From Vogesella urethralis (GTDB lineage Bacteria > Pseudomonadota > Gammaproteobacteria > Burkholderiales > Chromobacteriaceae): 64,000 nucleotides of DNA. The notes below the pieces were generated by a model. That model made no database searches. It saw only the letters and a list, made by a program, of their open reading frames with translations, and had not been told where the DNA came from. The stretch is taken from contig NZ_VMDW02000136.1 in the NCBI RefSeq assembly GCF_007644045.2, positions 1 through 64,000 of the forward strand, in the 5' to 3' direction. This document shows, one piece after another, positions 1-64,000 of the stretch; the stretch's first letter is position 1, and each line of letters begins with the position of its first letter. A program made the position numbers and the translations under genes.

Positions 1-83
1 AATTACTGGCGGAGAAATCCGGTAAATTAGCCTTGGACTCTAAAGCGTAGTGCTACTGAGATTGGGGGGACGTCGACTTGTAT

Positions 84-115
84 AAAAAAGCCGCCAAGTT
101 ACAGGCGGCTTTTTA
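84..115. terminator. Bidirectional intrinsic terminator
   Basis: The stem GCCGCC (90-95) pairs with GGCGGC (104-109) around an 8-nt loop. It is flanked by an A-run on the left and a T-run on the right, so it can terminate transcription from both directions, including that of the small minus-strand gene just to its right. Confidence 0.8.
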
Positions 116-135
116 TTTCAATGCCTTATGTATGT

Positions 136-333
136 TTATTCATCATCGGCGTGTTTGCCACAAAAATGACATTCCTCCCCATACGCAGGATCAAAAGGGC
201 CTGGCCCGGTGACAATTGGTGAGTCATTCTTGCCGTGTAACTCATTAAAGCACTCATCGCAGCAAGTCACAGTTGGGTACTGATCTGCTGTGCGATCAGC
301 TGACATGTCGCCACAAATTTCGCATGACTTCAT
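136..333 (-). CDS. Small Cys-rich (zinc-ribbon-like) hypothetical protein
   Basis: This 65-residue acidic protein has CxxC pairs near its N-terminus (SCEICGD), middle (CCDECF) and C-terminus (ECHFCGK), a layout that suggests metal binding. I chose the ATG at 333 because a good Shine-Dalgarno (AAGGAAAG) lies just upstream; a TTG-started form nine codons longer is less likely. It ends just before a terminator and lies downstream of the integrase on the same strand, so it probably belongs to the integrated element. I do not recognise the family. The Cys pairs could equally be structural. Confidence 0.6.
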   Translation of the reverse strand: MKSCEICGDMSADRTADQYPTVTCCDECFNELHGKNDSPIVTGPGPFDPAYGEECHFCGKHADDE

Positions 334-439
334 ATCTTCTTTCCTTTTAGGTTGATTCAAGAAAACTAATGATAAAGCAATTTAATGCCCATGTGCTTTT
401 GTTTGTATACTCTTGATCCATTTGGGTTAATGGTGTTCT

Positions 440-1600
440 TCATCGCTCACCCGTCACAAAATCCGCCCAGCGTTCCATTAGCCGCCTACGCTCGTCCAGG
501 TACTGGGCGTGGTTGTAGGTGGCTTTCATTTTGTTTTCTTCTGCGTGTGCCAGCTGCATTTCAATCAGGTGTGACGGGTAGCCCTGGCCGTGTAGGTGGG
601 TAGAGAAGGTGGCGCGCAGGCCGTGCGGGCTAGTGGGGGCTTCCAGGGCAATCATCACCTTGCGCAGCGTGGCTTCAGACATGGCTTCGCCAGGTGTGCG
701 CTGGTTGGGGAAAACGTACTGGCTATCACCGCTCCAGTCGATGGCGGTTTGGATGAGCGCTACGGCCTGGTCGGGCAGGGGAACAGTGTGAGTGCGGCGC
801 TTTTTCATCTTGGCCGCAGGAATGGTCCACAGTTTCTTGTCCAGATCGAGCTCGCTCTTTTCCATGCGCCGCAGTTCGTTGGTGCGTACGGCCAACAGCA
901 TCAGCAGTTGCAGTGCGATGCGGGTGGTGCCAGTGCCGCGATAGGTGAGGATCTTGCGCCATAGCGCTGGCGGGTCTTCGGCGGCCTGGTGGTGTTTGAC
1001 GGGTGGTGCGACGATGGCGCGCTTGATGGAGGCTGTGGGGTCGATGTCGCAGCGCAGGGTAGCTACGCCGTAGCGGAATACTTGGCCGCACACGTGCCGA
1101 AAGCGCGAGGCGGTGTTGGCGATGCCGCGTGCTTCCAGCTGCTTCATGATATTGAGGATCACGATTGGCTTGATGCTGGCCAAGGGCAGGGGGCCGAACT
1201 TGGGGAAGCCGTATAGTTCAAGCAGGCGGATGGACTGGAATGCCGTGGTCTCTTTGCCTTGTAGCCGTACTTTTTCGTAGAACTCGCGAGCGACAGCTTC
1301 GAAGGTAGACAGGCCCTGCTCGATGACCTCCAGCTTTTCGGTTTGTCGTACCGTCACCGGGGAGCGGCCTTCGGCAATCAGCAGCTTGGCGTTGTCGCGC
1401 GCCTCGCGGGCGGCGGACAACGAAACCTGCGGGTACTGGCCAATGGCGTATAGTTTTTCCTTGCCGGCCAGGCGGTATTTCAGGCGCCAGAGTTTGGCGC
1501 CGTTCTTCTTCACCAGCAGGTACAATCCACCCATGTCGGCGAGCTTGTAATCCTTGTCTTCGGGCTTGGCGTTACGGACTTTGGCATCGGTGAGCGGCAT
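440..1600 (-). CDS. P4-type tyrosine integrase (DUF4102 N-terminal domain)
   Basis: This 386-residue site-specific recombinase would catalyse integration and excision of a mobile element. The N-terminus (MPLTDAKVRNAKPEDKDYKL..GGLYLLV) is the arm-binding domain typical of P4-like integrases. The C-terminal catalytic domain shows the first Arg in LLAVRTNELRRM, the HxxR box in HGLRATF, and the nucleophilic Tyr in HAQYLDERRRLM. I chose the ATG at 1600 because family members start this way; an in-frame GTG at 1633 is possible. The gene seems intact and lies at the right edge of whatever element extends left of the window, since the next genes to the right look like chromosomal core. The attachment site is not identified. 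Confidence 0.9.
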   Translation of the reverse strand: MPLTDAKVRNAKPEDKDYKLADMGGLYLLVKKNGAKLWRLKYRLAGKEKLYAIGQYPQVSLSAAREARDNAKLLIAEGRSPVTVRQTEKLEVIEQGLSTFEAVAREFYEKVRLQGKETTAFQSIRLLELYGFPKFGPLPLASIKPIVILNIMKQLEARGIANTASRFRHVCGQVFRYGVATLRCDIDPTASIKRAIVAPPVKHHQAAEDPPALWRKILTYRGTGTTRIALQLLMLLAVRTNELRRMEKSELDLDKKLWTIPAAKMKKRRTHTVPLPDQAVALIQTAIDWSGDSQYVFPNQRTPGEAMSEATLRKVMIALEAPTSPHGLRATFSTHLHGQGYPSHLIEMQLAHAEENKMKATYNHAQYLDERRRLMERWADFVTGER

Positions 1601-1649
1601 GGCAATATCGCTAATGTTTTTGTAGTGAATCACGATAATAACGATTCGG

Positions 1650-1670
1650 TACCCCCAACGATACCCCCAA
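1650..1670. repeat. Tandem TACCCCCAA direct repeats upstream of integrase
   Basis: Two copies of TACCCCCAA start at 1650 and 1662, 12 bp apart, about 50 bp upstream of the integrase start. Similar GGGGGTA-type repeats often precede P4-like integrase genes (from memory). They could bind the integrase, its excision factor or an autoregulator. Confidence 0.55.
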
Positions 1671-1878
1671 TTTTTCTGGATGCCCCAAGATGTCTGTAGA
1701 CGATACTGGAAATTTACTTGTTTAAAAACAGTGGTTTGTGAATTTTGCGTGGATGGTCGTAGACGTGGCTAGATCTACTTCACGCTTCATGAACTTTGAC
1801 CAGATCAAAGACTACCAAGAGGTCGCCGAGTCGGTGAACGTGTAAGTGTGCTGATCGCGTACTGAGCGAGAAGTCCTG

Positions 1879-1928
1879 GAGGATGCAGTCCGTGCCGGTA
1901 ACGGCATAGGCTGCATCCTCTTTCTTTT
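1879..1928 (+). terminator. Intrinsic terminator
   Basis: GAGGATGCAG (1879-1888) pairs with CTGCATCCTC (1911-1920) and is followed by TTTCTTTT. It is oriented to the right, consistent with the end of a plus-strand gene whose body is now missing or displaced upstream. Confidence 0.75.
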
Positions 1929-2204
1929 CAGAATTATGTGGTGGTGACTTGAGTGGTTCGGCAAGCGGAGCGGCAAAGCAATAACAGGCAAAATTGGTCG
2001 CAACTTGTATGCTGCACTAGCCACTTGCGTGATGGCCGGTCTGGTCAGGTCGGTACAGGCTGGACCCAAGCCTTGGCGGTTGTCGTGCCTAGGCTTGCGG
2101 CCTGCTGATGAGGTGCCGGGCAGAACGGACTGTAAGGTGTGGCCGGGGCCGACCTGCTACTCCAGCATCTTGTTATCGGTGAGTATTTATATACCTTGTT
2201 GTAT

Positions 2205-2246
2205 GCGACGTAATATATTTGATAGATATTTGAATATATTCGTCGC
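2205..2246. repeat. AT-rich inverted repeat upstream of GGDEF/EAL gene
   Basis: The arms GCGACG-t-AATATATT (2205-2219) and AATATATT-CGTCGC (2233-2246) form a 14-bp stem with one bulged base and a 13-nt loop. It sits in a markedly AT-rich patch about 57 bp before the GGDEF/EAL start. There is no T-run, so an operator or leader structure is more likely than a terminator. Confidence 0.5.
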
Positions 2247-2302
2247 TCCAGTGCGGCTCGCCACATCCGATCACTGGTAGCCGTTACAAGGTAAATGCGC
2301 TT

Positions 2303-5300
2303 ATGCCTGCTTCGCCGCGTCACCGTTTCATCCGCCTGGTGGTATTGGCCTACTGCGTGTTGGCCGCACTGTGGATTCTGCTATCCGACAGCTTGCTGCT
2401 GCTGGTGGCAGACGCCGATAGCATGGTGGTGCTGTCTACCTACAAAGGGTTGGTGTTCGTACTGGGTACGGCGGCCTTGCTGTATTTTTCGCTGGGTGCC
2501 GTGCCGGCAGATAACCCGTCTCCGGCAGCTGGCTTGCTGGAAAGCTGGGCAGAGCGGCTGGCCAAACAAAGCATTCCACGCTGGCTGGCTTATCTGTTTG
2601 CCTTGGCGGTGAGCTTGGCCACACTCGGCTTGCGCGACCTGTTGCCGATCAGCGTCAGCCAGCAGCCTATGCTGATCCTGTTCATGCTGCCCATCCTGCT
2701 CAGCGCACTGCTGGGGGGAATGGGGCCCGGTCTGCTGGCAACCATCCTGACCGTGCTGGGCGTGGATGAGATGGCCAGCCCGGCTTTTCATACCGCGCAG
2801 GCAGACCCGGGTTTGCGTTTGCAATGGGGTTTCCTGCTGTTGTGCGGGGTTGCCATCAGCTTGTTCAGCGGCTGGTTACGCCGCTTGGCCAGTCGTAACG
2901 AACGGCACCGGCGTTTGCTGGATGCGGTAGTGTCGGGTACGTCTGATGCGGTGTTCGTCAAGGATCGCCAGGGGCGCTACCTGATGCTCAACGATGCGGC
3001 AGCGACCATTGTGGGCCGGCCTGCGGATGAGGTGCTGGGGCAAAACGACCATGCCCTGTTCGATAGCGATTCGGCCACCCGCTTGATGCAGGTGGACGAA
3101 GGCATTATGCGGTCCGGTGTACTGCATACGCATGAAGAGCACCTGCGGTTGCAAGATGGCACCGCACTGGTGTTTCTGGTGACCAAAGGCCCGGTGTTGT
3201 CTGCAGATGGCGAAGTGGTCGGCCTCTTCGGCATTTCGCGCGACATCAGCCAGCAAAAGCAGGACGAGCAGACCTTGCGCCTGCGCGAGCAGCAACTGGC
3301 GCGGGTGTTGGAAGGTTCGGATCAGGGTTACTGGGACTGGAATATCCAGACCGATGATTTTGAAATCAGCCATCGCTGGAAAACCATGCTGGGTTACGCT
3401 GCCGATGCGCAGGGCATCTCGCGCGAAGACTGGCTGGCGATGATCCATCCGCAAGACTTGCCGCAGGTCATCCAGGCCATGCAGGCACACCTGGCGGGCG
3501 AGACGCCCGCTTACGAAATGGAAATGCGGTGCCGTAGCCAGACAGGCAATTGGCGCTGGATTTTGTCTCGTGGCCGGGTGTTGTCGCGAGATGATGCGGG
3601 CCGGCCGCTGATCATGTCCGGCACCCATACCGACATCACCGAACGCAAGATTTACGCCCTGGCCCAACGCGAGGCGGCGGTCGTATTTGATAGCAGCTAC
3701 GAAGGTATCATGGTGGTGTCGCCTGCTGGCGTCATCACCAAGGTGAATGCCGCGTTCACGCGTATTACCGGTTACCCGGAGGCCGAGGTGCTGGGGCAGT
3801 CTCCCAACTTGCTGTCGTCCGGGTTGCATGGGCCGGCTTTTTATCAGGCGCTGTGGATGCAGGTAAAGCAGCAGGACTTCTGGCGTGGCGAAATCTGGAA
3901 CCGCCGTCGGGATGGCGAGCTGTACGCCGAGCTGCTGTCCATATCGGTGGTGCGCGACCAGCAAGGGAAAATCCAGCATTATGTCGGTATCTTCTCGGAT
4001 ATTACCCAGCTCAAGGCGCATGAGGCCGAGTTGGACCGCATTGCCAATTACGACCCGCTGACCAATATTCCCAACCGCCGCTTGCTGTCGGACCGGCTTG
4101 AGCAAGCGCTGCTTCATTGCCGCCGCCATGAAAAGTACTGTGCGGTATGCTTTCTTGATCTGGATGGTTTCAAGGCCATCAACGACCTGTATGGTCATGA
4201 TGTGGGGGACCAGCTGCTGGTGGCGCTCACCGAGCGGCTGAAGTCGGTGCTGCGTGCCGACGACACGCTGGCGCGACTAGGCGGTGACGAGTTTGTCCTG
4301 CTGCTGTCCGATCTGAATGGTGCCGCCGAATGCATGCCGATACTGGACCGTTTGCTGGCCACGGTACGGCAGGAGTTCATGCTGGGGGATGTGGTTATCC
4401 GTACTAGTGCCAGTATCGGTATCAGCCTGTTTCCGCTGGATGATGCCGATGCCGATACCTTGCTGCGCCACGCAGACCAGGCCATGTACCAGGCCAAGGA
4501 ATCCGGCAAGAACTGCTATCTGCTATTCGACCCCGAAAATGACCGCCGCGCCCAGCAGCACCGCAGCATGCTGGCCATGCTGGAAATGGCGCTGGCCTGT
4601 CAGCAGTTCGTGCTGTATTACCAGCCCAAGGTTGATTTGCGTGACGGCCGGCTGGTCGGGGTCGAGGCGCTGATCCGCTGGCAGCACCCGGAGCAGGGTT
4701 TGCTGGCGCCGGCGGCCTTTTTACCTGCACTACAGGGCAGCGAACTGGAAACGCACTTCGGGCGCTGGGTGCTGGACGCTGCGGTGGCACAACTGGCGCA
4801 ATGGCAGTCGGAAGGCATGGCAATGTCTGTCAGTATCAACGTGGCGGCCCGCTACCTGCTGCACCCGGACTTTTTAGATCATATCCAGCAAGCCCTGACG
4901 CGTTACCCGGCAGTGTTGCCCGGCATGCTGGAGCTGGAGGTGCTGGAGTCGGCCGCCCTGGACGATCTGGCCCAGGCGCTGCAGGTGCTGCAACGGTGCA
5001 GTGCGCTGGGCGTGCACTTTGCGCTGGACGATTTCGGCACTGGTTACTCTTCGTTGACCTATCTGCGGCAGTTACCGGTAGACACCCTGAAGATCGACCA
5101 GAGTTTCGTGCGCGGCATGCTGGAAGACCGTGACGACCTGGGTATTGTCGCCAGTGTCATCCAGCTGGCGGGGGTGTTCCGGCGTCAGGTCATCGCCGAG
5201 GGCGTAGAGACGTTGGCGCACGGTGTGGCTCTGGGGCAGATGGGTTGCCATCTGGTACAGGGTTACGGTATCGCCCGGCCCATGCCGGCCGCCGAGATTC

Positions 5301-5365
5301 CCGGTTGGGCCGAGCAGTGGCAGCAGCAGGGCGTATGGCGGCAACTGGCTTCGTCCGAAATCTGA
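2303..5365 (+). CDS. Membrane PAS-GGDEF-EAL cyclic-di-GMP sensor protein
   Basis: This 1020-residue membrane protein probably makes and/or degrades c-di-GMP. Two hydrophobic segments (about 9-65) are followed by a four-helix membrane module (about 92-195, KdpD/DUF4118-like). Three PAS domains follow (about 205-320, 330-450 and 455-570), then GGDEF and EAL. The GGDEF signature is intact (residues 660-664) and preceded by an RxxD inhibitory site (RADD). The EAL motif (788-790), DDFGTGYSSL and the KIDQSFV stretch are also present, so both activities look possible. It is alone on its strand, with a convergent LysR gene downstream. The input signal is unknown. Confidence 0.93.
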   Translation: MPASPRHRFIRLVVLAYCVLAALWILLSDSLLLLVADADSMVVLSTYKGLVFVLGTAALLYFSLGAVPADNPSPAAGLLESWAERLAKQSIPRWLAYLFALAVSLATLGLRDLLPISVSQQPMLILFMLPILLSALLGGMGPGLLATILTVLGVDEMASPAFHTAQADPGLRLQWGFLLLCGVAISLFSGWLRRLASRNERHRRLLDAVVSGTSDAVFVKDRQGRYLMLNDAAATIVGRPADEVLGQNDHALFDSDSATRLMQVDEGIMRSGVLHTHEEHLRLQDGTALVFLVTKGPVLSADGEVVGLFGISRDISQQKQDEQTLRLREQQLARVLEGSDQGYWDWNIQTDDFEISHRWKTMLGYAADAQGISREDWLAMIHPQDLPQVIQAMQAHLAGETPAYEMEMRCRSQTGNWRWILSRGRVLSRDDAGRPLIMSGTHTDITERKIYALAQREAAVVFDSSYEGIMVVSPAGVITKVNAAFTRITGYPEAEVLGQSPNLLSSGLHGPAFYQALWMQVKQQDFWRGEIWNRRRDGELYAELLSISVVRDQQGKIQHYVGIFSDITQLKAHEAELDRIANYDPLTNIPNRRLLSDRLEQALLHCRRHEKYCAVCFLDLDGFKAINDLYGHDVGDQLLVALTERLKSVLRADDTLARLGGDEFVLLLSDLNGAAECMPILDRLLATVRQEFMLGDVVIRTSASIGISLFPLDDADADTLLRHADQAMYQAKESGKNCYLLFDPENDRRAQQHRSMLAMLEMALACQQFVLYYQPKVDLRDGRLVGVEALIRWQHPEQGLLAPAAFLPALQGSELETHFGRWVLDAAVAQLAQWQSEGMAMSVSINVAARYLLHPDFLDHIQQALTRYPAVLPGMLELEVLESAALDDLAQALQVLQRCSALGVHFALDDFGTGYSSLTYLRQLPVDTLKIDQSFVRGMLEDRDDLGIVASVIQLAGVFRRQVIAEGVETLAHGVALGQMGCHLVQGYGIARPMPAAEIPGWAEQWQQQGVWRQLASSEI

Positions 5366-5366
5366 G

Positions 5367-5390
5367 CGCTTGCCGCGCGTCAGGCAAGCG
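5367..5390. terminator. Hairpin between convergent genes
   Basis: CGCTTGCC (5367-5374) pairs with GGCAAGCG (5383-5390). It lies between the GGDEF/EAL stop and the last codons of the convergent LysR gene. There is no clear T-run, so termination strength is uncertain. Confidence 0.45.
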
Positions 5391-6318
5391 GTACCAGCCG
5401 GGCGATGCTGTCTGCCACCAGCTGGCACAGGTAACGCAACGGTGCGTGCTGCTGCTGGCGGCGGTGCCACACCAGTTCGATATCGATGCCCAGGTCTGCC
5501 GGCAGTGCCACGGCGGCCAGCTCGCCGTGCTGGCGCAGCAGTGGCAGGTACAGGCCGGGCTGGATCGACAGCAACGGCGCTTGTTGCAGCGACTGGGCAA
5601 TGGTGGCCAGGTTGGCCGCCAGCGCCACGATGCGCCGTTGCAGGCCATGCTGGGCAAACCAGTGGTCGACGATGCCGCTGGCGGTGCCGCGGTAGCTGCT
5701 GGCCAGCTGTGGCACCGCCGCCAGCGCGGCCAGTGCCGGCGCGGGCGGTAGGTTCACTTGCTGCGGCGAATACACGGCGCAGAAGCCGGTGTGGCCCGCG
5801 GCCTGGCGGTTATGCCAGGCCTGCAGCGACAAGGGCGCTGCCGTGACCACCAGGTCTACCTCGTCGCGGTCCAGCGCCTGCAGTTGCTGATCGATCTCCA
5901 GCAACTGGGCACGTAGTTGCAGCCCGGGGGCTTCTGCGCGCAAGCGGGCCAGCAGGGCGGGAAACAGCAGGGTTTCCAGCCCGTCGGGCATCGCCAGCCT
6001 CAGCACGCCTTGCATGTGCGCAGGCTCCTGGCTGTCTCCTTTATCCAGCAGTCGGCGGGCGTCCTGGAGCCAGCTGGCGACGGCGGGGGCCAGGGCCAGC
6101 GCACGTGGCGTGGCCTGCATGCGGTTGCCTTGGCGCACAAAGAGCGGGTCGTCCAGCAGGCGGCGCAGGCGGCCTAGTGCGTGGCTCATGGCCGGCTGGC
6201 CGATGTGCAGGCGCGCTGCCGCCCGGCTGACGTGCTGCTCCTGCATCATGGCGTCGAATACCACCAGCAGGTTGAGGTCCAGCCGCAGCAACTGGCTATG
6301 GTTATCGATGTGATGCAT
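5380..6318 (-). CDS. LysR-family regulator divergent from MFS exporter
   Basis: This 312-residue DNA-binding regulator has an N-terminal winged helix-turn-helix (LNLLVVFDAMMQEQHVSRAA..QPAMSHALGRLR) followed by a LysR substrate-binding domain. The wording resembles the NodD/NahR-like branch. I chose the ATG at 6318 because upstream in-frame starts would run into the operator. It is divergent from an MFS transporter, with a near-perfect ATC-N9-GAT palindrome between them, so it most likely controls that transporter and itself. The inducer is unknown. Confidence 0.9.
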   Translation of the reverse strand: MHHIDNHSQLLRLDLNLLVVFDAMMQEQHVSRAAARLHIGQPAMSHALGRLRRLLDDPLFVRQGNRMQATPRALALAPAVASWLQDARRLLDKGDSQEPAHMQGVLRLAMPDGLETLLFPALLARLRAEAPGLQLRAQLLEIDQQLQALDRDEVDLVVTAAPLSLQAWHNRQAAGHTGFCAVYSPQQVNLPPAPALAALAAVPQLASSYRGTASGIVDHWFAQHGLQRRIVALAANLATIAQSLQQAPLLSIQPGLYLPLLRQHGELAAVALPADLGIDIELVWHRRQQQHAPLRYLCQLVADSIARLVPLA

Positions 6319-6332
6319 GAGTCTTATCTTAT

Positions 6333-6351
6333 CAATCGATTTCATCGATTG
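6333..6351. promoter_or_regulatory. LysR operator (ATC-N9-GAT palindrome)
   Basis: CAATCGAT-TTC-ATCGATTG is a perfect 19-bp inverted repeat. It contains ATC-N9-GAT, the consensus of NodD-like LysR sites. Another ATCGAT half-site follows at 6361-6366. It lies between the divergent LysR and MFS starts, as expected for an autoregulated LysR pair. Confidence 0.75.
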
Positions 6352-6396
6352 CATTGCAAAATCGATAATACGGTTTTGTTTGATGGCCGCTACACC

Positions 6397-7806
6397 ATGT
6401 CAACGCTGTTTCCCCGCCCGCTTACCCGCCACCATTTGCTGATCGTGTTGCTGCCCTTGCTAGACTACCTGCAGAACGTGATGGTGATGTTCGGGGCCGG
6501 GGCCATCCTGGCGGGCAGCCACGGCACACTGGACAACTTCGGCCAACTGGTTGCCGCTTGTGCGGTAGTCAGTTGCGCCATGATCGCCGCTCACCGCTGG
6601 TGCGTACAGCGGCTGGGCTACCGGCGCTTTTTGCAAGTGTCCTTGCTGTTGCTGGCGCTGGGCGCGCTGCTGTGCAGCCGGGCTGACGCCTTTGCCGGCG
6701 TGCTGCTTGGCCGTCTGTTGCAGGCGGCAGGGGGCGCGGCCTTGTTTACCGCCGCGCGGGTGCAGATCCAGCATTACCAGGGCCCGGCGCGCGGGCAAAC
6801 CATCTTGCTGCTGCCGCTGGGCATCATGCTGGGCGCCGGTAGCGCCCCGCTGTTGGCGGCGGCCAGCCTGCACTGGCTGGGCTGGCGCGCGCTGTTCTGG
6901 CTGCCTTTGCCGCTGCTGGGGCTGACGCTGTGGCTGACGCGCAGTATGCCGGCGCACGAACCGGTGGCCGATGCCCAGCGCAGCCATGGCGCCGCCAGTG
7001 GCTTGTTGTGGTTGTTGCCGGGGGTGGCGTTGTGGCTGTTTGCGCTGGAGCAGGTGCGGCAGGTGCCACTGGCCGCCGGCGGCCTCAGCTGGCTGCTGGG
7101 CCTGGCCGGTTGCGGCTTGCTGCTGGGCCACGTCCGCCAGCAGTGGCGTCGCCAGCGCGGTTTGCTGCCGTACGCCCGCTTTGCCTCGGGCCATTATCTG
7201 TGGGGCATGGCCGCTTACGGTTGCGGTTATGTGCTGGCGGCCGGCATGGCGTACCTGCTGCCCTTGTACCTGCTGCACGGCCTGCAGCTGGATTTGCTGG
7301 ATAGCGGCCTGTTGCTGGGGGGCAGTACCTTGCTGGCCATTCCGGGCGTGGTGCTGCATTTTGTGCTGATGCGACGTTGGCCGAAGCCGGTACGCTACGT
7401 GCAGCTGGCCATGCTGGCGCTGGTGTTGGCGTGTGCCCTGTTGGCCACGGCCAGCCGGCAAGACCTTGGCTGGCTGCTGCTGGCGTGCACGCTGTGCCAC
7501 GCCGTGTTCATGCCGTTTTTGCTGGGCACGGCCGCCGGCACCACCTTCGCGCGGGTGGACGAGCAGGTGTTCAGCCAGGCCTACCAGGCCAAAAACATGC
7601 TGCGCGAGCTGGCGGGCGCCTTGGGGGTATCGTGGGCCGGCCTGGGCTTGCAAGCACTGGCCGGCCAGCCCGCCGCCCGATTGCCGGCGTTGCCCCAGGT
7701 TTTGCAGCAGGCGGTACCCTTGCTGCTGGCCGGGGTGGCGTTGGCCGCGCTGGTGTGTGGCGGGCTGCTGGTGTGGCAGCGTCGCCGGCTGGAGGCGCTG
7801 GCCTGA
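6397..7806 (+). CDS. MFS transporter, probable drug-type exporter
   Basis: This 469-residue integral membrane protein has about 12-14 hydrophobic helices and a loop WCVQRLGYRRF resembling the MFS loop between helices 2 and 3. LGRLLQAAGGAALFTAARVQIQ and PLGIMLGAGSAPLLAA resemble DHA2/EmrB-like drug exporters. The ATG at 6397 follows the shared LysR operator. The substrate cannot be read from sequence. The 5' region of the open frame overlaps the LysR gene and is not counted as coding. Confidence 0.85.
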   Translation: MSTLFPRPLTRHHLLIVLLPLLDYLQNVMVMFGAGAILAGSHGTLDNFGQLVAACAVVSCAMIAAHRWCVQRLGYRRFLQVSLLLLALGALLCSRADAFAGVLLGRLLQAAGGAALFTAARVQIQHYQGPARGQTILLLPLGIMLGAGSAPLLAAASLHWLGWRALFWLPLPLLGLTLWLTRSMPAHEPVADAQRSHGAASGLLWLLPGVALWLFALEQVRQVPLAAGGLSWLLGLAGCGLLLGHVRQQWRRQRGLLPYARFASGHYLWGMAAYGCGYVLAAGMAYLLPLYLLHGLQLDLLDSGLLLGGSTLLAIPGVVLHFVLMRRWPKPVRYVQLAMLALVLACALLATASRQDLGWLLLACTLCHAVFMPFLLGTAAGTTFARVDEQVFSQAYQAKNMLRELAGALGVSWAGLGLQALAGQPAARLPALPQVLQQAVPLLLAGVALAALVCGGLLVWQRRRLEALA

Positions 7807-7901
7807 GCCGCCTCCACCAGCCGGATTAGGCCCTTCGGGGCTTACCGCAATGCCGCCGGGCTGCTATCTTGGCGGTTTTGTCACGTCGCCTGCGTCATTC
7901 C

Positions 7902-8417
7902 ATGTCTACTTCCCGTTTGCACAGCCCGGTGCTGGGCCTGGCCGGCTGGTCCGGCAGTGGCAAGACCACGCTGCTGGAGCAGCTGCTGCCCAGGTTGGCC
8001 GCCGCCGGCTTGCGCGTGTCGGTGGTGAAGCACAGCCACCACGCCGTCGCGTTCGATACCCCGGGCAAGGATAGCTACCGCCATCGTGCTGCCGGTGCCG
8101 CGCAGGTCATGCTGCTGGGCGATTGCGGCGTGGCGGTCTACGAAGACCTGGCTGCCCCGTTGGACCTCTCTGCCCAGCTGGCGCGCTTGCAGCCGGCAGA
8201 CCTGGTGATCCTGGAAGGGCAGAAGTGGTTAGCCGTGCCCAAGCTGGAAGTGCACCGCCCGGCGCTGGGCAAGGCCTTGCTGCAGCAGGACGACCCCGAC
8301 ATTCTGGCAGTCGCCACCGATGCCGCCCTGCCGGCGCTGGCGGTGCCGCAACTCGACCTCAACGATATCGATGCCATCGCCGCCTTTGTGCTGCGCTGGC
8401 GGGAGCAACAAGCATGA
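7902..8417 (+). CDS. mobB: Molybdopterin-guanine dinucleotide biosynthesis protein MobB
   Basis: This 171-residue GTP-binding adaptor assists attachment of GMP to molybdopterin, making the MGD cofactor used by NarG. The P-loop [10 protein letters not shown] lies near the N-terminus, followed by the family motifs VVKHSHH and DTPGKDS(Y/W)RHRAAGA and the LVILEGQK segment. It starts at the ATG at 7902, and its stop overlaps the moaD start by four bases (ATGA). It is the first gene of mobB-moaD-moaE, placed just upstream of the nitrate reductase genes that need the product. Confidence 0.93.
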
Positions 8418-8668
8418 GCAGCATCCGCATCCTGTACTTTGGCCGTCTGAAAGACGCCGTCGGCCACGCCGACGAAACCCTGGACTGGGCCGGTGGCAGC
8501 ACCAGCCAGCTGCTGGCGCAACTGCGCGGCCGTGGCGAGGCGTGGGCCGGCGCGCTGGCCGAGGGCCAGGTGTTCCGCCTGGTCGTCAACCAGCAGATCG
8601 TGCGCGGCGACGCCGACATCCCGGTCGGGGCCGAAGTCGGCATTCTGCCGCCGGTAACGGGGGGCTGA
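8414..8668 (+). CDS. moaD: Molybdopterin synthase small subunit MoaD
   Basis: This 84-residue ubiquitin-fold sulfur carrier ends in the required Gly-Gly (PPVTGG), which carries the thiocarboxylate sulfur inserted into c[15 protein letters not shown] and [24 protein letters not shown] are typical of the family. It overlaps mobB by four bases and is followed one base later by moaE, its partner in the synthase, so the three genes should be translationally coupled. Confidence 0.96.
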
Positions 8669-8669
8669 C

Positions 8670-9128
8670 ATGCATTGCGACATCACCATCCAGACCGCGC
8701 CGTTTGACCTGGGCGCCGAAGAGGCGGCGCTGCGTGCGCAAGCCGGCGACGCCGGCGCGCTGGTGGCGTTCCAGGGCATGGTGCGCGGCCACGACGCCGC
8801 CATCCCGCTGACGGCGCTGTTCCTGGAGCACTACCCGGGCGTGACCGAAGCCGAAATCCGCCGCATTGCCGAGGACGCCGCCGCACGTTGGCCGCTGACG
8901 GCGGTACGGGTCATTCACCGCGTGGGCAGCCTGGCGCCAGGCGAGGGCATCGTGCTAGTGCTGGTGGCGTCCGGCCACCGCGCGGCGGCGTTCGCCGGCG
9001 CGGCCTTCCTGATGGACTACCTGAAAACCGAAGCGCCGTTCTGGAAGCGCGAACACTTTGCCGACGGCAGCCAGCGCTGGGTGGACGCCAAGGCCAGCGA
9101 CGGCGACGCCGCCGCGCGCTGGGCCTGA
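8670..9128 (+). CDS. moaE: Molybdopterin synthase large subunit MoaE
   Basis: This 152-residue catalytic subunit converts cPMP to molybdopterin with sulfur from MoaD. Visible family motifs are FQGMVRG, LFLEHYPGVTEAEI, HRVGSLAPGE and DYLKTEAPFWKRE, which holds the catalytic lysines. The length is normal. It follows moaD directly and ends the mobB-moaDE unit; a gap of about 365 bp separates it from narK1. Confidence 0.96.
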   Translation: MHCDITIQTAPFDLGAEEAALRAQAGDAGALVAFQGMVRGHDAAIPLTALFLEHYPGVTEAEIRRIAEDAAARWPLTAVRVIHRVGSLAPGEGIVLVLVASGHRAAAFAGAAFLMDYLKTEAPFWKREHFADGSQRWVDAKASDGDAAARWA

Positions 9129-9493
9129 GCCACAGCTTGGGCACCACACCGTCGGTGTGACGCCCGAACGCTTCCCCTACCGCGAACCCTGCGCTGGCAC
9201 CTGGCCGGCAACGCATGCGGCCAACCGTGCCGCAGCCTGGCGGCCTTGGCCTGTGCCAGCGTTGCCCGGTACCCCCGCGTCATCACGCCCGGGCCAGCCT
9301 GGCACTGCACCGTTTGCGCGCTGATCACCGCACATCATTGCCCAATGCCCTAATCCTTCCGGCGTAGGCCGCACGCCGTTCGCTGCGTTGCCGGCTAGGC
9401 CATCGGCAGGGGCGGGCTTCCTCCTCCGGCCAATACCCGTACAAGTTGACGGGGCATAGCATGCCCCTGACTCTTCCGTACAGGTAACGCACC
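9129..9493. other. Intergenic region before narK1
   Basis: No gene is visible here. The stretch holds one GCGGCCAAC word (9217-9225) and a short palindrome, GGGGCAT-AGC-ATGCCCC (9451-9467), 27 bp before the narK1 start, which may be an operator or leader hairpin. I found no good TTGAT-N4-ATCAA box and no convincing NarL heptamer pair, so how narK1 is induced is not clear. Confidence 0.5.
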
Positions 9494-10729
9494 ATGTCTT
9501 CCCGCGCTTACAAGCAATACGCGGTGCTCGCCAGCAGCACCGTGGCCTTCACCGTCTGTTTCATGATCTGGATGATGTTTGCCGTGCTGGGCATTCCGAT
9601 CAAGCAGCAGCTGGGCCTGAGTGAAACCCAGTTCGGCATTCTGGCCGCCACGCCGGTATTGTCCGGCTCGCTGATCCGTGTGCCGCTGGGCATCTGGACC
9701 GACCGTTTCGGCGGCCGCATCGTGCTGTTCGTGCTGATGCTGGCCTGCGTGGTGCCCATCTACGCCATGCAGTTTGCTACCCAGTACTGGCACTTCCTGG
9801 CCATCGGGCTGTTTGTCGGCTTGGCGGGCGGGTCGTTCTCGGTGGGTACCCCGTACGTGGCGCGCTGGTTCCGCAAGGATCAGCAAGGCATGGCGATGGG
9901 CGTGTTCGGTGCCGGCAATGCCGGTTCGTCGCTGACCAAGCTGGTGGCGCCCGGCATCATCGCGGCGGCCGGCTGGCAGATGGTGCCTACCGTGTACGCG
10001 GCCATCATGCTGGTGACGGCCATCCTGTTCTGGGTGTTCTCGCACCACGACCCGCAGCACCTGGTGTCCAGCAACGTCAGCCTGGGCCAGCAACTGGCAC
10101 TGATGAAAAACCCGGCCGTGCTGCGTTACTGCCAGTACTACTCGGTGGTGTTCGGTGGCTACGTGGCGCTGGCGCTGTGGATGACCAAGTACTACGTGGC
10201 CGAGTACGGCTTTGACATCAAGCACGCGGCGTTTCTGGCGGCCTGCTTCTCGCTGCCGGGGGGCGTGCTGCGCGCGCTGGGCGGCTGGCTGTCCGACCGT
10301 TACGGCGCCTACAAGGTCACCTGGGGGGTGATGTGGGCGTGCTGGGTGGCGTTCTTCATCCTGTCCTACCCGCAAACCCACTTCATCATCCAGACCGTCA
10401 ACGGCCCGCAGGGCTTTGATATCGGCCTGAATGCCACCTGGTTCACATTGCTGCTGTTTGGCGTGGGGGTGGCGATGGCCATCGGCAAGGCGTCGGTATT
10501 CAAGTTCATTGCCGACGAATTCCCCGACAACATCGGCGCCGTGTCCGGCGTGGTGGGCCTGGCCGGCGGCCTGGGCGGCTTCCTGCTGCCCATCCTGTTC
10601 GGTCTGCTGGTGGACCTGACCGGCGTGCGCTCCAGCTCGTTCATGCTGTTGTACGGCACTGTCTGCGTCAGCCTGGTGTGGATGCACTTCTCGTTCAAGC
10701 CGGTGGCGCTGGCAGCCGCCAAGCGCTAG
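9494..10729 (+). CDS. narK1: Nitrate transporter, NarK1 type
   Basis: This 411-residue inner-membrane MFS protein has 12 predicted helices. Two Gly-rich nitrate signatures of the NarK/NasA family are visible: GLAGGSFSVGTPYVARWF near residue 115 and GVVGLAGGLGGFLLPILFG near residue 355. The length fits the shorter NarK1 group, thought to import nitrate with protons. narK2 follows after a 63-bp gap with a strong hairpin, and narGHJI lies beyond, so it supplies nitrate to the membrane reductase. Confidence 0.92.
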   Translation: MSSRAYKQYAVLASSTVAFTVCFMIWMMFAVLGIPIKQQLGLSETQFGILAATPVLSGSLIRVPLGIWTDRFGGRIVLFVLMLACVVPIYAMQFATQYWHFLAIGLFVGLAGGSFSVGTPYVARWFRKDQQGMAMGVFGAGNAGSSLTKLVAPGIIAAAGWQMVPTVYAAIMLVTAILFWVFSHHDPQHLVSSNVSLGQQLALMKNPAVLRYCQYYSVVFGGYVALALWMTKYYVAEYGFDIKHAAFLAACFSLPGGVLRALGGWLSDRYGAYKVTWGVMWACWVAFFILSYPQTHFIIQTVNGPQGFDIGLNATWFTLLLFGVGVAMAIGKASVFKFIADEFPDNIGAVSGVVGLAGGLGGFLLPILFGLLVDLTGVRSSSFMLLYGTVCVSLVWMHFSFKPVALAAAKR

Positions 10730-10756
10730 CGCGCCTGTTTTCTCGGTCAACATACC

Positions 10757-10776
10757 GGGGCGGCAGGGGCCGCCCC
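10757..10776 (+). other. Intercistronic hairpin narK1-narK2
   Basis: GGGGCGGC (10757-10764) and GCCGCCCC (10769-10776) form a perfect 8-bp stem with the loop AGGG, without a T-run. It may stabilise or separate the narK1 and narK2 parts of one transcript rather than terminate it. The narK2 ribosome binding site follows (AGGGAG). Confidence 0.5.
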
Positions 10777-10792
10777 GACAAGGGAGCGAATC

Positions 10793-12175
10793 ATGTCTGA
10801 ACACGTCCTTCATCGCTGGGAGCCGGAAAACCCGGCCTTCTGGCAACAACAAGGCAAGCCGGTGGCGCGCCGCAACCTGTGGCTGTCGATTCCGGCGCTG
10901 ACGCTGGCCTTCATCATCTGGCAGGTGTGGAGCGTGGCGGTGCTGAACATGCCGAATATCGGCTTCAACTACACGCAAAACCAGCTGTTCTGGCTGGCCG
11001 CGCTGCCCGCGCTGTCCGGCGCCACGCTGCGCATTTTCTACAGCTTCATGGTGCCGATTTTCGGTGGCCGCAAGTGGACCGCCATCTCCACCGCCAGCCT
11101 GCTGATCCCCGCCATCGGCATCGGCTTTGCGGTGCAGGATACCTCCACCAGCTACGTCACCATGCTGATCCTGGCGCTGCTGTGCGGTTTTGGCGGCGGT
11201 AACTTCAGCTCGTCGATGTCCAATATCAGCTTCTTTTTTCCCAAGGCTGAAAAAGGTACCGCGCTGGGCCTGAACGCCGGCCTGGGCAACCTGGGCGTGT
11301 CGGTGGTGCAGTTCGTGGTGCCCATCGTCATCACCATGGGCCTGTTCGGCAGCTTTGGCGGCGAGCCGCAAACCTGGGTAAAAGGCGCGGCCAGCAAGCA
11401 GATGTGGCTGCAGAACGCCGGTTTCGTGTGGGTGCCGTTCATCGTGCTGTCCACGCTGGCAGCCTGGTTCGGCATGAATGACATTGCCTCGGCCAAGGCG
11501 TCGTTTGCCGATCAGGCGGTGATCTTCAAGCGCAAGCACAACTGGCTGATGTGCTGGCTGTACATCGGCACCTTCGGTTCCTTCATCGGTTTCTCGGCCG
11601 GCTTCCCGCTGCTGGTCAAAGGCCAGTTCCCCGATATTGACCCCACCAAATACGTGTTCTTCGGCCCGCTGGTGGGCGCGCTGGCCCGCCCGATCGGCGG
11701 CTGGCTGGCCGACAAGATCGGCGGCGCCCGCGTCACGCAGGCGGTGTTCGTGCTGATGATTGCGGCGGTGTTTGCCGTGATCGGCTTCCTGCCGCATGGC
11801 GGCCAGGGCGGCAACTTCCAGGGCTTCTTTGCCATGTTCCTGTGCCTGTTTGCGCTGACCGGCATCGGTAACGGCTCCACCTTCATGCAGGTGCCGGCCA
11901 TCTTCCTGACGCTGCACAAGCGCATGGCAGGCCGCAGTGACGCAGCACAGAAACAAGCCGTGGCCGACGCCACCAAGGAAGCGGCGGCGGTGCTGGGCTT
12001 CTCCGGTGCCATCGGGGCCTACGGCGGTTTCTTCATCCCCAAAAGCTACGGCACGTCGATTGCGCTGACCGGTGGCGTGGAGGCCGCGCTGTACGCCTTC
12101 ATCGCCTTCTACCTGACCTGCGTGCTGGTGAACTGGTGGTTCTACGCCCGCAAAGGTGCGGAGATTCCGTGCTGA
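10793..12175 (+). CDS. narK2: Nitrate/nitrite transporter, NarK2 type
   Basis: This 460-residue inner-membrane MFS protein resembles NarK2-type nitrate/nitrite antiporters, which import nitrate while exporting toxic nitrite. Family signatures are GGGNFSSSMSNISFFFPKAEKG and ALTGIGNGSTFMQVPAIF. It has the extended N-terminus and central loop typical of this longer group, and ends with a terminator at 12221. With narK1 it forms a NarK1/NarK2 pair encoded as separate proteins, unlike the single fused NarK1-NarK2 of some paracocci. Confidence 0.93.
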   Translation: MSEHVLHRWEPENPAFWQQQGKPVARRNLWLSIPALTLAFIIWQVWSVAVLNMPNIGFNYTQNQLFWLAALPALSGATLRIFYSFMVPIFGGRKWTAISTASLLIPAIGIGFAVQDTSTSYVTMLILALLCGFGGGNFSSSMSNISFFFPKAEKGTALGLNAGLGNLGVSVVQFVVPIVITMGLFGSFGGEPQTWVKGAASKQMWLQNAGFVWVPFIVLSTLAAWFGMNDIASAKASFADQAVIFKRKHNWLMCWLYIGTFGSFIGFSAGFPLLVKGQFPDIDPTKYVFFGPLVGALARPIGGWLADKIGGARVTQAVFVLMIAAVFAVIGFLPHGGQGGNFQGFFAMFLCLFALTGIGNGSTFMQVPAIFLTLHKRMAGRSDAAQKQAVADATKEAAAVLGFSGAIGAYGGFFIPKSYGTSIALTGGVEAALYAFIAFYLTCVLVNWWFYARKGAEIPC

Positions 12176-12220
12176 GCTGAAACGTCTTCTCCAAGCGGTG
12201 CGACGCACTGCTTCGTCTTT

Positions 12221-12245
12221 GGCGCCCTCTGGGGCGCCTTTTTTC
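12221..12245 (+). terminator. Terminator after narK2
   Basis: GGCGCCC pairs with GGGCGCC around a very short loop (12221-12238) and is followed by TTTTTT. It separates narK1-narK2 from narGHJI. The rest of the gap to narG (to 12473) holds no gene I can support; it contains a GCGGCC..GGCCGC repeat at 12426-12447. Confidence 0.85.
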
Positions 12246-12425
12246 ATGTGGCGCCACTACGCCGCACGGTGGAGGGCGCGGCGGCGGTGCGGTGCGCCAC
12301 TACGCCTTTGGGAGTAGGGGCGGCTCCTCCCTCTGCCGCGCCGGTTTGCCACCAGTGGGGAATGGGACGCGCGCTGGCCGGCGCCTAAGCTTGGCAGCGT
12401 GAATCGGGGTATCCGCATACCGCTT

Positions 12426-12447
12426 GCGGCCAACCTAAGCAGGCCGC
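12426..12447. repeat. GCGGCC inverted pair before narG
   Basis: GCGGCCAACC is followed 10 bases later by GGCCGC. It is one of several intergenic copies of the GCGGCCAAC word that recurs through the window and is partly arranged as an inverted pair. Confidence 0.5.
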
Positions 12448-12473
12448 AGCGGCGGCAAACACACGGAGGCAAG

Positions 12474-15400
12474 ATGAGCCACTTTCTCGACAGACTCAAT
12501 TTCCTGGGCAAGGTGAAATCCACCTTTTCCGATGGCCACGGTGCGGTGGTACAAGAAGACCGCAAGTGGGAAGACGGTTACCGCCAGCGCTGGCAGCACG
12601 ACAAGATCGTGCGTTCCACCCACGGCGTGAACTGCACCGGCTCCTGCAGCTGGAAGGTATACGTAAAGAACGGGCTGATTACCTGGGAAACCCAGCAGAC
12701 CGACTACCCGCGCACGCGGCCGGACCTGCCCAACCACGAGCCGCGCGGCTGTCCGCGTGGCGCGTCCTACAGCTGGTATGTGTACTCGGCGCAGCGCGTG
12801 AAGTACCCGATGGTACGCGGCCGCCTGATGAAACTGTGGCGCGAGGCACGCCAGACCATGGGTGCCATCGAGGCCTGGCAGCACATCAGCCAGAACCCGG
12901 AAACCGCCAAGCAGTACAAGAGCAAGCGCGGCCAGGGCGGCTTTGTGCGTGCCAGCTGGCAGGAAGTGAACGAAATCATCGCCGCGGCCAACGCCTTCAC
13001 CATCAAGAACTACGGCCCGGACCGGGTCATCGGCTTCTCGCCGATTCCGGCGATGTCGATGGTGAGCTACGCCGCCGGCAGCCGTTACCTTAGCCTGATC
13101 GGCGGCGTGCCGCTGTCGTTCTACGACTGGTACTGCGACTTGCCGCCGGCCAGCCCGCAGATCTGGGGCGAACAGACCGACGTGGCCGAATCGGCCGACT
13201 GGTACAACAGTAACTACCTGATGGTGTGGGGTTCCAACATCCCGATGACGCGCACCCCGGACGCCCACTTCTATACCGAAGTGCGCTACAAGGGCACCAA
13301 AACGGTGGCGGTGTCGTCCGACTTTGGCGAAATGGCCAAGTTCGGCGATATCTGGCTGGCGCCGAAGCAGGGCACCGACGCCGCCCTGGCCATGGCCATG
13401 GGCCACGTCATCTTCAAGGAATTCCACCTCGACCAGCCGTCCGAGTACTTTACCGGCTACATCCGCCAGTACACCGACATGCCGATGCTGGTGACGCTGA
13501 AAGCCCAGGATGGCCGCTACGTGCCGGACTACTTCCTGCGCGCGTCCAACCTGGTGGACAACCTGGGCCAGGACAACAACCCGGAATGGAAAACCCTGGT
13601 GCTGGACGAGCTCAGCGGCGAGCTGGTGGCGCCCAATGGCTCGGTAGGCTTCCGTTGGGGCCAGAGCGGCAAGTGGAACCTGGAAGAAAAAGACGGTGCC
13701 GGCAACAGCCGCGACATCAAGGCGCGCCTGTCGCTGATCGACCAGCGTGACGACGTGGTGGCCGTGGGCTTCCCGTACTTCGGCAGCGAGCACGACGAGC
13801 TGCTGGACCGCAACGTGCCGGTGAAGCGCATTCGCCTGGCCGACGGCAGCGACGCGCTGGTGGCCACCGTATTCGACCTGATGGCGGCCAACTACGGTAT
13901 CGACCGCGGCCTGGGCGGCGGCAACGTGGCACGCGACTTCATGGACGACGTGCCGTACACCCCGGCCTGGCAGCAAAAGCACACCGGTGTGAAACCGGAG
14001 ATGGTGATCCAGGTAGCGCGCGAATTTGCCCGCAACGCCGACGAGACGCATGGCCGCTCGATGGTGATTGTCGGCGCCGCGCTGAACCACTGGTATCACA
14101 TGGACATGACCTACCGCGGCATCATCAACATGCTGATGATGTGCGGCTGTATCGGCCAGAGCGGCGGCGGCTGGTGCCACTACGTGGGCCAGGAAAAGCT
14201 GCGCCCGCAAACCGGCTGGGCACCGCTGGCCTTTGCCGCCGACTGGGTGCGCCCGTCGCGCCAGATGAACGGCACCAGCTTCTTCTACGCCCATACCAGC
14301 CAGTGGCGCCACGAAAAACTGGGGGTGGGCGAGATCCTGGCCCCGACCGCCGACGGCAAGATGGGCAATATGGCGCTGATTGACTACAACGCCAAGGCCG
14401 AGCGCATGGGCTGGCTGCCGTCTGCGCCGCAGCTCACCACCAACCCGCTGGACGTGGTGCGCGACGCCGAAGCCGCCGGGCAAGACCCGGTAGCCTACGC
14501 CGTGTCGCAGCTGAAATCCGGCCAACTGGACATGAGCTGTAACGACCCGGACAACCCGAAGAACTTCCCGCGCAATATGTTCGTGTGGCGTTCCAACATC
14601 CTGGGCAGCTCCGGCAAAGGCCACGAGTACTTCCTGAAATACCTGCTGGGCACCCAGAACGCGGTGATGAACGGCGAAGAAGGCTGCATCAAGCCCAGCG
14701 AGATCACCGTGCGCCCGGCGGCCGAGGGCAAGCTGGACCTGCTGGTGGTGCTGGACTTCCGCATGTCCACCACCTGCCTGTATGGCGATATCGTGCTGCC
14801 GACCGCCACCTGGTACGAGAAGGACGACCTCAACACCTCCGACATGCACCCGTTCATCCACCCGCTGTCGGAAGCGGTACAGCCCTTGTGGCAGGCGCGC
14901 AGCGACTGGGAAATCTACAAGGGTTTTGCCAAGGCGCTGTCGGAAGTGGGCGGCGACTACCTGGGTACCCGCAAGGACCTGGTGCTCACCCCGCTGATGC
15001 ATGACACTCCGGAAGAGTTGGGCCAGCCGTTCGACCCGCGCGACTGGAAAAAAGGCGAGTGCGAGCCGGTACCGGGCAAAACCATGCCCAAGATGACGGT
15101 GGTGGAACGCGACTACCGCAAGATCTACGACAAGTTCACCGCCATCGGCCCCTTACTGGAAAAAGTGGGCAACGGCGGCAAGGGTATCGCCTGGAAAACC
15201 GCGCACGAAGTGGACGTGCTGCGCGGCCTGAACAAGACGGTGCAAGGCGGCGTAGCCGACGGCCAGCCGCGTCTGGACAGCGCCATCGACGCGGCCGAGA
15301 TGATTCTGACCCTGGCCCCGGAAACCAACGGCCACGTGGCGGTAAAAGCCTGGGACGCGCTGTCCAAGGTAACCGGCCGTGACCACACCCACCTGGCCTT

Positions 15401-16160
15401 GCCGCGCGAACACGACAGCATCCGCTTCCGCGACGTACAGGCGCAGCCGCGCAAGATCATCAGCTCGCCGACCTGGTCCGGTCTGGAAAGTGAAGAGGTG
15501 AGCTACAACGCCGGCTACACCAACGTGCACGAGCTGATCCCGTGGCGCACGCTCACCGGCCGCCAGCAGTTCTACCAGGATCACCAGTGGATGCGCGCCT
15601 TTGGCGAAGGCCTGTGCGTGTACCGCCCGCACGTGGACCTGAAAACCACGGCCGCCATCCTGGGCAAGAAGCCCAATGGCAATAGCGAGATCGTGCTGAA
15701 CTGGATTACGCCGCACCAGAAGTGGGGCATCCACAGTACCTACTCCGACAACCTGCGCATGCTCACCCTCAGCCGTGGCGGCCCGCACGTGTGGATCTCC
15801 GAGATCGACGCCAGGAAGGCCGGCATCGTGGACAACGACTGGATCGAGGTATTCAACGTCAACGGCACGCTCACCGCCCGCGCCGTGGTGTCGCAGCGCG
15901 TGCCCGAGGGCATGAGCCTGATGTACCACGCCCAGGAAAAAATCGTGAACGTGCCCGGCGCCGAAACCAGCGGCAAGCGCGGCGGCATCCACAACTCGGT
16001 GACACGTACCGTGACCAAGCCCACGCACATGATCGGCGGTTACGCACAGCTGGCCTGGGGCTTCAACTACTACGGCACCGTGGGCGCCAACCGTGACGAG
16101 TTCGTGGTGGTACGCAAGATGAAGAACGTGGACTGGATGGATCGCCCGCTGGCGGACTGA
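12474..16160 (+). CDS. narG: Respiratory nitrate reductase alpha subunit NarG
   Basis: This 1228-residue catalytic subunit reduces nitrate to nitrite at a Mo-bis-MGD centre facing the cytoplasm. The FS0 [4Fe-4S] ligands are visible as His50, Cys54 and Cys58 (HGVNCTGSCSW) plus a Cys in RGCPRGASYSW. The Mo-ligating Asp falls at residue 222 within YDWYCDLPPASPQIWGEQTD, the same number as in E. coli. I chose the ATG at 12474 because it follows an AGGAGGCAAG-like ribosome site and gives the usual N-terminus (SHFLDRL). narH follows after an unusual 126-bp spacer with a long hairpin. Confidence 0.98.
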   Translation: MSHFLDRLNFLGKVKSTFSDGHGAVVQEDRKWEDGYRQRWQHDKIVRSTHGVNCTGSCSWKVYVKNGLITWETQQTDYPRTRPDLPNHEPRGCPRGASYSWYVYSAQRVKYPMVRGRLMKLWREARQTMGAIEAWQHISQNPETAKQYKSKRGQGGFVRASWQEVNEIIAAANAFTIKNYGPDRVIGFSPIPAMSMVSYAAGSRYLSLIGGVPLSFYDWYCDLPPASPQIWGEQTDVAESADWYNSNYLMVWGSNIPMTRTPDAHFYTEVRYKGTKTVAVSSDFGEMAKFGDIWLAPKQGTDAALAMAMGHVIFKEFHLDQPSEYFTGYIRQYTDMPMLVTLKAQDGRYVPDYFLRASNLVDNLGQDNNPEWKTLVLDELSGELVAPNGSVGFRWGQSGKWNLEEKDGAGNSRDIKARLSLIDQRDDVVAVGFPYFGSEHDELLDRNVPVKRIRLADGSDALVATVFDLMAANYGIDRGLGGGNVARDFMDDVPYTPAWQQKHTGVKPEMVIQVAREFARNADETHGRSMVIVGAALNHWYHMDMTYRGIINMLMMCGCIGQSGGGWCHYVGQEKLRPQTGWAPLAFAADWVRPSRQMNGTSFFYAHTSQWRHEKLGVGEILAPTADGKMGNMALIDYNAKAERMGWLPSAPQLTTNPLDVVRDAEAAGQDPVAYAVSQLKSGQLDMSCNDPDNPKNFPRNMFVWRSNILGSSGKGHEYFLKYLLGTQNAVMNGEEGCIKPSEITVRPAAEGKLDLLVVLDFRMSTTCLYGDIVLPTATWYEKDDLNTSDMHPFIHPLSEAVQPLWQARSDWEIYKGFAKALSEVGGDYLGTRKDLVLTPLMHDTPEELGQPFDPRDWKKGECEPVPGKTMPKMTVVERDYRKIYDKFTAIGPLLEKVGNGGKGIAWKTAHEVDVLRGLNKTVQGGVADGQPRLDSAIDAAEMILTLAPETNGHVAVKAWDALSKVTGRDHTHLALPREHDSIRFRDVQAQPRKIISSPTWSGLESEEVSYNAGYTNVHELIPWRTLTGRQQFYQDHQWMRAFGEGLCVYRPHVDLKTTAAILGKKPNGNSEIVLNWITPHQKWGIHSTYSDNLRMLTLSRGGPHVWISEIDARKAGIVDNDWIEVFNVNGTLTARAVVSQRVPEGMSLMYHAQEKIVNVPGAETSGKRGGIHNSVTRTVTKPTHMIGGYAQLAWGFNYYGTVGANRDEFVVVRKMKNVDWMDRPLAD

Positions 16161-16169
16161 TCTTTTTAA

Positions 16170-16266
16170 CCACGAAACCCACGAAACAACACGGACAGTA
16201 GCCGTTGGTGCCTGTAGCGGGTTCGGCGGCAAACAAAGCTTTTCGTGTCTTTCGTGGGGTTCGTGG
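16170..16266 (+). repeat. Long imperfect hairpin between narG and narH
   Basis: The arms 16170-16193 (CCACGAAACCCACGAAAC...) and 16244-16266 (CGTGTCTTTCGTGGGGTTCGTGG) pair over about 23 positions with two mismatches and one bulge, closing a loop of about 50 nt. Within each arm a CACGAAA unit is repeated. It resembles the dispersed CACGAAA/TTTCGTG repeats seen in many proteobacteria (from memory). It lies inside the narGHJI operon and ends 20 bp before the narH start, so it could affect mRNA processing or the NarG:NarH ratio. Confidence 0.75.
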
Positions 16267-16286
16267 CAAGAAAAAAGGAGCATTAC

Positions 16287-17843
16287 ATGAAAATTCGTGC
16301 CCAAATCGGTATGGTGCTCAACCTCGACAAGTGCATCGGTTGCCATACCTGTTCGGTAACCTGCAAAAACGTGTGGACCAGCCGTGACGGTATTGAATAC
16401 GCCTGGTTCAACAACGTGGAAACCAAGCCCGGCGTCGGCTACCCCAAGGACTGGGAAAACCAGGACAAGTGGCAGGGCGGCTGGGTGCGCAAGGCCAATG
16501 GCAAGCTGGAGCCGCGTCAGGGCGGCCGGCTGAAGATTCTGGCCAACATCTTTGCCAACCCCAACCTGCCGGCCATCGACGAGTACTACGAGCCGTTCAC
16601 CTACGACTACGAGCACTTGCAGAACGCGCCGGAAATGATCACGCCGCCCACCGCGCGCCCGGTGTCGGTGCTGACCGGCAAGAAGATGGACAAGATCGAA
16701 TGGGGCCCGAACTGGGAAGACGACCTGGGCGGCGAATTCAGCAAGCGCAGCAAGGACGCCTTGTTCGACGGCATCCAGAAAGAAATGTACTCGGCCTTCG
16801 AGAACACTTTCATGATGTACCTGCCGCGCCTGTGCGAGCACTGCCTGAACCCGGCCTGCGTGGCCAGCTGCCCGTCCGGCTCCATCTACAAGCGTGAAGA
16901 CGACGGCATCGTGCTGATCGACCAGGACAAGTGCCGTGGTTGGCGCATGTGCGTGTCCGGCTGCCCGTACAAGAAGATTTACTACAACTGGACCACCGGC
17001 AAGGCCGAGAAGTGCATCTTCTGCTACCCGCGCATCGAGGCCGGCCAGCCTACGGTGTGCTCGGAAACCTGCGTTGGCCGCATCCGCTACCTGGGTGTGC
17101 TGCTGTACGACGCCGACAAGATCGAAGCTGCCGCCAGCGTGGAAGACCCGAAGAGCCTGTACGAGGCGCAACTGGGCGTGTTCCTGGACCCGCATTCCAG
17201 CACCGTGCAGGAAGAAGCCCGCAAGCAGGGCATTCCGGAAGCCTGGCTGATCGCCGCGCAGAAGTCGCCGGTATACAAGATGGCGATGGAGTGGAAAGTG
17301 GCGTTCCCGCTGCACCCGGAATACCGCACGTTGCCGATGGTGTGGTACATCCCGCCGCTGTCGCCGATCCAGAGCGCGATGGAAAACGGCCTGATCGGCG
17401 AAAACGGCATCATCCCCGACGTGAAAGACCTGCGCATCCCCATCCGTTACCTGGCCAACCTGTTGACCGCAGGCAAGGAAGAGCCGGTGGTGAAAGCGCT
17501 GGAAACCATGGTGGCCATGCGGCGCTACATGCGCGCCAAGAGCATCCGCAAGCAGGCCGACCCGGCCACGCTGAAGGGCACTCATCTGAAGCCGGCGCAA
17601 GTGGAAGAGATGTATCAGGTAATGGCGATTGCCAACTACGAAGACCGCTTCGTCATCCCGTCCAGCCACAAGGAAATGGTGGAAAACACCTTTGATGACA
17701 AGGCCAGCTGCGGTTTTACCTTTGGCAACGGCTGCTCTGGCGGCGTATCCGAGCCCAGCCTGTTCGGCAAGAAGAAGGCTTCGCCCATCGTGTTCCACGA
17801 CATGCGTCGCGACCGTAAAGCCAACGCCGGAGGCCAGTCATGA
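16287..17843 (+). CDS. narH: Respiratory nitrate reductase beta subunit NarH
   Basis: This 518-residue iron-sulfur subunit carries electrons from NarI to NarG. The first cluster motif has Cys16, Cys19, Cys22 and Cys26. Further motifs are CEHCLNPACVASC, CRGWRMCVSGC and CIFCYPRIEAGQPTVCSETC. The Trp in CRGW replaces one Cys, the usual sign of the [3Fe-4S] cluster, so all four clusters are present. I chose the ATG at 16287 with AAAAGGAG upstream. The stop overlaps the narJ start by four bases. Confidence 0.98.
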   Translation: MKIRAQIGMVLNLDKCIGCHTCSVTCKNVWTSRDGIEYAWFNNVETKPGVGYPKDWENQDKWQGGWVRKANGKLEPRQGGRLKILANIFANPNLPAIDEYYEPFTYDYEHLQNAPEMITPPTARPVSVLTGKKMDKIEWGPNWEDDLGGEFSKRSKDALFDGIQKEMYSAFENTFMMYLPRLCEHCLNPACVASCPSGSIYKREDDGIVLIDQDKCRGWRMCVSGCPYKKIYYNWTTGKAEKCIFCYPRIEAGQPTVCSETCVGRIRYLGVLLYDADKIEAAASVEDPKSLYEAQLGVFLDPHSSTVQEEARKQGIPEAWLIAAQKSPVYKMAMEWKVAFPLHPEYRTLPMVWYIPPLSPIQSAMENGLIGENGIIPDVKDLRIPIRYLANLLTAGKEEPVVKALETMVAMRRYMRAKSIRKQADPATLKGTHLKPAQVEEMYQVMAIANYEDRFVIPSSHKEMVENTFDDKASCGFTFGNGCSGGVSEPSLFGKKKASPIVFHDMRRDRKANAGGQS

Positions 17844-18496
17844 GCCAGCCCATCGTGTACCGCGCCCTGGGCGCCTTACTGGTGTACCCCGAGGCCGAGT
17901 TGCAGGCCGCCATCCCGGAACTGGCGCGCACGCTGGCCAGCCAGCCGGACGTGCTGCGCGGCGTGCAGCCGCTGCTGGCCCAGCTGGCCGAGGGTGACCT
18001 GATCGAGCTGCAGCAGGCGTACGTGCAGCTGTTCGACCGCAACCCCAGCCACTCGCTGCACTTGTTCGAGCACATCCACGGTGAAGACCGCGCCCGTGGC
18101 CAGGCCATGGTGGACTTGATCGACGAGTACCGGCAGCACGGCTTCGAGCCGGTGGCCGACGAGCTGCCGGACTACGTGCCGCTGTTCCTGGAGTTCCTGT
18201 CGCTGTGCGACGCCGACGAAGCCGCACGCCTGCTGGGCGACGCCGTGCACGTGCTGGCGCACGTGGCCAAGAAGCTGGCCGACAGCGGCTCGGCCTACGC
18301 CGGCGTGCTGGACGCGCTGGTGTGGCTGTCGCCGGTGGCGCCCGAGCCGCTGACGGTGCCGCCAATCCGCGACATGGACGAGGCGCTGGAAACCTTCGGC
18401 CCCGGCGTCGACGGTGTGGAACCGCTGCTGAAGCCGGCCATGCCGGCGGTGGCCACGGTCAACTTCTACCCCAAGGGCCACGCTGCTACCCGTTAA
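17840..18496 (+). CDS. narJ: Nitrate reductase assembly chaperone NarJ
   Basis: This 218-residue cytoplasmic TorD/DmsD-family chaperone helps insert Mo cofactor into NarG and attach NarGH to NarI. VYRALGALLVYPEAELQ, the LQQAYVQLFDRNPSHSLHLFEHIHGEDRARGQAMVDLI core and the DELPDYVPLFLEFLS segment are characteristic. It overlaps narH by four bases (ATGA), which couples their translation, and is followed by a 48-bp gap with an inverted repeat before narI. Confidence 0.96.
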   Translation: MSQPIVYRALGALLVYPEAELQAAIPELARTLASQPDVLRGVQPLLAQLAEGDLIELQQAYVQLFDRNPSHSLHLFEHIHGEDRARGQAMVDLIDEYRQHGFEPVADELPDYVPLFLEFLSLCDADEAARLLGDAVHVLAHVAKKLADSGSAYAGVLDALVWLSPVAPEPLTVPPIRDMDEALETFGPGVDGVEPLLKPAMPAVATVNFYPKGHAATR

Positions 18497-18504
18497 CCCC
18501 GCAG

Positions 18505-18529
18505 GCGGCCAACTGCCAAGGTTGGCCGC
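18505..18529. repeat. GCGGCCAAC inverted pair between narJ and narI
   Basis: GCGGCCAAC (18505-18513) and GTTGGCCGC (18521-18529) form a perfect 9-bp stem with a 7-nt spacer. It sits in the short narJ-narI gap and overlaps no coding sequence. It is the clearest case of the recurrent 9-mer in inverted, hairpin-forming arrangement. Confidence 0.75.
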
Positions 18530-18544
18530 AGCAAGGAGAAAACA

Positions 18545-19231
18545 ATGGACTATCTGCATCAATTCGTCTTCGGGATCTACCCCTACATCGCGCTGGCGAT
18601 CTTCCTGCTGGGTAGCCTGGTGCGCTTCGAGCGCGAGCAGTACAGCTGGAAGAGCGAATCCAGCCAGCTGCTGCACCGTGGCAGCCTGCGCCTGGGCAAC
18701 ATCCTGTTCCACGTCGGCATCATCGGCCTGTTCTTCGGCCACGCCGTGGGCCTGCTGACCCCGGTTGCGGTATGGGACGCGCTGGGCGTGACCCACAGCT
18801 TCAAGCAAGCCTTTGCCATGACCGCCGGCGGCATCATGGGCAGCCTGTGCCTGATCGGCGTGCTGATCCTGCTGGGCCGTCGTCTGGGCAACGAGCGTCT
18901 GGCGGCCAACACCACCTGGCGTGACAAGCTGGTCCTGCTGTGGATTCTGGCCACGCTGGTCCTGGGCCTGTCCACCATCGCCGTGTCTGCCCAGCACATG
19001 GACGGTCACGAAATGGTGCTGCTGATGACCTGGGCGCAGCACGTGGTGACCTTCCGCGGTGATGCGGCCAGCTTCATCGCCGAAGCCTCGCCGGTGTTCA
19101 AGGCCCACCTGTTCATGGGCATGAGCCTGTTCGTGATCTTCCCGTTCACCCGCCTGGTGCACGTGTGGAGCGGCTTCGGTGCCGTGGGCTACCTGGGCCG
19201 CAGCTGGCAGCTGGTACGCCCGCGCCGCTAA
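18545..19231 (+). CDS. narI: Respiratory nitrate reductase gamma subunit NarI
   Basis: This 228-residue membrane cytochrome b oxidises quinol and passes electrons to NarH. It has five hydrophobic helices. Candidate heme ligands are His56 and His66 (FHVGIIGLFFGHAVG) and two C-terminal His residues (KAHLFMG and RLVHVWSG), matching the usual two-heme pattern. RBS AAGGAG precedes the ATG. It closes the narGHJI unit, and a hairpin terminator lies 40 bp downstream. Confidence 0.98.
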   Translation: MDYLHQFVFGIYPYIALAIFLLGSLVRFEREQYSWKSESSQLLHRGSLRLGNILFHVGIIGLFFGHAVGLLTPVAVWDALGVTHSFKQAFAMTAGGIMGSLCLIGVLILLGRRLGNERLAANTTWRDKLVLLWILATLVLGLSTIAVSAQHMDGHEMVLLMTWAQHVVTFRGDAASFIAEASPVFKAHLFMGMSLFVIFPFTRLVHVWSGFGAVGYLGRSWQLVRPRR

Positions 19232-19269
19232 ACCCGCTGCCGGTTGCGCCCGGCATGCTGATAAAAGCC

Positions 19270-19305
19270 AAACCCTGTTTGCCCCGCAAGCAGGGTTTGT
19301 CTTGT
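19270..19305 (+). terminator. Terminator-like hairpin after narI
   Basis: AAACCCTG (19270-19277) and CAGGGTTT (19291-19298) form the outer stem, with an inner TTG/CAA pairing, followed by a weak GTCTTGTC tract. The same loop type (CCCTGTTTGC..GCAAGCAGGG) recurs in the terminator at 22291. Confidence 0.65.
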
Positions 19306-19377
19306 CAACGGCCAGGCTGCGGAGGAAGCGCCGCCGCAGCCGGCATTGTTTTTGATGACTTCACCAGAAAGACCCTT

Positions 19378-20583
19378 ATGCAAAGCGTGGATGCGACCCG
19401 CGATGCGCTGCTGGCCCGCGCCCGGGTGCCGGACCGCAGCGAAACCCTGCCCCTGCTGGATACCGCCGGCCGGGTACTGGCCCGACCCTTGCTGGCCGGC
19501 CTGAACGTGCCGCCGCACGACAACAGCGCGATGGACGGCTACGCCGTACGTCGCCACGAGCTGCAGCGCGGTGTGGCCTTGCCGGTCAGCCAGCGCCTGC
19601 CGGCCGGCGGCCAACCTTTGCCATTGCAGCCCGGCAGCGTGGCGCGCATTTTTACCGGTGCCATGTTGCCCGACGGTGCCGACGCCGTGGTGATGCAGGA
19701 GCACACCCGTACCTTGCCCGACGGCCGCGTGCTGTTCGACGCTGCCGTCACTGCCGGGCTGAATATCCGCCGTTGCGGCGAAGACATCGCCAGCGGTAGC
19801 ACGGTGCTGGCCGGTGGCCTGCGCCTGCAGCCGGCACATCTGGGCTTGGCGGCATCCGTGGGCGTGGCCTCGCTGCCGGTCTACGCACCGTTGCGGGTGG
19901 CCGTGTTCTTTACCGGCGACGAGCTGCAAGAACCGGGCCGGCCGGCCTTGCCTGGCCACATCTATAACGCCAACCGCTACTGGCTGGTGCCGGCGCTGCA
20001 GGCACTGGGCTGCCAGGTGCTGGACCTGGGCATTGTGCCGGACCGGCTGGCCGACACACGGCAACTGCTGCGCGATGCCGGCCAGGCCGCCGATGTGGTG
20101 ATGACCTGTGGCGGCGTATCGGTGGGGGAAGAAGACCATGTCAAGGCGGCGGTCTGCGCCGAAGGCGAGTTGCAGCAGTGGCGGCTCGCCATCAAGCCGG
20201 GCAAGCCGCTGGCCTTTGGGCGGGTAGGGCAGGCCGATTTTATCGGTTTGCCGGGTAACCCGGTGGCCGCCTGGGTCGGCTTTACCGTGCTGGTGCGCGA
20301 CTTTCTGCGTGCCCGTCAGGGCGAGATGCTGGCGCCGTGGCAGCCGCAGTGCTGGTTGCCGGCCGATTTTCACTGGCCACGTCCCGACCCGCGACGCGAG
20401 GAGTTCCTGCGGGTGCGTGTGGTGGCCGACGGCGGCACCCACGTGCTGCACGCCTATCCGCAGCAGGGCTCTGGCGTGCTGTCGTCGTGCGCCTGGGCCG
20501 ATGGCCTGGCCCGCTTGCAGCCCGGTCAGGCCGTGCTGCCGGGCACTTTGCTGCCGGTGTATGGCTGGCAGGTCAATGGCTGA
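19378..20583 (+). CDS. moeA: Molybdopterin molybdenumtransferase MoeA
   Basis: This 401-residue enzyme inserts molybdate into adenylylated molybdopterin. Motifs visible are PPHDNSAMDGYAV near residue 40, GSVARIFTGAMLPDGADAVVMQE near 85, VAVFFTGDEL near 180, the MPT-binding TCGGVSVGEEDHVKA near 245, and IKPGKPLAFG..FIGLPGNPVA near 270. I chose the ATG at 19378; the open frame runs upstream into narI but the protein start fits MoeA length here. It continues the theme of Mo-cofactor genes flanking nar. Confidence 0.95.
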   Translation: MQSVDATRDALLARARVPDRSETLPLLDTAGRVLARPLLAGLNVPPHDNSAMDGYAVRRHELQRGVALPVSQRLPAGGQPLPLQPGSVARIFTGAMLPDGADAVVMQEHTRTLPDGRVLFDAAVTAGLNIRRCGEDIASGSTVLAGGLRLQPAHLGLAASVGVASLPVYAPLRVAVFFTGDELQEPGRPALPGHIYNANRYWLVPALQALGCQVLDLGIVPDRLADTRQLLRDAGQAADVVMTCGGVSVGEEDHVKAAVCAEGELQQWRLAIKPGKPLAFGRVGQADFIGLPGNPVAAWVGFTVLVRDFLRARQGEMLAPWQPQCWLPADFHWPRPDPRREEFLRVRVVADGGTHVLHAYPQQGSGVLSSCAWADGLARLQPGQAVLPGTLLPVYGWQVNG

Positions 20584-20685
20584 ATCAGCGCCGGATAGCG
20601 GGCTGGAAAAACTTATTTTGTCTCAAGGAAATGCCGGCTAGCACCCCGTAGCATGCTGCGCAGTTCAACCCTGTGGATTACAAGC

Positions 20686-21009
20686 ATGCAAGACTCGACC
20701 GTTCACCTGTTTGACGCCCGTGGCGTCGCCAAGCGTTTCCGTCATGCCGCCATTTTCGGTGCGCTGGAACAACTGCATCGCGGCGAAGTGATGCGCTTCG
20801 TCAACGACCACGAACCGTTGCCGCTGCTGCAGCAGATTCGCCAGCGCTACCAGGACCAGGTACAGATCGTGGCCGTATCGCAGCAGCCGGGCGAAGTGGT
20901 ATTCGACTTTTCGGTGTTCCCGGCGGGTGCCGACGATCAGGACGCACCGCCGCCGCCGGCTGGCAGTTGCGGCGGTGGTGGCGGCGGCTGCGGTTGCAGC
21001 GGGGGCTAA
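20686..21009 (+). CDS. DUF2249 protein with Gly/Cys-rich C-terminal tail
   Basis: This 107-residue cytoplasmic protein consists of one DUF2249 domain (FDARGVAKRFRHAAIFGALEQL..GEVMRFVNDHEPLPLLQQI) and a C-terminal tail rich in Pro, Gly and Cys (three Cys in the last 16 residues). DUF2249 genes are common beside denitrification and NO genes; a redox or metal role is suspected but unproven. It lies 3 bp before the NnrS-like gene and is probably cotranscribed with it. The Cys tail could bind a metal. The function is not known. Confidence 0.8.
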   Translation: MQDSTVHLFDARGVAKRFRHAAIFGALEQLHRGEVMRFVNDHEPLPLLQQIRQRYQDQVQIVAVSQQPGEVVFDFSVFPAGADDQDAPPPPAGSCGGGGGGCGCSGG

Positions 21010-21012
21010 GCC

Positions 21013-22266
21013 ATGCGGCCAACCCTGAATGCGCCACCCGCTAGCGGCGGGCGTGGCAGCCTTGGCCTGCACAGCGCCGCGCCGGCGGCGCCAGTGAGCG
21101 TGTGGGCCCGGCTGGACAGCGTGCCGCACCGGGCCTTCTTTCTGGCCGGCGTGCTGGCCGCGCTTAGCCAGGGCCTGTGGTGGGCGCTGGTTTGGCTGCT
21201 GGCACCGCAACAGGCCTACGCCGCGGTGCCGGTGCACGGGCTGATGACGCCGCTGGCGGTGTTTCCGCTGTTCATGCAGGGTTTTGTGTTTACCGCCGGC
21301 CCGCGCTGGTTGAATGTCGCCGATGGCACCCCCAAGCACGGCAATCTGCTGCAGGCTGCGCTGGCGCTGACGGGCATCTGGCTGGCGTTGGCCGGTTTCA
21401 TGCAGGGTGGTGCCTGGCCGCTGCCCGGTTTGCTGCTGATGGCGGCGCAATGGGCGGGCAGCTGCTGGCGTTGGGCAAGCATTTGCCGTCGCAGCCAGGT
21501 GGCCGACCGCTTGCACGGCGTGGCAGTACTGCTGGCCATGCTGGGTGGGCTGGCTGCCATGTTGGCCGCGTGTGGCTGGGTGGCTAGCGCTAACGATGCC
21601 TGGTGGGGCGTAGCGCGGCACGGTCTGTTCTGGTGCTTTTTGCTACCGGTGTTCCTGACCGTCTCGCACCGCATGCTGCCGTTCTTTACCCAGGCGGCGC
21701 TGCCAGGTCATGCGCCGTGGCGGCCTGCGCGCTTGTTGCACGGCTGGCTGGCCGGCTGCGTATTGCTGGCGGCGGCCAACCTGGCGGGCTGGCAGCAACT
21801 TGAGGTGGTGCTGGCGCTGCTGATGGCGGCCAGCCTGGCGTACACCAGTGCCCGCTGGGGCCTGCGCGCCAGTTTGCAGAACCGGCTGCTGGCCATGCTG
21901 CACTTCAGCTTTGTGTGGCTGGTGCCGGCGTTGTTACTGCAAGCGGCGGCTGCGCTGGGCTGGCCGGTGGGCGCGGCACCGGTGCACGCGCTGGGGCTGG
22001 GCTTTGCCGGCACCATGCTGATGGCTTTTGTCACCCGTGTCAGCCTGGGGCACAGCGGCCGGCCGCTGCAAGCCGATAACGGTTTTGTGGCGCTGTACGT
22101 GGCGTTGCACGCCGTGGCGGTGTTGCGTGTTGGCCTGGCGCTGGTGGGGAGTCACGCTGGCTGGCTGGCGTTGACATCGCTGGCGTGGCTGGCGGTGTTG
22201 CTGGCCTGGGCACTACGCGTGATGCCGATGTACCTGCAGCCACGGCTGGACGGCAAGGCCGGCTGA
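21013..22266 (+). CDS. nnrS: NnrS family membrane protein
   Basis: This 417-residue polytopic inner-membrane protein has about 12 hydrophobic helices. Family motifs include FMQGFVFTAGPRWLNV near residue 90, FWCFLLPVFLTVSHRMLPFF near 210 and GFAGTMLMAFVTRVSLGHSGR near 340. NnrS proteins are heme-containing membrane proteins linked to denitrification and resistance to NO stress. It follows the DUF2249 gene almost directly. It ends at a terminator shared with the convergent narL. Confidence 0.88.
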   Translation: MRPTLNAPPASGGRGSLGLHSAAPAAPVSVWARLDSVPHRAFFLAGVLAALSQGLWWALVWLLAPQQAYAAVPVHGLMTPLAVFPLFMQGFVFTAGPRWLNVADGTPKHGNLLQAALALTGIWLALAGFMQGGAWPLPGLLLMAAQWAGSCWRWASICRRSQVADRLHGVAVLLAMLGGLAAMLAACGWVASANDAWWGVARHGLFWCFLLPVFLTVSHRMLPFFTQAALPGHAPWRPARLLHGWLAGCVLLAAANLAGWQQLEVVLALLMAASLAYTSARWGLRASLQNRLLAMLHFSFVWLVPALLLQAAAALGWPVGAAPVHALGLGFAGTMLMAFVTRVSLGHSGRPLQADNGFVALYVALHAVAVLRVGLALVGSHAGWLALTSLAWLAVLLAWALRVMPMYLQPRLDGKAG

Positions 22267-22290
22267 CGCCATGCGGCGTAACAGCACTCC

Positions 22291-22330
22291 AAGCCCCTGT
22301 TTGCATGGCAAGCAGGGGCTTTGTGCTTGG
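22291..22330. terminator. Terminator between nnrS and narL
   Basis: AAGCCCCTG (22291-22299) pairs with CAGGGGCTT (22313-22321), with an inner TTTGC/GCAAG pairing. It is followed by TTTGTGCTT on the plus strand and by a weaker T-tract on the minus strand. It serves the convergent nnrS and narL genes. Confidence 0.75.
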
Positions 22331-22336
22331 GGGCGG

Positions 22337-22990
22337 CTAGGGTTTGTCCAGACCGTGCTCTACGGCGTACACGGCGGCCTGCACGCGGCTGCTGATACCC
22401 AGCTTGCGCAGGATGTTCTGTACGTGCACTTTCACCGTGCTCTCGGCCAGGTCCAACGCGCGGGCGATTTCCTTGTTGCTGCTGCCAAGGGCGAGGTGGC
22501 TCAGCGTTTCGCGTTCACGCGGGGTCAGGCTGTCCAGTTCGCTGTGGCGCGGTGCGGCTGCCGGGGCACGCAAGCGTGCCACCAGTTTGGCGGTCATTTC
22601 CGGCGACAGCACGCTGTCGCCGTCCACGGCCCGGCGGATGCTGTCCAGCAGGAAGTCGGCGTTGATGTTCTTCAGCAGGTAGCCACGGGCGCCGGTTTTC
22701 ATGCACTCGGCCAGGTCTTCGCCGTCTTCGGACACGGTCAGCATCAGTACGGCCAGGCCGGGCTGGCCCACCAGCATCTGCGCCAGCGCGTCGCGGCCGT
22801 TCATCACCGGCATGTCCAGGTCCAGCAGCACAATGTCGGGTTGCAGCTGGGCGGCTTTCTTGACGCCTTCCAGGCCGTCGGCGGCTTCGCCGATCACGTC
22901 CAGGTCGGTCTGGCGTTGCAGCAGGGCCTTCAGGCCGCTACGGAACAGGGTGTGGTCGTCAACCAGCAAAATACGGAGCGGGGTGTTCAT
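22337..22990 (-). CDS. narL: Nitrate/nitrite response regulator NarL
   Basis: This 217-residue response regulator has a receiver domain with the phosphoacceptor Asp in LLDLDMPVMNG and Lys in GYLLKNI, and a LuxR-type HTH (LTPRERETLSHLALGSSNKEIARALDLAESTVKVHVQNILRKL). It should activate nar genes in response to nitrate signalled by NarX. Its start overlaps the narX stop by four bases, so the pair is translationally coupled. Confidence 0.95.
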   Translation of the reverse strand: MNTPLRILLVDDHTLFRSGLKALLQRQTDLDVIGEAADGLEGVKKAAQLQPDIVLLDLDMPVMNGRDALAQMLVGQPGLAVLMLTVSEDGEDLAECMKTGARGYLLKNINADFLLDSIRRAVDGDSVLSPEMTAKLVARLRAPAAAPRHSELDSLTPRERETLSHLALGSSNKEIARALDLAESTVKVHVQNILRKLGISSRVQAAVYAVEHGLDKP

Positions 22991-24894
22991 ACGGCTTGTC
23001 TTTCGGTTCGGGGCAGGGTGAGCGTGACAACGGTGCCACTGCCGGCCCGGGGGCTGATGTGGATGCTGGCGCGGATGCGGGCGGCGCGCTCTTGCATGAT
23101 GGACAGCCCGACGTGGCGGGCCTTGCGCGCTTGTACCTGTGCGTCGTCAAAACCGCAGCCGTCGTCGGCGATCGTCATCACGAAATCGTCTTCGTTGCTG
23201 ATGTTCACCTCCACCCGCTGCGCCTGGGCGTGCTTGCGCACATTCGACAGCGCCTCCTGCAGGATGAAGATCACCTGCAGTTGCTGGTCCGGTGTTAGCG
23301 GCAGGCCGTTGCCGCTGAGGCGGCTTTGCGTCAGCACCCGGGCCTGGGTCTCGAAACGCTGCAGCAGGGTATCCACCGCGGCGGGGAAGTCCTGCTTGCT
23401 GATACGGGTGCGGAAGTTCAGCAGCAGCTCGCGCACGTCTTCATAGCATTCCTGTACCCCGGCCTGGATGAAGGCCAGGTTTTCGCGTGCCTGCGGGTTC
23501 AGGTCGGCCGGCAGCGCGCTTTCCAGCATCTGCACCTGCAGGTTCAGGAACGACAGCGACTGCGCAATGCTGTCGTGCAGGCCCTGTGCCATCAGGTTGC
23601 GCTCTTCCGATACGGCAAACTGGCGGTCGCGGGCGGCCAAGCGCTGGTTCTCGATGGCCACGCCCAGGTGGTTGCCCAGCGTTTCGATCAGGTACTGCTG
23701 CGGCTGCGGCAGGCGGGTGGGGCGGCGGAAATACAAGGTAAAAATGCCCACGTTTTGCTGTTTGGCGCGGATGTGGAAGATGGCCACGCTGGCAAAACCG
23801 GCCTGCTGGCAGTGCTTTTCCATATCGCCGGGGCGGTTGCTGAACAGACGTACGATGGCTTGCGGCTGCGCGACCGCGTCGCCACAGTAACAGCCTTCGA
23901 TATGCTGGCAGTCGTCTGCCTGTTGCAAGGGCTCGGGCAGGCCCACCTGGGCCACCGGCTCCAGCCGGCCGCGCTTGCTGTCCACCAGCCGGATGCTGCC
24001 GGCGTCGGCGCCGCTGAGCTGCATCAGCTGGCGGATGAAGCCTTCGGCCATGTCGGCCAGTTCGTGCGATTCGTGCAGGTAAGCGGTGACGCCATACAGT
24101 GCGGTGAGCTGACGGTTTTTCTCGTCCAGCGAGCGCGTCTTGTCGCGCACCTTGTCTTCCAGCGTGGTGTAGGCTTCTTGCAGGCGGCTGGCCATCTGGT
24201 TGAAGCCGTGCGAGATGTCGGCCAGTTCGTCGTTGCCCACCACCGGAATGCGCGTGGCCAGCTCGCCGTCGCGCAGTTTGACGATGCCTTCGCCCAGCGT
24301 GTTCAGCGGGCGGATGATCAGCAGGAACAGCAGATACATCATGGTGATGGCGCCGATGATGGCCATCGCCATCAGGGCCATCTGGAATAGCCGCAGCAGG
24401 GTGGTGTTGTTGGCGTTGTCTTCTTCCACCAGCCGTACCAGGCGGTCGATCTTCTCCACAAAGCCGCTGATGTCCAGCACCGGCATGGTGGGGCCGGACA
24501 GTTGGCCGCGCCGCGCCTGCTCCAGCATCGGCATGATCTGGTCTTGCCATTGCTGCAGGATCAGCGCGGCCTGTTGCCGTACGGCAGCGTTGTCGGGCAG
24601 GAACAGCGGCCGCGCCGGGTCGCCGCGCTGCAGGCGCGCCATGGTGTCGGCAAACAGCTGCTCTTCGCGGGCGATGGTGGTGGCGTCGGCGCCTTCACTG
24701 ACCATCAGCGCCACGCGGTAGCTGCGCATGCGCAGGCTGCCGGCGTCGTTGATGGCGGCGGCACCGCCTTCCAGCTTCCACGACAGCACCAGCGTATAGC
24801 CGATGGAGGTCATGGCCAGCAGCAGCCAGACGATGGTGAGGCCCAGCAGCTTGCCGGACAGGCTGCGCATGGCCTCGGGGGTGGAAAAATGCAT
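22987..24894 (-). CDS. narX: Nitrate/nitrite sensor kinase NarX
   Basis: This 635-residue membrane histidine kinase has a first TM near residues 15-37, then the periplasmic nitrate-binding P-box (INDAGSLRMRSYRVALMV). A second TM lies near 175, followed by a HAMP linker, a cysteine-containing central GAF-like module (CQHIEGCYCGDAV), and the HisKA_3 phosphorylation site (GLHDSIAQSLSFLNLQ). The C-terminal ATPase holds the N-box and ADDGCGFD. I use the ATG at 24894; a GTG three codons upstream is possible. Translation overlaps narL. Confidence 0.94.
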   Translation of the reverse strand: MHFSTPEAMRSLSGKLLGLTIVWLLLAMTSIGYTLVLSWKLEGGAAAINDAGSLRMRSYRVALMVSEGADATTIAREEQLFADTMARLQRGDPARPLFLPDNAAVRQQAALILQQWQDQIMPMLEQARRGQLSGPTMPVLDISGFVEKIDRLVRLVEEDNANNTTLLRLFQMALMAMAIIGAITMMYLLFLLIIRPLNTLGEGIVKLRDGELATRIPVVGNDELADISHGFNQMASRLQEAYTTLEDKVRDKTRSLDEKNRQLTALYGVTAYLHESHELADMAEGFIRQLMQLSGADAGSIRLVDSKRGRLEPVAQVGLPEPLQQADDCQHIEGCYCGDAVAQPQAIVRLFSNRPGDMEKHCQQAGFASVAIFHIRAKQQNVGIFTLYFRRPTRLPQPQQYLIETLGNHLGVAIENQRLAARDRQFAVSEERNLMAQGLHDSIAQSLSFLNLQVQMLESALPADLNPQARENLAFIQAGVQECYEDVRELLLNFRTRISKQDFPAAVDTLLQRFETQARVLTQSRLSGNGLPLTPDQQLQVIFILQEALSNVRKHAQAQRVEVNISNEDDFVMTIADDGCGFDDAQVQARKARHVGLSIMQERAARIRASIHISPRAGSGTVVTLTLPRTERQAV

Positions 24895-24999
24895 GGCGAA
24901 CACGGGCGGCTAGGGTGATGGTTCACCTTAATGCGCTTTGCCGGGTGGGGCAATCCGCCAAAAGGAGGAGGCGCCCGCGCCGCTGCCCGCCGGCCAGGC

Positions 25000-25650
25000 T
25001 TAGCCGTCCTGCTGTGCCAGCGGGCAGACCAGCGGCACGAAGCGGTGGCTGTCGGCGTCCAGCCCCCACAGCGCGCCTTCGTGCATGTCGAAATACCAGC
25101 CGTCCAGCAGCAGTTGCCCCGCCTTCACGCGGTCGGCCAGCCACGGGTAGCCCAACAGGTTGTTCAGCGACACCAGAATGGCCGCCTGTTCGCACTGGCG
25201 TGCCTGCACCGCCGCGCTGGCGCCGGCGTGGTGGCGGTAGGTCAGTTCGCGCGCCGGCTCGGCAATGGCCAGCCAGCGGGTGAGGGCGCTGTCTGCCGGG
25301 GTACTGCGCCGCAGCAGGGCCTGGATGCCGCCGCAGCCGGAATGGCCCATCACGATGATGCGGCCAACGTTGAGGTTCAGCACGGCAAACTCCAGCGCCG
25401 CCGCCACGCTGGCATGTTCGTTGTGCGGGCTGTACGGCGGCACCAGGTTGGCCACATTGCGGATGACGAACATCTCGCCCGGCTGGCTGCCCATCAGCGC
25501 CGGCGGATGCACGCGCGAATCGCAACAGGCAATGACCAGCGTTACCGGGTGCTGGCCCTGGCACAGGCTGGCGTATACCGGGTTGTCGGCGGAAAAGTAC
25601 TGTTGCTGGAAGCGGCGAAAGCCCTGCAGCAGCGGGTCGTCCAGTGCCAT
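25000..25650 (-). CDS. Beta-class carbonic anhydrase
   Basis: This 216-residue zinc enzyme interconverts CO2 and bicarbonate. The CDSRV zinc motif (ACCDSRV), the RNVANLV segment and the second zinc motif HSGCGG are all present, and the length is normal. It follows moaA by two bases on the minus strand, an odd pairing that probably reflects cotranscription. Carbonic anhydrase could work with the DabAB bicarbonate/CO2 uptake genes at 50.8-54.6 kb, but the two are far apart. Confidence 0.93.
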   Translation of the reverse strand: MALDDPLLQGFRRFQQQYFSADNPVYASLCQGQHPVTLVIACCDSRVHPPALMGSQPGEMFVIRNVANLVPPYSPHNEHASVAAALEFAVLNLNVGRIIVMGHSGCGGIQALLRRSTPADSALTRWLAIAEPARELTYRHHAGASAAVQARQCEQAAILVSLNNLLGYPWLADRVKAGQLLLDGWYFDMHEGALWGLDADSHRFVPLVCPLAQQDG

Positions 25651-25652
25651 GC

Positions 25653-26627
25653 TCAGCCCCCGGTCATCGACATGAAGCGCACCACGCGGGTGGGGGCTTC
25701 GTTGAAGGTGTGCTGTTGCGGCTTTAGTTCGATGGCGGCGCGGATGGCGGCCTCCAGCTCGGCGTCGCTACAGCCGGCGCGCAGCAGCGGGCGCAGCTCG
25801 AAACGCTCTTCCTGCCCCAGGCACAGGTACAGCGTGCCGTCCACCGACAGCCGTACGCGGTTGCAGCTGGCACAGAAATGCTGCGACAGCGGCGTGATCA
25901 GCCCCAGCGTGAACTGGCCGTCGGCGCTTTCCCAGTAGCGGGCCGGGCCGCCGCCCAGCGTCTTGCACGTTGGCCGCAGGCCGAAGCGCTGCTGCAGGCG
26001 CGCCAGCACCGGTTGCAGGTCCACGCCGTGTGTTTGCTGGCCGGTACTGCCCATCGGCATGGCCTCGATCAGGCGCAGGATCAGGCCGTTGTCGATGCAA
26101 TAGGCCACCATCGGCTCGATGTCGGCTTCGTTGACGCCGGCCAGTGGCACCATATTGATCTTGATGCTGGCAAAGCCAGCGTCGCGGGCGGCTTGCAGCC
26201 CGTCCAGCACCTGCTGCAGGCAGTGGCTGCCGGTAATGCCGTGCACGCAGTCGTCACGCAGCGAATCCAGGCTCACGTTCAGCCGGCGCACACCGGCGGC
26301 GTGCAAGGCTTCCGCCTGGCTCGCCAGCTGGGTGCCGTTGGTGGTCAGCGACAGGTCGTCTACGCCGGGCAGCGCGGCCAGCCTGGCGGCCAGCTGTGGC
26401 AGGTGGCGGCGCAGTAGCGGCTCGCCGCCGGTAAGGCGGTAGCGGCGTGTGCCCAGGCGGGCAAATACCGTCACCACGCGTTCGATTTCGTCGAAGGTCA
26501 GCCAGTTGGCCGGCTCCTCGAAACCCTTGAAACCTTTAGGCAGGCAGTAGGTGCAGCGCAGGTCGCAGCGGTCGGTCACCGAAATGCGCAGGTAGTCCAC
26601 GCTGCGCCCGAAACGGTCGCTCAGCAT
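25653..26627 (-). CDS. moaA: GTP 3',8-cyclase MoaA
   Basis: This 324-residue radical SAM enzyme performs the first step of molybdopterin synthesis. The N-terminal cluster motif is CDLRCTYC, and the C-terminal cluster cysteines are in HFCASCNRVRLSVDG and LYLCLGQ. It ends in Gly-Gly, needed for GTP activation. I chose the ATG at 26627, preceded by AAAGGA; a TTG start five codons earlier is less likely. moaB, moaC and mogA are not in this window. The gene lies 19 bp downstream of a small conserved gene and probably shares its transcript. Confidence 0.95.
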   Translation of the reverse strand: MLSDRFGRSVDYLRISVTDRCDLRCTYCLPKGFKGFEEPANWLTFDEIERVVTVFARLGTRRYRLTGGEPLLRRHLPQLAARLAALPGVDDLSLTTNGTQLASQAEALHAAGVRRLNVSLDSLRDDCVHGITGSHCLQQVLDGLQAARDAGFASIKINMVPLAGVNEADIEPMVAYCIDNGLILRLIEAMPMGSTGQQTHGVDLQPVLARLQQRFGLRPTCKTLGGGPARYWESADGQFTLGLITPLSQHFCASCNRVRLSVDGTLYLCLGQEERFELRPLLRAGCSDAELEAAIRAAIELKPQQHTFNEAPTRVVRFMSMTGG

Positions 26628-26646
26628 GACGGGTCCTTTCAAATGC

Positions 26647-27042
26647 CTACAGGAAACGCAGCGGCTGGCCGGCGCGATTGAACGCCAGGTAGCGCGCCAC
26701 GTCGCCGCCGGTCTGGATGGTCTGGATCATGCGCTTGAGCGGGCCGTCGGCGGCGGCGCTGCTGCTGTCGTCGATGGCGGCCACGAACACCACTTCCCAG
26801 CGCGGGTCCAGTGCGTCGGCGTCGTGCTGCAGGCGGTCGAAATCGGCCAGCTCGGCGGGGGTCTTGTCCACGCACAGTACCGGTTGCAGGATGCCGCCTT
26901 CGCCGGCGGCAAAGCGTTCGGCTTCGGCGGGCTGGTGGTCGTCGTGCAGGCGGCGCTGGCAGAAGGCAAACAGCAGGCGCTGCGGCGCGGCTTGCTGGCG
27001 GGCGGCCTGCAGCAGGCCGTTGAAGTCGTGGATGGCAGTCAT
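26647..27042 (-). CDS. Conserved small protein, often mislabelled ribonucleotide reductase subunit alpha
   Basis: This 131-residue soluble protein contains LLQAARQQAAPQRLLFAFCQRRL, AGEGGILQPVLCVDKTPAELADF and WEVVFVAAIDD. I recognise this as a widespread proteobacterial family often labelled ribonucleotide reductase subunit alpha, but I see no reductase motifs and would not accept that label. The ATG at 27042 follows AGGAAG. It lies upstream of moaA on the same strand. The function is unknown. Confidence 0.7.
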   Translation of the reverse strand: MTAIHDFNGLLQAARQQAAPQRLLFAFCQRRLHDDHQPAEAERFAAGEGGILQPVLCVDKTPAELADFDRLQHDADALDPRWEVVFVAAIDDSSSAAADGPLKRMIQTIQTGGDVARYLAFNRAGQPLRFL

Positions 27043-27152
27043 GTCGGCTTCCTCGGGAGGTTTGCCGGCAGTGTAGGCGGCGGTCACGCGTTTGCCGATA
27101 CGCTGTCGGCAGGGGTGGGCTACGCCGAAAGAGGTAGCCGCTGGCCGGAAGC

Positions 27153-27166
27153 TTGATCCGTATCAT
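27153..27166 (+). promoter_or_regulatory. Fnr/Dnr box, one mismatch
   Basis: TTGAT-ccgt-ATCAT matches nine of ten positions of TTGAT-N4-ATCAA. A GATACT -10-like hexamer at 27189-27194 puts the box near -41.5 of a plausible start, the class II position, pointing to the DUF2249 gene at 27275. Confidence 0.6.
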
Positions 27167-27274
27167 TCAGCCGGCAACGGGCGGCGGCGATACTGCGCCA
27201 TCGTCACTTACCGGGGAACCCCGCCATGTTTGCTGCCCGTATATTGCCTGTTTGCCCGAGCCAGGAGGTGTGCC

Positions 27275-27493
27275 ATGACGCCCCGTGACCTGCGCGGCCT
27301 GACGCCGCCGCAACCGCTGGAAATCATCCTGGCCGAGGTGGACGCTGCTGCGCCCCGGCAGCAATTGTGTTACGTGCTGCCGCACTTTCCGGCCCCGCTG
27401 CTGCCGTTGCTGACGCAACAGGGGGTAGCGGTAGACAGCCAGATGCTGCCCGACTTCAGTGGCGTGCAGCTGACGCTGACTTTGCCGGGCTAG
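27275..27493 (+). CDS. Short DUF2249 domain protein
   Basis: This 72-residue protein opens with the DUF2249 motif DLRGLTPPQPLEIILAEVDA and continues to a short hydrophobic C-terminus; there is no Cys-rich tail. It is convergent with nirE and preceded by a near-consensus Fnr/Dnr box, so anaerobic control is likely. AGGAGG precedes the ATG. It is the second DUF2249 gene in the window (the other is at 20686). The function is unknown; a role in NO or electron-transfer chemistry is a guess. Confidence 0.75.
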   Translation: MTPRDLRGLTPPQPLEIILAEVDAAAPRQQLCYVLPHFPAPLLPLLTQQGVAVDSQMLPDFSGVQLTLTLPG

Positions 27494-27507
27494 CCCTGGC
27501 CGGCGGT

Positions 27508-28311
27508 TCAGGCCGGCTGTGCGGCAAGCTCGCGCCGCAGTGCCGGCGCCAGCAGCGGGTAGAGCCGTACCACCTCGCCGATCAGCAACAGCGCCGGCGG
27601 TGCGATCTGCTGGCGTTGTACGGTATCGGCCAGGCCGGCCAGCGTGGTGCAGCACACCCGTTGCTGCGGTGTGGTGGCGTTTTCCACCACCGCCACCGGC
27701 GTACCCGGCAGCCGGCCGTGTTCCATCAGGCTGCCGGCAATGGCGGCAGCCTCGCCCAGCCCCATGTACACCACCACCGTTTCGCTGCAGTCGGTACGGT
27801 GGGTCCAGTCCAGTGCCAGCTCGCCTTCGCGGCGGTGGCCGGTGACCAGCGTCACCCCCTGCGCACAGTCGCGATGGGTCAGCGGAATGCCGCAGCTGGC
27901 GGCGGCGCCCAGTGCCGCGCTGATGCCCGGTACCACTTCACAGCGTATGCCTTCGGCGGCCAGTGCCGTCAGTTCCTCTCCGCCGCGGCCGAACAAGAGC
28001 GGGTCGCCGCCTTTCAGCCGCACCACGCGCCGGCCCTGGCGCGCATGGCTCACCATCAGTTCGTGGATGGCCGCCTGCGGCAGCGTATGGCGGCTGGCGC
28101 GCTTGCCGACGCAGACCAGCTCGGCCTGGCGGTTGGCCAGCGCCAGGATGTCGGGGCTGACCAGCAAGTCGTACAGCACCACGTCGGCTTCGGCCAGGCG
28201 CCGCAGCGCCTTCAGGGTCAGCAGGTCCGGGTCGCCGGGGCCGGCGCCCACCAGACTGACGTCGCCGGCCGTAAGCGGGGAAGCATGGGAAAACGGTTGC
28301 GCGGTGTTCAT
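27508..28311 (-). CDS. nirE: Uroporphyrinogen-III C-methyltransferase NirE/CobA
   Basis: This 267-residue SAM-dependent enzyme methylates uroporphyrinogen III twice to precorrin-2, the branch point to siroheme and heme d1. SLVGAGPGDPDLLTLKAL, VLYDLLVSPDIL and RLKGGDPLLFGRGGEE are the family signatures. It is divergent from norCB and shares the perfect Fnr/Dnr box at 28368, which together with the nir genes nearby argues for a heme d1 role (NirE) rather than cobalamin. It is a stand-alone methyltransferase without CysG oxidase domains. Confidence 0.88.
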   Translation of the reverse strand: MNTAQPFSHASPLTAGDVSLVGAGPGDPDLLTLKALRRLAEADVVLYDLLVSPDILALANRQAELVCVGKRASRHTLPQAAIHELMVSHARQGRRVVRLKGGDPLLFGRGGEELTALAAEGIRCEVVPGISAALGAAASCGIPLTHRDCAQGVTLVTGHRREGELALDWTHRTDCSETVVVYMGLGEAAAIAGSLMEHGRLPGTPVAVVENATTPQQRVCCTTLAGLADTVQRQQIAPPALLLIGEVVRLYPLLAPALRRELAAQPA

Positions 28312-28367
28312 GGCAGCTCCTGTGATATGCAGGCTGCCAGTGTAGGAAGGGCAGCGCCCGGAAATCG

Positions 28368-28381
28368 TTGATTCGAATCAA
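28368..28381. promoter_or_regulatory. Perfect Fnr/Dnr box between nirE and norC
   Basis: TTGATTCGAATCAA is fully palindromic. It is shared by the divergent nirE and norCB genes. About 42 bp from its centre a norC start can be placed with a TACAGT -10-like hexamer. The same 18-bp core, CGTTGATTCGAATCAATG, occurs before nirS. Confidence 0.85.
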
Positions 28382-28455
28382 TGCTATCCGGATACCCCGA
28401 AACGTACAGTCCGCCCTGAATGCCGGGGTTCCGGTACACATGATGGGAGGCTGCG

Positions 28456-28881
28456 ATGAGCACCAGTTTTACCAAGTCAACCGCACGAAACATCTTCTAC
28501 GGAGGGGCGGTGTTTTTCTTCCTGCTGTTTGTCGCACTGACGTTCGACACCGTGAAGGCCCTGCCCAAGCGCGACAACCGCGCCAACCTGACCGAGCAGG
28601 TAGCGCGCGGCAAGAAGCTGTGGGAGGTGAACAACTGTATCGGCTGCCACACCTTGCTGGGCGAGGGCGCCTACTTTGCGCCGGAGCTGGGCAACGTCTA
28701 CCAGCGCCGCGGGCCGGAGTTCATCAAGGCCTGGATCAAGGCGCAGCCCACCGGGGCGCCGGGCCGGCGCCAGATGCCCAATTTCCACCTGAGCGACGCC
28801 CAGATCGACGACCTGGTGGCGTTCCTGAAGTACAGCAGCCAGATCAACACCAATAACTGGCCGCCGAATATCGAAGGCTAG
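28456..28881 (+). CDS. norC: Nitric oxide reductase cytochrome c subunit NorC
   Basis: This 141-residue membrane-anchored c-type cytochrome donates electrons to NorB. An N-terminal helix (about 12-32) anchors it, the heme motif is CIGCH near residue 61, and the C-terminus has the usual WPPN. Length and order (norC before norB) are typical of the cNOR operon. The perfect Fnr/Dnr box upstream fits induction by NO. Confidence 0.97.
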   Translation: MSTSFTKSTARNIFYGGAVFFFLLFVALTFDTVKALPKRDNRANLTEQVARGKKLWEVNNCIGCHTLLGEGAYFAPELGNVYQRRGPEFIKAWIKAQPTGAPGRRQMPNFHLSDAQIDDLVAFLKYSSQINTNNWPPNIEG

Positions 28882-28934
28882 ACGGACCAACCGTGCCAGC
28901 CGGTGCGGCCAACGTATCCAGCCCTTTACCTTAA

Positions 28935-30377
<1,443 letters not shown>

Positions 30378-30477
30378 GCCGGGTAGCCGTGGTGCCGCGT
30401 CTGGCTTGCAGGCCGGGGCGGCACGGTGCGCGAGTGCGCAATCCGGCCCGCAGGCAGCGTCGGGCGCCAAATAAAGG

Positions 30478-30507
30478 GGGTGCGGAGGCGCACCCTTTTT
30501 CTGTTTT
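30478..30507 (+). terminator. Terminator after norB
   Basis: GGGTGCG (30478-30484) pairs with CGCACCC (30489-30495), with the loop GAGG, followed by TTTTTCTGTTTT. It separates norCB from norEFQD, so read-through or a separate promoter would be needed for the maturation genes. Confidence 0.85.
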
Positions 30508-30607
30508 GCCGCCACGGCTTGCGGCCGGGTGCAGCCTTTGTCTTCCTCATCCCGCGCTGTCCGCGCACGGCATGCGTCCGCCAGCGCGCCCCTTTTGTGG
30601 AGGTGAT

Positions 30608-31183
30608 ATGTCCCACGCCATACCGGTCATACCGCGCCGGGTGCCCGGCGACCTGGCCATGTGGTTTTTCATTCTGGCGGAGCTGGCCGTGTTCGGCCTG
30701 CTGTTTGCCGCCTGCGCTTACGCCCGCTGGCAGCAGCCACTACTGTTTGCCCGCCAGCAGGCCGGGCTGCCGCTGGGGTGGGCGCTGGCCAATACCGCCT
30801 TGCTGCTCAGCGGCAGCGCCGCCGTGTTCAATGCCTGCCGTGCCTACGCAGCCGGGCGGGGGCATGCCGGGCGACGCTGGCTGCTGGCCTGCCTGCTGTG
30901 CGGCAGCGGCTTCGTGCTGCTGAAAGGCCACGAGCTGGGGGCGCTGTTTGCTGCCGGCATCAACTTGTCTAGTAACAGCTTCTGGATGTTCTACCTGTCG
31001 CTGGCGGGCTTTCATTACCTGCACGTGCTGCTGGGCATGGTGATCGTCGCGGCGGTGTGGTGGCGTGCCGGGCAGGGTGCCTACGCGGCCAACCATGACG
31101 GCGTGGAAACCGCCGCCGCTTACTGGCACATGGTGGACCTGGTGTGGCTGGTGCTGTTCGCCCTGCTGTACACCGCCCGCTAG
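30608..31183 (+). CDS. norE: Cytochrome c oxidase subunit III-like protein NorE
   Basis: This 191-residue membrane protein has five hydrophobic helices and the subunit III pattern (DLAMWFFILAELAVFGLLF, LLKGHELGALF, FWMFYLSLAGFHYLHVLLGM, YWHMVDLVWLVLFALLY). NorE is proposed to support nitric oxide reductase in denitrifiers. AGGAGGTGAT-like RBS (GTGGAGGTGATATG) precedes the ATG at 30608. norF, norQ and norD follow. Confidence 0.88.
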   Translation: MSHAIPVIPRRVPGDLAMWFFILAELAVFGLLFAACAYARWQQPLLFARQQAGLPLGWALANTALLLSGSAAVFNACRAYAAGRGHAGRRWLLACLLCGSGFVLLKGHELGALFAAGINLSSNSFWMFYLSLAGFHYLHVLLGMVIVAAVWWRAGQGAYAANHDGVETAAAYWHMVDLVWLVLFALLYTAR

Positions 31184-31248
31184 GGGCGGGCGGCGTTTTC
31201 TTATTGCGCATCAAGGCAGCGCCGGCAGGGCACAGGTAGGCTGCCGCC

Positions 31249-31521
31249 ATGACATCCCCCCACCTTCACCGCATTTACTGGCGCCTGTGGCTGGCCTTGC
31301 TGCTGCTCACCGCCGCGCTGGCACGGCTGGCCGATACGCTGGCCCCAGGCCCGCTGTTGCTGACACTGGCGCTAGGCGGCGCCTGGCTGAAGGGCGCGCT
31401 GGTGGCCGAGCACTACATGGGCCTGCGCCGCGCGCCGCTCTGGCTGCGTGCAGCCGTGCACGGCTGGCTGCTGCTGGTGTGTGGCGGGATCCTGCTGACC
31501 TTCCTGCCGGAGTTGCCATGA
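31249..31521 (+). CDS. norF: NorF-like small membrane protein
   Basis: This 90-residue protein has three hydrophobic segments and the motif LGGAWLKGALVAEHYMGLRRAPLWLR of the cytochrome oxidase subunit IV-like family; NorF proteins have this shape. Position between norE and norQ supports the name. The stop overlaps the norQ start by four bases. Confidence 0.75.
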   Translation: MTSPHLHRIYWRLWLALLLLTAALARLADTLAPGPLLLTLALGGAWLKGALVAEHYMGLRRAPLWLRAAVHGWLLLVCGGILLTFLPELP

Positions 31522-32327
31522 ACGCGCCCCACCGAGCCGCCGCTGCGGCACCGCTGCCTTTCTACCAACCGCTGGCCGACGAATGCGAGGTGTTCGAAGC
31601 GGCCTGGCGCCAGCAACTGCCCTTGCTGATCAAGGGCCCCACCGGCTGCGGCAAAACCCGCTTCGTGGCGCACATGGCCGCCCGGCTGGGTCTGCCGCTG
31701 TTTACCGTGTCCTGCCACGATGACCTGTCGGCGGCCGACCTGGTAGGCCGCCACCTGATTGCCGCCGGCGATACCCAGTGGTGCGACGGCCCGCTTACCC
31801 GTGCCGTTCGCGCTGGCGGCATCTGCTACCTGGACGAAGTGGTAGAAGCGCGCAAGGACACCACCGTGGTGCTGCACCCGCTCACCGACGACCGCCGCAT
31901 CCTGCCCATCGAACGTACCGGCGAACAGTTGGCCGCACCGCCCGGTTTCATGCTGGTGGTGTCGTACAACCCCGGCTACCAGCACGTGTTGAAAACGCTG
32001 AAGCCCTCCACCCGGCAGCGCTTCGTGGCGCTGGCGTTCGACTTCCCGCCGCCGGCGGTAGAGCTGACCGTGCTGCGCGAAGAGGGCGGCGCCGACGAAG
32101 CGCTGGCGCGCCGGCTGGTGGCGCTGGCCGCCCAGTTGCGTCGCTTGGGCGGTTATCACCTGGACGAAGCGGTCAGTACCCGCCTGCTGGTGTACGCCGC
32201 CAAACTCGTCGCCAGTGGCATGGCCGCCCGTACCGCCTGCCGCGTGGCGCTGGTGGAGCCGTTATCGGACGAGCCGGATACGCTGGCCGCGCTGATGGCG
32301 GTGGTGGATACCCAGTTCGGAGCCTGA
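31518..32327 (+). CDS. norQ: NorQ, MoxR-type AAA+ ATPase
   Basis: This 269-residue ATPase activates nitric oxide reductase, probably by metal insertion, together with NorD. The Walker A is GPTGCGKTRF, the Walker B region is GGICYLDEVVEARKD, and sensor 1 is VVSYNPGYQHVLK. The start overlaps norF (ATGA). It belongs to the CbbQ/NirQ/NorQ family. norD follows after one base. Confidence 0.95.
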   Translation: MNAPHRAAAAAPLPFYQPLADECEVFEAAWRQQLPLLIKGPTGCGKTRFVAHMAARLGLPLFTVSCHDDLSAADLVGRHLIAAGDTQWCDGPLTRAVRAGGICYLDEVVEARKDTTVVLHPLTDDRRILPIERTGEQLAAPPGFMLVVSYNPGYQHVLKTLKPSTRQRFVALAFDFPPPAVELTVLREEGGADEALARRLVALAAQLRRLGGYHLDEAVSTRLLVYAAKLVASGMAARTACRVALVEPLSDEPDTLAALMAVVDTQFGA

Positions 32328-32328
32328 G

Positions 32329-34146
32329 ATGGAAGACCTTGTCGGCAGCTGGTGGGACCGGCTGGTACGCCGTGCCGCCTACCCGGGCTACCCGCAGGCG
32401 GCGGTGCTGCTGGATGACGTGGCACCGCAGGCGCTGCTGTTCTTTCGCGCCATGGGGGGCGACCCCGGGCTGGCGGTGCGCAGCGCGGTGGGCACCGCCC
32501 ACGGCGCGCGCCGGCGCTGGCTGGCCCGTCTGGCCGGCACCGACACCCACGTCGAACTGGCCTGGCGTGACGGCCAGGCGCTGTACCTGCCCGAGCGCAT
32601 CGACCTGTACCCGGATGCCGAACTCAACCGCGGTCTGTACTTCTGGCTGATGGCGCTGGCGGCCCAGCCGCCGGGGCAAGGTGACTGGCTGCAGCGTAAC
32701 GGCGAGGCTGCTGCGCGCTGCCTGGCGGCCATGCCGGGGCTGGCCAGCCTGTACCAGCGGCTGGTAGCCGCCTTGCTGCCGCTGCGCAACTGGCCGGCTG
32801 CGGCGCCGGCCTTGGCTGCCGAGCAGGCCATCCGCCACGCCTTGCTGCAGCCGGGCACAGCAACCGCTTTGCCCGCCGGCAGCCCGCCACCGCAGCCGGT
32901 GCCGCTGTGGCTGCACCCGTCGCCCCCGTCTGCCGCTGCGGCCAACCAGGACGATGGCCAGCAGCCGGAGCAGGGCGATGGGTGCAGCCGCGACGGCAAG
33001 GCCCGGCGCCGTTACCGTGCCCGCCGCGACAACCCCGACGACCGCAAGAACGGCATGCTGTTGCAGTTTCGCGCCGAAAGCATCTTTACCTGGGACGACT
33101 ACGTGCGCGTCAACCGTCACCAGGACGAGGATGAACCCGACGACGGCGCCGCCGCCGAAGACATGGACTGTCTCACCGTCAGCCGCGACGGCAAGACCCG
33201 CGCCAGCCGGCTGAAGTTTGACCTCGACCTGCCGGCCGCCGCCTACGATGACACGCCGCTGGGCGACGGTTTGCTGCTGCCGGAATGGGACTACCGCCGC
33301 GAGCGGCTGGTGGCCGAGCACTGCCGCTTGCAGCCGATGCTGCCGCGTGACGCCAGCCCGGCACCGTTGCCGGACAAACTGCAGGCGGCTGCCCGGCGTT
33401 TGCGGCGGCAATTCCAGGCCTTGTCACCCGAGCGCAGCCGCAAAAGCGGCGAAGCCAGCGGGCCGGACCTGGACCTGGACCGCATCATCCGCTTCCTGGC
33501 CGAGCAACGCAGCGGTGTGGCCGTGGCCGAACCGCCGTTGTACCAGGCGTGGCCGCCCGCCGGGCGCAGCATGGCCTGCCTGCTGCTGGCCGACCTGTCG
33601 CTGTCTACCGAAAGCTGGCTGGGCGAGGCCGGGCAGGTGATTCATGTCATCCGCGACAGCCTGCTGCTGTTTGCCGAAGCACTGGCGGCCTGCGGCGACG
33701 CCTTCGGCCTGTACGGCTTTTCGTCACTGCGGCGCAGCGAGGTGCGCTACCTGCTGCTGAAAGACTTTGGCGAGCCCTACGACGATGCCGCACGCGGGCG
33801 CATTCTGGCCATTCGCCCGGGTTACTACACCCGCATGGGCGCCGCCATCCGCCAGTCCACCACCATCCTGTTGCAGCAGCCGGCCCAGCGCCGCTTGCTG
33901 CTGATCGTGTCCGACGGCAAACCCAACGACCTGGACCACTACGAAGGCCGCTACGGCGTGGAAGACACCCGCCAGGCGGTGCTGGAAGCACGCCGCGCCG
34001 GGCTGATTCCGTTTTGTGTCACCGTCGACCGCGAGGCCGGCGATTACTTGCCGCACCTGTTCGGCAAACGCGGTTACAGCGTGGTGCACGACGCTCGCCG
34101 CCTGCCCCAGGTGCTGACCAGCCTGTACGCCAGCCTGACTGCCTGA
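32329..34146 (+). CDS. norD: NorD, von Willebrand factor A domain activation protein
   Basis: This 605-residue cytoplasmic protein partners NorQ in nitric oxide reductase maturation. An N-terminal helical part is followed by a Pro/Ala/Asp-rich linker (residues about 185-235). A C-terminal VWA domain begins near LLLADLSLSTESW (metal-site motif DxSxS) and includes LLIVSDGKPNDLDHYEGRYGVEDTRQA. The length is normal for NorD. The DUF3079 gene follows after 22 bp. Confidence 0.94.
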   Translation: MEDLVGSWWDRLVRRAAYPGYPQAAVLLDDVAPQALLFFRAMGGDPGLAVRSAVGTAHGARRRWLARLAGTDTHVELAWRDGQALYLPERIDLYPDAELNRGLYFWLMALAAQPPGQGDWLQRNGEAAARCLAAMPGLASLYQRLVAALLPLRNWPAAAPALAAEQAIRHALLQPGTATALPAGSPPPQPVPLWLHPSPPSAAAANQDDGQQPEQGDGCSRDGKARRRYRARRDNPDDRKNGMLLQFRAESIFTWDDYVRVNRHQDEDEPDDGAAAEDMDCLTVSRDGKTRASRLKFDLDLPAAAYDDTPLGDGLLLPEWDYRRERLVAEHCRLQPMLPRDASPAPLPDKLQAAARRLRRQFQALSPERSRKSGEASGPDLDLDRIIRFLAEQRSGVAVAEPPLYQAWPPAGRSMACLLLADLSLSTESWLGEAGQVIHVIRDSLLLFAEALAACGDAFGLYGFSSLRRSEVRYLLLKDFGEPYDDAARGRILAIRPGYYTRMGAAIRQSTTILLQQPAQRRLLLIVSDGKPNDLDHYEGRYGVEDTRQAVLEARRAGLIPFCVTVDREAGDYLPHLFGKRGYSVVHDARRLPQVLTSLYASLTA

Positions 34147-34168
34147 AACCCGTGTACCGGAGTGTGCC

Positions 34169-34393
34169 ATGCGCCGCAAATTCCCCATTCATCCCGCCCA
34201 TCCCGAACGCCTGTGCTGGGGCTGCGACAAGTATTGTGCGGCCAACGACCTGCAATGCGGCAACGGCTGCGGCCGTACCCAGCACCCGGCCGAGCTGCTG
34301 GGTGACGACTGGTTCCTGCACGGCGACTGGGGCTTCAGCACCGAAGAGCTGGCGCGGTTTACCGGTCTGGAAAGCGTTGATTCGAATCAATGA
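34169..34393 (+). CDS. DUF3079 protein
   Basis: This 74-residue soluble protein matches the DUF3079 pattern (KFPIHPAHPERLCWGCDKYC..CGNGCGRTQHPAELLGDDW). Five Cys residues in two clusters suggest metal binding. It ends the nor cluster, and its last codons overlap the Fnr/Dnr box of nirS (34377-34390), so the coding sequence and the operator share bases. The function is unknown; DUF3079 genes are often near denitrification genes, from memory. Confidence 0.8.
   Translation: MRRKFPIHPAHPERLCWGCDKYCAANDLQCGNGCGRTQHPAELLGDDWFLHGDWGFSTEELARFTGLESVDSNQ
34377..34390 (+). promoter_or_regulatory. Perfect Fnr/Dnr box for nirS inside DUF3079 3' end
   Basis: TTGATTCGAATCAA is identical to the norC box, including CG before and TG after. 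It overlaps the final codons of the DUF3079 gene. Its centre is about 42 bp upstream of a reasonable start near 34425, with GATGAT as -10-like hexamer. nirS begins at 34458. Confidence 0.85.
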
Positions 34394-34418
34394 TGATGTG
34401 CTGAGGCGGGGCGGATGA

Positions 34419-36188
<1,770 letters not shown>

Positions 36189-36200
36189 TCCAACCATCAC

Positions 36201-36218
36201 GGCGGGCTGCGGCCCGCC
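36201..36218 (+). other. Intercistronic hairpin nirS-nirM
   Basis: GGCGGGC and GCCCGCC pair around TGCG, without a T-run. It lies between nirS and the nirM ribosome site (GGGAG). It may protect the nirS transcript 3' end and set the nirS:nirM ratio. Confidence 0.5.
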
Positions 36219-36230
36219 CAGGGAGCCAAT

Positions 36231-36539
36231 ATGAAAACCCCTCTGCTTACCGCCATGCTGCTGTCTGCCGGCCTGCTGCTGGCCACCTCCGCCCAGGCCT
36301 CGCCGGAACTGGCCAAGAAGTACAACTGCCTGGCCTGCCACAGCGTAGACAAGAAAGTCGTCGGCCCGTCGTTCAAGGATATCGCCAGCAAGTACAAGGG
36401 CCAGAACGTGCAGGCCAAGCTGGAAGAGAAAGTGAAGAAGGGCGGCGCCGGCAGCTTCGGCCCGGTGCCGATGTCACCCAACCCGCAAGTGCCGGACGCC
36501 GACCTGAAGGTGTTGGTGAAGTGGGTGCTGTCGCAGTAA
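36231..36539 (+). CDS. nirM: Cytochrome c-551-type electron donor NirM
   Basis: This 102-residue periplasmic monoheme cytochrome has a cleavable signal (up to AQA) and the heme motif CLACH. A methionine in GPVPMSPNP is the likely sixth ligand. It resembles the c-551 that feeds electrons to cd1 nitrite reductase, and the position directly after nirS fits. The length is normal for c-551 precursors. Confidence 0.9.
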   Translation: MKTPLLTAMLLSAGLLLATSAQASPELAKKYNCLACHSVDKKVVGPSFKDIASKYKGQNVQAKLEEKVKKGGAGSFGPVPMSPNPQVPDADLKVLVKWVLSQ

Positions 36540-36591
36540 GCCCCCCGCGCCGCCAACCGGTACTGGTATGGCGGCGTGGCGGCCAACCTTG

Positions 36592-36612
36592 CGCGGGCCG
36601 GCCCGGCCCGCG
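36592..36612 (+). other. Intercistronic hairpin nirM-nirC
   Basis: CGCGGGCCG (36592-36600) pairs with CGGCCCGCG (36604-36612) around a 3-nt loop, directly after a GCGGCCAAC word (36579). There is no T-run. It is the third such GC-rich hairpin between respiratory genes in the window. Confidence 0.5.
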
Positions 36613-36629
36613 TTAGCCGGAGTTTTGTC

Positions 36630-36995
36630 ATGACGATGCCACCGTACAAACCGGGTGGCCTGATTGGCCTCATCCTGATGCTGCTGGCCTGTGCGCTGCT
36701 ATTTGCCAGCGAGGCGGTGCCGGCATCCCCCGTCCCGCCGCCGGAGGCGGCCCGACGCCAGGCACTGCTGCACCTGCTGCGCGAAGACTGCGGCGCCTGC
36801 CACGGCCTGACGCGACAGGGCGGGCTGGGCAGCCCGCTCACCGCCGCCGCGCTGGCGGGCAAGCCGGCCGATAGCCTGGTGGCCACCATTCTCGACGGTC
36901 GCCCCGGTACCGCCATGCCGCCGTGGCGGCCCTTCATCAGCGAGCAGGAAGCCCGCTGGCTGGTTGAACTCTTGCAACAGGACCCCCCGCGATGA
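36630..36995 (+). CDS. nirC: c-type cytochrome NirC
   Basis: This 121-residue secreted monoheme cytochrome c has an N-terminal hydrophobic segment (about 10-27) and the heme motif CGACH near residue 52. A C-terminal region PGTAMPPWRPFISEQEARWLVELLQ matches the NirC family. NirC is implicated in heme d1 maturation and electron supply to NirS. I chose the ATG at 36630 after CGGAG. The stop overlaps the nirF start by four bases. Confidence 0.87.
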   Translation: MTMPPYKPGGLIGLILMLLACALLFASEAVPASPVPPPEAARRQALLHLLREDCGACHGLTRQGGLGSPLTAAALAGKPADSLVATILDGRPGTAMPPWRPFISEQEARWLVELLQQDPPR

Positions 36996-38167
36996 CGCTG
37001 CGATTCTTGCTGATCCCCCTGTTGGCCGCCGCTGTGCTGGCCGGCTGTGCCACCCCCACGCTACGCGGCAGCGGCGACCTGGGGGTGGTGATCGAACGTG
37101 CCGCCGGCAGCCTGCAGGTGGTGCAGCAACAGCCGCCAGCCAGCCTGGCGCGCGTCAGCGGCCTGGGCGACCTGTCGCACGCGTCGCTGGTGTATAGCCG
37201 TGATGCCCGCTATGTCTACGTGTTTGCCCGCGACGGCGGCCTGTCCAAAGTGGACCTGCTCACCGGCACCTTGCAGGCCCGTGTGATGCAGGCCGGCAAC
37301 AGCATTGGCGGGGCCATTTCCAGCGATGGCCGCATCGTGGCGGCACAGAACTACAGCCCCGGCGGGGTGAAGCTGTTCGACGCCGACACACTGGCGCTGC
37401 TGGCGGACATCCCGGCGCAGGATGCTGCCGGGCAGCCGTCGCGCGTAGTGGGCCTGGCTGACCTGCCGGGCAACCGCTTTGCCTTTGCGCTGTTTGACGC
37501 CGGCGAAATCTGGCTGCTGGATGCGGCCAACCCGCGTCAGCCGGCCATTACCCGTTACCGCGGCATCGGGCGGCAGCCTTACGACGGCCTGGCCAGTAGC
37601 GATGGCCGCTACTACATCGCCGGCCTGTTCGGCGAGGACGGCCTGGCCTTGCTGGACACCTGGCATCCCGACGCCGGTGTACGCCGCATCCTGCCGGGGT
37701 ACGGTCAGGGCGAGGCCAGGTTGCCGGTGTACAAGATGCCGCACCTGCGCGGCTGGAGCCTGGCCGGCGACTATGCGTTCTTCCCCGCCATCGGCCAGTC
37801 GCAGGTGCTGGTGGCCGACAGCCGCAGCTGGCAGCCGGTGGCCAAGGTGGCGGTATACGGCCAGCCGGTGTTCGTGATGGCCGAGCCGGGCGGGCGCCGC
37901 GTGTGGGTGAACTTTGCTTTTCCGCACAATGACACCGTGCAGGTGATCGACGTCCCCAGCATGCAGGTGGTGCACACGCTGAAGCCGGGGCGCGCCATCC
38001 TGCACATGGAGTTCACCGCTCGTGGCGACGCGGTGTGGTTGTCCAGCCGCGACGACGACAAGGTGGTGGTCATCGATACCCGTACGCTGGCCGTGCGTGC
38101 CGTACTGCCGGCGGCCAACCCGTCTGGGATCTTCTTCAGCTGGCGCGCCGGCCGCATGGGGATGTGA
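36992..38167 (+). CDS. nirF: Heme d1 biosynthesis protein NirF
   Basis: This 391-residue propeller protein, homologous to the d1 domain of NirS, takes part in the late side-chain chemistry of heme d1. An N-terminal lipoprotein signal (LLAAAVLAGC) suggests attachment to the membrane on the periplasmic side, as reported for Pseudomonas NirF. GQPVFVMAEPGGRRVWVNFAFPHNDTVQVID is typical. It overlaps nirC by four bases and is followed one base later by nirDL. Confidence 0.93.
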   Translation: MTLRFLLIPLLAAAVLAGCATPTLRGSGDLGVVIERAAGSLQVVQQQPPASLARVSGLGDLSHASLVYSRDARYVYVFARDGGLSKVDLLTGTLQARVMQAGNSIGGAISSDGRIVAAQNYSPGGVKLFDADTLALLADIPAQDAAGQPSRVVGLADLPGNRFAFALFDAGEIWLLDAANPRQPAITRYRGIGRQPYDGLASSDGRYYIAGLFGEDGLALLDTWHPDAGVRRILPGYGQGEARLPVYKMPHLRGWSLAGDYAFFPAIGQSQVLVADSRSWQPVAKVAVYGQPVFVMAEPGGRRVWVNFAFPHNDTVQVIDVPSMQVVHTLKPGRAILHMEFTARGDAVWLSSRDDDKVVVIDTRTLAVRAVLPAANPSGIFFSWRAGRMGM

Positions 38168-38168
38168 C

Positions 38169-39161
38169 ATGCTGCAGCCGCACGACCCGCTATTGCAGTT
38201 GCTGGACCGCTACCAGCGCGACTTCCCCTTGCTGGCGGCGCCGTTTGCGCTGCTGGCCGACGAATGCGGCCTCAGCGAAGCCCAACTGCTGTTGCGCCTG
38301 CGTCTGGTGCAGCAGCAAGGCCTGCTGGCCCGGCTGGGGGCCGTGTTTGCCCCCAATACCGTGGGCGCCAGTACGCTGGCCGCGCTGGCGGTGCCGCCGG
38401 CGCAGCTGGACGCGGTGGCCGCGCTGGTCAGCGCCCAGCCCGAGGTCAACCACAACTACGCGCGCGATCACCATTACAACCTGTGGTTCGTGCTGGCTGC
38501 CGATAGCCGCCCGGCGCTGGACGCTGCGCTGGCACGCATCGCCAGCGTGACCGGCCTGACGCCGCTGGACCTGCCGCTGCAGCGCGAGTACCACATCGAC
38601 CTGGGTTTTGCGCTGGGCCGCCACGGCCCGCCGCGGCGTGCGCGCTTGCCGGCAGCGCAGCGCGTGCCGCAGCTGGCGGCAAGCGACCAGCGCCTGCTGG
38701 CGGCACTGGGGCCGGGCTTGCCGCTGCAGCCGCAGCCGTTTCTGGCCCTGGCCGCTGCCAGCGGGCTGTCCGAACTGCATGTGCGCCAGCGCCTGCAGCA
38801 GTGGCTGGACGACGGCGTGATCCGCCGTTTCGGCTTTGTGCTGCGCCACCGCGAACTGGGCTACCACGCCAACGCCATGTGCGTATGGCAAGTGCCTGCC
38901 GCGCAACGCGACGCCATCGGCACGCAACTGGCCGCCGATGCTGCCGTCACCCTGTGCTACGCCCGCCCACCGCAGGGGGCGCACTGGCCGTACAACCTGT
39001 TCTGCATGGTGCACGCCCGCAGTAGCGACGAGGCGGCGGCACACTACCGGCGGCTGAACGCCGATTACGGCTTGCACGCCATGCCGTCGGCCATGCTGCT
39101 GTCTACCCGTCGTTATACCCAGCGCGGTGCGCGCTACCAGCAAGGGCTGCTGACCCCATGA
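38169..39161 (+). CDS. nirDL: Siroheme decarboxylase, fused NirD-NirL
   Basis: This 330-residue protein has two AsnC/Lrp-like halves (about 5-150 and 175-325). Each has a winged-helix start and an RAM-like barrel (YHIDLGFALG in the first; GYHANAMCVWQVP in the second). Such proteins decarboxylate 12,18-didecarboxy-type intermediates from siroheme to heme d1. In Pseudomonas nirD and nirL are separate genes. Here one protein has the length of both. NHNYARDHHYNLWFV and HWPYNLFCMVH are the substrate-pocket motifs. Confidence 0.9.
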   Translation: MLQPHDPLLQLLDRYQRDFPLLAAPFALLADECGLSEAQLLLRLRLVQQQGLLARLGAVFAPNTVGASTLAALAVPPAQLDAVAALVSAQPEVNHNYARDHHYNLWFVLAADSRPALDAALARIASVTGLTPLDLPLQREYHIDLGFALGRHGPPRRARLPAAQRVPQLAASDQRLLAALGPGLPLQPQPFLALAAASGLSELHVRQRLQQWLDDGVIRRFGFVLRHRELGYHANAMCVWQVPAAQRDAIGTQLAADAAVTLCYARPPQGAHWPYNLFCMVHARSSDEAAAHYRRLNADYGLHAMPSAMLLSTRRYTQRGARYQQGLLTP

Positions 39162-40144
39162 CTTCTCCATTGGCACTGGACGCGCTGGACGCGGCCATCA
39201 TCGCCGGCTTGCAGGGCGGCTTTCCGTTGCAGGATGCCCCGTACGAGGTAGCCGGCCAGCGCTGGGGCCTCAGCGGCAGCCAACTGCAACAACGCCTGGC
39301 CGCACTGTTGCAACGCGGGGTGCTGACCCGTTTCGGCCCCTTGTACCAGATAGAACGCATGGGCGGCTGCTTCCTGCTGGCGGCGCTGGCGGTGCCCGAA
39401 GCGCGCTACGACGCGGTGGCGGCGCAGGTCAACGCCCTGCCGGCGGTGGCGCACAACTACCGGCGCGAGCACGCGTTGAATATGTGGTTCGTGTTGGCTA
39501 CCACCAGTCAGGCGGACCTGGCCGAGGCGATGGCCCGCATCCAGGCCGACACCGGCTTGCCGGTGTATGGCTTTCCCAAGCTGCGCGAGTACTACGTGGG
39601 CATGCAGTTGCTGCCCGGCGGCGACAGCGCGGTAGGGCGGCAGGCGGCCACCGTTACCGACACGCCACCGCCGGTGCTGGACGACGCCGACTGGCGGCTG
39701 ATTCGCGCCACCCAGGCCGGCTTGCCGCTGCTGGACGCGCCGTGGGCAGCGCTGGAGGCCGGCTGCCAGCTGGCGCCGGGCGAGGCCTGCCGGCGGCTGG
39801 CAGCCTTGCTGGCGGGCGGGGTGATCCGCCGTATCGGCGTGGTGCCCAACCACTACGCGCTGGGCTATGGCGCCAACGGCATGGCGGTGTTCGATGTGGA
39901 CGACGCGGCGGTGGACGCACTGGGCACACTGCTGGGGGCGCAGCCGGAGGTCAGCCATTGTTACCGCCGCGCGCGGCAGCTGCCGTCCTGGCGCTACAAC
40001 CTGTTTGCCATGTGCCACGGCGCCAGCCACGCGCAGGTGACGGCCACGGTAAACCGGCTGCGCTGCTTGTTGGGCGCGGCCTGTGGCGACCATCAGGTGC
40101 TGTTTTCGAGCCGTATCCTCAAGAAGACCGGCTTGCGGGTGTAG
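39158..40144 (+). CDS. nirGH: Siroheme decarboxylase, fused NirG-NirH
   Basis: This 328-residue protein again has two AsnC/Lrp-like halves (about 5-150 and 170-320). Motifs VAHNYRREHALNMWFV and SWRYNLFAMCHG recur. It overlaps nirDL by four bases. It has the length of NirG plus NirH, which are separate genes in Pseudomonas. The assignment of halves to NirG and NirH rests on gene order and length, not on comparison. Together with NirDL it would form the siroheme decarboxylase complex. Confidence 0.85.
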   Translation: MTSPLALDALDAAIIAGLQGGFPLQDAPYEVAGQRWGLSGSQLQQRLAALLQRGVLTRFGPLYQIERMGGCFLLAALAVPEARYDAVAAQVNALPAVAHNYRREHALNMWFVLATTSQADLAEAMARIQADTGLPVYGFPKLREYYVGMQLLPGGDSAVGRQAATVTDTPPPVLDDADWRLIRATQAGLPLLDAPWAALEAGCQLAPGEACRRLAALLAGGVIRRIGVVPNHYALGYGANGMAVFDVDDAAVDALGTLLGAQPEVSHCYRRARQLPSWRYNLFAMCHGASHAQVTATVNRLRCLLGAACGDHQVLFSSRILKKTGLRV

Positions 40145-40192
40145 GGTAGGTGCCCGGCCTGGCCGCACGGCTGGGCACCGGTCCGGAAAGGC

Positions 40193-40206
40193 TTGATAGC
40201 CATCAA
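40193..40206 (+). promoter_or_regulatory. Perfect Fnr/Dnr box upstream of nirJ
   Basis: TTGAT-AGCC-ATCAA lies 56 bp before the nirJ start and after the nirGH stop. It suggests that nirJ and nirN have their own NO- or oxygen-controlled promoter within the long nir cluster. Confidence 0.8.
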
Positions 40207-40262
40207 GGAGCCGGCACCCCGCCAGGCAGAGCATGAGGCCATTGTCATCCGCGGAGCCTGCC

Positions 40263-41477
40263 ATGCTGCGCCTCAGCCATTACCTGCATACTTTGTTGCA
40301 TCCCGCCCCCTTGCCGCCGGCGCGCCGCCCGGCCGGCCCGGTGGTGATCTGGAACCTGCTGCGCCGTTGCAACCTTACCTGCCAGCACTGCTACGCCACC
40401 AGCGCCGACCGCGACTTTGCCGGCGAGCTGTCGCTGGACGAGCTGTACGCGGTAATGGACGACCTGAAAGCCTGTGGCGTGTCGGTGCTGATTCTCAGCG
40501 GTGGCGAACCGCTGCTGCACCCGGCCATTCACCAGCTGGGGCAGCGCGCCAAGGCGATGGGCTTCTACGTGGGCTTGTCCAGCAACGGTACGCTGGTGGA
40601 CGCGGCCAACGTTGGCCGCATTGCCGAAACGGGCTACGACTACGTTGGCGTCAGCCTGGATGGCATTGGCGCCACCCACGACCACTTCCGGCGGCTGGCA
40701 GGGGCTTACGACCGCTCACTAGCGGCTATCCGCCTGCTGCGCGATGCTGGCATGAAGGTGGGTGTGCGCTACACCATGACCGAAGGCAATGCCCACGACC
40801 TGCCGGCGTTGCTGCAGCTGGTGGCCGACGAAGGCATCGACAAGTTCTACTTTTCGCACCTCAATTACGCCGGCCGTGGCAACAAGCACCGCGACGGCGA
40901 CGCGCGCCACCAGCGTACCCGCTGGGCGCTGGACTTGCTGATCGACGCCGCGCTGGGCCACGTGCGCGCCGGGCGGCAAAAGGATTTCGTTACCGGCAAC
41001 AACGACGCCGATGCCGTCTACCTGCTGCAGTGGGCGCGCCGGCACTATCCGCTACAAGCGGATGCATTGGCGGCCCGCCTGCAGCAATGGGGCGGTAACG
41101 CCAGCGGCGTAGGGGTGGCCAATATCGATAACCTGGGCAATGTGCACCCGGACACCATGTGGTGGAAAGTGTCGCTGGGCAATGTGCGGCAGCGGCCGTT
41201 TTCGGCCATCTGGGCCGACGCGGCCAACCCCTTGCTGGCCGGGCTGCGGCAACGGCCGCGGCCGGTGGCGGGGCGCTGCGGGGCGTGCCGGCACCTGGCC
41301 ATCTGCAACGGCAATACCCGCATCCGCGCCTGGGAGCTGAGCGGCGATTTCTGGCAGGCCGACCCCGGCTGCTACCTGCACGATGCCGAAATCGGCGTGC
41401 CCGACGGCGCCTACCCGCTGCCAGCGCTGTCGCCGTGGCAACGGCCGCTCACGCTGCAACGCGAGGTGCAATCATGA
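40263..41477 (+). CDS. nirJ: Heme d1 biosynthesis radical SAM protein NirJ
   Basis: This 404-residue radical SAM protein removes propionate side chains in heme d1 synthesis. The SAM cluster is CNLTCQHCYA near residue 40, followed by LILSGGEPLLHP. A C-terminal cysteine group (CGACRHLAICNGNTRIRAW) marks the SPASM-like auxiliary cluster. I chose the ATG at 40263 after CGGAG. The coding sequence holds the perfect 18-bp palindrome GCGGCCAACGTTGGCCGC (40612-40629). Its stop overlaps the nirN start by four bases. Confidence 0.94.
   Translation: MLRLSHYLHTLLHPAPLPPARRPAGPVVIWNLLRRCNLTCQHCYATSADRDFAGELSLDELYAVMDDLKACGVSVLILSGGEPLLHPAIHQLGQRAKAMGFYVGLSSNGTLVDAANVGRIAETGYDYVGVSLDGIGATHDHFRRLAGAYDRSLAAIRLLRDAGMKVGVRYTMTEGNAHDLPALLQLVADEGIDKFYFSHLNYAGRGNKHRDGDARHQRTRWALDLLIDAALGHVRAGRQKDFVTGNNDADAVYLLQWARRHYPLQADALAARLQQWGGNASGVGVANIDNLGNVHPDTMWWKVSLGNVRQRPFSAIWADAANPLLAGLRQRPRPVAGRCGACRHLAICNGNTRIRAWELSGDFWQADPGCYLHDAEIGVPDGAYPLPALSPWQRPLTLQREVQS
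40612..40629. repeat. Perfect palindrome of the GCGGCCAAC word
   Basis: GCGGCCAAC is joined directly to its complement GTTGGCCGC inside nirJ (Asp-Ala-Ala-Asn-Val-Gly-Arg). Another near-palindrome of the same word lies at 58915-58932 in the ABC permease gene. Confidence 0.7.
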
Positions 41478-43048
41478 GCGCCCGCCACCTTGCCGCCACG
41501 CTAGCCTGGCTGCTGGCTGCGCCACTGTGGGCAGCCAGCCCGGCCACGCCTGCCACGGGCGCCCGCGCCGCTGCGCTGTACGACCAGCATTGCCAGGCCT
41601 GCCACGGTGCCGACCGGCTGGGCGGCATGGGCCCGGCGCTGCTGCTGCAAAGCCTGGAGCGGCTGAAGCCGGGCGAGGTCCTGGCCATACTGCGCGATGG
41701 GCGGGCCGCTACCCAGATGCCGGCGTTTGCTGGCCGTATCGACGACGCCGAACTGGCGCAGCTGGCCGCCTGGCTGGCTACTGCCCCGGCCCAGCCGCCG
41801 CAGTGGACGGCCGCCGACATGGCCGCGTCCCGCGTGCAGTACGTGGCAGAAGCCAGCCTGCCCGCCAGCGCGCAGCTGCCGGCCGGGGTAGACCCGCATA
41901 ACCTGTTTGTGGTGGTGGAGGCGGGCGATCACCATGTGTCGGTGGTGGACGGCGACCACTTCACGCGGCTGGCACGCTTCCAGAGCCGCTTTGCCCTGCA
42001 CGGCGGGCCCAAGTTTTCGCCCGACGGCCGCTTTGTCTACTTCGCCAGCCGCGACGGCTGGGTCAGCCAGTACGACCTGTACAGCCAGCGCATGGTGGCC
42101 GAAATCCGCGTCGGCCTGAATACGCGCAACCTGGCGGTATCGGCCGACGGGCGCTGGGTGCTGGCCGGCAATACGCTGCCGGAAACGCTGGTGCTGCTGG
42201 ACGCACACGGCCTGACGCCGCGCCAGACCTGGCCGGTAAGCGACCGCCACGGCCGGCTGTCACGGGTGTCGGCGGTGTACGATGCCGCGCCGCGGCAGAG
42301 CTTTATCGTGGCGCTGAAAGACAGCGCCGAATTATGGGAGATCAGCTACAACCCGCAGGCGGCGCCGGTCTACCCCGGTATGGTGCACGACTACCGCATG
42401 GGCGAGGGTGTGGCGCTGCCGGGTTTCCTGCAGCCGCGTGTCACCGCGCTGGACATGGTGCTGGACGACTTCTTTTTCGACCCGGCTTACCGCCACGTGA
42501 TGGCGGCGTCGCGCGAGGGCCGCGCCGAGGTCATCCAGCTGGATACCGGCGTGAAAGTGGCCGACCTGGTGCTGGACGGCATGCCGCACCTGGGTTCGGG
42601 CATTACCTTCGAGCGCGACGGCCAGCGCCTGATGGCCACGCCCAACCTGAAAGGCGGCAAGGTAACGGTGATCGACATGTACCGTTGGCAGCTGGTGAGC
42701 CAGATTGCCACACCGGGGCCGGGTTTTTTTCTGCGCAGCCACGAAAATTCGCCCTACGCCTGGGTGGACGCCATGATGTCGCCGCGCAAGGACACGCTGG
42801 GCATCATCGACAAGCGCACCTTGCAGCTGGTGAAAACCCTGAGCGTGCGCCCCGGCAAGACCAACGCCCACGTCGAGTTCACCCGCGATGGCCGCTACGT
42901 TCTGCTGAGCATCATGGAAAGCCCGGGCGAGCTGGTGGTGCTGGACGCCGGCACCCTGGCCGAGGTGGCCAGCCTGCCGATGAACAAGCCGATCGGCAAA
43001 TACAACGTTTACAACAAGATCAACCGCTCGGACGGCACCAGCCATTAG
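41474..43048 (+). CDS. nirN: Dihydro-heme d1 dehydrogenase NirN
   Basis: This 524-residue periplasmic protein resembles NirS: a signal peptide, a heme c domain with CQACH near residue 40, and a d1-type propeller. NirN introduces the last double bond in heme d1 and hands it to NirS. LHGGPKFSPDGRFVYFASRDGWVSQYDLYS and the PGPGFFLRSHENSPYAW segment are typical. It follows nirJ with a four-base overlap and ends at an inverted pair of the GCGGCC word. Confidence 0.93.
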   Translation: MSARHLAATLAWLLAAPLWAASPATPATGARAAALYDQHCQACHGADRLGGMGPALLLQSLERLKPGEVLAILRDGRAATQMPAFAGRIDDAELAQLAAWLATAPAQPPQWTAADMAASRVQYVAEASLPASAQLPAGVDPHNLFVVVEAGDHHVSVVDGDHFTRLARFQSRFALHGGPKFSPDGRFVYFASRDGWVSQYDLYSQRMVAEIRVGLNTRNLAVSADGRWVLAGNTLPETLVLLDAHGLTPRQTWPVSDRHGRLSRVSAVYDAAPRQSFIVALKDSAELWEISYNPQAAPVYPGMVHDYRMGEGVALPGFLQPRVTALDMVLDDFFFDPAYRHVMAASREGRAEVIQLDTGVKVADLVLDGMPHLGSGITFERDGQRLMATPNLKGGKVTVIDMYRWQLVSQIATPGPGFFLRSHENSPYAWVDAMMSPRKDTLGIIDKRTLQLVKTLSVRPGKTNAHVEFTRDGRYVLLSIMESPGELVVLDAGTLAEVASLPMNKPIGKYNVYNKINRSDGTSH

Positions 43049-43052
43049 CGTA

Positions 43053-43079
43053 GCGGCCAAGGTGCCGTCTGTTGGCCGC
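43053..43079. repeat. GCGGCCAA inverted pair after nirN
   Basis: GCGGCCAA (43053-43060) and TTGGCCGC (43072-43079) form an 8-bp stem with an 11-nt spacer, starting five bases after the nirN stop. There is no T-run. It resembles the pair after narJ. Confidence 0.65.
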
Positions 43080-43185
43080 CTCGGGGCTGCGGCGTGCTCC
43101 GGCTTTTCGGTCTAGGTCTTCTGGCCGATGCCGCGATGGTGGCCGCCTGCGCTAGGCTGCCGCTTTGTCTTGTGGGGGCCACATC

Positions 43186-43866
43186 ATGAGCCAGATCGAC
43201 GTCGGTGCCTTCCTGCAGCACCAGCCGCTGTTCCAGCAATTGTCGCCGGCGCAGCGCGCCGCACTGGTGCCGGGCACCCGCGAGGTGCGCGGCCAGAAGG
43301 GGCAGGTGATTTTCCAGAAGGGCGACCCTTGCGACGGCATGTACGTGGTGGTGTTCGGCAAGGTCAAGCTGGCGCTGACGGCGCAGAACGGCCAGGAAAA
43401 GGTGATGGAAATCCTGCACCCCGGGCAGAGCTTTGCCGAGGCAGTGATGTTCCTGAACCGGCCGTGCCCGGTGATGGCGCAGTTCCTGGAAGACGGCCTG
43501 CTGCTGCACGTCAGTGCCGACGTCATCATGGGTGCGTTGGCCACCGACCCCGGTTTTGCCCGCCGCATGCTGGCCGGCTTGTCGCTGCGCTTGCACAGCA
43601 TGGTGCGCGACGTGGAACGCTACTCGGTGGAAAGCTCGCGCCAGCGCGTGGCCAGCTATCTGCTGCAGCAGGCGCCGGCGCAGGCCGACGGCACCGTGGT
43701 ACACCTGCCGGTCAACAAGAACCTGATCGCTTCCCGCCTCAATCTCACCCCGGAAACCTTCTCGCGCATGCTGCACCAGCTGGCAGACGAAGGCCTGATC
43801 GACGTGCAGGGCCGCGACATCGTGTTGTGCGATGTGGCCGGCCTGCAGCAGGACGGCCACGCCTGA
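43186..43866 (+). CDS. dnr: Crp/Fnr-family regulator, Dnr/NnrR type
   Basis: This 226-residue regulator has a cNMP-type sensor barrel (GQVIFQKGDPCDGMYVVVFGKVKLAL), a long dimer helix and a C-terminal winged helix with LIASRLNLTPETFSRMLHQLADEGLI. The E-(x)2-SR recognition helix predicts TTGAT-N4-ATCAA sites. There is no N-terminal cysteine set for the Fnr [4Fe-4S] cluster, so it is Dnr/NnrR-like and probably senses NO. Position next to nir genes fits control of nor and nir. Confidence 0.85.
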   Translation: MSQIDVGAFLQHQPLFQQLSPAQRAALVPGTREVRGQKGQVIFQKGDPCDGMYVVVFGKVKLALTAQNGQEKVMEILHPGQSFAEAVMFLNRPCPVMAQFLEDGLLLHVSADVIMGALATDPGFARRMLAGLSLRLHSMVRDVERYSVESSRQRVASYLLQQAPAQADGTVVHLPVNKNLIASRLNLTPETFSRMLHQLADEGLIDVQGRDIVLCDVAGLQQDGHA

Positions 43867-43879
43867 GCAGGGGCCGGCG

Positions 43880-44602
43880 CTAGCCGCCCCGCAGGCTGAA
43901 GTTGTCAAAGCGGGCGGCGGTGTCGGCCAGCAGCGCCGCGCCGGGCCAGCCGGGTGGCGCAGGCTGCCAGTGGGCCGTCGCCTCCGGCGGCGGCCGCAGC
44001 AGCTGCCAGTGGTAATGCCGTACGCCACGGCCGGCCAGCCACGCCGCCATGCGTTGCAAGGTGCGCGGCGTGTGCCACTGCGGGTGGATGCTGCTGCGGC
44101 ATTCAAACGCCACGCCGCTGGCTTGCAGTAGCGACAGGCTGTGCTGCACGCGCTGGCCGCTGCCGGCCACGCCGGTCAGCGCCGCGTAGTGCGGCGGCAG
44201 TGTCTTGATATCCAGCCCTACCCAGTCCAGCAGCGGCAAGACGGCGGCCAACCTTGGCGGGTGGCTGCCGCCGGTGTGCAGGCCGGTGGCAAAGCCCATA
44301 GACCGTACCGCAGCCAGCAACTGCGGCAGGGCCGGCTCCTGCAGCGGTTCGCCGCCGGAAAACACCACCCCGTCCAGCAGGCCGCGCCGCTGCGAGAGCC
44401 AAGCCAGAAAGCGCGGCCAGTCGGCGCTGCCGGCTTGCCGCGTCAGCAGGTGCGGGTTGTGGCAATAGCCGCAGCGCCACGGGCAGCCGGCCAGAAACAC
44501 CACCGCACACAGCCGCCCCGGCCAATCGCAGGCCGAAAACGGCTGCCAGCCGCCCAGCCGCGCGCTAGCGGCGTCCGGGTTCGTCGAAGTGGCGGCGTTC
44601 AT
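43880..44602 (-). CDS. nrdG: Anaerobic ribonucleotide reductase activase NrdG
   Basis: This 240-residue radical SAM enzyme generates the glycyl radical on NrdD. The cluster motif is CPWRCGYC (GCPWRCGYCHNP), followed by DGVVFSGGEPLQEP. Length and the C-terminal QLLRPPPEA-type region resemble the NrdG group of pseudomonads. Its 5' end overlaps the 3' end of the glycyl-radical ORF by 38 bases, which couples the two. Convergent with the dnr gene. Confidence 0.92.
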   Translation of the reverse strand: MNAATSTNPDAASARLGGWQPFSACDWPGRLCAVVFLAGCPWRCGYCHNPHLLTRQAGSADWPRFLAWLSQRRGLLDGVVFSGGEPLQEPALPQLLAAVRSMGFATGLHTGGSHPPRLAAVLPLLDWVGLDIKTLPPHYAALTGVAGSGQRVQHSLSLLQASGVAFECRSSIHPQWHTPRTLQRMAAWLAGRGVRHYHWQLLRPPPEATAHWQPAPPGWPGAALLADTAARFDNFSLRGG

Positions 44603-44738
44603 CGAATTCGCCTTGTTTGCCGGTATTGAACGAGGCTACCGGGCGGTGGTAGCCCATCACGCGGGTCCAGATTTCGCAGCGGGTGCGTTCGCTGTCGTCC
44701 AGTTGCGGGCGGGGGGTGTCGGGGATAGGCTGGGTCAT
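44565..44738 (-). CDS. Separate glycyl-radical C-terminal piece of NrdD
   Basis: This 57-residue ORF reads MTQPIPDTPRPQLDDS, then RTRCEIWTRVMGYHRPV and FNTGKQGEFDERRHF. This is the C-terminal glycyl-radical segment normally fused to NrdD. The RVxGY motif places the radical Gly at residue 29. The ATG overlaps the nrdD stop (ATGA), in a different frame, and has its own Shine-Dalgarno AAGGAG (44751-44746) seven bases upstream. nrdG overlaps its end by 38 bases. It is too short for most gene finders. A sequencing frameshift is the main alternative, but the RBS, ATGA overlap and complete motif argue for a genuine gene. Confidence 0.85.
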   Translation of the reverse strand: MTQPIPDTPRPQLDDSERTRCEIWTRVMGYHRPVASFNTGKQGEFDERRHFDEPGRR

Positions 44739-46477
44739 GCGATGGCTCCTTCAGGGTTGGCCGCAGCGGCGGTCTGGCGCGCCAGCAGCTCGGCGTCGCA
44801 GCGCGGGCAGAATTCGTGGCGGCCGGACAGATAGCCGTGTTGCGGGCAGATGGAAAACGTGGGGGTGATGGTGATGTAGGGCAGGCGGAAGTTTTCCAGC
44901 GCCCGCCGCACCAGCTGGCGGCAGGCGTCGGCGCTGGACACCGCCTCGGTCATGTACAGGTGCAGCACGGTGCCGCCGGTATAGCGCGATTGCAGCGCCT
45001 CCTGGTGCGCCAGCGCGGCAAACGGGTCGTCGGTGTGGCCTACCGGCAGCTGGCTGGAGTTGGTGTAGTACGGCTTGTCGGCGCTGCCGGCCTGCAATAT
45101 GCCGGGGTAGCGCTTGCGGTCTTCGCGGGCAAAGCGGTAGGTGGTGCCTTCGGCCGGCGTGGCTTCCAGGTTGTACAGGTGGCCGGTGTCGTGCTGGATG
45201 GCCACGATGCGCTGGCGGATATGGTCCAGGTAGCGGCAGGCAAAGGCATGGCCGCTGTCGCTGCTGATGTCGTCTTGCCCGGCGCTGAAGTTGCGGATCA
45301 TCTCGTTGATGCCGTTTACCCCCAGCGTGGAGAAGTGGTTGCGCAGGCTGCCCAGGTAATGCTTGGTGTACGGGTACAGCCCGGCGTCGATGTGCTGTTG
45401 CACCACGCGGCGGCGCGCTTCCAGCACCTGGCTGCCCAGCGCCAGCAGGCGGTCGGTGGCGGCCAGCAGCGCGGCTTCGTCGCCGGCGTGCAGGTAACCC
45501 AGCCGCGCGCAGTTGACGGTCACCACACCCACCGACCCGGTTTGCTCGGCGCTGCCGAACAGGCCGTTACCACGCTTGGCCAGCTCGCGCAGGTCCAGCT
45601 GCAGGCGGCAGCACATGCTGCGCACCATGTGCGGCTGCAGGTCGGAGTTCACGAAGTTCTGGAAGTAGGGCAGGCCGTACTTGGCGGTCATGGCAAACAG
45701 CTGCTCGGTGTTGGGGCCGTACCAGTCGAAATCGCGGGTGATGTTGTAGGTGGGGATGGGGAAGGTAAACGCGCGGCCACGGGCGTCGCCGGCCAGCATC
45801 ACCTCGATGAAGGCGCGGTTGATCATGGCCATCTCGGCGGCGCAGTCGCCGTAGCGGAACGGCATGTCCTCGCCGCCGATCACCGGAATCTGCTCGCGCA
45901 GGTCGTCGGGGCAGACCCAGTCGAAGGTGAGGTTGGTGAACGGTGTTTGCGTGCCCCAGCGGCTGGGGACGTTCAGGTTGTACACCAGCTCCTGCAGGCA
46001 CTGCCGCACCTGCGGGTAGCCCAGCCCGTCCTTGCGGATGAACGGTGCCAGGTAGGTGTCGAACGAGCTGAACGCCTGCGCGCCGGCCCACTCGTTCTGC
46101 AGCGTGCCCAGAAAGTTGACGATCTGGCCGCAGGCGCTGGACAGGTGGCGCGGCGGTGCCGATTCCACCTTGCCGCCCACGCCGGAAAACCCCAGCTGCA
46201 GCAGCGTGCGCAGCGACCAGCCGGCGCAGTAGCCGGACAGCATGTCCAGGTCGTGGATGTGCAGGTCGCCGTGGCGGTGGGCCTGGGCGGCGTCGGCGCT
46301 GAACACGGCGTTCAGCCAGTATTCGGCGCTGAGCTTGCCCGCCATGTTGAGGATCATGCCGCCCAGGCTGTAGCCCTGGTTGGCGTTGGCCTGTACCCGC
46401 CAGTCGGCGCGGCTCAGGTATTCCCGCACGGTGCTCACGGCGTCCACGTGGCCGGCGGCGAGGGGTGTTGAATGCAT
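44735..46477 (-). CDS. nrdD: Anaerobic ribonucleoside-triphosphate reductase NrdD, lacking glycyl-radical segment
   Basis: This 580-residue class III reductase body makes dNTPs without oxygen. Active-site cysteine regions are visible (SSACGQIVNF, MCCRLQLDL, VVTVNCARLGYL), and the zinc site is near the C-terminus (CPQH..CPRC). There is no N-terminal ATP-cone. The protein stops at PEGAIA, before the RVxGY radical motif, which is on the next ORF (44565-44738). I chose the ATG at 46477 after AGGAGGT. The promoter region holds an Fnr/Dnr box and two NrdR-like boxes. Confidence 0.93.
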   Translation of the reverse strand: MHSTPLAAGHVDAVSTVREYLSRADWRVQANANQGYSLGGMILNMAGKLSAEYWLNAVFSADAAQAHRHGDLHIHDLDMLSGYCAGWSLRTLLQLGFSGVGGKVESAPPRHLSSACGQIVNFLGTLQNEWAGAQAFSSFDTYLAPFIRKDGLGYPQVRQCLQELVYNLNVPSRWGTQTPFTNLTFDWVCPDDLREQIPVIGGEDMPFRYGDCAAEMAMINRAFIEVMLAGDARGRAFTFPIPTYNITRDFDWYGPNTEQLFAMTAKYGLPYFQNFVNSDLQPHMVRSMCCRLQLDLRELAKRGNGLFGSAEQTGSVGVVTVNCARLGYLHAGDEAALLAATDRLLALGSQVLEARRRVVQQHIDAGLYPYTKHYLGSLRNHFSTLGVNGINEMIRNFSAGQDDISSDSGHAFACRYLDHIRQRIVAIQHDTGHLYNLEATPAEGTTYRFAREDRKRYPGILQAGSADKPYYTNSSQLPVGHTDDPFAALAHQEALQSRYTGGTVLHLYMTEAVSSADACRQLVRRALENFRLPYITITPTFSICPQHGYLSGRHEFCPRCDAELLARQTAAAANPEGAIA

Positions 46478-46506
46478 TTTGCATACCTCCTGAAGCGATG
46501 GCGAAA

Positions 46507-46547
46507 CAATATCTAGTTGTTTTTCGTGTGTATATCTCAAGATATTG
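46507..46547 (-). promoter_or_regulatory. Two NrdR-like boxes in the nrdD promoter
   Basis: CAATATCTAG (46507-46516) and CAAGATATTG (46538-46547) match the CwATATaTwG core of NrdR boxes at all and nine of ten positions. Their starts are 31 bp apart, three helical turns, as in known NrdR site pairs. They bracket a TATACA -10-like hexamer (46534-46529), as expected for a repressor. Confidence 0.75.
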
Positions 46548-46552
46548 TTTTC

Positions 46553-46566
46553 TTGATCGCCATCAA
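46553..46566. promoter_or_regulatory. Perfect Fnr/Dnr box between nrdD and ubiU
   Basis: TTGAT-CGCC-ATCAA lies in the divergent region. For nrdD it is roughly 40 bp upstream of a start placed from the TATACA hexamer, the class II activator position. It could also affect ubiU, 109 bp away. Confidence 0.8.
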
Positions 46567-46603
46567 GCCACGGTGTACCGCCCCGGGTGGCGGCCGGAAA
46601 GCC

Positions 46604-46617
46604 TTGATCTGGGGCAA
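46604..46617 (+). promoter_or_regulatory. Degenerate Fnr/Dnr box before ubiU
   Basis: TTGAT-CTGG-GGCAA matches eight of ten positions and is nested in the inverted repeat GCCTTG..CAAGGC (46601-46620). It is about 70 bp before the ubiU start, in the right place for an activator of ubiUVT. Confidence 0.45.
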
Positions 46618-46674
46618 GGCCGTGGCGGGCCGCTGCCGCGTAAGGTCGCCCGGTCTTGAACGGAGGGTTACACC

Positions 46675-47673
46675 ATGCAGCTACCAGAGCTGGTCTGTCC
46701 GGCCGGCAACCTGCCCGCCCTGAAGGCCGCCGTCGATCACGGTGCCGACTGCGTCTACCTGGGCTTGAACAACGACACCAACGCCCGCCATTTCGCCGGG
46801 CTCAACTTTGACGCCGCCAGCGCCCGCGAAGGCCTGCGCTACGCCCGCCAGCGCGGGGTAAAGGTGCTGCTGGCCATCAATACCTTTGCCCAGGCCGGCG
46901 AAGAAGCCCGCTGGCGCGCGGCGGTGGACGAGGCGGCAGCGCTGGCGGTGGACGCGGTGATCCTGGCCGATTTCGGCCTGCTCGATTACGCCAGCCAGCG
47001 CCACCCGCAGCTGCGCCTGCATCTGTCGGTGCAAGGCTCGGCCAGCAATTACGAAGCCATCAACCTTGCGCAGCGCATGTTCGGCGTGCAGCGCGCGGTG
47101 CTGCCGCGCGTGCTCAGCCTGGAGCAGGTGGCGCAGGTGATGGCCGGTACCACGGTGGAAATCGAGGTGTTCGGCTTTGGCAGCCTGTGCGTGATGGCCG
47201 AAGGGCGTTGCCACCTGTCCAGCTACGCTACCGGCGAGTCGCCCAATACCCACGGCGTGTGCTCGCCGGCCCGCCACGTACGCTGGCTGCCGCACGCCCG
47301 CGGCACAGAGGCACGGCTGAACGGGGTGCTGATCGACGATTTTGCCCACGACGAGCCGCGTGGCTACCCCACGCTGTGCAAGGGGCGCTTTCACGTGGGC
47401 GACAGCCTGGGCTACGCGCTGGAAGAGCCCACCAGCCTTAATGTGCTGCCCTTGCTGCCAAGGCTGATCGACATGGGCGTGGCGGCCATCAAGGTAGAAG
47501 GGCGGCAACGCAGCCCGGCCTACGTGGCGCAGGTAACGCGCACGCTGCGCCAGGCGCTGGACGAGGCGCACCGGCCCGGCTGGCAGCCGCCAGCCGCGCT
47601 GATGCAGCAACTGGGCCGGGTTTCCGAAGGACAACAAGTGACACTGGGGGCGTACAGCAGACCATGGAAGTAA
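46675..47673 (+). CDS. ubiU: O2-independent ubiquinone hydroxylation protein UbiU (U32 family)
   Basis: This 332-residue protein works with UbiV to hydroxylate the ubiquinone ring without oxygen. It has the peptidase U32 fold and the four cysteines for the [4Fe-4S] cluster: [29 protein letters not shown] and [16 protein letters not shown] precedes the ATG. It is divergent from nrdD and starts the ubiU-ubiV-ubiT unit; quinone supply fits anaerobic nitrate respiration. Confidence 0.92.
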
Positions 47674-48587
47674 GCCGACATACCGCATTACCACTACAGC
47701 TGGCCATCGGCCCCGTGCTGTATTTCTGGCCGCGCGACGAGGTGATGCGCTTTTATGCCGACGTGGCCGACTGGCCGGTGGACCGCGTCTATCTGGGCGA
47801 AGTGGTGTGCTCGCGCCGCCAGCAGCTGCGGGTGGACGACTGGCTGGGCCTGGCCGCCGACCTGCAGGCCGCCGGCAAGCAGGCGGTGCTGTCCAGCCAG
47901 GGCTTGCTGGAGAGCGAGTCCGACCTCAAGCGCCTGCGCCGGCTGCTGGATGGTGCCGGCGTTCTGGTGGAAGCCAACGATACCGGCGCCGTCGGCCTGC
48001 TGCAGCAACGCGGGCTGCCGTTTGTGGCCGGCCCGCACCTCAACATTTACAACGCCGCCACGCTGGCGCTGTACCAGCGTTGGGGGGCGCAGCGCTGGGT
48101 GCCGCCACTGGAAATGCCGGCGCAGCGGGTGCAGGCCATTGCCGGCACCTTGCCGCAGCTGGATACCGAAGTGTTTGCCTGGGGGCGGATGCCGCTGGCG
48201 TTCTCGTCGCGTTGTTTTACCGCCCGCCACGCAGGGCTGAACAAGGACAGCTGCGAATTCCGTTGCCTGGCGCACCCTGATGGCATGCCGCTGCGCACCC
48301 GCGAGCAGCAGGGCTTTTTGCAGATCAACGGTACCCAGACGCAGTCGGCCGCCTGCCACAGCCTGCTGGACGAGCTGCACACCTTGCCGGCGCTGGGGGT
48401 GACGGCCATCCGCCTCAGCCCGCACAGCCAGCACTTTGGCGCGGTAGTGCAATGGGCCGCCGCCCGTCTGCGCGGCGAGCCGGCCGGCGAAGCACTGGTT
48501 GGCCTGGCGCCGGCCCCATTGGTCAACGGGTTCTGGCATGGCCAGCCCGGCATGCAACAGTACGGAGCACACCATGACTGCCATTGA
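47664..48587 (+). CDS. ubiV: O2-independent ubiquinone hydroxylation protein UbiV (U32 family)
   Basis: This 307-residue U32-family partner of UbiU has cysteines in [28 protein letters not shown], matching the UbiV cluster motif. It overlaps ubiU by ten bases and ubiT by 14, so the three genes are coupled. The N-terminal [45 protein letters not shown] is typical of UbiV. Confidence 0.92.
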
Positions 48588-49032
48588 CCCCCGCCTGGGC
48601 AAGTTGGCCGCCCGCCTGCTGCGGGCCTGCCCCGATACCGCCGCCAGCCAGGTGCTGGCGCGGGCACTGAACCTGATGGGCTGGCGCGGCCTGATTCCGC
48701 TGGCCGACCCCATGCTGCAGCAGCGCACTTTCCTGATCGGGGTGCGCGACGCCGGGCTGGCGCTGTCATTGCGCCACGACGGCCGGGCTTTTCGCGCCTG
48801 CGCAGCGGTGGCGGCGCCGGATTTCTTCCTGCACGCCGACTTGGCCGACCACCTGGCGCTGCTGCGGCGGCAGGAAGACCCGGACACGCTGTTTTTCCAG
48901 CGCCGCATCGATATCGGTGGCGATACCGAGCTGGGCTTGTGGGTGAAAAACGTGCTGGACAGCGTGGACTGGCAAGCCCAGCTGGCCAGCTTGCTGCCAC
49001 CGGGCTTGCGTCCGGCTCAGGGGCGCGGCTGA
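48574..49032 (+). CDS. ubiT: Anaerobic ubiquinone biosynthesis accessory factor UbiT (SCP2)
   Basis: This 152-residue SCP2-domain lipid carrier is thought to hold quinone precursors for UbiUV. Core segment [69 protein letters not shown] is characteristic. I chose the ATG at 48574 after GGAGC. The stop region overlaps the convergent sua5 3' end by 16 bases. Confidence 0.88.
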
Positions 49033-49997
49033 TCCGCCTGGTCTGCCCACGGCTGGCTGGCGCGTTGCAGGCGATCGCGCACCGCGTCCCAGGCGCTGTC
49101 GGCCGGCGGCTGCAGCACCAGAATGCGGGCGCAGCCGCTGCGGTCGGCCTCGTGCAGCGCGTCGTACAGCTGGCTGGCGTAGCCGTCGGCATCGGCCGGC
49201 AGGCAGCGTTGCCAGCCGGCGCTGGCCAGCGGCGTGCCGTGGTGGATGACGGCGCACTGCGGCAGCACTGCGGCCAACCCTGCCAGCGCGCTGGCGCTGA
49301 CGCTAAAGCACGGCGTGCGCGGTGCGTAGTGCGAGGCCAGGGCGCCGGGCACACGCGGCGCGTCCGGCGCCAGGCGGCGGGCGACCTGTAGCAGCGGCGC
49401 CAGCTGCTCGGCGCTGATGCTGCCGGGGCGCAGGATGGTGGGCTGCGCGCCGGACAGGTCGAGAATGGTGGATTCAATACCCAGCGTGCTCGGCCCGCCG
49501 TCTACCACGGCGGCGATGTGGCCCTGCATGTGCTGCTGCACGTGCGCGGCGCTGGTGGGGCTGATCTGGCCGAACGGGTTGGCCGACGGCGCCACGATGG
49601 CGCGGCCCAACCGGCCCAGGATGCCCTGCAGCGCCGGGTGCGACGACCAGCGCACGGCCACCGTGCTTTGGCCGCCGTTCACCAGCGGCGATACGCCGGG
49701 GGCGGCCTTCAGCACCAGCGTCAGCGGGCCGGGCCAGAAGCGTTCGGCCAGCGTGTACGCCAGCGGCGGAATGTCGCTCGCCCAGCGGGTGAGGTGGTCC
49801 AGCTGCGGCAAGTGCACGATCAGCGGGTGGTCGGCCGGGCGGCCCTTGGCGCTGAAAATGCCGCGCACGGCGTCGGGCTGGTCGGCCACGGCGGCCAGGC
49901 CGTACACGGTTTCGGTAGGAATGGCCACCTGCAAGCCGGCAGCCAGCAGCTGGGCTGCGGTGTCGAGGTCGGCGGCGGAATCGGTCAGGTATTGCAT
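49017..49997 (-). CDS. sua5: L-threonylcarbamoyladenylate synthase Sua5
   Basis: This 326-residue enzyme makes threonylcarbamoyl-AMP for the t6A tRNA modification. The YrdC domain shows AIPTETVYGLAA and KGRPADHPLIVHL near residues 25-60, and PSANPFGQISPTSA near 150. The longer C-terminal part with VPGALASHYAPRTP marks the Sua5 form rather than the short TsaC. It is convergent with ubiT (16-bp overlap). Confidence 0.94.
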   Translation of the reverse strand: MQYLTDSAADLDTAAQLLAAGLQVAIPTETVYGLAAVADQPDAVRGIFSAKGRPADHPLIVHLPQLDHLTRWASDIPPLAYTLAERFWPGPLTLVLKAAPGVSPLVNGGQSTVAVRWSSHPALQGILGRLGRAIVAPSANPFGQISPTSAAHVQQHMQGHIAAVVDGGPSTLGIESTILDLSGAQPTILRPGSISAEQLAPLLQVARRLAPDAPRVPGALASHYAPRTPCFSVSASALAGLAAVLPQCAVIHHGTPLASAGWQRCLPADADGYASQLYDALHEADRSGCARILVLQPPADSAWDAVRDRLQRASQPWADQADQPRP

Positions 49998-50007
49998 GGT
50001 TTGCTAC

Positions 50008-50814
50008 TCAAGGGTTGCATAAATTGCACTGTGCCGGCGACGCCGGCTCGGTGCAGGGTTGCTGATGGTGATGGCCGCAGCAGGGGCAGGCCCACTGCCA
50101 GGCGCGTGGCCGGGTTGTTGGCGCGCCGCAGTCGGCGCACGCGGCACCCGCTAGCGGGCGAGCGGCGTGCCAGCCGGGGGCGTGGCATTGCGGGCAGTGG
50201 CTGGCTAGGCGGCTGGCCAGGGCCTCGGCGCAGCGGCCGATCAGCGCCATGCGGCCCGGGTTGCGGTGCGCGCGCAGGTCGGTTTCCAGCCGCGCCGGGC
50301 TGGCCAGGTTGGCCGCATCCAGCGCCTGCTGCAGCGTGGCGGCATCGGCGTCTTTCAGCCAGCCGGCGTCGCCCGGCAGTTGCAGCATCACGCCGGTAGC
50401 GGGGTGGCCGGCCTGCTGCAGGGCGGGTGCCAGCGCGGCGGCGTCGGCCAGCGCCCAGCGCCGGTACCACGGCGCCGGTCCGTCGGCCCAGGCTTCGATG
50501 GCGTAGCCGCGTTCGGCGTCCCAGCACACGATCAGCTCGCGCCCCCACGGCAGGCTGCCCAGCCACGGGTCGGCACCGGCGCTGCCTTCGCTGCCCAGGC
50601 CGTAGCGGCTGCCGCCCAGCTGGCAGGCCAGCTGCGCCTTGTACAGCGCGGCGTCGCGCTGGCTGCCGTGGCGCGGGATGTCGCGGCTGAAGGTGCCCAG
50701 GCTGTCGGTGTCGAAACCGTCGTACACCGTCACCTGCCAGCCGATGGCCGCCAGCGCCGGGGCGATGACAGCGGCCTTGCCGTGGCGGGTGAGCAGGGTG
50801 GCGCGTTCAGTCAT
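50008..50814 (-). CDS. DUF6671 protein downstream of dabA
   Basis: This 268-residue protein has the DUF6671 pattern: LLTRHGKAAVIAPALAAIGWQVTVYDGFDTDSLGTFS, then RYGLGSEGSAG. It ends in two zinc-ribbon-like CxxC pairs (CPQC..CADC and CPCC..CNLC). I chose the ATG at 50814, giving an 8-base overlap with dabA. A role linked to DabAB is suggested by the overlap only. It is not a known part of the bicarbonate pump. Open frame upstream of this ATG is antisense to nothing real and lies within dabA. Confidence 0.75.
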   Translation of the reverse strand: MTERATLLTRHGKAAVIAPALAAIGWQVTVYDGFDTDSLGTFSRDIPRHGSQRDAALYKAQLACQLGGSRYGLGSEGSAGADPWLGSLPWGRELIVCWDAERGYAIEAWADGPAPWYRRWALADAAALAPALQQAGHPATGVMLQLPGDAGWLKDADAATLQQALDAANLASPARLETDLRAHRNPGRMALIGRCAEALASRLASHCPQCHAPGWHAARPLAGAACADCGAPTTRPRAWQWACPCCGHHHQQPCTEPASPAQCNLCNP

Positions 50815-53191
50815 GTTGCCACCCGTCGCCGTGCTTGCGCTGCAGCCGGCCATCGTGCACGGCGTACAGGTGCAGCCAGCCGCCGGCCACCAGGCGGGCC
50901 AGCTGCGGCTGCCGCGCCAGCACGCCATCGATATGCCCGGCCGGCGCGGCAATGCAGGCCGCCAGCCGTAGCGCCTGGTGCCGCCAGCGGGTGCCGTCGT
51001 GTACCGATTGCTGCGACAGGCCGATACGCAGATCGCCGCTATTGCCCTCGAACACGCCGATACGGCCGCCCACCACGTTATGCAGCACCTTGTTGCCGCT
51101 GCCGAAGCGCAGCGGGTCGGCCACCGCGGCGAAGTACTGCATGTTGATCCAGTGCGCCACCACCAGCGGCCCGGCCAGGATGCCGGCCAGCGTGTCGCCG
51201 TCGGGGTCTTGCTGCCAGTGGTATTCCTGCAGGAAGGCGCGGCCGCCCAGGTCCAGCTGCCGGGTGAGGGCGCGCGGTGCGGCGATGAAGAAGGCGTTGT
51301 TGGCCAGCCCCCATTCCGGCCGCGTTTCGGCCCAGTGGTGGCCGCGCTCGCGCAGTAGCGGCAGCGGGTCGTGCGCGGGTATGGCTTCGCCTTGCTGGCG
51401 GGCGCGTTCGCGGCGGGCGCTGCCACCGGCGGCGGCTAGCAGTGGGGCCAGCGCGCTGGCGCGTTCGGCCAGCAGCGGTGCCGGGTCGGCCAGCGGCAGC
51501 AGCTGCAGCTCGTCGCTGTGCGTCAGGTGCAGCGCCGGCAGGAACACCGTCAGCGGCGGGATGGCGTAGCCGTGTGCGGCCAACTGCTGGCGGACGTCGT
51601 CACGGTTCAGCCAGCCGGCCAGCAGCAGCACGTGCAGGTGGCCACCGTGGCCGCCGCAGGCACCGCATTGCAGGCTGGACGCGTGCGGGTTGTTGCTGCT
51701 GTGGCTGGCGTGGCCCACCAGCAGCACGGTGTCGGGCAGCGGCGTGCCCAGCCCCATCGCCGGCAGCAGGCGCAACAGTTGCTGGCAGACGGTGTCGAGG
51801 TCGGGCGCGGCGGCCAGGCGGGCGGCGTCGGCGTCGCGCGCCAGCCACGGGTCCAGCTGGCTCAGGCGGGCGGCGGCGCGGCGCGGCCAACTCTTGCGCA
51901 GCAGCTTGCCCAGCTTGGCCAGGCCGGTGCTTTCCACCAGCGTGAACGACGACAGCGGCGCGCGTTCGAAATGCTGCCAGCTGTCCAGCCGTGCCGGCGC
52001 GGCCGGCAAGGTGGCGTCCCATTGCGGCGCCAGCAAGCCGGGCAGGCGGGCCTGGCCGGCAGCATCGCCACCGTGGATGGCCAGCGGCAGGCCGAAGAAG
52101 CCGGCAAAGCCGCTGCTGCTGCAGCCGGGTAGCTGTTGCTCCAGCGCGCGGCGCATGGCCTCGGAACGCACGTCGATACAGAACACGGCGTGCACGCGGC
52201 CGGGCTTGGCCGCCGGCGCGGTGGCCGGCTGGCGGCTGGCAGTGGCCAACTGTTGCAGCAGCGGGCGATGGGTGGCGTGCTCGGCGGCGCGTTGCCAGAT
52301 CAGCCCGGCCGGCAGCGTGGCCGGCGCGGCAAAGGCGCTGTCCCACTGTTGTTGCCAGCGCTGCCATACGGTGCCGGCGTGACGCTGGCCGTCGTCCAGC
52401 AGGCACTCCCACGCCAGCTGGATGGCCAGCAGCCCGTGCAGGCTGCGCTCGTCGCCGCCTTGCAGTTGCTGTTGCCAGCCCAGGTAGCGGCACCATGCGG
52501 CCCAGCCGCCGTTGCGCAGCAGCAGCGCGTGCAGCCAGTCGGCCAGCCAGGTGCTGCCCGGTTGCAGCTGTGCCAGCGCCAGCGCCACCATGCTGTCGGC
52601 GTTGGCCGGCAGCGCGCCGATGTCGCGGCGGATGCGGGTGGCCAGGGCGTTATCCGGCGTGGGCACCGGCTGCAGCGCCATGTCGTCGCGCCACGCCTGG
52701 TACAGGCAGCGCTGGCGGTCCGGCTGCCATTCGGCCTGGTGGCGGTCGAACCAGGCGGCGCAAAACTGGCTTACCTGCTGCACGATGACGCTGCGCCAGT
52801 CCTGCAGGCCGTGGTGGCCGGCGCCGTCGCCGCGCAGCGCGCTTTGCAGGGGCAGCGGGGCGGCGGCGGGCGCATCGTGCTGGCTGGCCAGCCACGCGCT
52901 GGCGCTGGCGGCGACACCGTAGTCGTCCAGTGCGGCTTGCAGGTGGGCCAGCGTGAGCTCGCCCTGTTGCAGCTGGCTGCGGTAATGCGCCAGCGGCATG
53001 TGCAGCGGGCTGGCGGCCAACTGCTGCAGCAGGCCGGCTGCGTCGGCAAAGGAACGCTGCTGCAGCCCCCAGTACGGCGAGCTGGCCAACTGGCTGTCCA
53101 GCGGCCAGGCCGGGGCGATGCGGCCCAGCGCGTCGTGGAGGGCCTCGGCCTGCACCAGTGTGGCGTGGCCTGGCGGGAAGCGGTCAGTCAT
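50807..53191 (-). CDS. dabA: Inorganic carbon uptake protein DabA (DUF2309)
   Basis: This 794-residue protein captures CO2 as bicarbonate in DAB-type uptake systems. The zinc site is suggested by CIDVRSE near residue 345 and the SLQCGACGGHGG segment near 520; VLLVGHASHSSNNPHAS is nearby. The C-terminus WRHQALRLAACIAAPAGHIDGVL is typical. I chose the ATG at 53191. It overlaps dabB by 8 bases and the DUF6671 gene by 8 bases. Length is normal for the family. Confidence 0.93.
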   Translation of the reverse strand: MTDRFPPGHATLVQAEALHDALGRIAPAWPLDSQLASSPYWGLQQRSFADAAGLLQQLAASPLHMPLAHYRSQLQQGELTLAHLQAALDDYGVAASASAWLASQHDAPAAAPLPLQSALRGDGAGHHGLQDWRSVIVQQVSQFCAAWFDRHQAEWQPDRQRCLYQAWRDDMALQPVPTPDNALATRIRRDIGALPANADSMVALALAQLQPGSTWLADWLHALLLRNGGWAAWCRYLGWQQQLQGGDERSLHGLLAIQLAWECLLDDGQRHAGTVWQRWQQQWDSAFAAPATLPAGLIWQRAAEHATHRPLLQQLATASRQPATAPAAKPGRVHAVFCIDVRSEAMRRALEQQLPGCSSSGFAGFFGLPLAIHGGDAAGQARLPGLLAPQWDATLPAAPARLDSWQHFERAPLSSFTLVESTGLAKLGKLLRKSWPRRAAARLSQLDPWLARDADAARLAAAPDLDTVCQQLLRLLPAMGLGTPLPDTVLLVGHASHSSNNPHASSLQCGACGGHGGHLHVLLLAGWLNRDDVRQQLAAHGYAIPPLTVFLPALHLTHSDELQLLPLADPAPLLAERASALAPLLAAAGGSARRERARQQGEAIPAHDPLPLLRERGHHWAETRPEWGLANNAFFIAAPRALTRQLDLGGRAFLQEYHWQQDPDGDTLAGILAGPLVVAHWINMQYFAAVADPLRFGSGNKVLHNVVGGRIGVFEGNSGDLRIGLSQQSVHDGTRWRHQALRLAACIAAPAGHIDGVLARQPQLARLVAGGWLHLYAVHDGRLQRKHGDGWQHD

Positions 53192-54629
53192 GGCGTGCTC
53201 CTGCGGGGGTAAGGTAGTGGGCCAGCGCCTGGCTGCGGCGCGTCCACCATTCATCAAGATACAAACCGCCGAAGGCCAGCGCGTACAGACGGCGCGACAG
53301 CGGGTGGTGCGGTTGCCACTGCAGCCAGCCTTGCAGCAGGTACAGCGCGGCAAACGCGGCGGCCAGCAGCCATTGCAGCCACACGAAGGCGTGCGCGGCG
53401 TCGCCTTGCAGGCCGGCAAACACGGTGTGCAGCAACAGATAGAGCTGGCACAGCAGCAGCGCGGCACCGGCGCCGGCCAGGCTGCCGAATAGCGGCGCCA
53501 GCCCCAGGCCGATGATGGCGGTCAGCAGCAGCGGCGGTGCCGGTACCTCGCCCGCCAGCGTGTGCCACAGCGCAATGCTGGCCAGCAGCGCGGCCACGCC
53601 GGCGGCGCCTTGCAGCAGGTGGCGCCACGGCGCGCGCGGCTCTGCCATGGCCGGGTGCTGGATGCTGTGCCGCACCTGGTTGCCGGAGCTCAGAAAGGCG
53701 TGCGCCTTGTAGACCGAGTGCGCGGCCAGGTGCAGCAGCGCCAGCGAGTACAGGCCCAGGCCGCACTCCAGCACCATGAAGCCCATCTGCGCGCAGGTGG
53801 ACCACGCCAGCCGCAGCTTGATGCTGATGCGCGTCAGCATCACCCAGCTGGCCAGCGCGGCGGTGAGCGCACCCCAGACCGTCAGCAGCATGGCTGCCGC
53901 CGGCACCGCTTGCCACAGGTCGGCCAGCTTGATCAGCACCACGCCGGACAGGTTCACCACACCGGCGTGCAGGAAGGCCGACACCGGCGTTGGCGCCTCC
54001 ATCACCTGCGTCAGCCAGCCGTGGAACGGCAGCAGTGCGGTCTTGATCACCACGCCCAGCACCACCAGCAAGGCCGCCGCGCCGCGCACCAGGTTGGCCG
54101 CACCGTGTAGCGCGGTGCCGGCGTCGGCCAGCAGCAGCGAACCGGTGCTGGCCACCATCAGCAGCGCGGCCAGCAGCAGCGTGCCTTCTGCCAGCCGGCT
54201 GGCCAGCGCCTCGCGCCGCGCCGCCAGCAGCGCCTGCGGCCGGTCGGGGTAGTAGGTAAGCAGCGTGTGCAGCGCGCGGCTGGTGATCGCCCAGCCGGCC
54301 AGCAGCGTCAGCCAGTCGTGGCTGGCCACCACCAGCGTGGCGCCGGCCAGCAGCCAGCCGGCGGCGCGCAGAAAGCGCATCTGGCCGGGCTCGCCCTGCA
54401 GGTAGCGGCGGGCAAAGCGCAGCACCACCCAGGCCAGCAGCTGGATCAGCAACTGGAACAGCGGCGCGGCCACGCTATCGCCGTACAGCAGCAGGCCCAG
54501 CGCCAGCGCGCTGCCGGCCCAGCCGCAGGCGGTGGCCAGCTGCCAGCGCCGGGTGTCGGCCAGCGGTAGCAGCGCCGGCAGCAGCCACAGCACGGCCAGC
54601 AGATGATGTGAAACAAGCAGTGCAGACAT
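53184..54629 (-). CDS. dabB: DabB, NADH/quinone antiporter-like membrane subunit
   Basis: This 481-residue membrane protein resembles ND5/MrpA-type proton channels and pairs with DabA. Family signs include PFHGWLTQVMEAPTPVSAFLHAGVVNLSGVVL, the lysine-rich loop KLRLAWSTCAQMGFM and HSVYKAHAFLSSG. About 12 hydrophobic segments are visible. I chose the ATG at 54629. It overlaps dabA and is divergent from a LysR gene that probably controls it. Confidence 0.93.
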   Translation of the reverse strand: MSALLVSHHLLAVLWLLPALLPLADTRRWQLATACGWAGSALALGLLLYGDSVAAPLFQLLIQLLAWVVLRFARRYLQGEPGQMRFLRAAGWLLAGATLVVASHDWLTLLAGWAITSRALHTLLTYYPDRPQALLAARREALASRLAEGTLLLAALLMVASTGSLLLADAGTALHGAANLVRGAAALLVVLGVVIKTALLPFHGWLTQVMEAPTPVSAFLHAGVVNLSGVVLIKLADLWQAVPAAAMLLTVWGALTAALASWVMLTRISIKLRLAWSTCAQMGFMVLECGLGLYSLALLHLAAHSVYKAHAFLSSGNQVRHSIQHPAMAEPRAPWRHLLQGAAGVAALLASIALWHTLAGEVPAPPLLLTAIIGLGLAPLFGSLAGAGAALLLCQLYLLLHTVFAGLQGDAAHAFVWLQWLLAAAFAALYLLQGWLQWQPHHPLSRRLYALAFGGLYLDEWWTRRSQALAHYLTPAGARHD

Positions 54630-54723
54630 GGAAAACGTCCCGAAAATCGATAGCCCGCACTGTGCACGCAAAAAAGCGTTCGGTAAAATACATTAAAACG
54701 CTGTAATTGTTCGGTTAAACAGA
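54630..54723. promoter_or_regulatory. Divergent promoter region dabB / LysR
   Basis: This AT-rich 94 bp holds divergent promoters. Around 54690-54720 the sequence is A/T-rich and contains T-N11-A-like patterns, but no perfect LysR palindrome. It is the likely site for control of dabBA by the adjacent LysR protein. Confidence 0.4.
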
Positions 54724-55620
54724 ATGATAAATCGACTCAACTTTCATCACCTGTACTACTTCTGGTCGGTGGCCAGCGAAGGCCATCTGACGCGCGCCGC
54801 CGAGCGCCTGCATATCTCGCAGTCGGCGCTGTCGTCGCAGATCCGCCAGCTGGAAGCGCAGCTGGGCACGCCGCTGTTTCTGCGCGAGGGGCGCAAGCTG
54901 CTGCTAACCGACATGGGCGTGAAGGTGATGCGCTACGCCGAGGCCATCTTTTCGCTGGGCAACGAGCTGCTGGCCGCCACCCACGACGGCGACGGCTGGC
55001 GCGGCAGCACGCTGCGCATTGGCAGCGTGTCCACGCTGTCGCGCAACTTCCTGGAAAACTTCCTGCAGCCGGTGCTGGCCAGCCGCGAGGTAAAGCTGGT
55101 ACTGGAAGCCGGTGATCTGGACAGCCTGCTGGCGCGGCTGGGCAGCTACGAGCTGGACGTGGTGCTGAGCAACCGCCCGGTGATTGCCGACGACAAGCAC
55201 CCGTGGCGCTGCCGCACGCTAGACCGGCAGGCGGTGTTTCTGGTGGGCCCGCCGCGCGACGGCGACACGGCGCCGGATCTGGCGGCCACGCTGTCGCAGC
55301 AGCCGCTGATCGTGCCTAGCGCCAAGAGCGAGATCCGCGTGCGTTTCGATCTGATGTGCGAGCAGCTGGGCATCCAGCCGCGCATTCACGCCGAGGTGGA
55401 CGACATGGCCATGCTGCGGCTACTGGCGCGCGATTCCGGCTCGCTGGCGGTGCTGCCGGCCATCGTGGTGAAAGACGAGCTGGACCGCGGCGTGCTGCAG
55501 CTGTACGCCGCGGTGCCGGGGGTGGAGGAAACCTTCTACGCCATTACCGTGCGCAAGCGCTTCGAGACGCGGCGCCTGCAGGCACTGTTCGACCGCTTTG
55601 CCGCAGCAGGGCAGGGCTGA
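54724..55620 (+). CDS. LysR-family regulator next to dabBA, NhaR-like
   Basis: This 298-residue regulator has the HTH (INRLNFHHLYYFWSVASEGHLTRAAERLHISQSALSSQIRQLEAQLG) of the NhaR-like LysR group. A substrate-binding domain follows (residues about 90-295). It is divergent from dabBA, so CO2/bicarbonate-related control is a reasonable guess; no direct evidence. A strong terminator follows. Confidence 0.85.
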   Translation: MINRLNFHHLYYFWSVASEGHLTRAAERLHISQSALSSQIRQLEAQLGTPLFLREGRKLLLTDMGVKVMRYAEAIFSLGNELLAATHDGDGWRGSTLRIGSVSTLSRNFLENFLQPVLASREVKLVLEAGDLDSLLARLGSYELDVVLSNRPVIADDKHPWRCRTLDRQAVFLVGPPRDGDTAPDLAATLSQQPLIVPSAKSEIRVRFDLMCEQLGIQPRIHAEVDDMAMLRLLARDSGSLAVLPAIVVKDELDRGVLQLYAAVPGVEETFYAITVRKRFETRRLQALFDRFAAAGQG

Positions 55621-55637
55621 GGCAGCCTGTACAAGCC

Positions 55638-55676
55638 ACAAGGCCCCGGCCCGCACTATGCGGGCCGGGGCCTTGT
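55638..55676. terminator. Terminator hairpin, convergent genes
   Basis: CAAGGCCCCGGCCCGC pairs with GCGGGCCGGGGCCTTG, a 16-bp perfect stem with the loop ACTAT. It separates the LysR gene from the convergent MFS gene. The U-tract is poor (TGTAACG), but the stem is strong. Confidence 0.75.
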
Positions 55677-55691
55677 AACGTGGGCTCGGTA

Positions 55692-56858
55692 CTAGCCCTG
55701 CAGCGCGCTACGCAGCCGCGCCGGGTGGTAGCTGAGCGTCATCAGTAACAGCAGCAGTACGGTGCCGGCCAGCATCTGCCACGATAGCGCGTAGCTGGCG
55801 GTGAGATCGCGCAGCCAGCCGGCGGCAAACGGCGCCACCGCCGCCAGCAGGTAGCCCACGCCCTGCACGAAGGCGGTGAGGTCGCCGGCGGTGTGCGGGT
55901 CGTCGGCGTGCTGCAGGGTAAGGATCATGGTCAGCGGGAACAGGCCGCCAATGCCGGCGCCCAGCAGCGCCACAAACAGCAGGCTGTGCTGGCCCGGCAG
56001 CCAGGCCAGGCCGGCCAAACCCAGCAGGTTGGCCGCAAGCGTAGCCAGCAGCCACGGGCGGGCGTCGCTGTGGCGGGCAGCCAGCAACGGCAGCAGCAGG
56101 CCGGTGGCCACCTCGAACGCGGTCATGTAGCTCAGCATCAGGCCGGCTTGTTGGCTGCTGTAGCCGAGGAACACAAAGAACGGCGCCAGCCACGCCAGCG
56201 TGCACACGTACACGCCGGTGCCGATGCCGAAGTACAGCGCCAGCGACCAGGCACGGCGGCGGCCGAACATGCGGCCGATATGGCTGGGCACGGCGGCGTG
56301 CTGCTGGCAGTCGGCCGGCGCGCGCCATTGCCACAGCAGCGCGGCCAGCACCGCCGGCAGCGCCCACAGCGCCATCGCCTGGCTCCAGCCCAGCGCGCTG
56401 CCCAACCAGGGTGTGCTGGCAGCGGCCAGCGTGGCGCCGCCCATGATGGAGGTAACGTACAGGCCCATCATCAGCGACACATGGCGGCCGCCGTGCTGCT
56501 TGATCAGCGCCGGCACCAGCGCCTGCACGATGGCAATGCCCAGGCCGGCCAGTGCGGCCGACAGCATCAGGCTGGTGGTGTCCGGCAGCAGGCGCAGCAG
56601 GCAGGCGGCGCCAATCAGCAGCACGCCGCTGAGAATGCCGCCCTTGCTGCCCAGCCAGCGGCGGAACAGCGGCAGGGCAAAGGCGCACAGGCCGATCATG
56701 GCCACGGGCAGGGTGGTGAGCAGGGCGGCGCCGCCAAAGCTGAGGCCGGTGGCCGCGCGCAGCGGCTCCAGTAGCGGGCCGGTGGCGGCCAGGATGGGGC
56801 GCAGGTTCAACCCGCATAGCAGGATGAGCAGGGTAAGCAGGCGTGTCTGGGATGGCAT
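55692..56858 (-). CDS. MFS transporter, CynX/NimT family
   Basis: This 388-residue protein has 12 hydrophobic helices and resembles the cyanate/nitroimidazole family (LLILLCGLNLRPILAATGPLLEPLRAATGLSF, WLAPFFVFLGYSSQQAGLMLSY). I chose the ATG at 56858 after GGAGGAACACCC. The upstream MarR gene is in the same direction, separated by 73 bp with an inverted repeat at 56885. The substrate is not known. Confidence 0.85.
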   Translation of the reverse strand: MPSQTRLLTLLILLCGLNLRPILAATGPLLEPLRAATGLSFGGAALLTTLPVAMIGLCAFALPLFRRWLGSKGGILSGVLLIGAACLLRLLPDTTSLMLSAALAGLGIAIVQALVPALIKQHGGRHVSLMMGLYVTSIMGGATLAAASTPWLGSALGWSQAMALWALPAVLAALLWQWRAPADCQQHAAVPSHIGRMFGRRRAWSLALYFGIGTGVYVCTLAWLAPFFVFLGYSSQQAGLMLSYMTAFEVATGLLLPLLAARHSDARPWLLATLAANLLGLAGLAWLPGQHSLLFVALLGAGIGGLFPLTMILTLQHADDPHTAGDLTAFVQGVGYLLAAVAPFAAGWLRDLTASYALSWQMLAGTVLLLLLMTLSYHPARLRSALQG

Positions 56859-56884
56859 GGGTGTTCCTCCATCGGCAGCACGCG

Positions 56885-56910
56885 CCGTCAGGCCGCGCGC
56901 AGCCTGACGG
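56885..56910. repeat. Inverted repeat between marR and MFS genes
   Basis: CCGTCAGGC (56885-56893) pairs with GCCTGACGG (56902-56910), with an 8-nt spacer. It lies between the MarR stop and the MFS ribosome site, so it could be a partial terminator or a second operator. Confidence 0.45.
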
Positions 56911-56931
56911 TATCTATCAAGCAAAAGCGGG

Positions 56932-57420
56932 TTAGCGGTTTTCCAGCGCGGTCAGCCAGCGTTGCAGCAGGGCGGCCAGCGCTTGCCGTTCGTCGGCGGG
57001 CAGGTGCGCCAGCAGGTCGAGCTGGGCGTCGGTATGCGGGGTCAGCGCGGCGTCTACCTTGGCGAGGCCCGCCGGCGACAGGCGGATCATCACGCCGCGG
57101 CGGTCGGCGTCGTCCGGCAGGCGCTCCACCAGGCCGGCGTTTTCCAGCTTGTCGATGCGCTTGCTGATGCCGCCGCTGGTCAGCAACAGCGATTGCGACA
57201 GCTGGGTGGGGCTCAGCGTGTACGGCGCGCCCTGGCGGCGCAGCGTCACCAGTACGTCAAACTCGCCGTACTTCAGCTGGTGTTGCGCCAGCACGCTGTC
57301 GCGTACCTGCTCGAAATAGCCCATCAGGCGCGCAATGCGCCCCAGCACCGCCAATGGGGTGGTGTCGAGCGAGGGTTGGGTCACTTGCCATTCGGCAATG
57401 ATGCGGTCGATCTGGTCCAT
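56932..57420 (-). CDS. MarR-family regulator
   Basis: This 162-residue winged-helix regulator contains the MarR core (YGEFDVLVTLRRQGAPYTLSPTQLSQSLLLTSGGISKRIDKLENAGLVERLPDDADRRG). It probably represses itself and the downstream MFS transporter. Two ACTTC-N4-GAAGT operators lie just upstream of its start (57440-57468). The ligand is unknown; such pairs often respond to aromatic compounds or drugs. Confidence 0.88.
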   Translation of the reverse strand: MDQIDRIIAEWQVTQPSLDTTPLAVLGRIARLMGYFEQVRDSVLAQHQLKYGEFDVLVTLRRQGAPYTLSPTQLSQSLLLTSGGISKRIDKLENAGLVERLPDDADRRGVMIRLSPAGLAKVDAALTPHTDAQLDLLAHLPADERQALAALLQRWLTALENR

Positions 57421-57439
57421 GGCGCGTAGTGTAGGCAAA

Positions 57440-57468
57440 ACTTCCGCAGAAGTCACTTCCGGGGAAGT
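57440..57468. promoter_or_regulatory. Tandem MarR operators
   Basis: ACTTC-CGCA-GAAGT (57440-57453) and ACTTC-CGGG-GAAGT (57455-57468) are two 14-bp inverted repeats 15 bp apart, about 20 bp upstream of the MarR start. Spacing and symmetry fit binding of two MarR dimers. Confidence 0.8.
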
Positions 57469-57604
57469 TATTTTTCGTCGCGCCGCGCTGCCGTTCGTCG
57501 CCGGCAAGCCCCGTTCATCCGGCGCGGCAACCGTTCGTCGCAGGCGGCTACTGCTGGCCAGGCAAAGGGCTACGCTGGCAGCATTCCTGTCACCGGAGCG
57601 CATC

Positions 57605-58300
57605 ATGTCAGCCATCGAAGTTGTCGACCTCAGCCGCCATTACCGGCTGGGTAGCGTGGAAGTCCCCGCGCTGCGCGGCGTCAGCCTGCGTATTGCGGCC
57701 AACGCCTTTACCGTCCTCAGCGGCCCGTCGGGCAGCGGCAAGTCCACCTTGCTCAATCTGTTGGGCGGGCTGGACCGCCCCGACAGCGGCCACGTCGTTG
57801 TGGCCGGCCAGCGCCTGGATACGCTGGACGACAACCGCCTCAGCGATTTTCGCGCCCGCCACATCGGCTTTGTGTTCCAGCATTTCAACTTGCTGCCGGT
57901 GCTGACCGCGCGCGAAAACGTGGAATACCCGCTGCTGCTGGCCGGTGTGGCCGCCAGCGAGCGCCGCCGCCTTGCCGCCGAGCTGCTGGACGCGGTAGGC
58001 CTGGCCGAGCGTGCGGCCAACCTGCCGGGCCAGCTGTCCGGCGGCCAGCGCCAGCGGGTGGCCATTGCCCGCGCGCTGGCCTTGCGCCCGGCGCTGGTGC
58101 TAGCCGACGAGCCCACGGCAAACCTGGACAGCCACACCGGCGCCGCCATCATCGCGCTGATGCGCGACATGCAGCGCCAGTACCAGACCTGCTTTGTGTT
58201 CTCGTCGCACGACGCCCAACTGCTGGCAGCCGCCGACCACGCCGTGCTGCTGCGCGACGGCCAGCTGCAGGCGCCTGCCGCCGTGAAGGAGGCCGCATGA
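57605..58300 (+). CDS. ABC transporter ATPase, LolD/MacB-like
   Basis: This 231-residue ATPase has Walker A (GPSGSGKSTL), the signature LSGGQRQRVAIARALAL, Walker B (LVLADEPTANLD) and the switch His (FVFSSHDAQ). The closest look is the LolD/MacB/FtsE group. It overlaps the permease gene by four bases. It starts a five-gene run ending in a two-component system. Confidence 0.93.
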   Translation: MSAIEVVDLSRHYRLGSVEVPALRGVSLRIAANAFTVLSGPSGSGKSTLLNLLGGLDRPDSGHVVVAGQRLDTLDDNRLSDFRARHIGFVFQHFNLLPVLTARENVEYPLLLAGVAASERRRLAAELLDAVGLAERAANLPGQLSGGQRQRVAIARALALRPALVLADEPTANLDSHTGAAIIALMRDMQRQYQTCFVFSSHDAQLLAAADHAVLLRDGQLQAPAAVKEAA

Positions 58301-59673
58301 ACACGCTACAGTTGGCCGCACGCAACCTGGTGCGCAACCGCCGCCGCACGCTCACCACCTTGCTGGCGATGATCGTCGGCGTGGTGGCGGTGCTGATCTT
58401 TGGCGGCTACGACCGCAACATCCGCCTGGGCCTGGAAACCGACTTCGTCCGCGCTAGCGGGCATTTGCAGATCCAGCATCGCGATTACTTCCTGTTCGGC
58501 AGTGGCAACCCGGCTGCCTACGGCATTCGTGACTACACCCGGTTGATGCACACCCTGCAGGCCGACCCGCAACTGGCGCCGCTGCTGCAAGTGGTAACGC
58601 CGGTGCTGGACCTGGGCGGCATTGCCGGCAACTTTGCCGCCGGCGTGTCGCGCACCGTGTACGGCCGAGGCGTGGACGTGGCCGGGCAAAACCGGCTGAA
58701 ACAATGGAACGATTACCGCATGGTGGGCCTGCCGCAACGCAGCGTGGCGCTGACCGGCACCGCCCCCAACGCCGCAGTGGTGGGCACCGGTGTGGCACGC
58801 GTGCTGCAGCTGTGCGGCCCCTTGCAGGTGCAGGACTGCCCGCAGCCGCTGCCGGTGCCGCAGCAGGGCAAGGCCATGCCGGCCGACCTGGCGGCCTTGC
58901 CGGTTGCCGCGCCGGCGGCCAACCTTGGCCGCGTGCAGATCGAGCTGCTGGCGGCGCGTGCCAGTGGTGCGCCCAATGTGGCCAGCCTGCAGGTGGTGAA
59001 AGCCGAACAGCAGGGCGTGAAGGCGCTGGACGACATCAGCGTGCAGCTGCACCTGACGCAGGCGCAGCAACTGGTGTACGGCCAGGGCGCGCCGCAGGTC
59101 AGCGCCATCGTGCTGCAGCTGCGGCACAGCAGCGACATGCCGGCGGTGCGGGCCCGCCTGGCACAGCTGCTGCAAGGCGGCAGCCAGCCGCTGGTGGTGC
59201 AGGACTTTGCCACCCTTAACCCGCAGTACGGCCAGATCACCGGTATGTTTGCCGCCATTCTCGGTTTTGTGGCGGTGCTGATCGGCGCCATCGTGCTGTT
59301 TACCGTGGGCAACACTATGAGCATGGCGGTGGTGGAACGCACGGTGGAAATCGGCACCCTGCGCGCGCTGGGCCTGCGTCAGGCCGGCATCCGCCGCCTG
59401 TTTGTCAGCGAAGGCTTGTTGCTGGGGGTGAGCGGCGCGCTGCTGGGCAGCCTGCTGGCGCTGGGCCTGGCCTGGCTGATCAACCACAGCGGCCTTACCT
59501 GGCTGCCGCCGGGCAATAGCGAGCGCATTCCGCTGCTGGTACGCGTGGCCGGCGAATACGGCATGCTGCTGGCCACTGCCGTCGGCCTGATCGTGTTGTC
59601 GGTGCTGTCGGCCTGGTGGCCGGCCCGCCGCGCCGCCCGTCTGGATATCGTGGAGGCCCTGCGTCATGCGTAA
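58297..59673 (+). CDS. FtsX-like ABC permease
   Basis: This 458-residue membrane protein has an N-terminal helix (NLVRNRRRTLTTLLAMIVGVVAVLIFGG), a large extracytoplasmic domain (about 45-290), and three C-terminal helices including GAIVLFTVGNTMSMAVVERTVEIGTLRALGLRQAGIRRLFVSEG. This is the MacB/LolC fold. Its end overlaps the next gene by eight bases. The partner ATPase is upstream. It contains a GCGGCCAACCTTGGCCGC near-palindrome at 58915. Confidence 0.92.
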   Translation: MNTLQLAARNLVRNRRRTLTTLLAMIVGVVAVLIFGGYDRNIRLGLETDFVRASGHLQIQHRDYFLFGSGNPAAYGIRDYTRLMHTLQADPQLAPLLQVVTPVLDLGGIAGNFAAGVSRTVYGRGVDVAGQNRLKQWNDYRMVGLPQRSVALTGTAPNAAVVGTGVARVLQLCGPLQVQDCPQPLPVPQQGKAMPADLAALPVAAPAANLGRVQIELLAARASGAPNVASLQVVKAEQQGVKALDDISVQLHLTQAQQLVYGQGAPQVSAIVLQLRHSSDMPAVRARLAQLLQGGSQPLVVQDFATLNPQYGQITGMFAAILGFVAVLIGAIVLFTVGNTMSMAVVERTVEIGTLRALGLRQAGIRRLFVSEGLLLGVSGALLGSLLALGLAWLINHSGLTWLPPGNSERIPLLVRVAGEYGMLLATAVGLIVLSVLSAWWPARRAARLDIVEALRHA

Positions 59674-60427
59674 GCTCCTGTTTACCCTGTGGTTGGCCGC
59701 AGGGCTTGCCCAGGCCGCGCCGGACGCGCAGCAACTGCTGGCCGCCAGCGACGCCATCCGCAACCCCGGGCAGTCGTTTTCGCTGGACAACACGCTGATC
59801 GAGTACCGCAACGGCCGCGAACAAGGCCAGACCCAGCTGCAGATCTACGCCCGCCCGGCTAGCGACAGCGGCCAGTACCGCAACCTGATCCGCTTTCTGG
59901 CGCCGTTGCGCGACGCCGGTAAGCTGATGCTGAAAAACGGCAACGAACTATGGTTTTACGACCCGGCCAGCAAGGCCAGCGTGCGCATCTCGCCGCAGCA
60001 GCGCCTGCTGGGGCAGGCTGCCAATGGCGACGTGATGACGGTCAACCTGGCACGCGACTACCGCGCCCGGCTGGACGGCGAGGAGGCGATCCAGGACGGC
60101 GAGCGCCAGACCCGTGCCAGCTACCGGCTGGCGCTGCAGGCCAGCCACGACGACGTGACCTACCCGCGCATCACGCTGTGGGTGGACGCGGCCAACAGCC
60201 GGCCGATCAAGGGCCAGTTCTACAGTGATAGCGGCCGCCTGCTGAAAACCGCCTTCTACCGCCGCTACCAGCTGCAGCTGGGCGTGCAGCGGCCATCGGA
60301 GACGGTAATCATCGATGGCCTCGACCCCGGCTGGATTACCGTGATGCGCATCGGCAACCTGGTGGCACGCGACATCCCGGAAACCTGGCTGCAGCGCGAC
60401 TACCTGCCGCGCTTCCGTGCGGAGTAG
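59666..60427 (+). CDS. Outer membrane lipoprotein-sorting-like protein
   Basis: This 253-residue periplasmic protein has a signal peptide (LLFTLWLAAGLAQA) and the LolA-like fold of the outer membrane lipoprotein-sorting family (PDAQQLLAASDAIRNPGQSFSLDNTLIEYRNGRE; KLMLKNGNELWFYDPASKASVRISPQQRLLGQA). It probably binds a lipid or lipoprotein in the periplasm and works with the ABC transporter. Overlaps the permease gene. Confidence 0.82.
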   Translation: MRKLLFTLWLAAGLAQAAPDAQQLLAASDAIRNPGQSFSLDNTLIEYRNGREQGQTQLQIYARPASDSGQYRNLIRFLAPLRDAGKLMLKNGNELWFYDPASKASVRISPQQRLLGQAANGDVMTVNLARDYRARLDGEEAIQDGERQTRASYRLALQASHDDVTYPRITLWVDAANSRPIKGQFYSDSGRLLKTAFYRRYQLQLGVQRPSETVIIDGLDPGWITVMRIGNLVARDIPETWLQRDYLPRFRAE

Positions 60428-60430
60428 ACC

Positions 60431-61624
60431 ATGCCGCGCTTGCACCTTTGCCTGCTGTTGGCCGCCATGCCGCTGCCGGCGCTGGCCGATACCAGCGCCG
60501 AATTGGACGCGCTGACGCTGGCCGACGCCGCCGTCAGCCAGCCGCAAAGCGATAGCCCGCTGCACGGCCAGTTGCAGCTGTCGCGCTGGCAGGGCAGCCA
60601 GTGGCAGGGCTTTGCCAGCGTGCGGCTGGACAGCGTGCTGCAGCCCGGCTGGCGCGCGGTGCTGGCCGACCGGGTCGATTTCCGGCCGCAGGCCGGCGGG
60701 CCGGCGCAGGTGAACTCGCTGCAGGAGGCCTACCTCAGCTGGCAGCCGTCGCCCGCGCAGGCGCTGGATGTGGGCCGCATCAACCCGCGTGGCGGCGTGG
60801 CGCTGGGCTTCAACCCGCTGGATGTGTGGCGCGATAGCGGCCTGCGTGCCGCCGTCAGCGCCGACCCGGCCAGCGCCCGCGACAACCGGCTGGGGGTGGT
60901 GATGCTGCGCGCCCAGCAGCTGTACGACGGTGGCAGTGTCGGCGTGTTGCTGGCGCCGGCGCTGGTCAGCGCGGCCAACCCGGCACCGTGGTCGCCGGAC
61001 TGGGGTAGCAGCAACCGCCGCGAGCGCTGGCAGCTGCAAGCCAGCATGGCCGGCAGCGGCAGCCTGCGCACGCAATGGCTGCTGGCCGGCGGCGCCGGCG
61101 AGGCATTGCAGCCCGGCGTGGCGGCCAGCCTGCTGCTGGGCGACGCCACCACCGTGTACGGCGAGGCCAGCGCCAGCCGGCGGCACGATCTGGCCGCTGG
61201 CGGCCCGCGCCGCTGGCGGGCGCTGGGCGTGCTGGGGCTGGGCTACACTGCCGCCACGCGGCTGACGCTGCACGCCGAGTGGCACTACAACGGTCAGGCG
61301 CTGGCCACAGCCGATTGGGCGGCGTTGCAGGGGCAGGCCTACGGCCGTTACCGCCAGGCGGCGCAGCAGGCGGCGCTGGCACCCACGCGGCAGCAGTGGT
61401 TCCTGCACGCCGAGTGGCAGGATTTTGTGCGCCCGGGGCTGGTCGCCACCGCCATGCTGCGGCATGATCGCGTTGATGACAGCCGGTTTTTTAGCACCGG
61501 CTTGCGCTGGCAGGGCGACCGGCTGGCGCTGGGCGTCAACGCCGAGCGCGGCCTGGGCCGGCTGGGTAGCCACTACGGCGGCCAGGCCTTGCGCTGGCAG
61601 CTTTTCAGCAACTTCTACTATTGA
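60431..61624 (+). CDS. Probable outer-membrane beta-barrel protein
   Basis: This 397-residue protein has a signal peptide (LLAAMPLPALA) and alternating polar/apolar strands with many Trp, Tyr and Gly. It ends in Phe-Tyr-Tyr, as expected for outer-membrane barrels. I do not recognise the family. Position after a lipid-sorting-like protein and an ABC transporter suggests the outer-membrane part of an envelope export path. Three bases separate it from the preceding gene. Confidence 0.65.
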   Translation: MPRLHLCLLLAAMPLPALADTSAELDALTLADAAVSQPQSDSPLHGQLQLSRWQGSQWQGFASVRLDSVLQPGWRAVLADRVDFRPQAGGPAQVNSLQEAYLSWQPSPAQALDVGRINPRGGVALGFNPLDVWRDSGLRAAVSADPASARDNRLGVVMLRAQQLYDGGSVGVLLAPALVSAANPAPWSPDWGSSNRRERWQLQASMAGSGSLRTQWLLAGGAGEALQPGVAASLLLGDATTVYGEASASRRHDLAAGGPRRWRALGVLGLGYTAATRLTLHAEWHYNGQALATADWAALQGQAYGRYRQAAQQAALAPTRQQWFLHAEWQDFVRPGLVATAMLRHDRVDDSRFFSTGLRWQGDRLALGVNAERGLGRLGSHYGGQALRWQLFSNFYY

Positions 61625-61634
61625 GAACCGGGCG

Positions 61635-62687
61635 ATGAGCCGACCCCATGTGCGCGTGGATTTGCGCCGCGAGCTGCCTTTCCTGCTGCTGGTCAACGGC
61701 GTCATCGCCACGCTGGTGACCTTGCTGGCGGAAGGCGAGCATTTCGGCTTCAACCTGCTGGTGTCCAACTGCATCGGCTTTCTGATGTGGGGCAGCACTT
61801 CGCTGCTGTGCTACGCGCTGAAGGTGGAGCGGGTGGCCTTCTGGCACGTGCTGGCCTGCATGCCGCTGGCGGTGGTGCTGGGTTTTACGCTGGCCAGCAG
61901 CCTGTGGCCAGGCGTGGTGCCAGAGCGCATCGCCGGCACCGCCGACCTGGCGCTGCAGCTGCGCAAGTTCGCGATGATGGCGCTGGTCACTATCTCGGCC
62001 GCCAGCCTGTTTTATTACCGCTACAACCACCAGCGCAACCTGACGTTGCTGGCCGACGCCGGCCGCCGCCAGGCCGAGCTGCAGCAGGCCGAAACCGCCG
62101 CCCGGCTGGCGCTGCTGCAAGCGCAGATCGAGCCGCATTTTCTGTTCAACACGCTGGCCACGCTGCGCAGCCTGATCGGCAGCGACCCGGCGCGGGCAAC
62201 GCAGGCGCTGGACCTGCTTAACGACTACCTGCGCGCCAGCCTTAGCCGCACCCGCCGCCGCGAGGTGACGCTGGCCGACGAGCTGGCGCTGGTCACGCCG
62301 TTGCTGGCGCTGGCACAGCTGCGTATGGGCGTGGCACGCTTGCAGTACCGCATCGACGTGGCCGAGTGCTGGCTGGGGCTGCCGATGCCGCCGCTGCTGC
62401 TGCAGCCGCTGGTGGAAAACGCGCTGCAGCACGGGCTGGAGCCAGCGGTGGCCGGCGGCAGCCTGCTGATCGAAGCCATCGCGCAACCCGGCCGCCTGTG
62501 CCTGCGCGTCAGCGACAGCGGGCTGGGGCTGGCGGATGGCCACGGCAGCAGCGGGGTAGGGCTGGCCAACGTGCGCCAGCGCCTGCACGCGCTGTACGGC
62601 GAGCGCGCCGCCTTGTCATTGTATGCACGGCAGCCGCACGGTGTGGTGGCCGAGCTGAGCCTGCCGCTGGAGGAACCCCACGCATGA
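61635..62687 (+). CDS. LytS/YpdA-type sensor histidine kinase
   Basis: This 350-residue membrane kinase has four hydrophobic helices (about 15-135), then the His_kinase domain (ALLQAQIEPHFLFNTLATLRSLIGSDP) and an ATPase with LLLQPLVENALQHGLEP and GSSGVGLANVRQRLHALYG. Its stop overlaps the response regulator start by four bases. It follows the outer-membrane-like gene by ten bases, so it probably senses the envelope state relevant to the transporter. Confidence 0.9.
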   Translation: MSRPHVRVDLRRELPFLLLVNGVIATLVTLLAEGEHFGFNLLVSNCIGFLMWGSTSLLCYALKVERVAFWHVLACMPLAVVLGFTLASSLWPGVVPERIAGTADLALQLRKFAMMALVTISAASLFYYRYNHQRNLTLLADAGRRQAELQQAETAARLALLQAQIEPHFLFNTLATLRSLIGSDPARATQALDLLNDYLRASLSRTRRREVTLADELALVTPLLALAQLRMGVARLQYRIDVAECWLGLPMPPLLLQPLVENALQHGLEPAVAGGSLLIEAIAQPGRLCLRVSDSGLGLADGHGSSGVGLANVRQRLHALYGERAALSLYARQPHGVVAELSLPLEEPHA

Positions 62688-63415
62688 CCCGCATCCTGAT
62701 CGCCGACGACGAAGCACTGCAGGCCGCCAGCCTGGCGCAACGCTTGCAGGCACTGTGGCCCGACAGCAGTGTGCTGCCCTTGGTACACAACGGTATCGAC
62801 GCGGTAGCGGCGCTGGCGCGCGAGCAGCCGGACATTGCCTTCCTGGATATCCGCATGCCGGGGCTGACCGGGCTGCAGGTGGCCGCAGCGGCGGCGCGCT
62901 GCCGCGTGGTGTTCGTCACCGCCTACGACGAGTATGCGCTGGCAGCGTTTGACGCCAGTGCCGTCGACTACCTGCTGAAGCCGGTTAGCGATGCGCGGCT
63001 GGCGCAGTGCGTCAGCCGGCTGCAGCGCGACACCCGCCCGGCGCCCGACCTGGCCGCCGTGCTGGCGCAGTTGGCCGCGCCGGCCGCCCGCGCGTGGCTG
63101 CAATGGCTGCACGCGGGGCTGGGCGACACCACGCGGCTGATTGCGGTGGACGAGGTGCTGTACTTTCAAGCCAGCGACAAGTACACCGAGATCGTCACCG
63201 CGCACGAACGCCACCTGATCCGGCTGCCGCTGAAAGAGCTGCTGGCGCAACTGGACCCGCAGCGCTTTGCGCAGATTCACCGCAGTTACATCGTCAGCCT
63301 GCCGCAGGTTGGCCGCATCGAACGCGACCTGCTGGGCCGGCAACAGGTGATCCTGAAAGACGGCCGCAGCCTGCCGTTATCGCGCAGCCACGCGGCGCAG
63401 TTTCGCCAGATGTAG
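62684..63415 (+). CDS. LytTR-type response regulator
   Basis: This 243-residue regulator has a receiver domain (ADDEA, FLDIRMPG with the phospho-Asp, KPV) and a LytTR DNA-binding domain (about 145-240; DEVLYFQASDKYTEIV..IHRSYIVSL..LKDGRSLPLSRSHAAQFRQ). It forms a two-component pair with the kinase upstream. A terminator follows 19 bases after the stop. Confidence 0.92.
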   Translation: MTRILIADDEALQAASLAQRLQALWPDSSVLPLVHNGIDAVAALAREQPDIAFLDIRMPGLTGLQVAAAAARCRVVFVTAYDEYALAAFDASAVDYLLKPVSDARLAQCVSRLQRDTRPAPDLAAVLAQLAAPAARAWLQWLHAGLGDTTRLIAVDEVLYFQASDKYTEIVTAHERHLIRLPLKELLAQLDPQRFAQIHRSYIVSLPQVGRIERDLLGRQQVILKDGRSLPLSRSHAAQFRQM

Positions 63416-63433
63416 CCTGTCAGCCTTGCCCCA

Positions 63434-63471
63434 CAGCCCGGCACGGGAAACCTGCCGGGCTGTCTGCTTTT
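63434..63471 (+). terminator. Terminator after response regulator
   Basis: CAGCCCGGCA (63434-63443) pairs with TGCCGGGCTG (63453-63462), with a 9-nt loop, followed by TCTGCTTTTA. It ends the ABC/two-component operon. Confidence 0.8.
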
Positions 63472-63559
63472 ATGCCGCTGGCGAAGGCCGGGAACCGTTG
63501 GTCGCCTTGGTGGGTCTTTGGTCGCATAATGCCTTTTTTGTAAACCGATTCATATAGGA

Positions 63560-63585
63560 TTGATAGCGGTTTTCTTGACTATCAA
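63560..63585. promoter_or_regulatory. Inverted repeat upstream of mipA/ompV
   Basis: TTGATAG (63560-63566) pairs with CTATCAA (63579-63585), with a 12-nt spacer, 16 bp before the MipA/OmpV start. It is too widely spaced for an Fnr-type box. It might be an operator, for instance of the neighbouring regulator. Confidence 0.45.
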
Positions 63586-63601
63586 CCAGCAAGGAGCACA
63601 C

Positions 63602-64000
63602 ATGAAACAGGGGATGGCAGGCGTAGGCCTGATGTTGGCCGCGATGGCGGTACAGGCGGGTGACTGGCAAGCCGGCATCGGCGCCGGGGTCGGCAGCACC
63701 CTTTACCGCGGCGAAAACAGCAGGGCCGTGGCCATACCGCTGCTGGGTTACCAGGGCGAGCAGTTTTACGTGCAGGGCCCGGAGCTGGGCTGGAAGCAGC
63801 CGCTGGGCAGCAAGCTGACAGCCACCGCCAAGGCGCAGTGGGAATTTGACGAGTTCGACCCCAAGGATAACGACATCGCCGCGCTGCGCCAGCTGGACAA
63901 GCGCAAGCAAGGGGCGCTGGTGGGCGGCGAGCTGAGCTGGGCGCTGGACCCGCGCACCACGCTGTCGCTGGACGCCATGCACGACGCCGGTAACCGTCAT
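63602..64000 (+). CDS. MipA/OmpV family outer membrane protein (5' part)
   Basis: The first 133 codons are in the window; the gene continues past the right edge. A signal peptide (GLMLAAMAVQA) is followed by DWQAGIGAGVGSTLYRGENSRAVAIPLLGYQGEQFYVQGPELGWK, a typical MipA/OmpV start. AAGGAG precedes the ATG. The terminator upstream shows it is a separate unit, although the LytTR regulator next door could control it. Confidence 0.85.
   Translation, partial: MKQGMAGVGLMLAAMAVQAGDWQAGIGAGVGSTLYRGENSRAVAIPLLGYQGEQFYVQGPELGWKQPLGSKLTATAKAQWEFDEFDPKDNDIAALRQLDKRKQGALVGGELSWALDPRTTLSLDAMHDAGNRH

What the first reader, a model, noticed from the sequence alone, without database searches (positions are those of the whole stretch)
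44565..46477. Class III ribonucleotide reductase split: glycyl-radical segment is its own 57-residue gene
The nrdD frame ends at PEGAIA after the zinc site and before the radical motif. The RVMGY motif, with Arg, Val, Gly and Tyr as in glycyl-radical NrdD, is in a separate frame starting at 44738. That ORF overlaps the nrdD stop as ATGA and has its own Shine-Dalgarno AAGGAG at 44751-44746 with 7-nt spacing. nrdG overlaps its end. The body (580) plus 57 equals the length of cone-less NrdD. This would be a two-piece radical enzyme, with the radical carried on a small exchangeable peptide. Stand-alone glycyl-radical peptides exist as rescue factors for pyruvate formate-lyase (YfiD), which makes the parallel attractive. 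The arrangement may exist elsewhere; I cannot check.
Basis: partly seen in the sequence, partly recalled or inferred. Interest (0 to 1): 0.82.

Follow-up and report, generated by a model that had tools for sequence, protein, structure and literature searches.

The report
Ribonucleotide reductase with detachable radical peptide
Many bacteria make their oxygen-free DNA-precursor enzyme in two pieces, a large body and a tiny peptide that carries the reactive radical, and some phage-like and plasmid DNA carries the tiny piece alone, probably as a spare part for the host's enzyme.

Summary
In this Vogesella-like genome nrdD stops after the zinc site; the glycyl-radical segment is its own 57-codon gene with its own Shine-Dalgarno, followed by nrdG. 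It is not an error or pseudogene: 78 of 80 named relatives have the same split (2 cut by contig ends), in all three reading-frame relations. In the window's order 76 of 95 genomes with NrdD are split, 17 fused, 2 undecided. The peptide is under purifying selection. In one genome another gene lies between the pieces; in another they are about 10 kb apart. Cupriavidus necator H16, whose NrdDG is reported essential for complete denitrification, has the split form. So this is a real, widespread two-piece class III ribonucleotide reductase.

Beyond the finding: the peptide also occurs without a body. It is on two Allochromatium plasmids, in prophage- or conjugative-element-like regions beside a complete host set, and in 79 of 80 examined IMG/VR contigs (many are fragments). 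This fits a spare-part role like YfiD/Y06I for pyruvate formate-lyase, but for ribonucleotide reductase. Ten searches of an open-access library showed no description of either. Function is untested, and the 1999 H16 paper could not be read.

The parts
44735..46477 (-). nrdD body: class III RNR catalytic barrel plus zinc site, no ATP-cone listed by Pfam, no glycyl-radical motif
44565..44738 (-). 57-aa glycyl-radical-domain peptide (GRD); its motif aligns with the stretch around radical Gly621 of T. maritima NrdD (weak match on its own, E 0.88)
44735..44738 (-). ATGA stop/start overlap of body and GRD genes
44746..44751 (-). Shine-Dalgarno AAGGAG of the GRD gene, 7-nt spacing
46485..46491 (-). 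Shine-Dalgarno AGGAGGT of the nrdD body, 7-nt spacing
43880..44602 (-). nrdG, radical-SAM activase (NrdG2 type); its start overlaps the GRD end
46553..46566 (.). FNR/Dnr-like palindrome TTGATGGCGATCAA between nrdD and ubiU (consensus recalled, function inferred)

Best explanation
This is a two-piece class III (anaerobic) ribonucleotide reductase. The large NrdD chain supplies the barrel, the finger-loop cysteines and the zinc site. A separately translated peptide of about 50-70 residues supplies the glycine that NrdG turns into the stable radical. The peptide docks without a covalent link where the C-terminal loop of ordinary NrdD sits, and the holoenzyme then works as usual. Shown: split genes, conservation, selection, separate translation signals, complementary coverage of known NrdD. 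Inferred: non-covalent assembly, radical on the peptide, and replaceability of the peptide after oxygen cleavage. Body and peptide genes can drift apart, and the peptide gene is also found alone on plasmids, in prophage- or integrative-element-like regions and on viral contigs.
Against: No protein evidence for either piece. In the phylum draw most NrdD are fused (23 of 34). The model had the pieces joined by an artificial linker (pLDDT about 50), only 42 rows, mean pLDDT 77.8, and the finger-loop stretch 311-336 under 50; fused NrdD is known to the predictor, so docking was to be expected. The H16 genetics is known to me only through a citing paper, and whether the GRD gene itself was tested is unknown to me. 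Fused relatives show that splitting is not required.
Confidence: 0.9

Rival explanations
1. Programmed frameshifting or stop readthrough makes one chain, so the enzyme is not really split.
For: In the window the two ORFs overlap by 4 nt.
Against: The frame relation is spread 23/30/25 over three phases, gaps reach 246 nt, and 6 of the 23 in-phase cases have 2-3 stops. A whole gene lies between the pieces in G124. GRD is about 10 kb from the body in G068. GRD starts have their own SD.
Confidence: 0.02
2. Sequencing error or decaying pseudogene.
For: Split genes often are (general knowledge).
Against: Same split in independent assemblies of Pseudomonadota and in one of Campylobacterota; purifying selection on the peptide.
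Confidence: 0.01
3. Mobile stand-alone GRD peptides are inhibitors or decoys that bind host NrdD or NrdG rather than working radical donors.
For: Phages often inhibit host enzymes (general knowledge); no NrdG match in the fetched stretches of the viral loci.
Against: All 79 viral copies fit R-V/I/A-MGY, but one of the two search patterns demanded VMGYHRP, so this is partly by selection. pN/pS about 0.22 in one viral group of 8. In the phage-like regions of G616 and G311 the copy is closest, or tied closest, to the host's own GRD among 146 rows, some of them duplicates.
Confidence: 0.15
4. The viral contigs are mis-called bacterial or plasmid DNA, so there is no phage-borne family.
For: IMG/VR calls are predictions; 50,697 GenBank phage records gave no stand-alone GRD at E<=1 with three queries.
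Against: Among 70 upstream neighbours scanned, portal protein matched 4, large terminase 3 and 1, DNA polymerase 3, endolysin 2, tail sheath 1; among 62 downstream, minor head protein 3, head-tail adaptor 3 and 2, portal 2 (only the first 25 of 98 and 104 families were shown). G301's extra copy sits beside holin, endolysin and spanin matches. The peptides match part of phrog_4132, a phage family of unknown function.
Confidence: 0.08

Closest known systems
Class III ribonucleotide reductase NrdD with C-terminal glycyl-radical domain (T. maritima 4COI/4U3E, P. copri 8P23, T4 1H78)
   Same: Barrel, zinc site, radical motif, NrdG partner; the joined model superposes on them
   Different: Here the radical segment is a separate gene product
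YfiD/GrcA and T4 Y06I, spare-part proteins of pyruvate formate-lyase (PMC8683613, passages read)
   Same: Small free-standing glycyl-radical peptide; one form is phage-borne
   Different: Other family (Pfam lists only NRDD for this peptide); in the window's genome it is the only NRDD radical segment found, and the partner is RNR, not PFL
Split class II RNR NrdJa/NrdJb of Pseudomonas aeruginosa (PMC4520616, search listing and start of abstract)
   Same: An RNR divided into two genes
   Different: Class II, cobalamin-dependent, no glycyl radical (recalled)
phrog_4132 (PHROGs, unknown function)
   Same: Window GRD and 8 of 8 viral or plasmid GRDs scanned match positions about 115-159 of 179
   Different: Not linked to RNR in that library
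Phage nrdD genes split by introns, inteins or homing endonucleases (PMC3653736, passages read)
   Same: nrdD in pieces
   Different: Those are described as interrupted by inserted elements; in the window there is no insert and the cut is at the edge of the radical segment

Membership tests
Class III RNR (NrdD) | NRDD barrel domain above curated cut-off | tested here: met
   560 bits, cut-off 26.2; PRK08270 1003.5 bits, cut-off 548
Class III RNR (NrdD) | Glycyl-radical motif RVxGY | tested here: met
   On the 57-aa peptide, PF13597 above cut-off; aligned with the Gly621 stretch of T. maritima, weakly
Class III RNR (NrdD) | Radical glycine on the same polypeptide as the barrel | tested here: not met
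   Separate gene
Class III RNR (NrdD) | Cognate activase NrdG nearby | tested here: met
   TIGR02495 178 bits, cut-off 131
Class III RNR (NrdD) | Anaerobic NTP reduction by a glycyl radical | not testable with these tools
   Needs biochemistry
GrcA/YfiD autonomous glycyl radical cofactor | Gly_radical domain (PF01228) | tested here: not met
   Only PF13597 listed for the peptide up to E=1; own genome has no PF01228 match at E<=0.001
GrcA/YfiD autonomous glycyl radical cofactor | Free-standing radical peptide that restores a glycyl radical enzyme | not testable with these tools
   Free-standing gene is shown; restoration is inferred
phrog_4132 | Profile match | tested here: inconclusive
   E 1.1e-07 but only 117-154 of 179 positions

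The most novel reading that the evidence does not exclude
The detached glycyl-radical peptide is a mobile radical cofactor for anaerobic DNA-precursor synthesis. Phages, plasmids and integrative elements carry it without nrdD or nrdG, deliver it to the host, let host NrdG charge it, and so supply or repair the host's class III RNR after oxygen damage. It would be the first spare-part system known to me for a glycyl radical enzyme other than pyruvate formate-lyase.
Probability: 0.6. Interest if true: 0.88.

Novelty: new variant of a known kind. Interest (0 to 1): 0.8.

Why it matters
An essential radical enzyme appears to keep its radical on a small, separately made peptide in a large part of the bacteria of this order that use it. 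That gives a natural two-component system in which the radical-bearing part can be swapped, labelled or replaced without touching the catalytic body. It bears on a question raised in print: whether spare-part proteins exist for glycyl radical enzymes other than PFL (PMC8683613, passages). It also suggests a testable function for a phage protein family of unknown function (phrog_4132), and explains small 'nrdD' genes that annotation names without explaining them.

Tried and rejected
Rejected: sequencing error, frameshifting and readthrough (see rivals). Cases in which genome search printed one open-frame length for body and GRD (4, 9) looked like re-fusions; I read these 13 and all have a stop between (L140-L152). 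G1077 is of that look too and was not read. The body query in viral contigs gave no relative, but its patterns were exact peptides of the window's own protein, so distant bodies could be missed. Three queries of GenBank phages gave only whole NrdD. Tree of 69 bodies: at least 5 changes between split and fused (starred branches force 2), 27 of 66 inner branches open, so I claim no order of events. One row (phage L158) was first labelled split by my regex and was recounted as fused (12 fused), still 5 changes. The GRD profile against PDB sequences is weak on its own (E 0.88). Ten paper searches showed no title, abstract start or opened passage describing a split NrdD radical domain or phage NrdD radical peptides; one search listed 20 of 30 hits and 15 of 46, and no paper was read in full. 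The 1999 H16 paper and the 2014 N. bacilliformis paper are not held, so prior notice there is possible.

Full report
THE OBSERVATION. On the minus strand, nrdD (44735-46477, 580 aa) ends after the zinc site, and a 57-codon ORF (44565-44738) begins on its stop as ATGA, with AAGGAG 7 nt upstream. Pfam NRDD is covered 2-528 by the body and 532-562 by the small ORF. NrdG2 follows. The genome has no other NRDD match and no PFL-type glycyl-radical domain PF01228, both at E<=0.001. It has two other RNR barrels, which I take for class I and class II from length and score only. Against T. maritima NrdD the body covers 102-609 and the GRD profile 616-644 (the latter weak, E 0.88), which includes the radical Gly621 (PMC4493059, passages).

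IT IS CONSERVED. In 78 of these 80 the GRD is a separate ORF downstream, with the body stop before it; L041 and L089 end 122 and 264 nt after the body stop and are undecided. The hosts named are beta-, gamma- and alphaproteobacteria. GRD phase relative to the body is 23/30/25; 15 loci overlap, 5 of them by 4 nt. Starts were set at the last ATG at least 9 residues before the conserved cysteine, so single gaps may be off; the extreme -149 (L063) hangs on that, the next is -20, and the longest gap is +246. At those starts 61 of 78 have an SD of 4 nt or more, against about 10% of 1743 ATGs inside bodies.

HOW COMMON. Counts are by hand from the printed rows, and the draws share some genomes. Genus: 11 of 13 genomes have NrdD, all 11 split. 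Order: 95 of 300 have it, 76 split, 17 fused, 2 undecided; five of the split also carry a fused NrdD of another type, and not all GRD rows were printed. Class: 38 of 369, 28 split, 7 fused, 3 undecided. Phylum: 34 of 299, 9 split, 23 fused, G1004 in phase with two stops (probably split) and G1077 undecided. So in the phylum at large the fused form prevails. The plasmid of Sulfuricurvum kujiense (Campylobacterota) is split with a 4-nt overlap. Plasmids of Cupriavidus, Bradyrhizobium and Shinella have the small gene annotated, and it can be read in Paracoccus.

SELECTION AND ANATOMY. Over 39 core codons mean pN/pS is 0.207 (8 Chromobacteriaceae and near kin), 0.011 (9 Achromobacter) and 0.174 (8 Oxalobacteraceae). 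In 40 aligned GRDs 15 columns are invariant, including C21, R26, V27, M28, G29, Y30, R32, P33, N38, G40 and K41.

THE PIECES ARE INDEPENDENT GENES. In G124 a gene with B12-binding, radical-SAM and DUF4070 domains stands between body and GRD. In G068 the GRD-nrdG pair is about 10 kb from the body. Natural fusions exist in Acidiphilium cryptum, Actinomyces oris and five genomes of one family of the order. The tree needs at least 5 changes but is poorly resolved.

FUNCTIONAL LINK. C. necator H16 pHG1 carries a 676-aa body, a 66-aa GRD and nrdG. A genome paper states that H16 NrdDG is essential for complete denitrification, citing Siedow 1999 (PMC2864759, passage). I could not read the 1999 paper. 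For CH34 the same passage names Rmet_5137 and Rmet_5139 only; a GRD ORF is present at that locus (L154), so Rmet_5138 is presumably the GRD (inference).

MOBILE COPIES. Two Allochromatium plasmids carry a 69- and a 61-codon GRD gene, and the whole records hold no other NRDD match. Extra GRDs in genomes that also have body plus GRD: G301 (next to endolysin, spanin, holin and tail-fibre-assembly matches and an integrase), G311 (one beside Phage_tail_S, one in a region with AcaB, DnaB and a weak SSB match), G616 (RecT, YqaJ, an RNR barrel), G136 (beside a DUF3363 protein with a sub-cut-off relaxase match, and a topoisomerase) and G229 (beside a B12 radical-SAM gene, no sign of mobility). G210 has GRD and nrdG but no body found; its contig ends there.

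VIRAL CONTIGS. A GRD profile found 196 relatives in IMG/VR; the best 80 were kept. For 49 of these 80, whole records were scanned with NRDD: 48 have only the GRD and one (L238) has a body too. The other 31 are whole contigs with no tblastn match to the window's body; distant bodies are not excluded there, and many records are fragments. The 79 hold 61 distinct core peptides. Of the neighbours scanned (70 of 113 upstream, 62 of 107 downstream) small numbers match portal, terminase, head, tail-sheath, DNA polymerase and endolysin families (k of n in the rivals). No NrdG match in the fetched stretches. Of 56 distinct copies with an ATG start, 41 have an SD of 4 nt or more at some upstream ATG, a lenient count. 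Mobile copies resemble host GRDs: ranks of the host's own GRD among 146 rows are 1 (L197), 1 tied (L137), 3 (L139, after two of the same family) and 9 (L136). GenBank phages gave none with three queries.

READING. A two-piece class III RNR is as good as shown at the sequence level; assembly and radical placement are inferred. For mobile copies the likeliest role is donation of a fresh radical peptide to host NrdD, charged by host NrdG. In form and phage carriage this works like YfiD/Y06I, but it is not a member of that family. PMC8683613 (passages) says only YfiD and Y06I are validated and speculates about others. Ten paper searches showed no earlier description (limits in Tried and rejected); papers outside the held library may hold one. 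Facts mended on rechecking (phylum count, one search check, neighbour counts) did not change my odds.

Noticed in passing
window 46675-48587 (+): ubiU and ubiV (oxygen-independent ubiquinone synthesis, both above NCBIfam cut-offs) are divergent from nrdD and share the intergenic region with the TTGATGGCGATCAA palindrome at 46553-46566.
   Followed up: partly
window 43165-43866 (+): CRP/FNR-family regulator (best match FtrB models, below their cut-offs) converging on nrdG; candidate regulator of the cluster.
   Followed up: partly
window 41471-43048 (+): Cytochrome c joined to a beta-propeller; weak matches to cytochrome c550/c551 and a PQQ-type propeller, all below cut-offs.
   Followed up: no
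L216, L221, L225, L241, L246, L247, L253, L263, L274: Viral GRDs with an extra N-terminal cysteine-rich stretch before the radical segment, read by eye.
   Followed up: no
L215, L237, L240: Viral GRDs with valine in place of the cysteine 8 residues before the radical glycine (76 of 79 keep Cys).
   Followed up: no
L238 about 8519-8940: The only viral contig of the 80 with a body has an in-frame insert of about 140 codons in the nrdD body; could be an intein.
   Followed up: no
L134 4138-6006; L296 2076-3974; L297 4211-5800: A B12-binding or radical-SAM/DUF4070 gene recurs beside the GRD, in G124 between body and GRD.
   Followed up: partly
G1004 C4:123722-125521: A 0.9-Mb genome outside the window's class has an in-phase NrdD match with two TAA inside; another of that size (G976) is split.
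   Followed up: no
L197 7215-9965: An RNR barrel of the other classes (PF02867) about 2 kb from the extra GRD in a phage-like region: RNR parts of two classes in one element.
   Followed up: no
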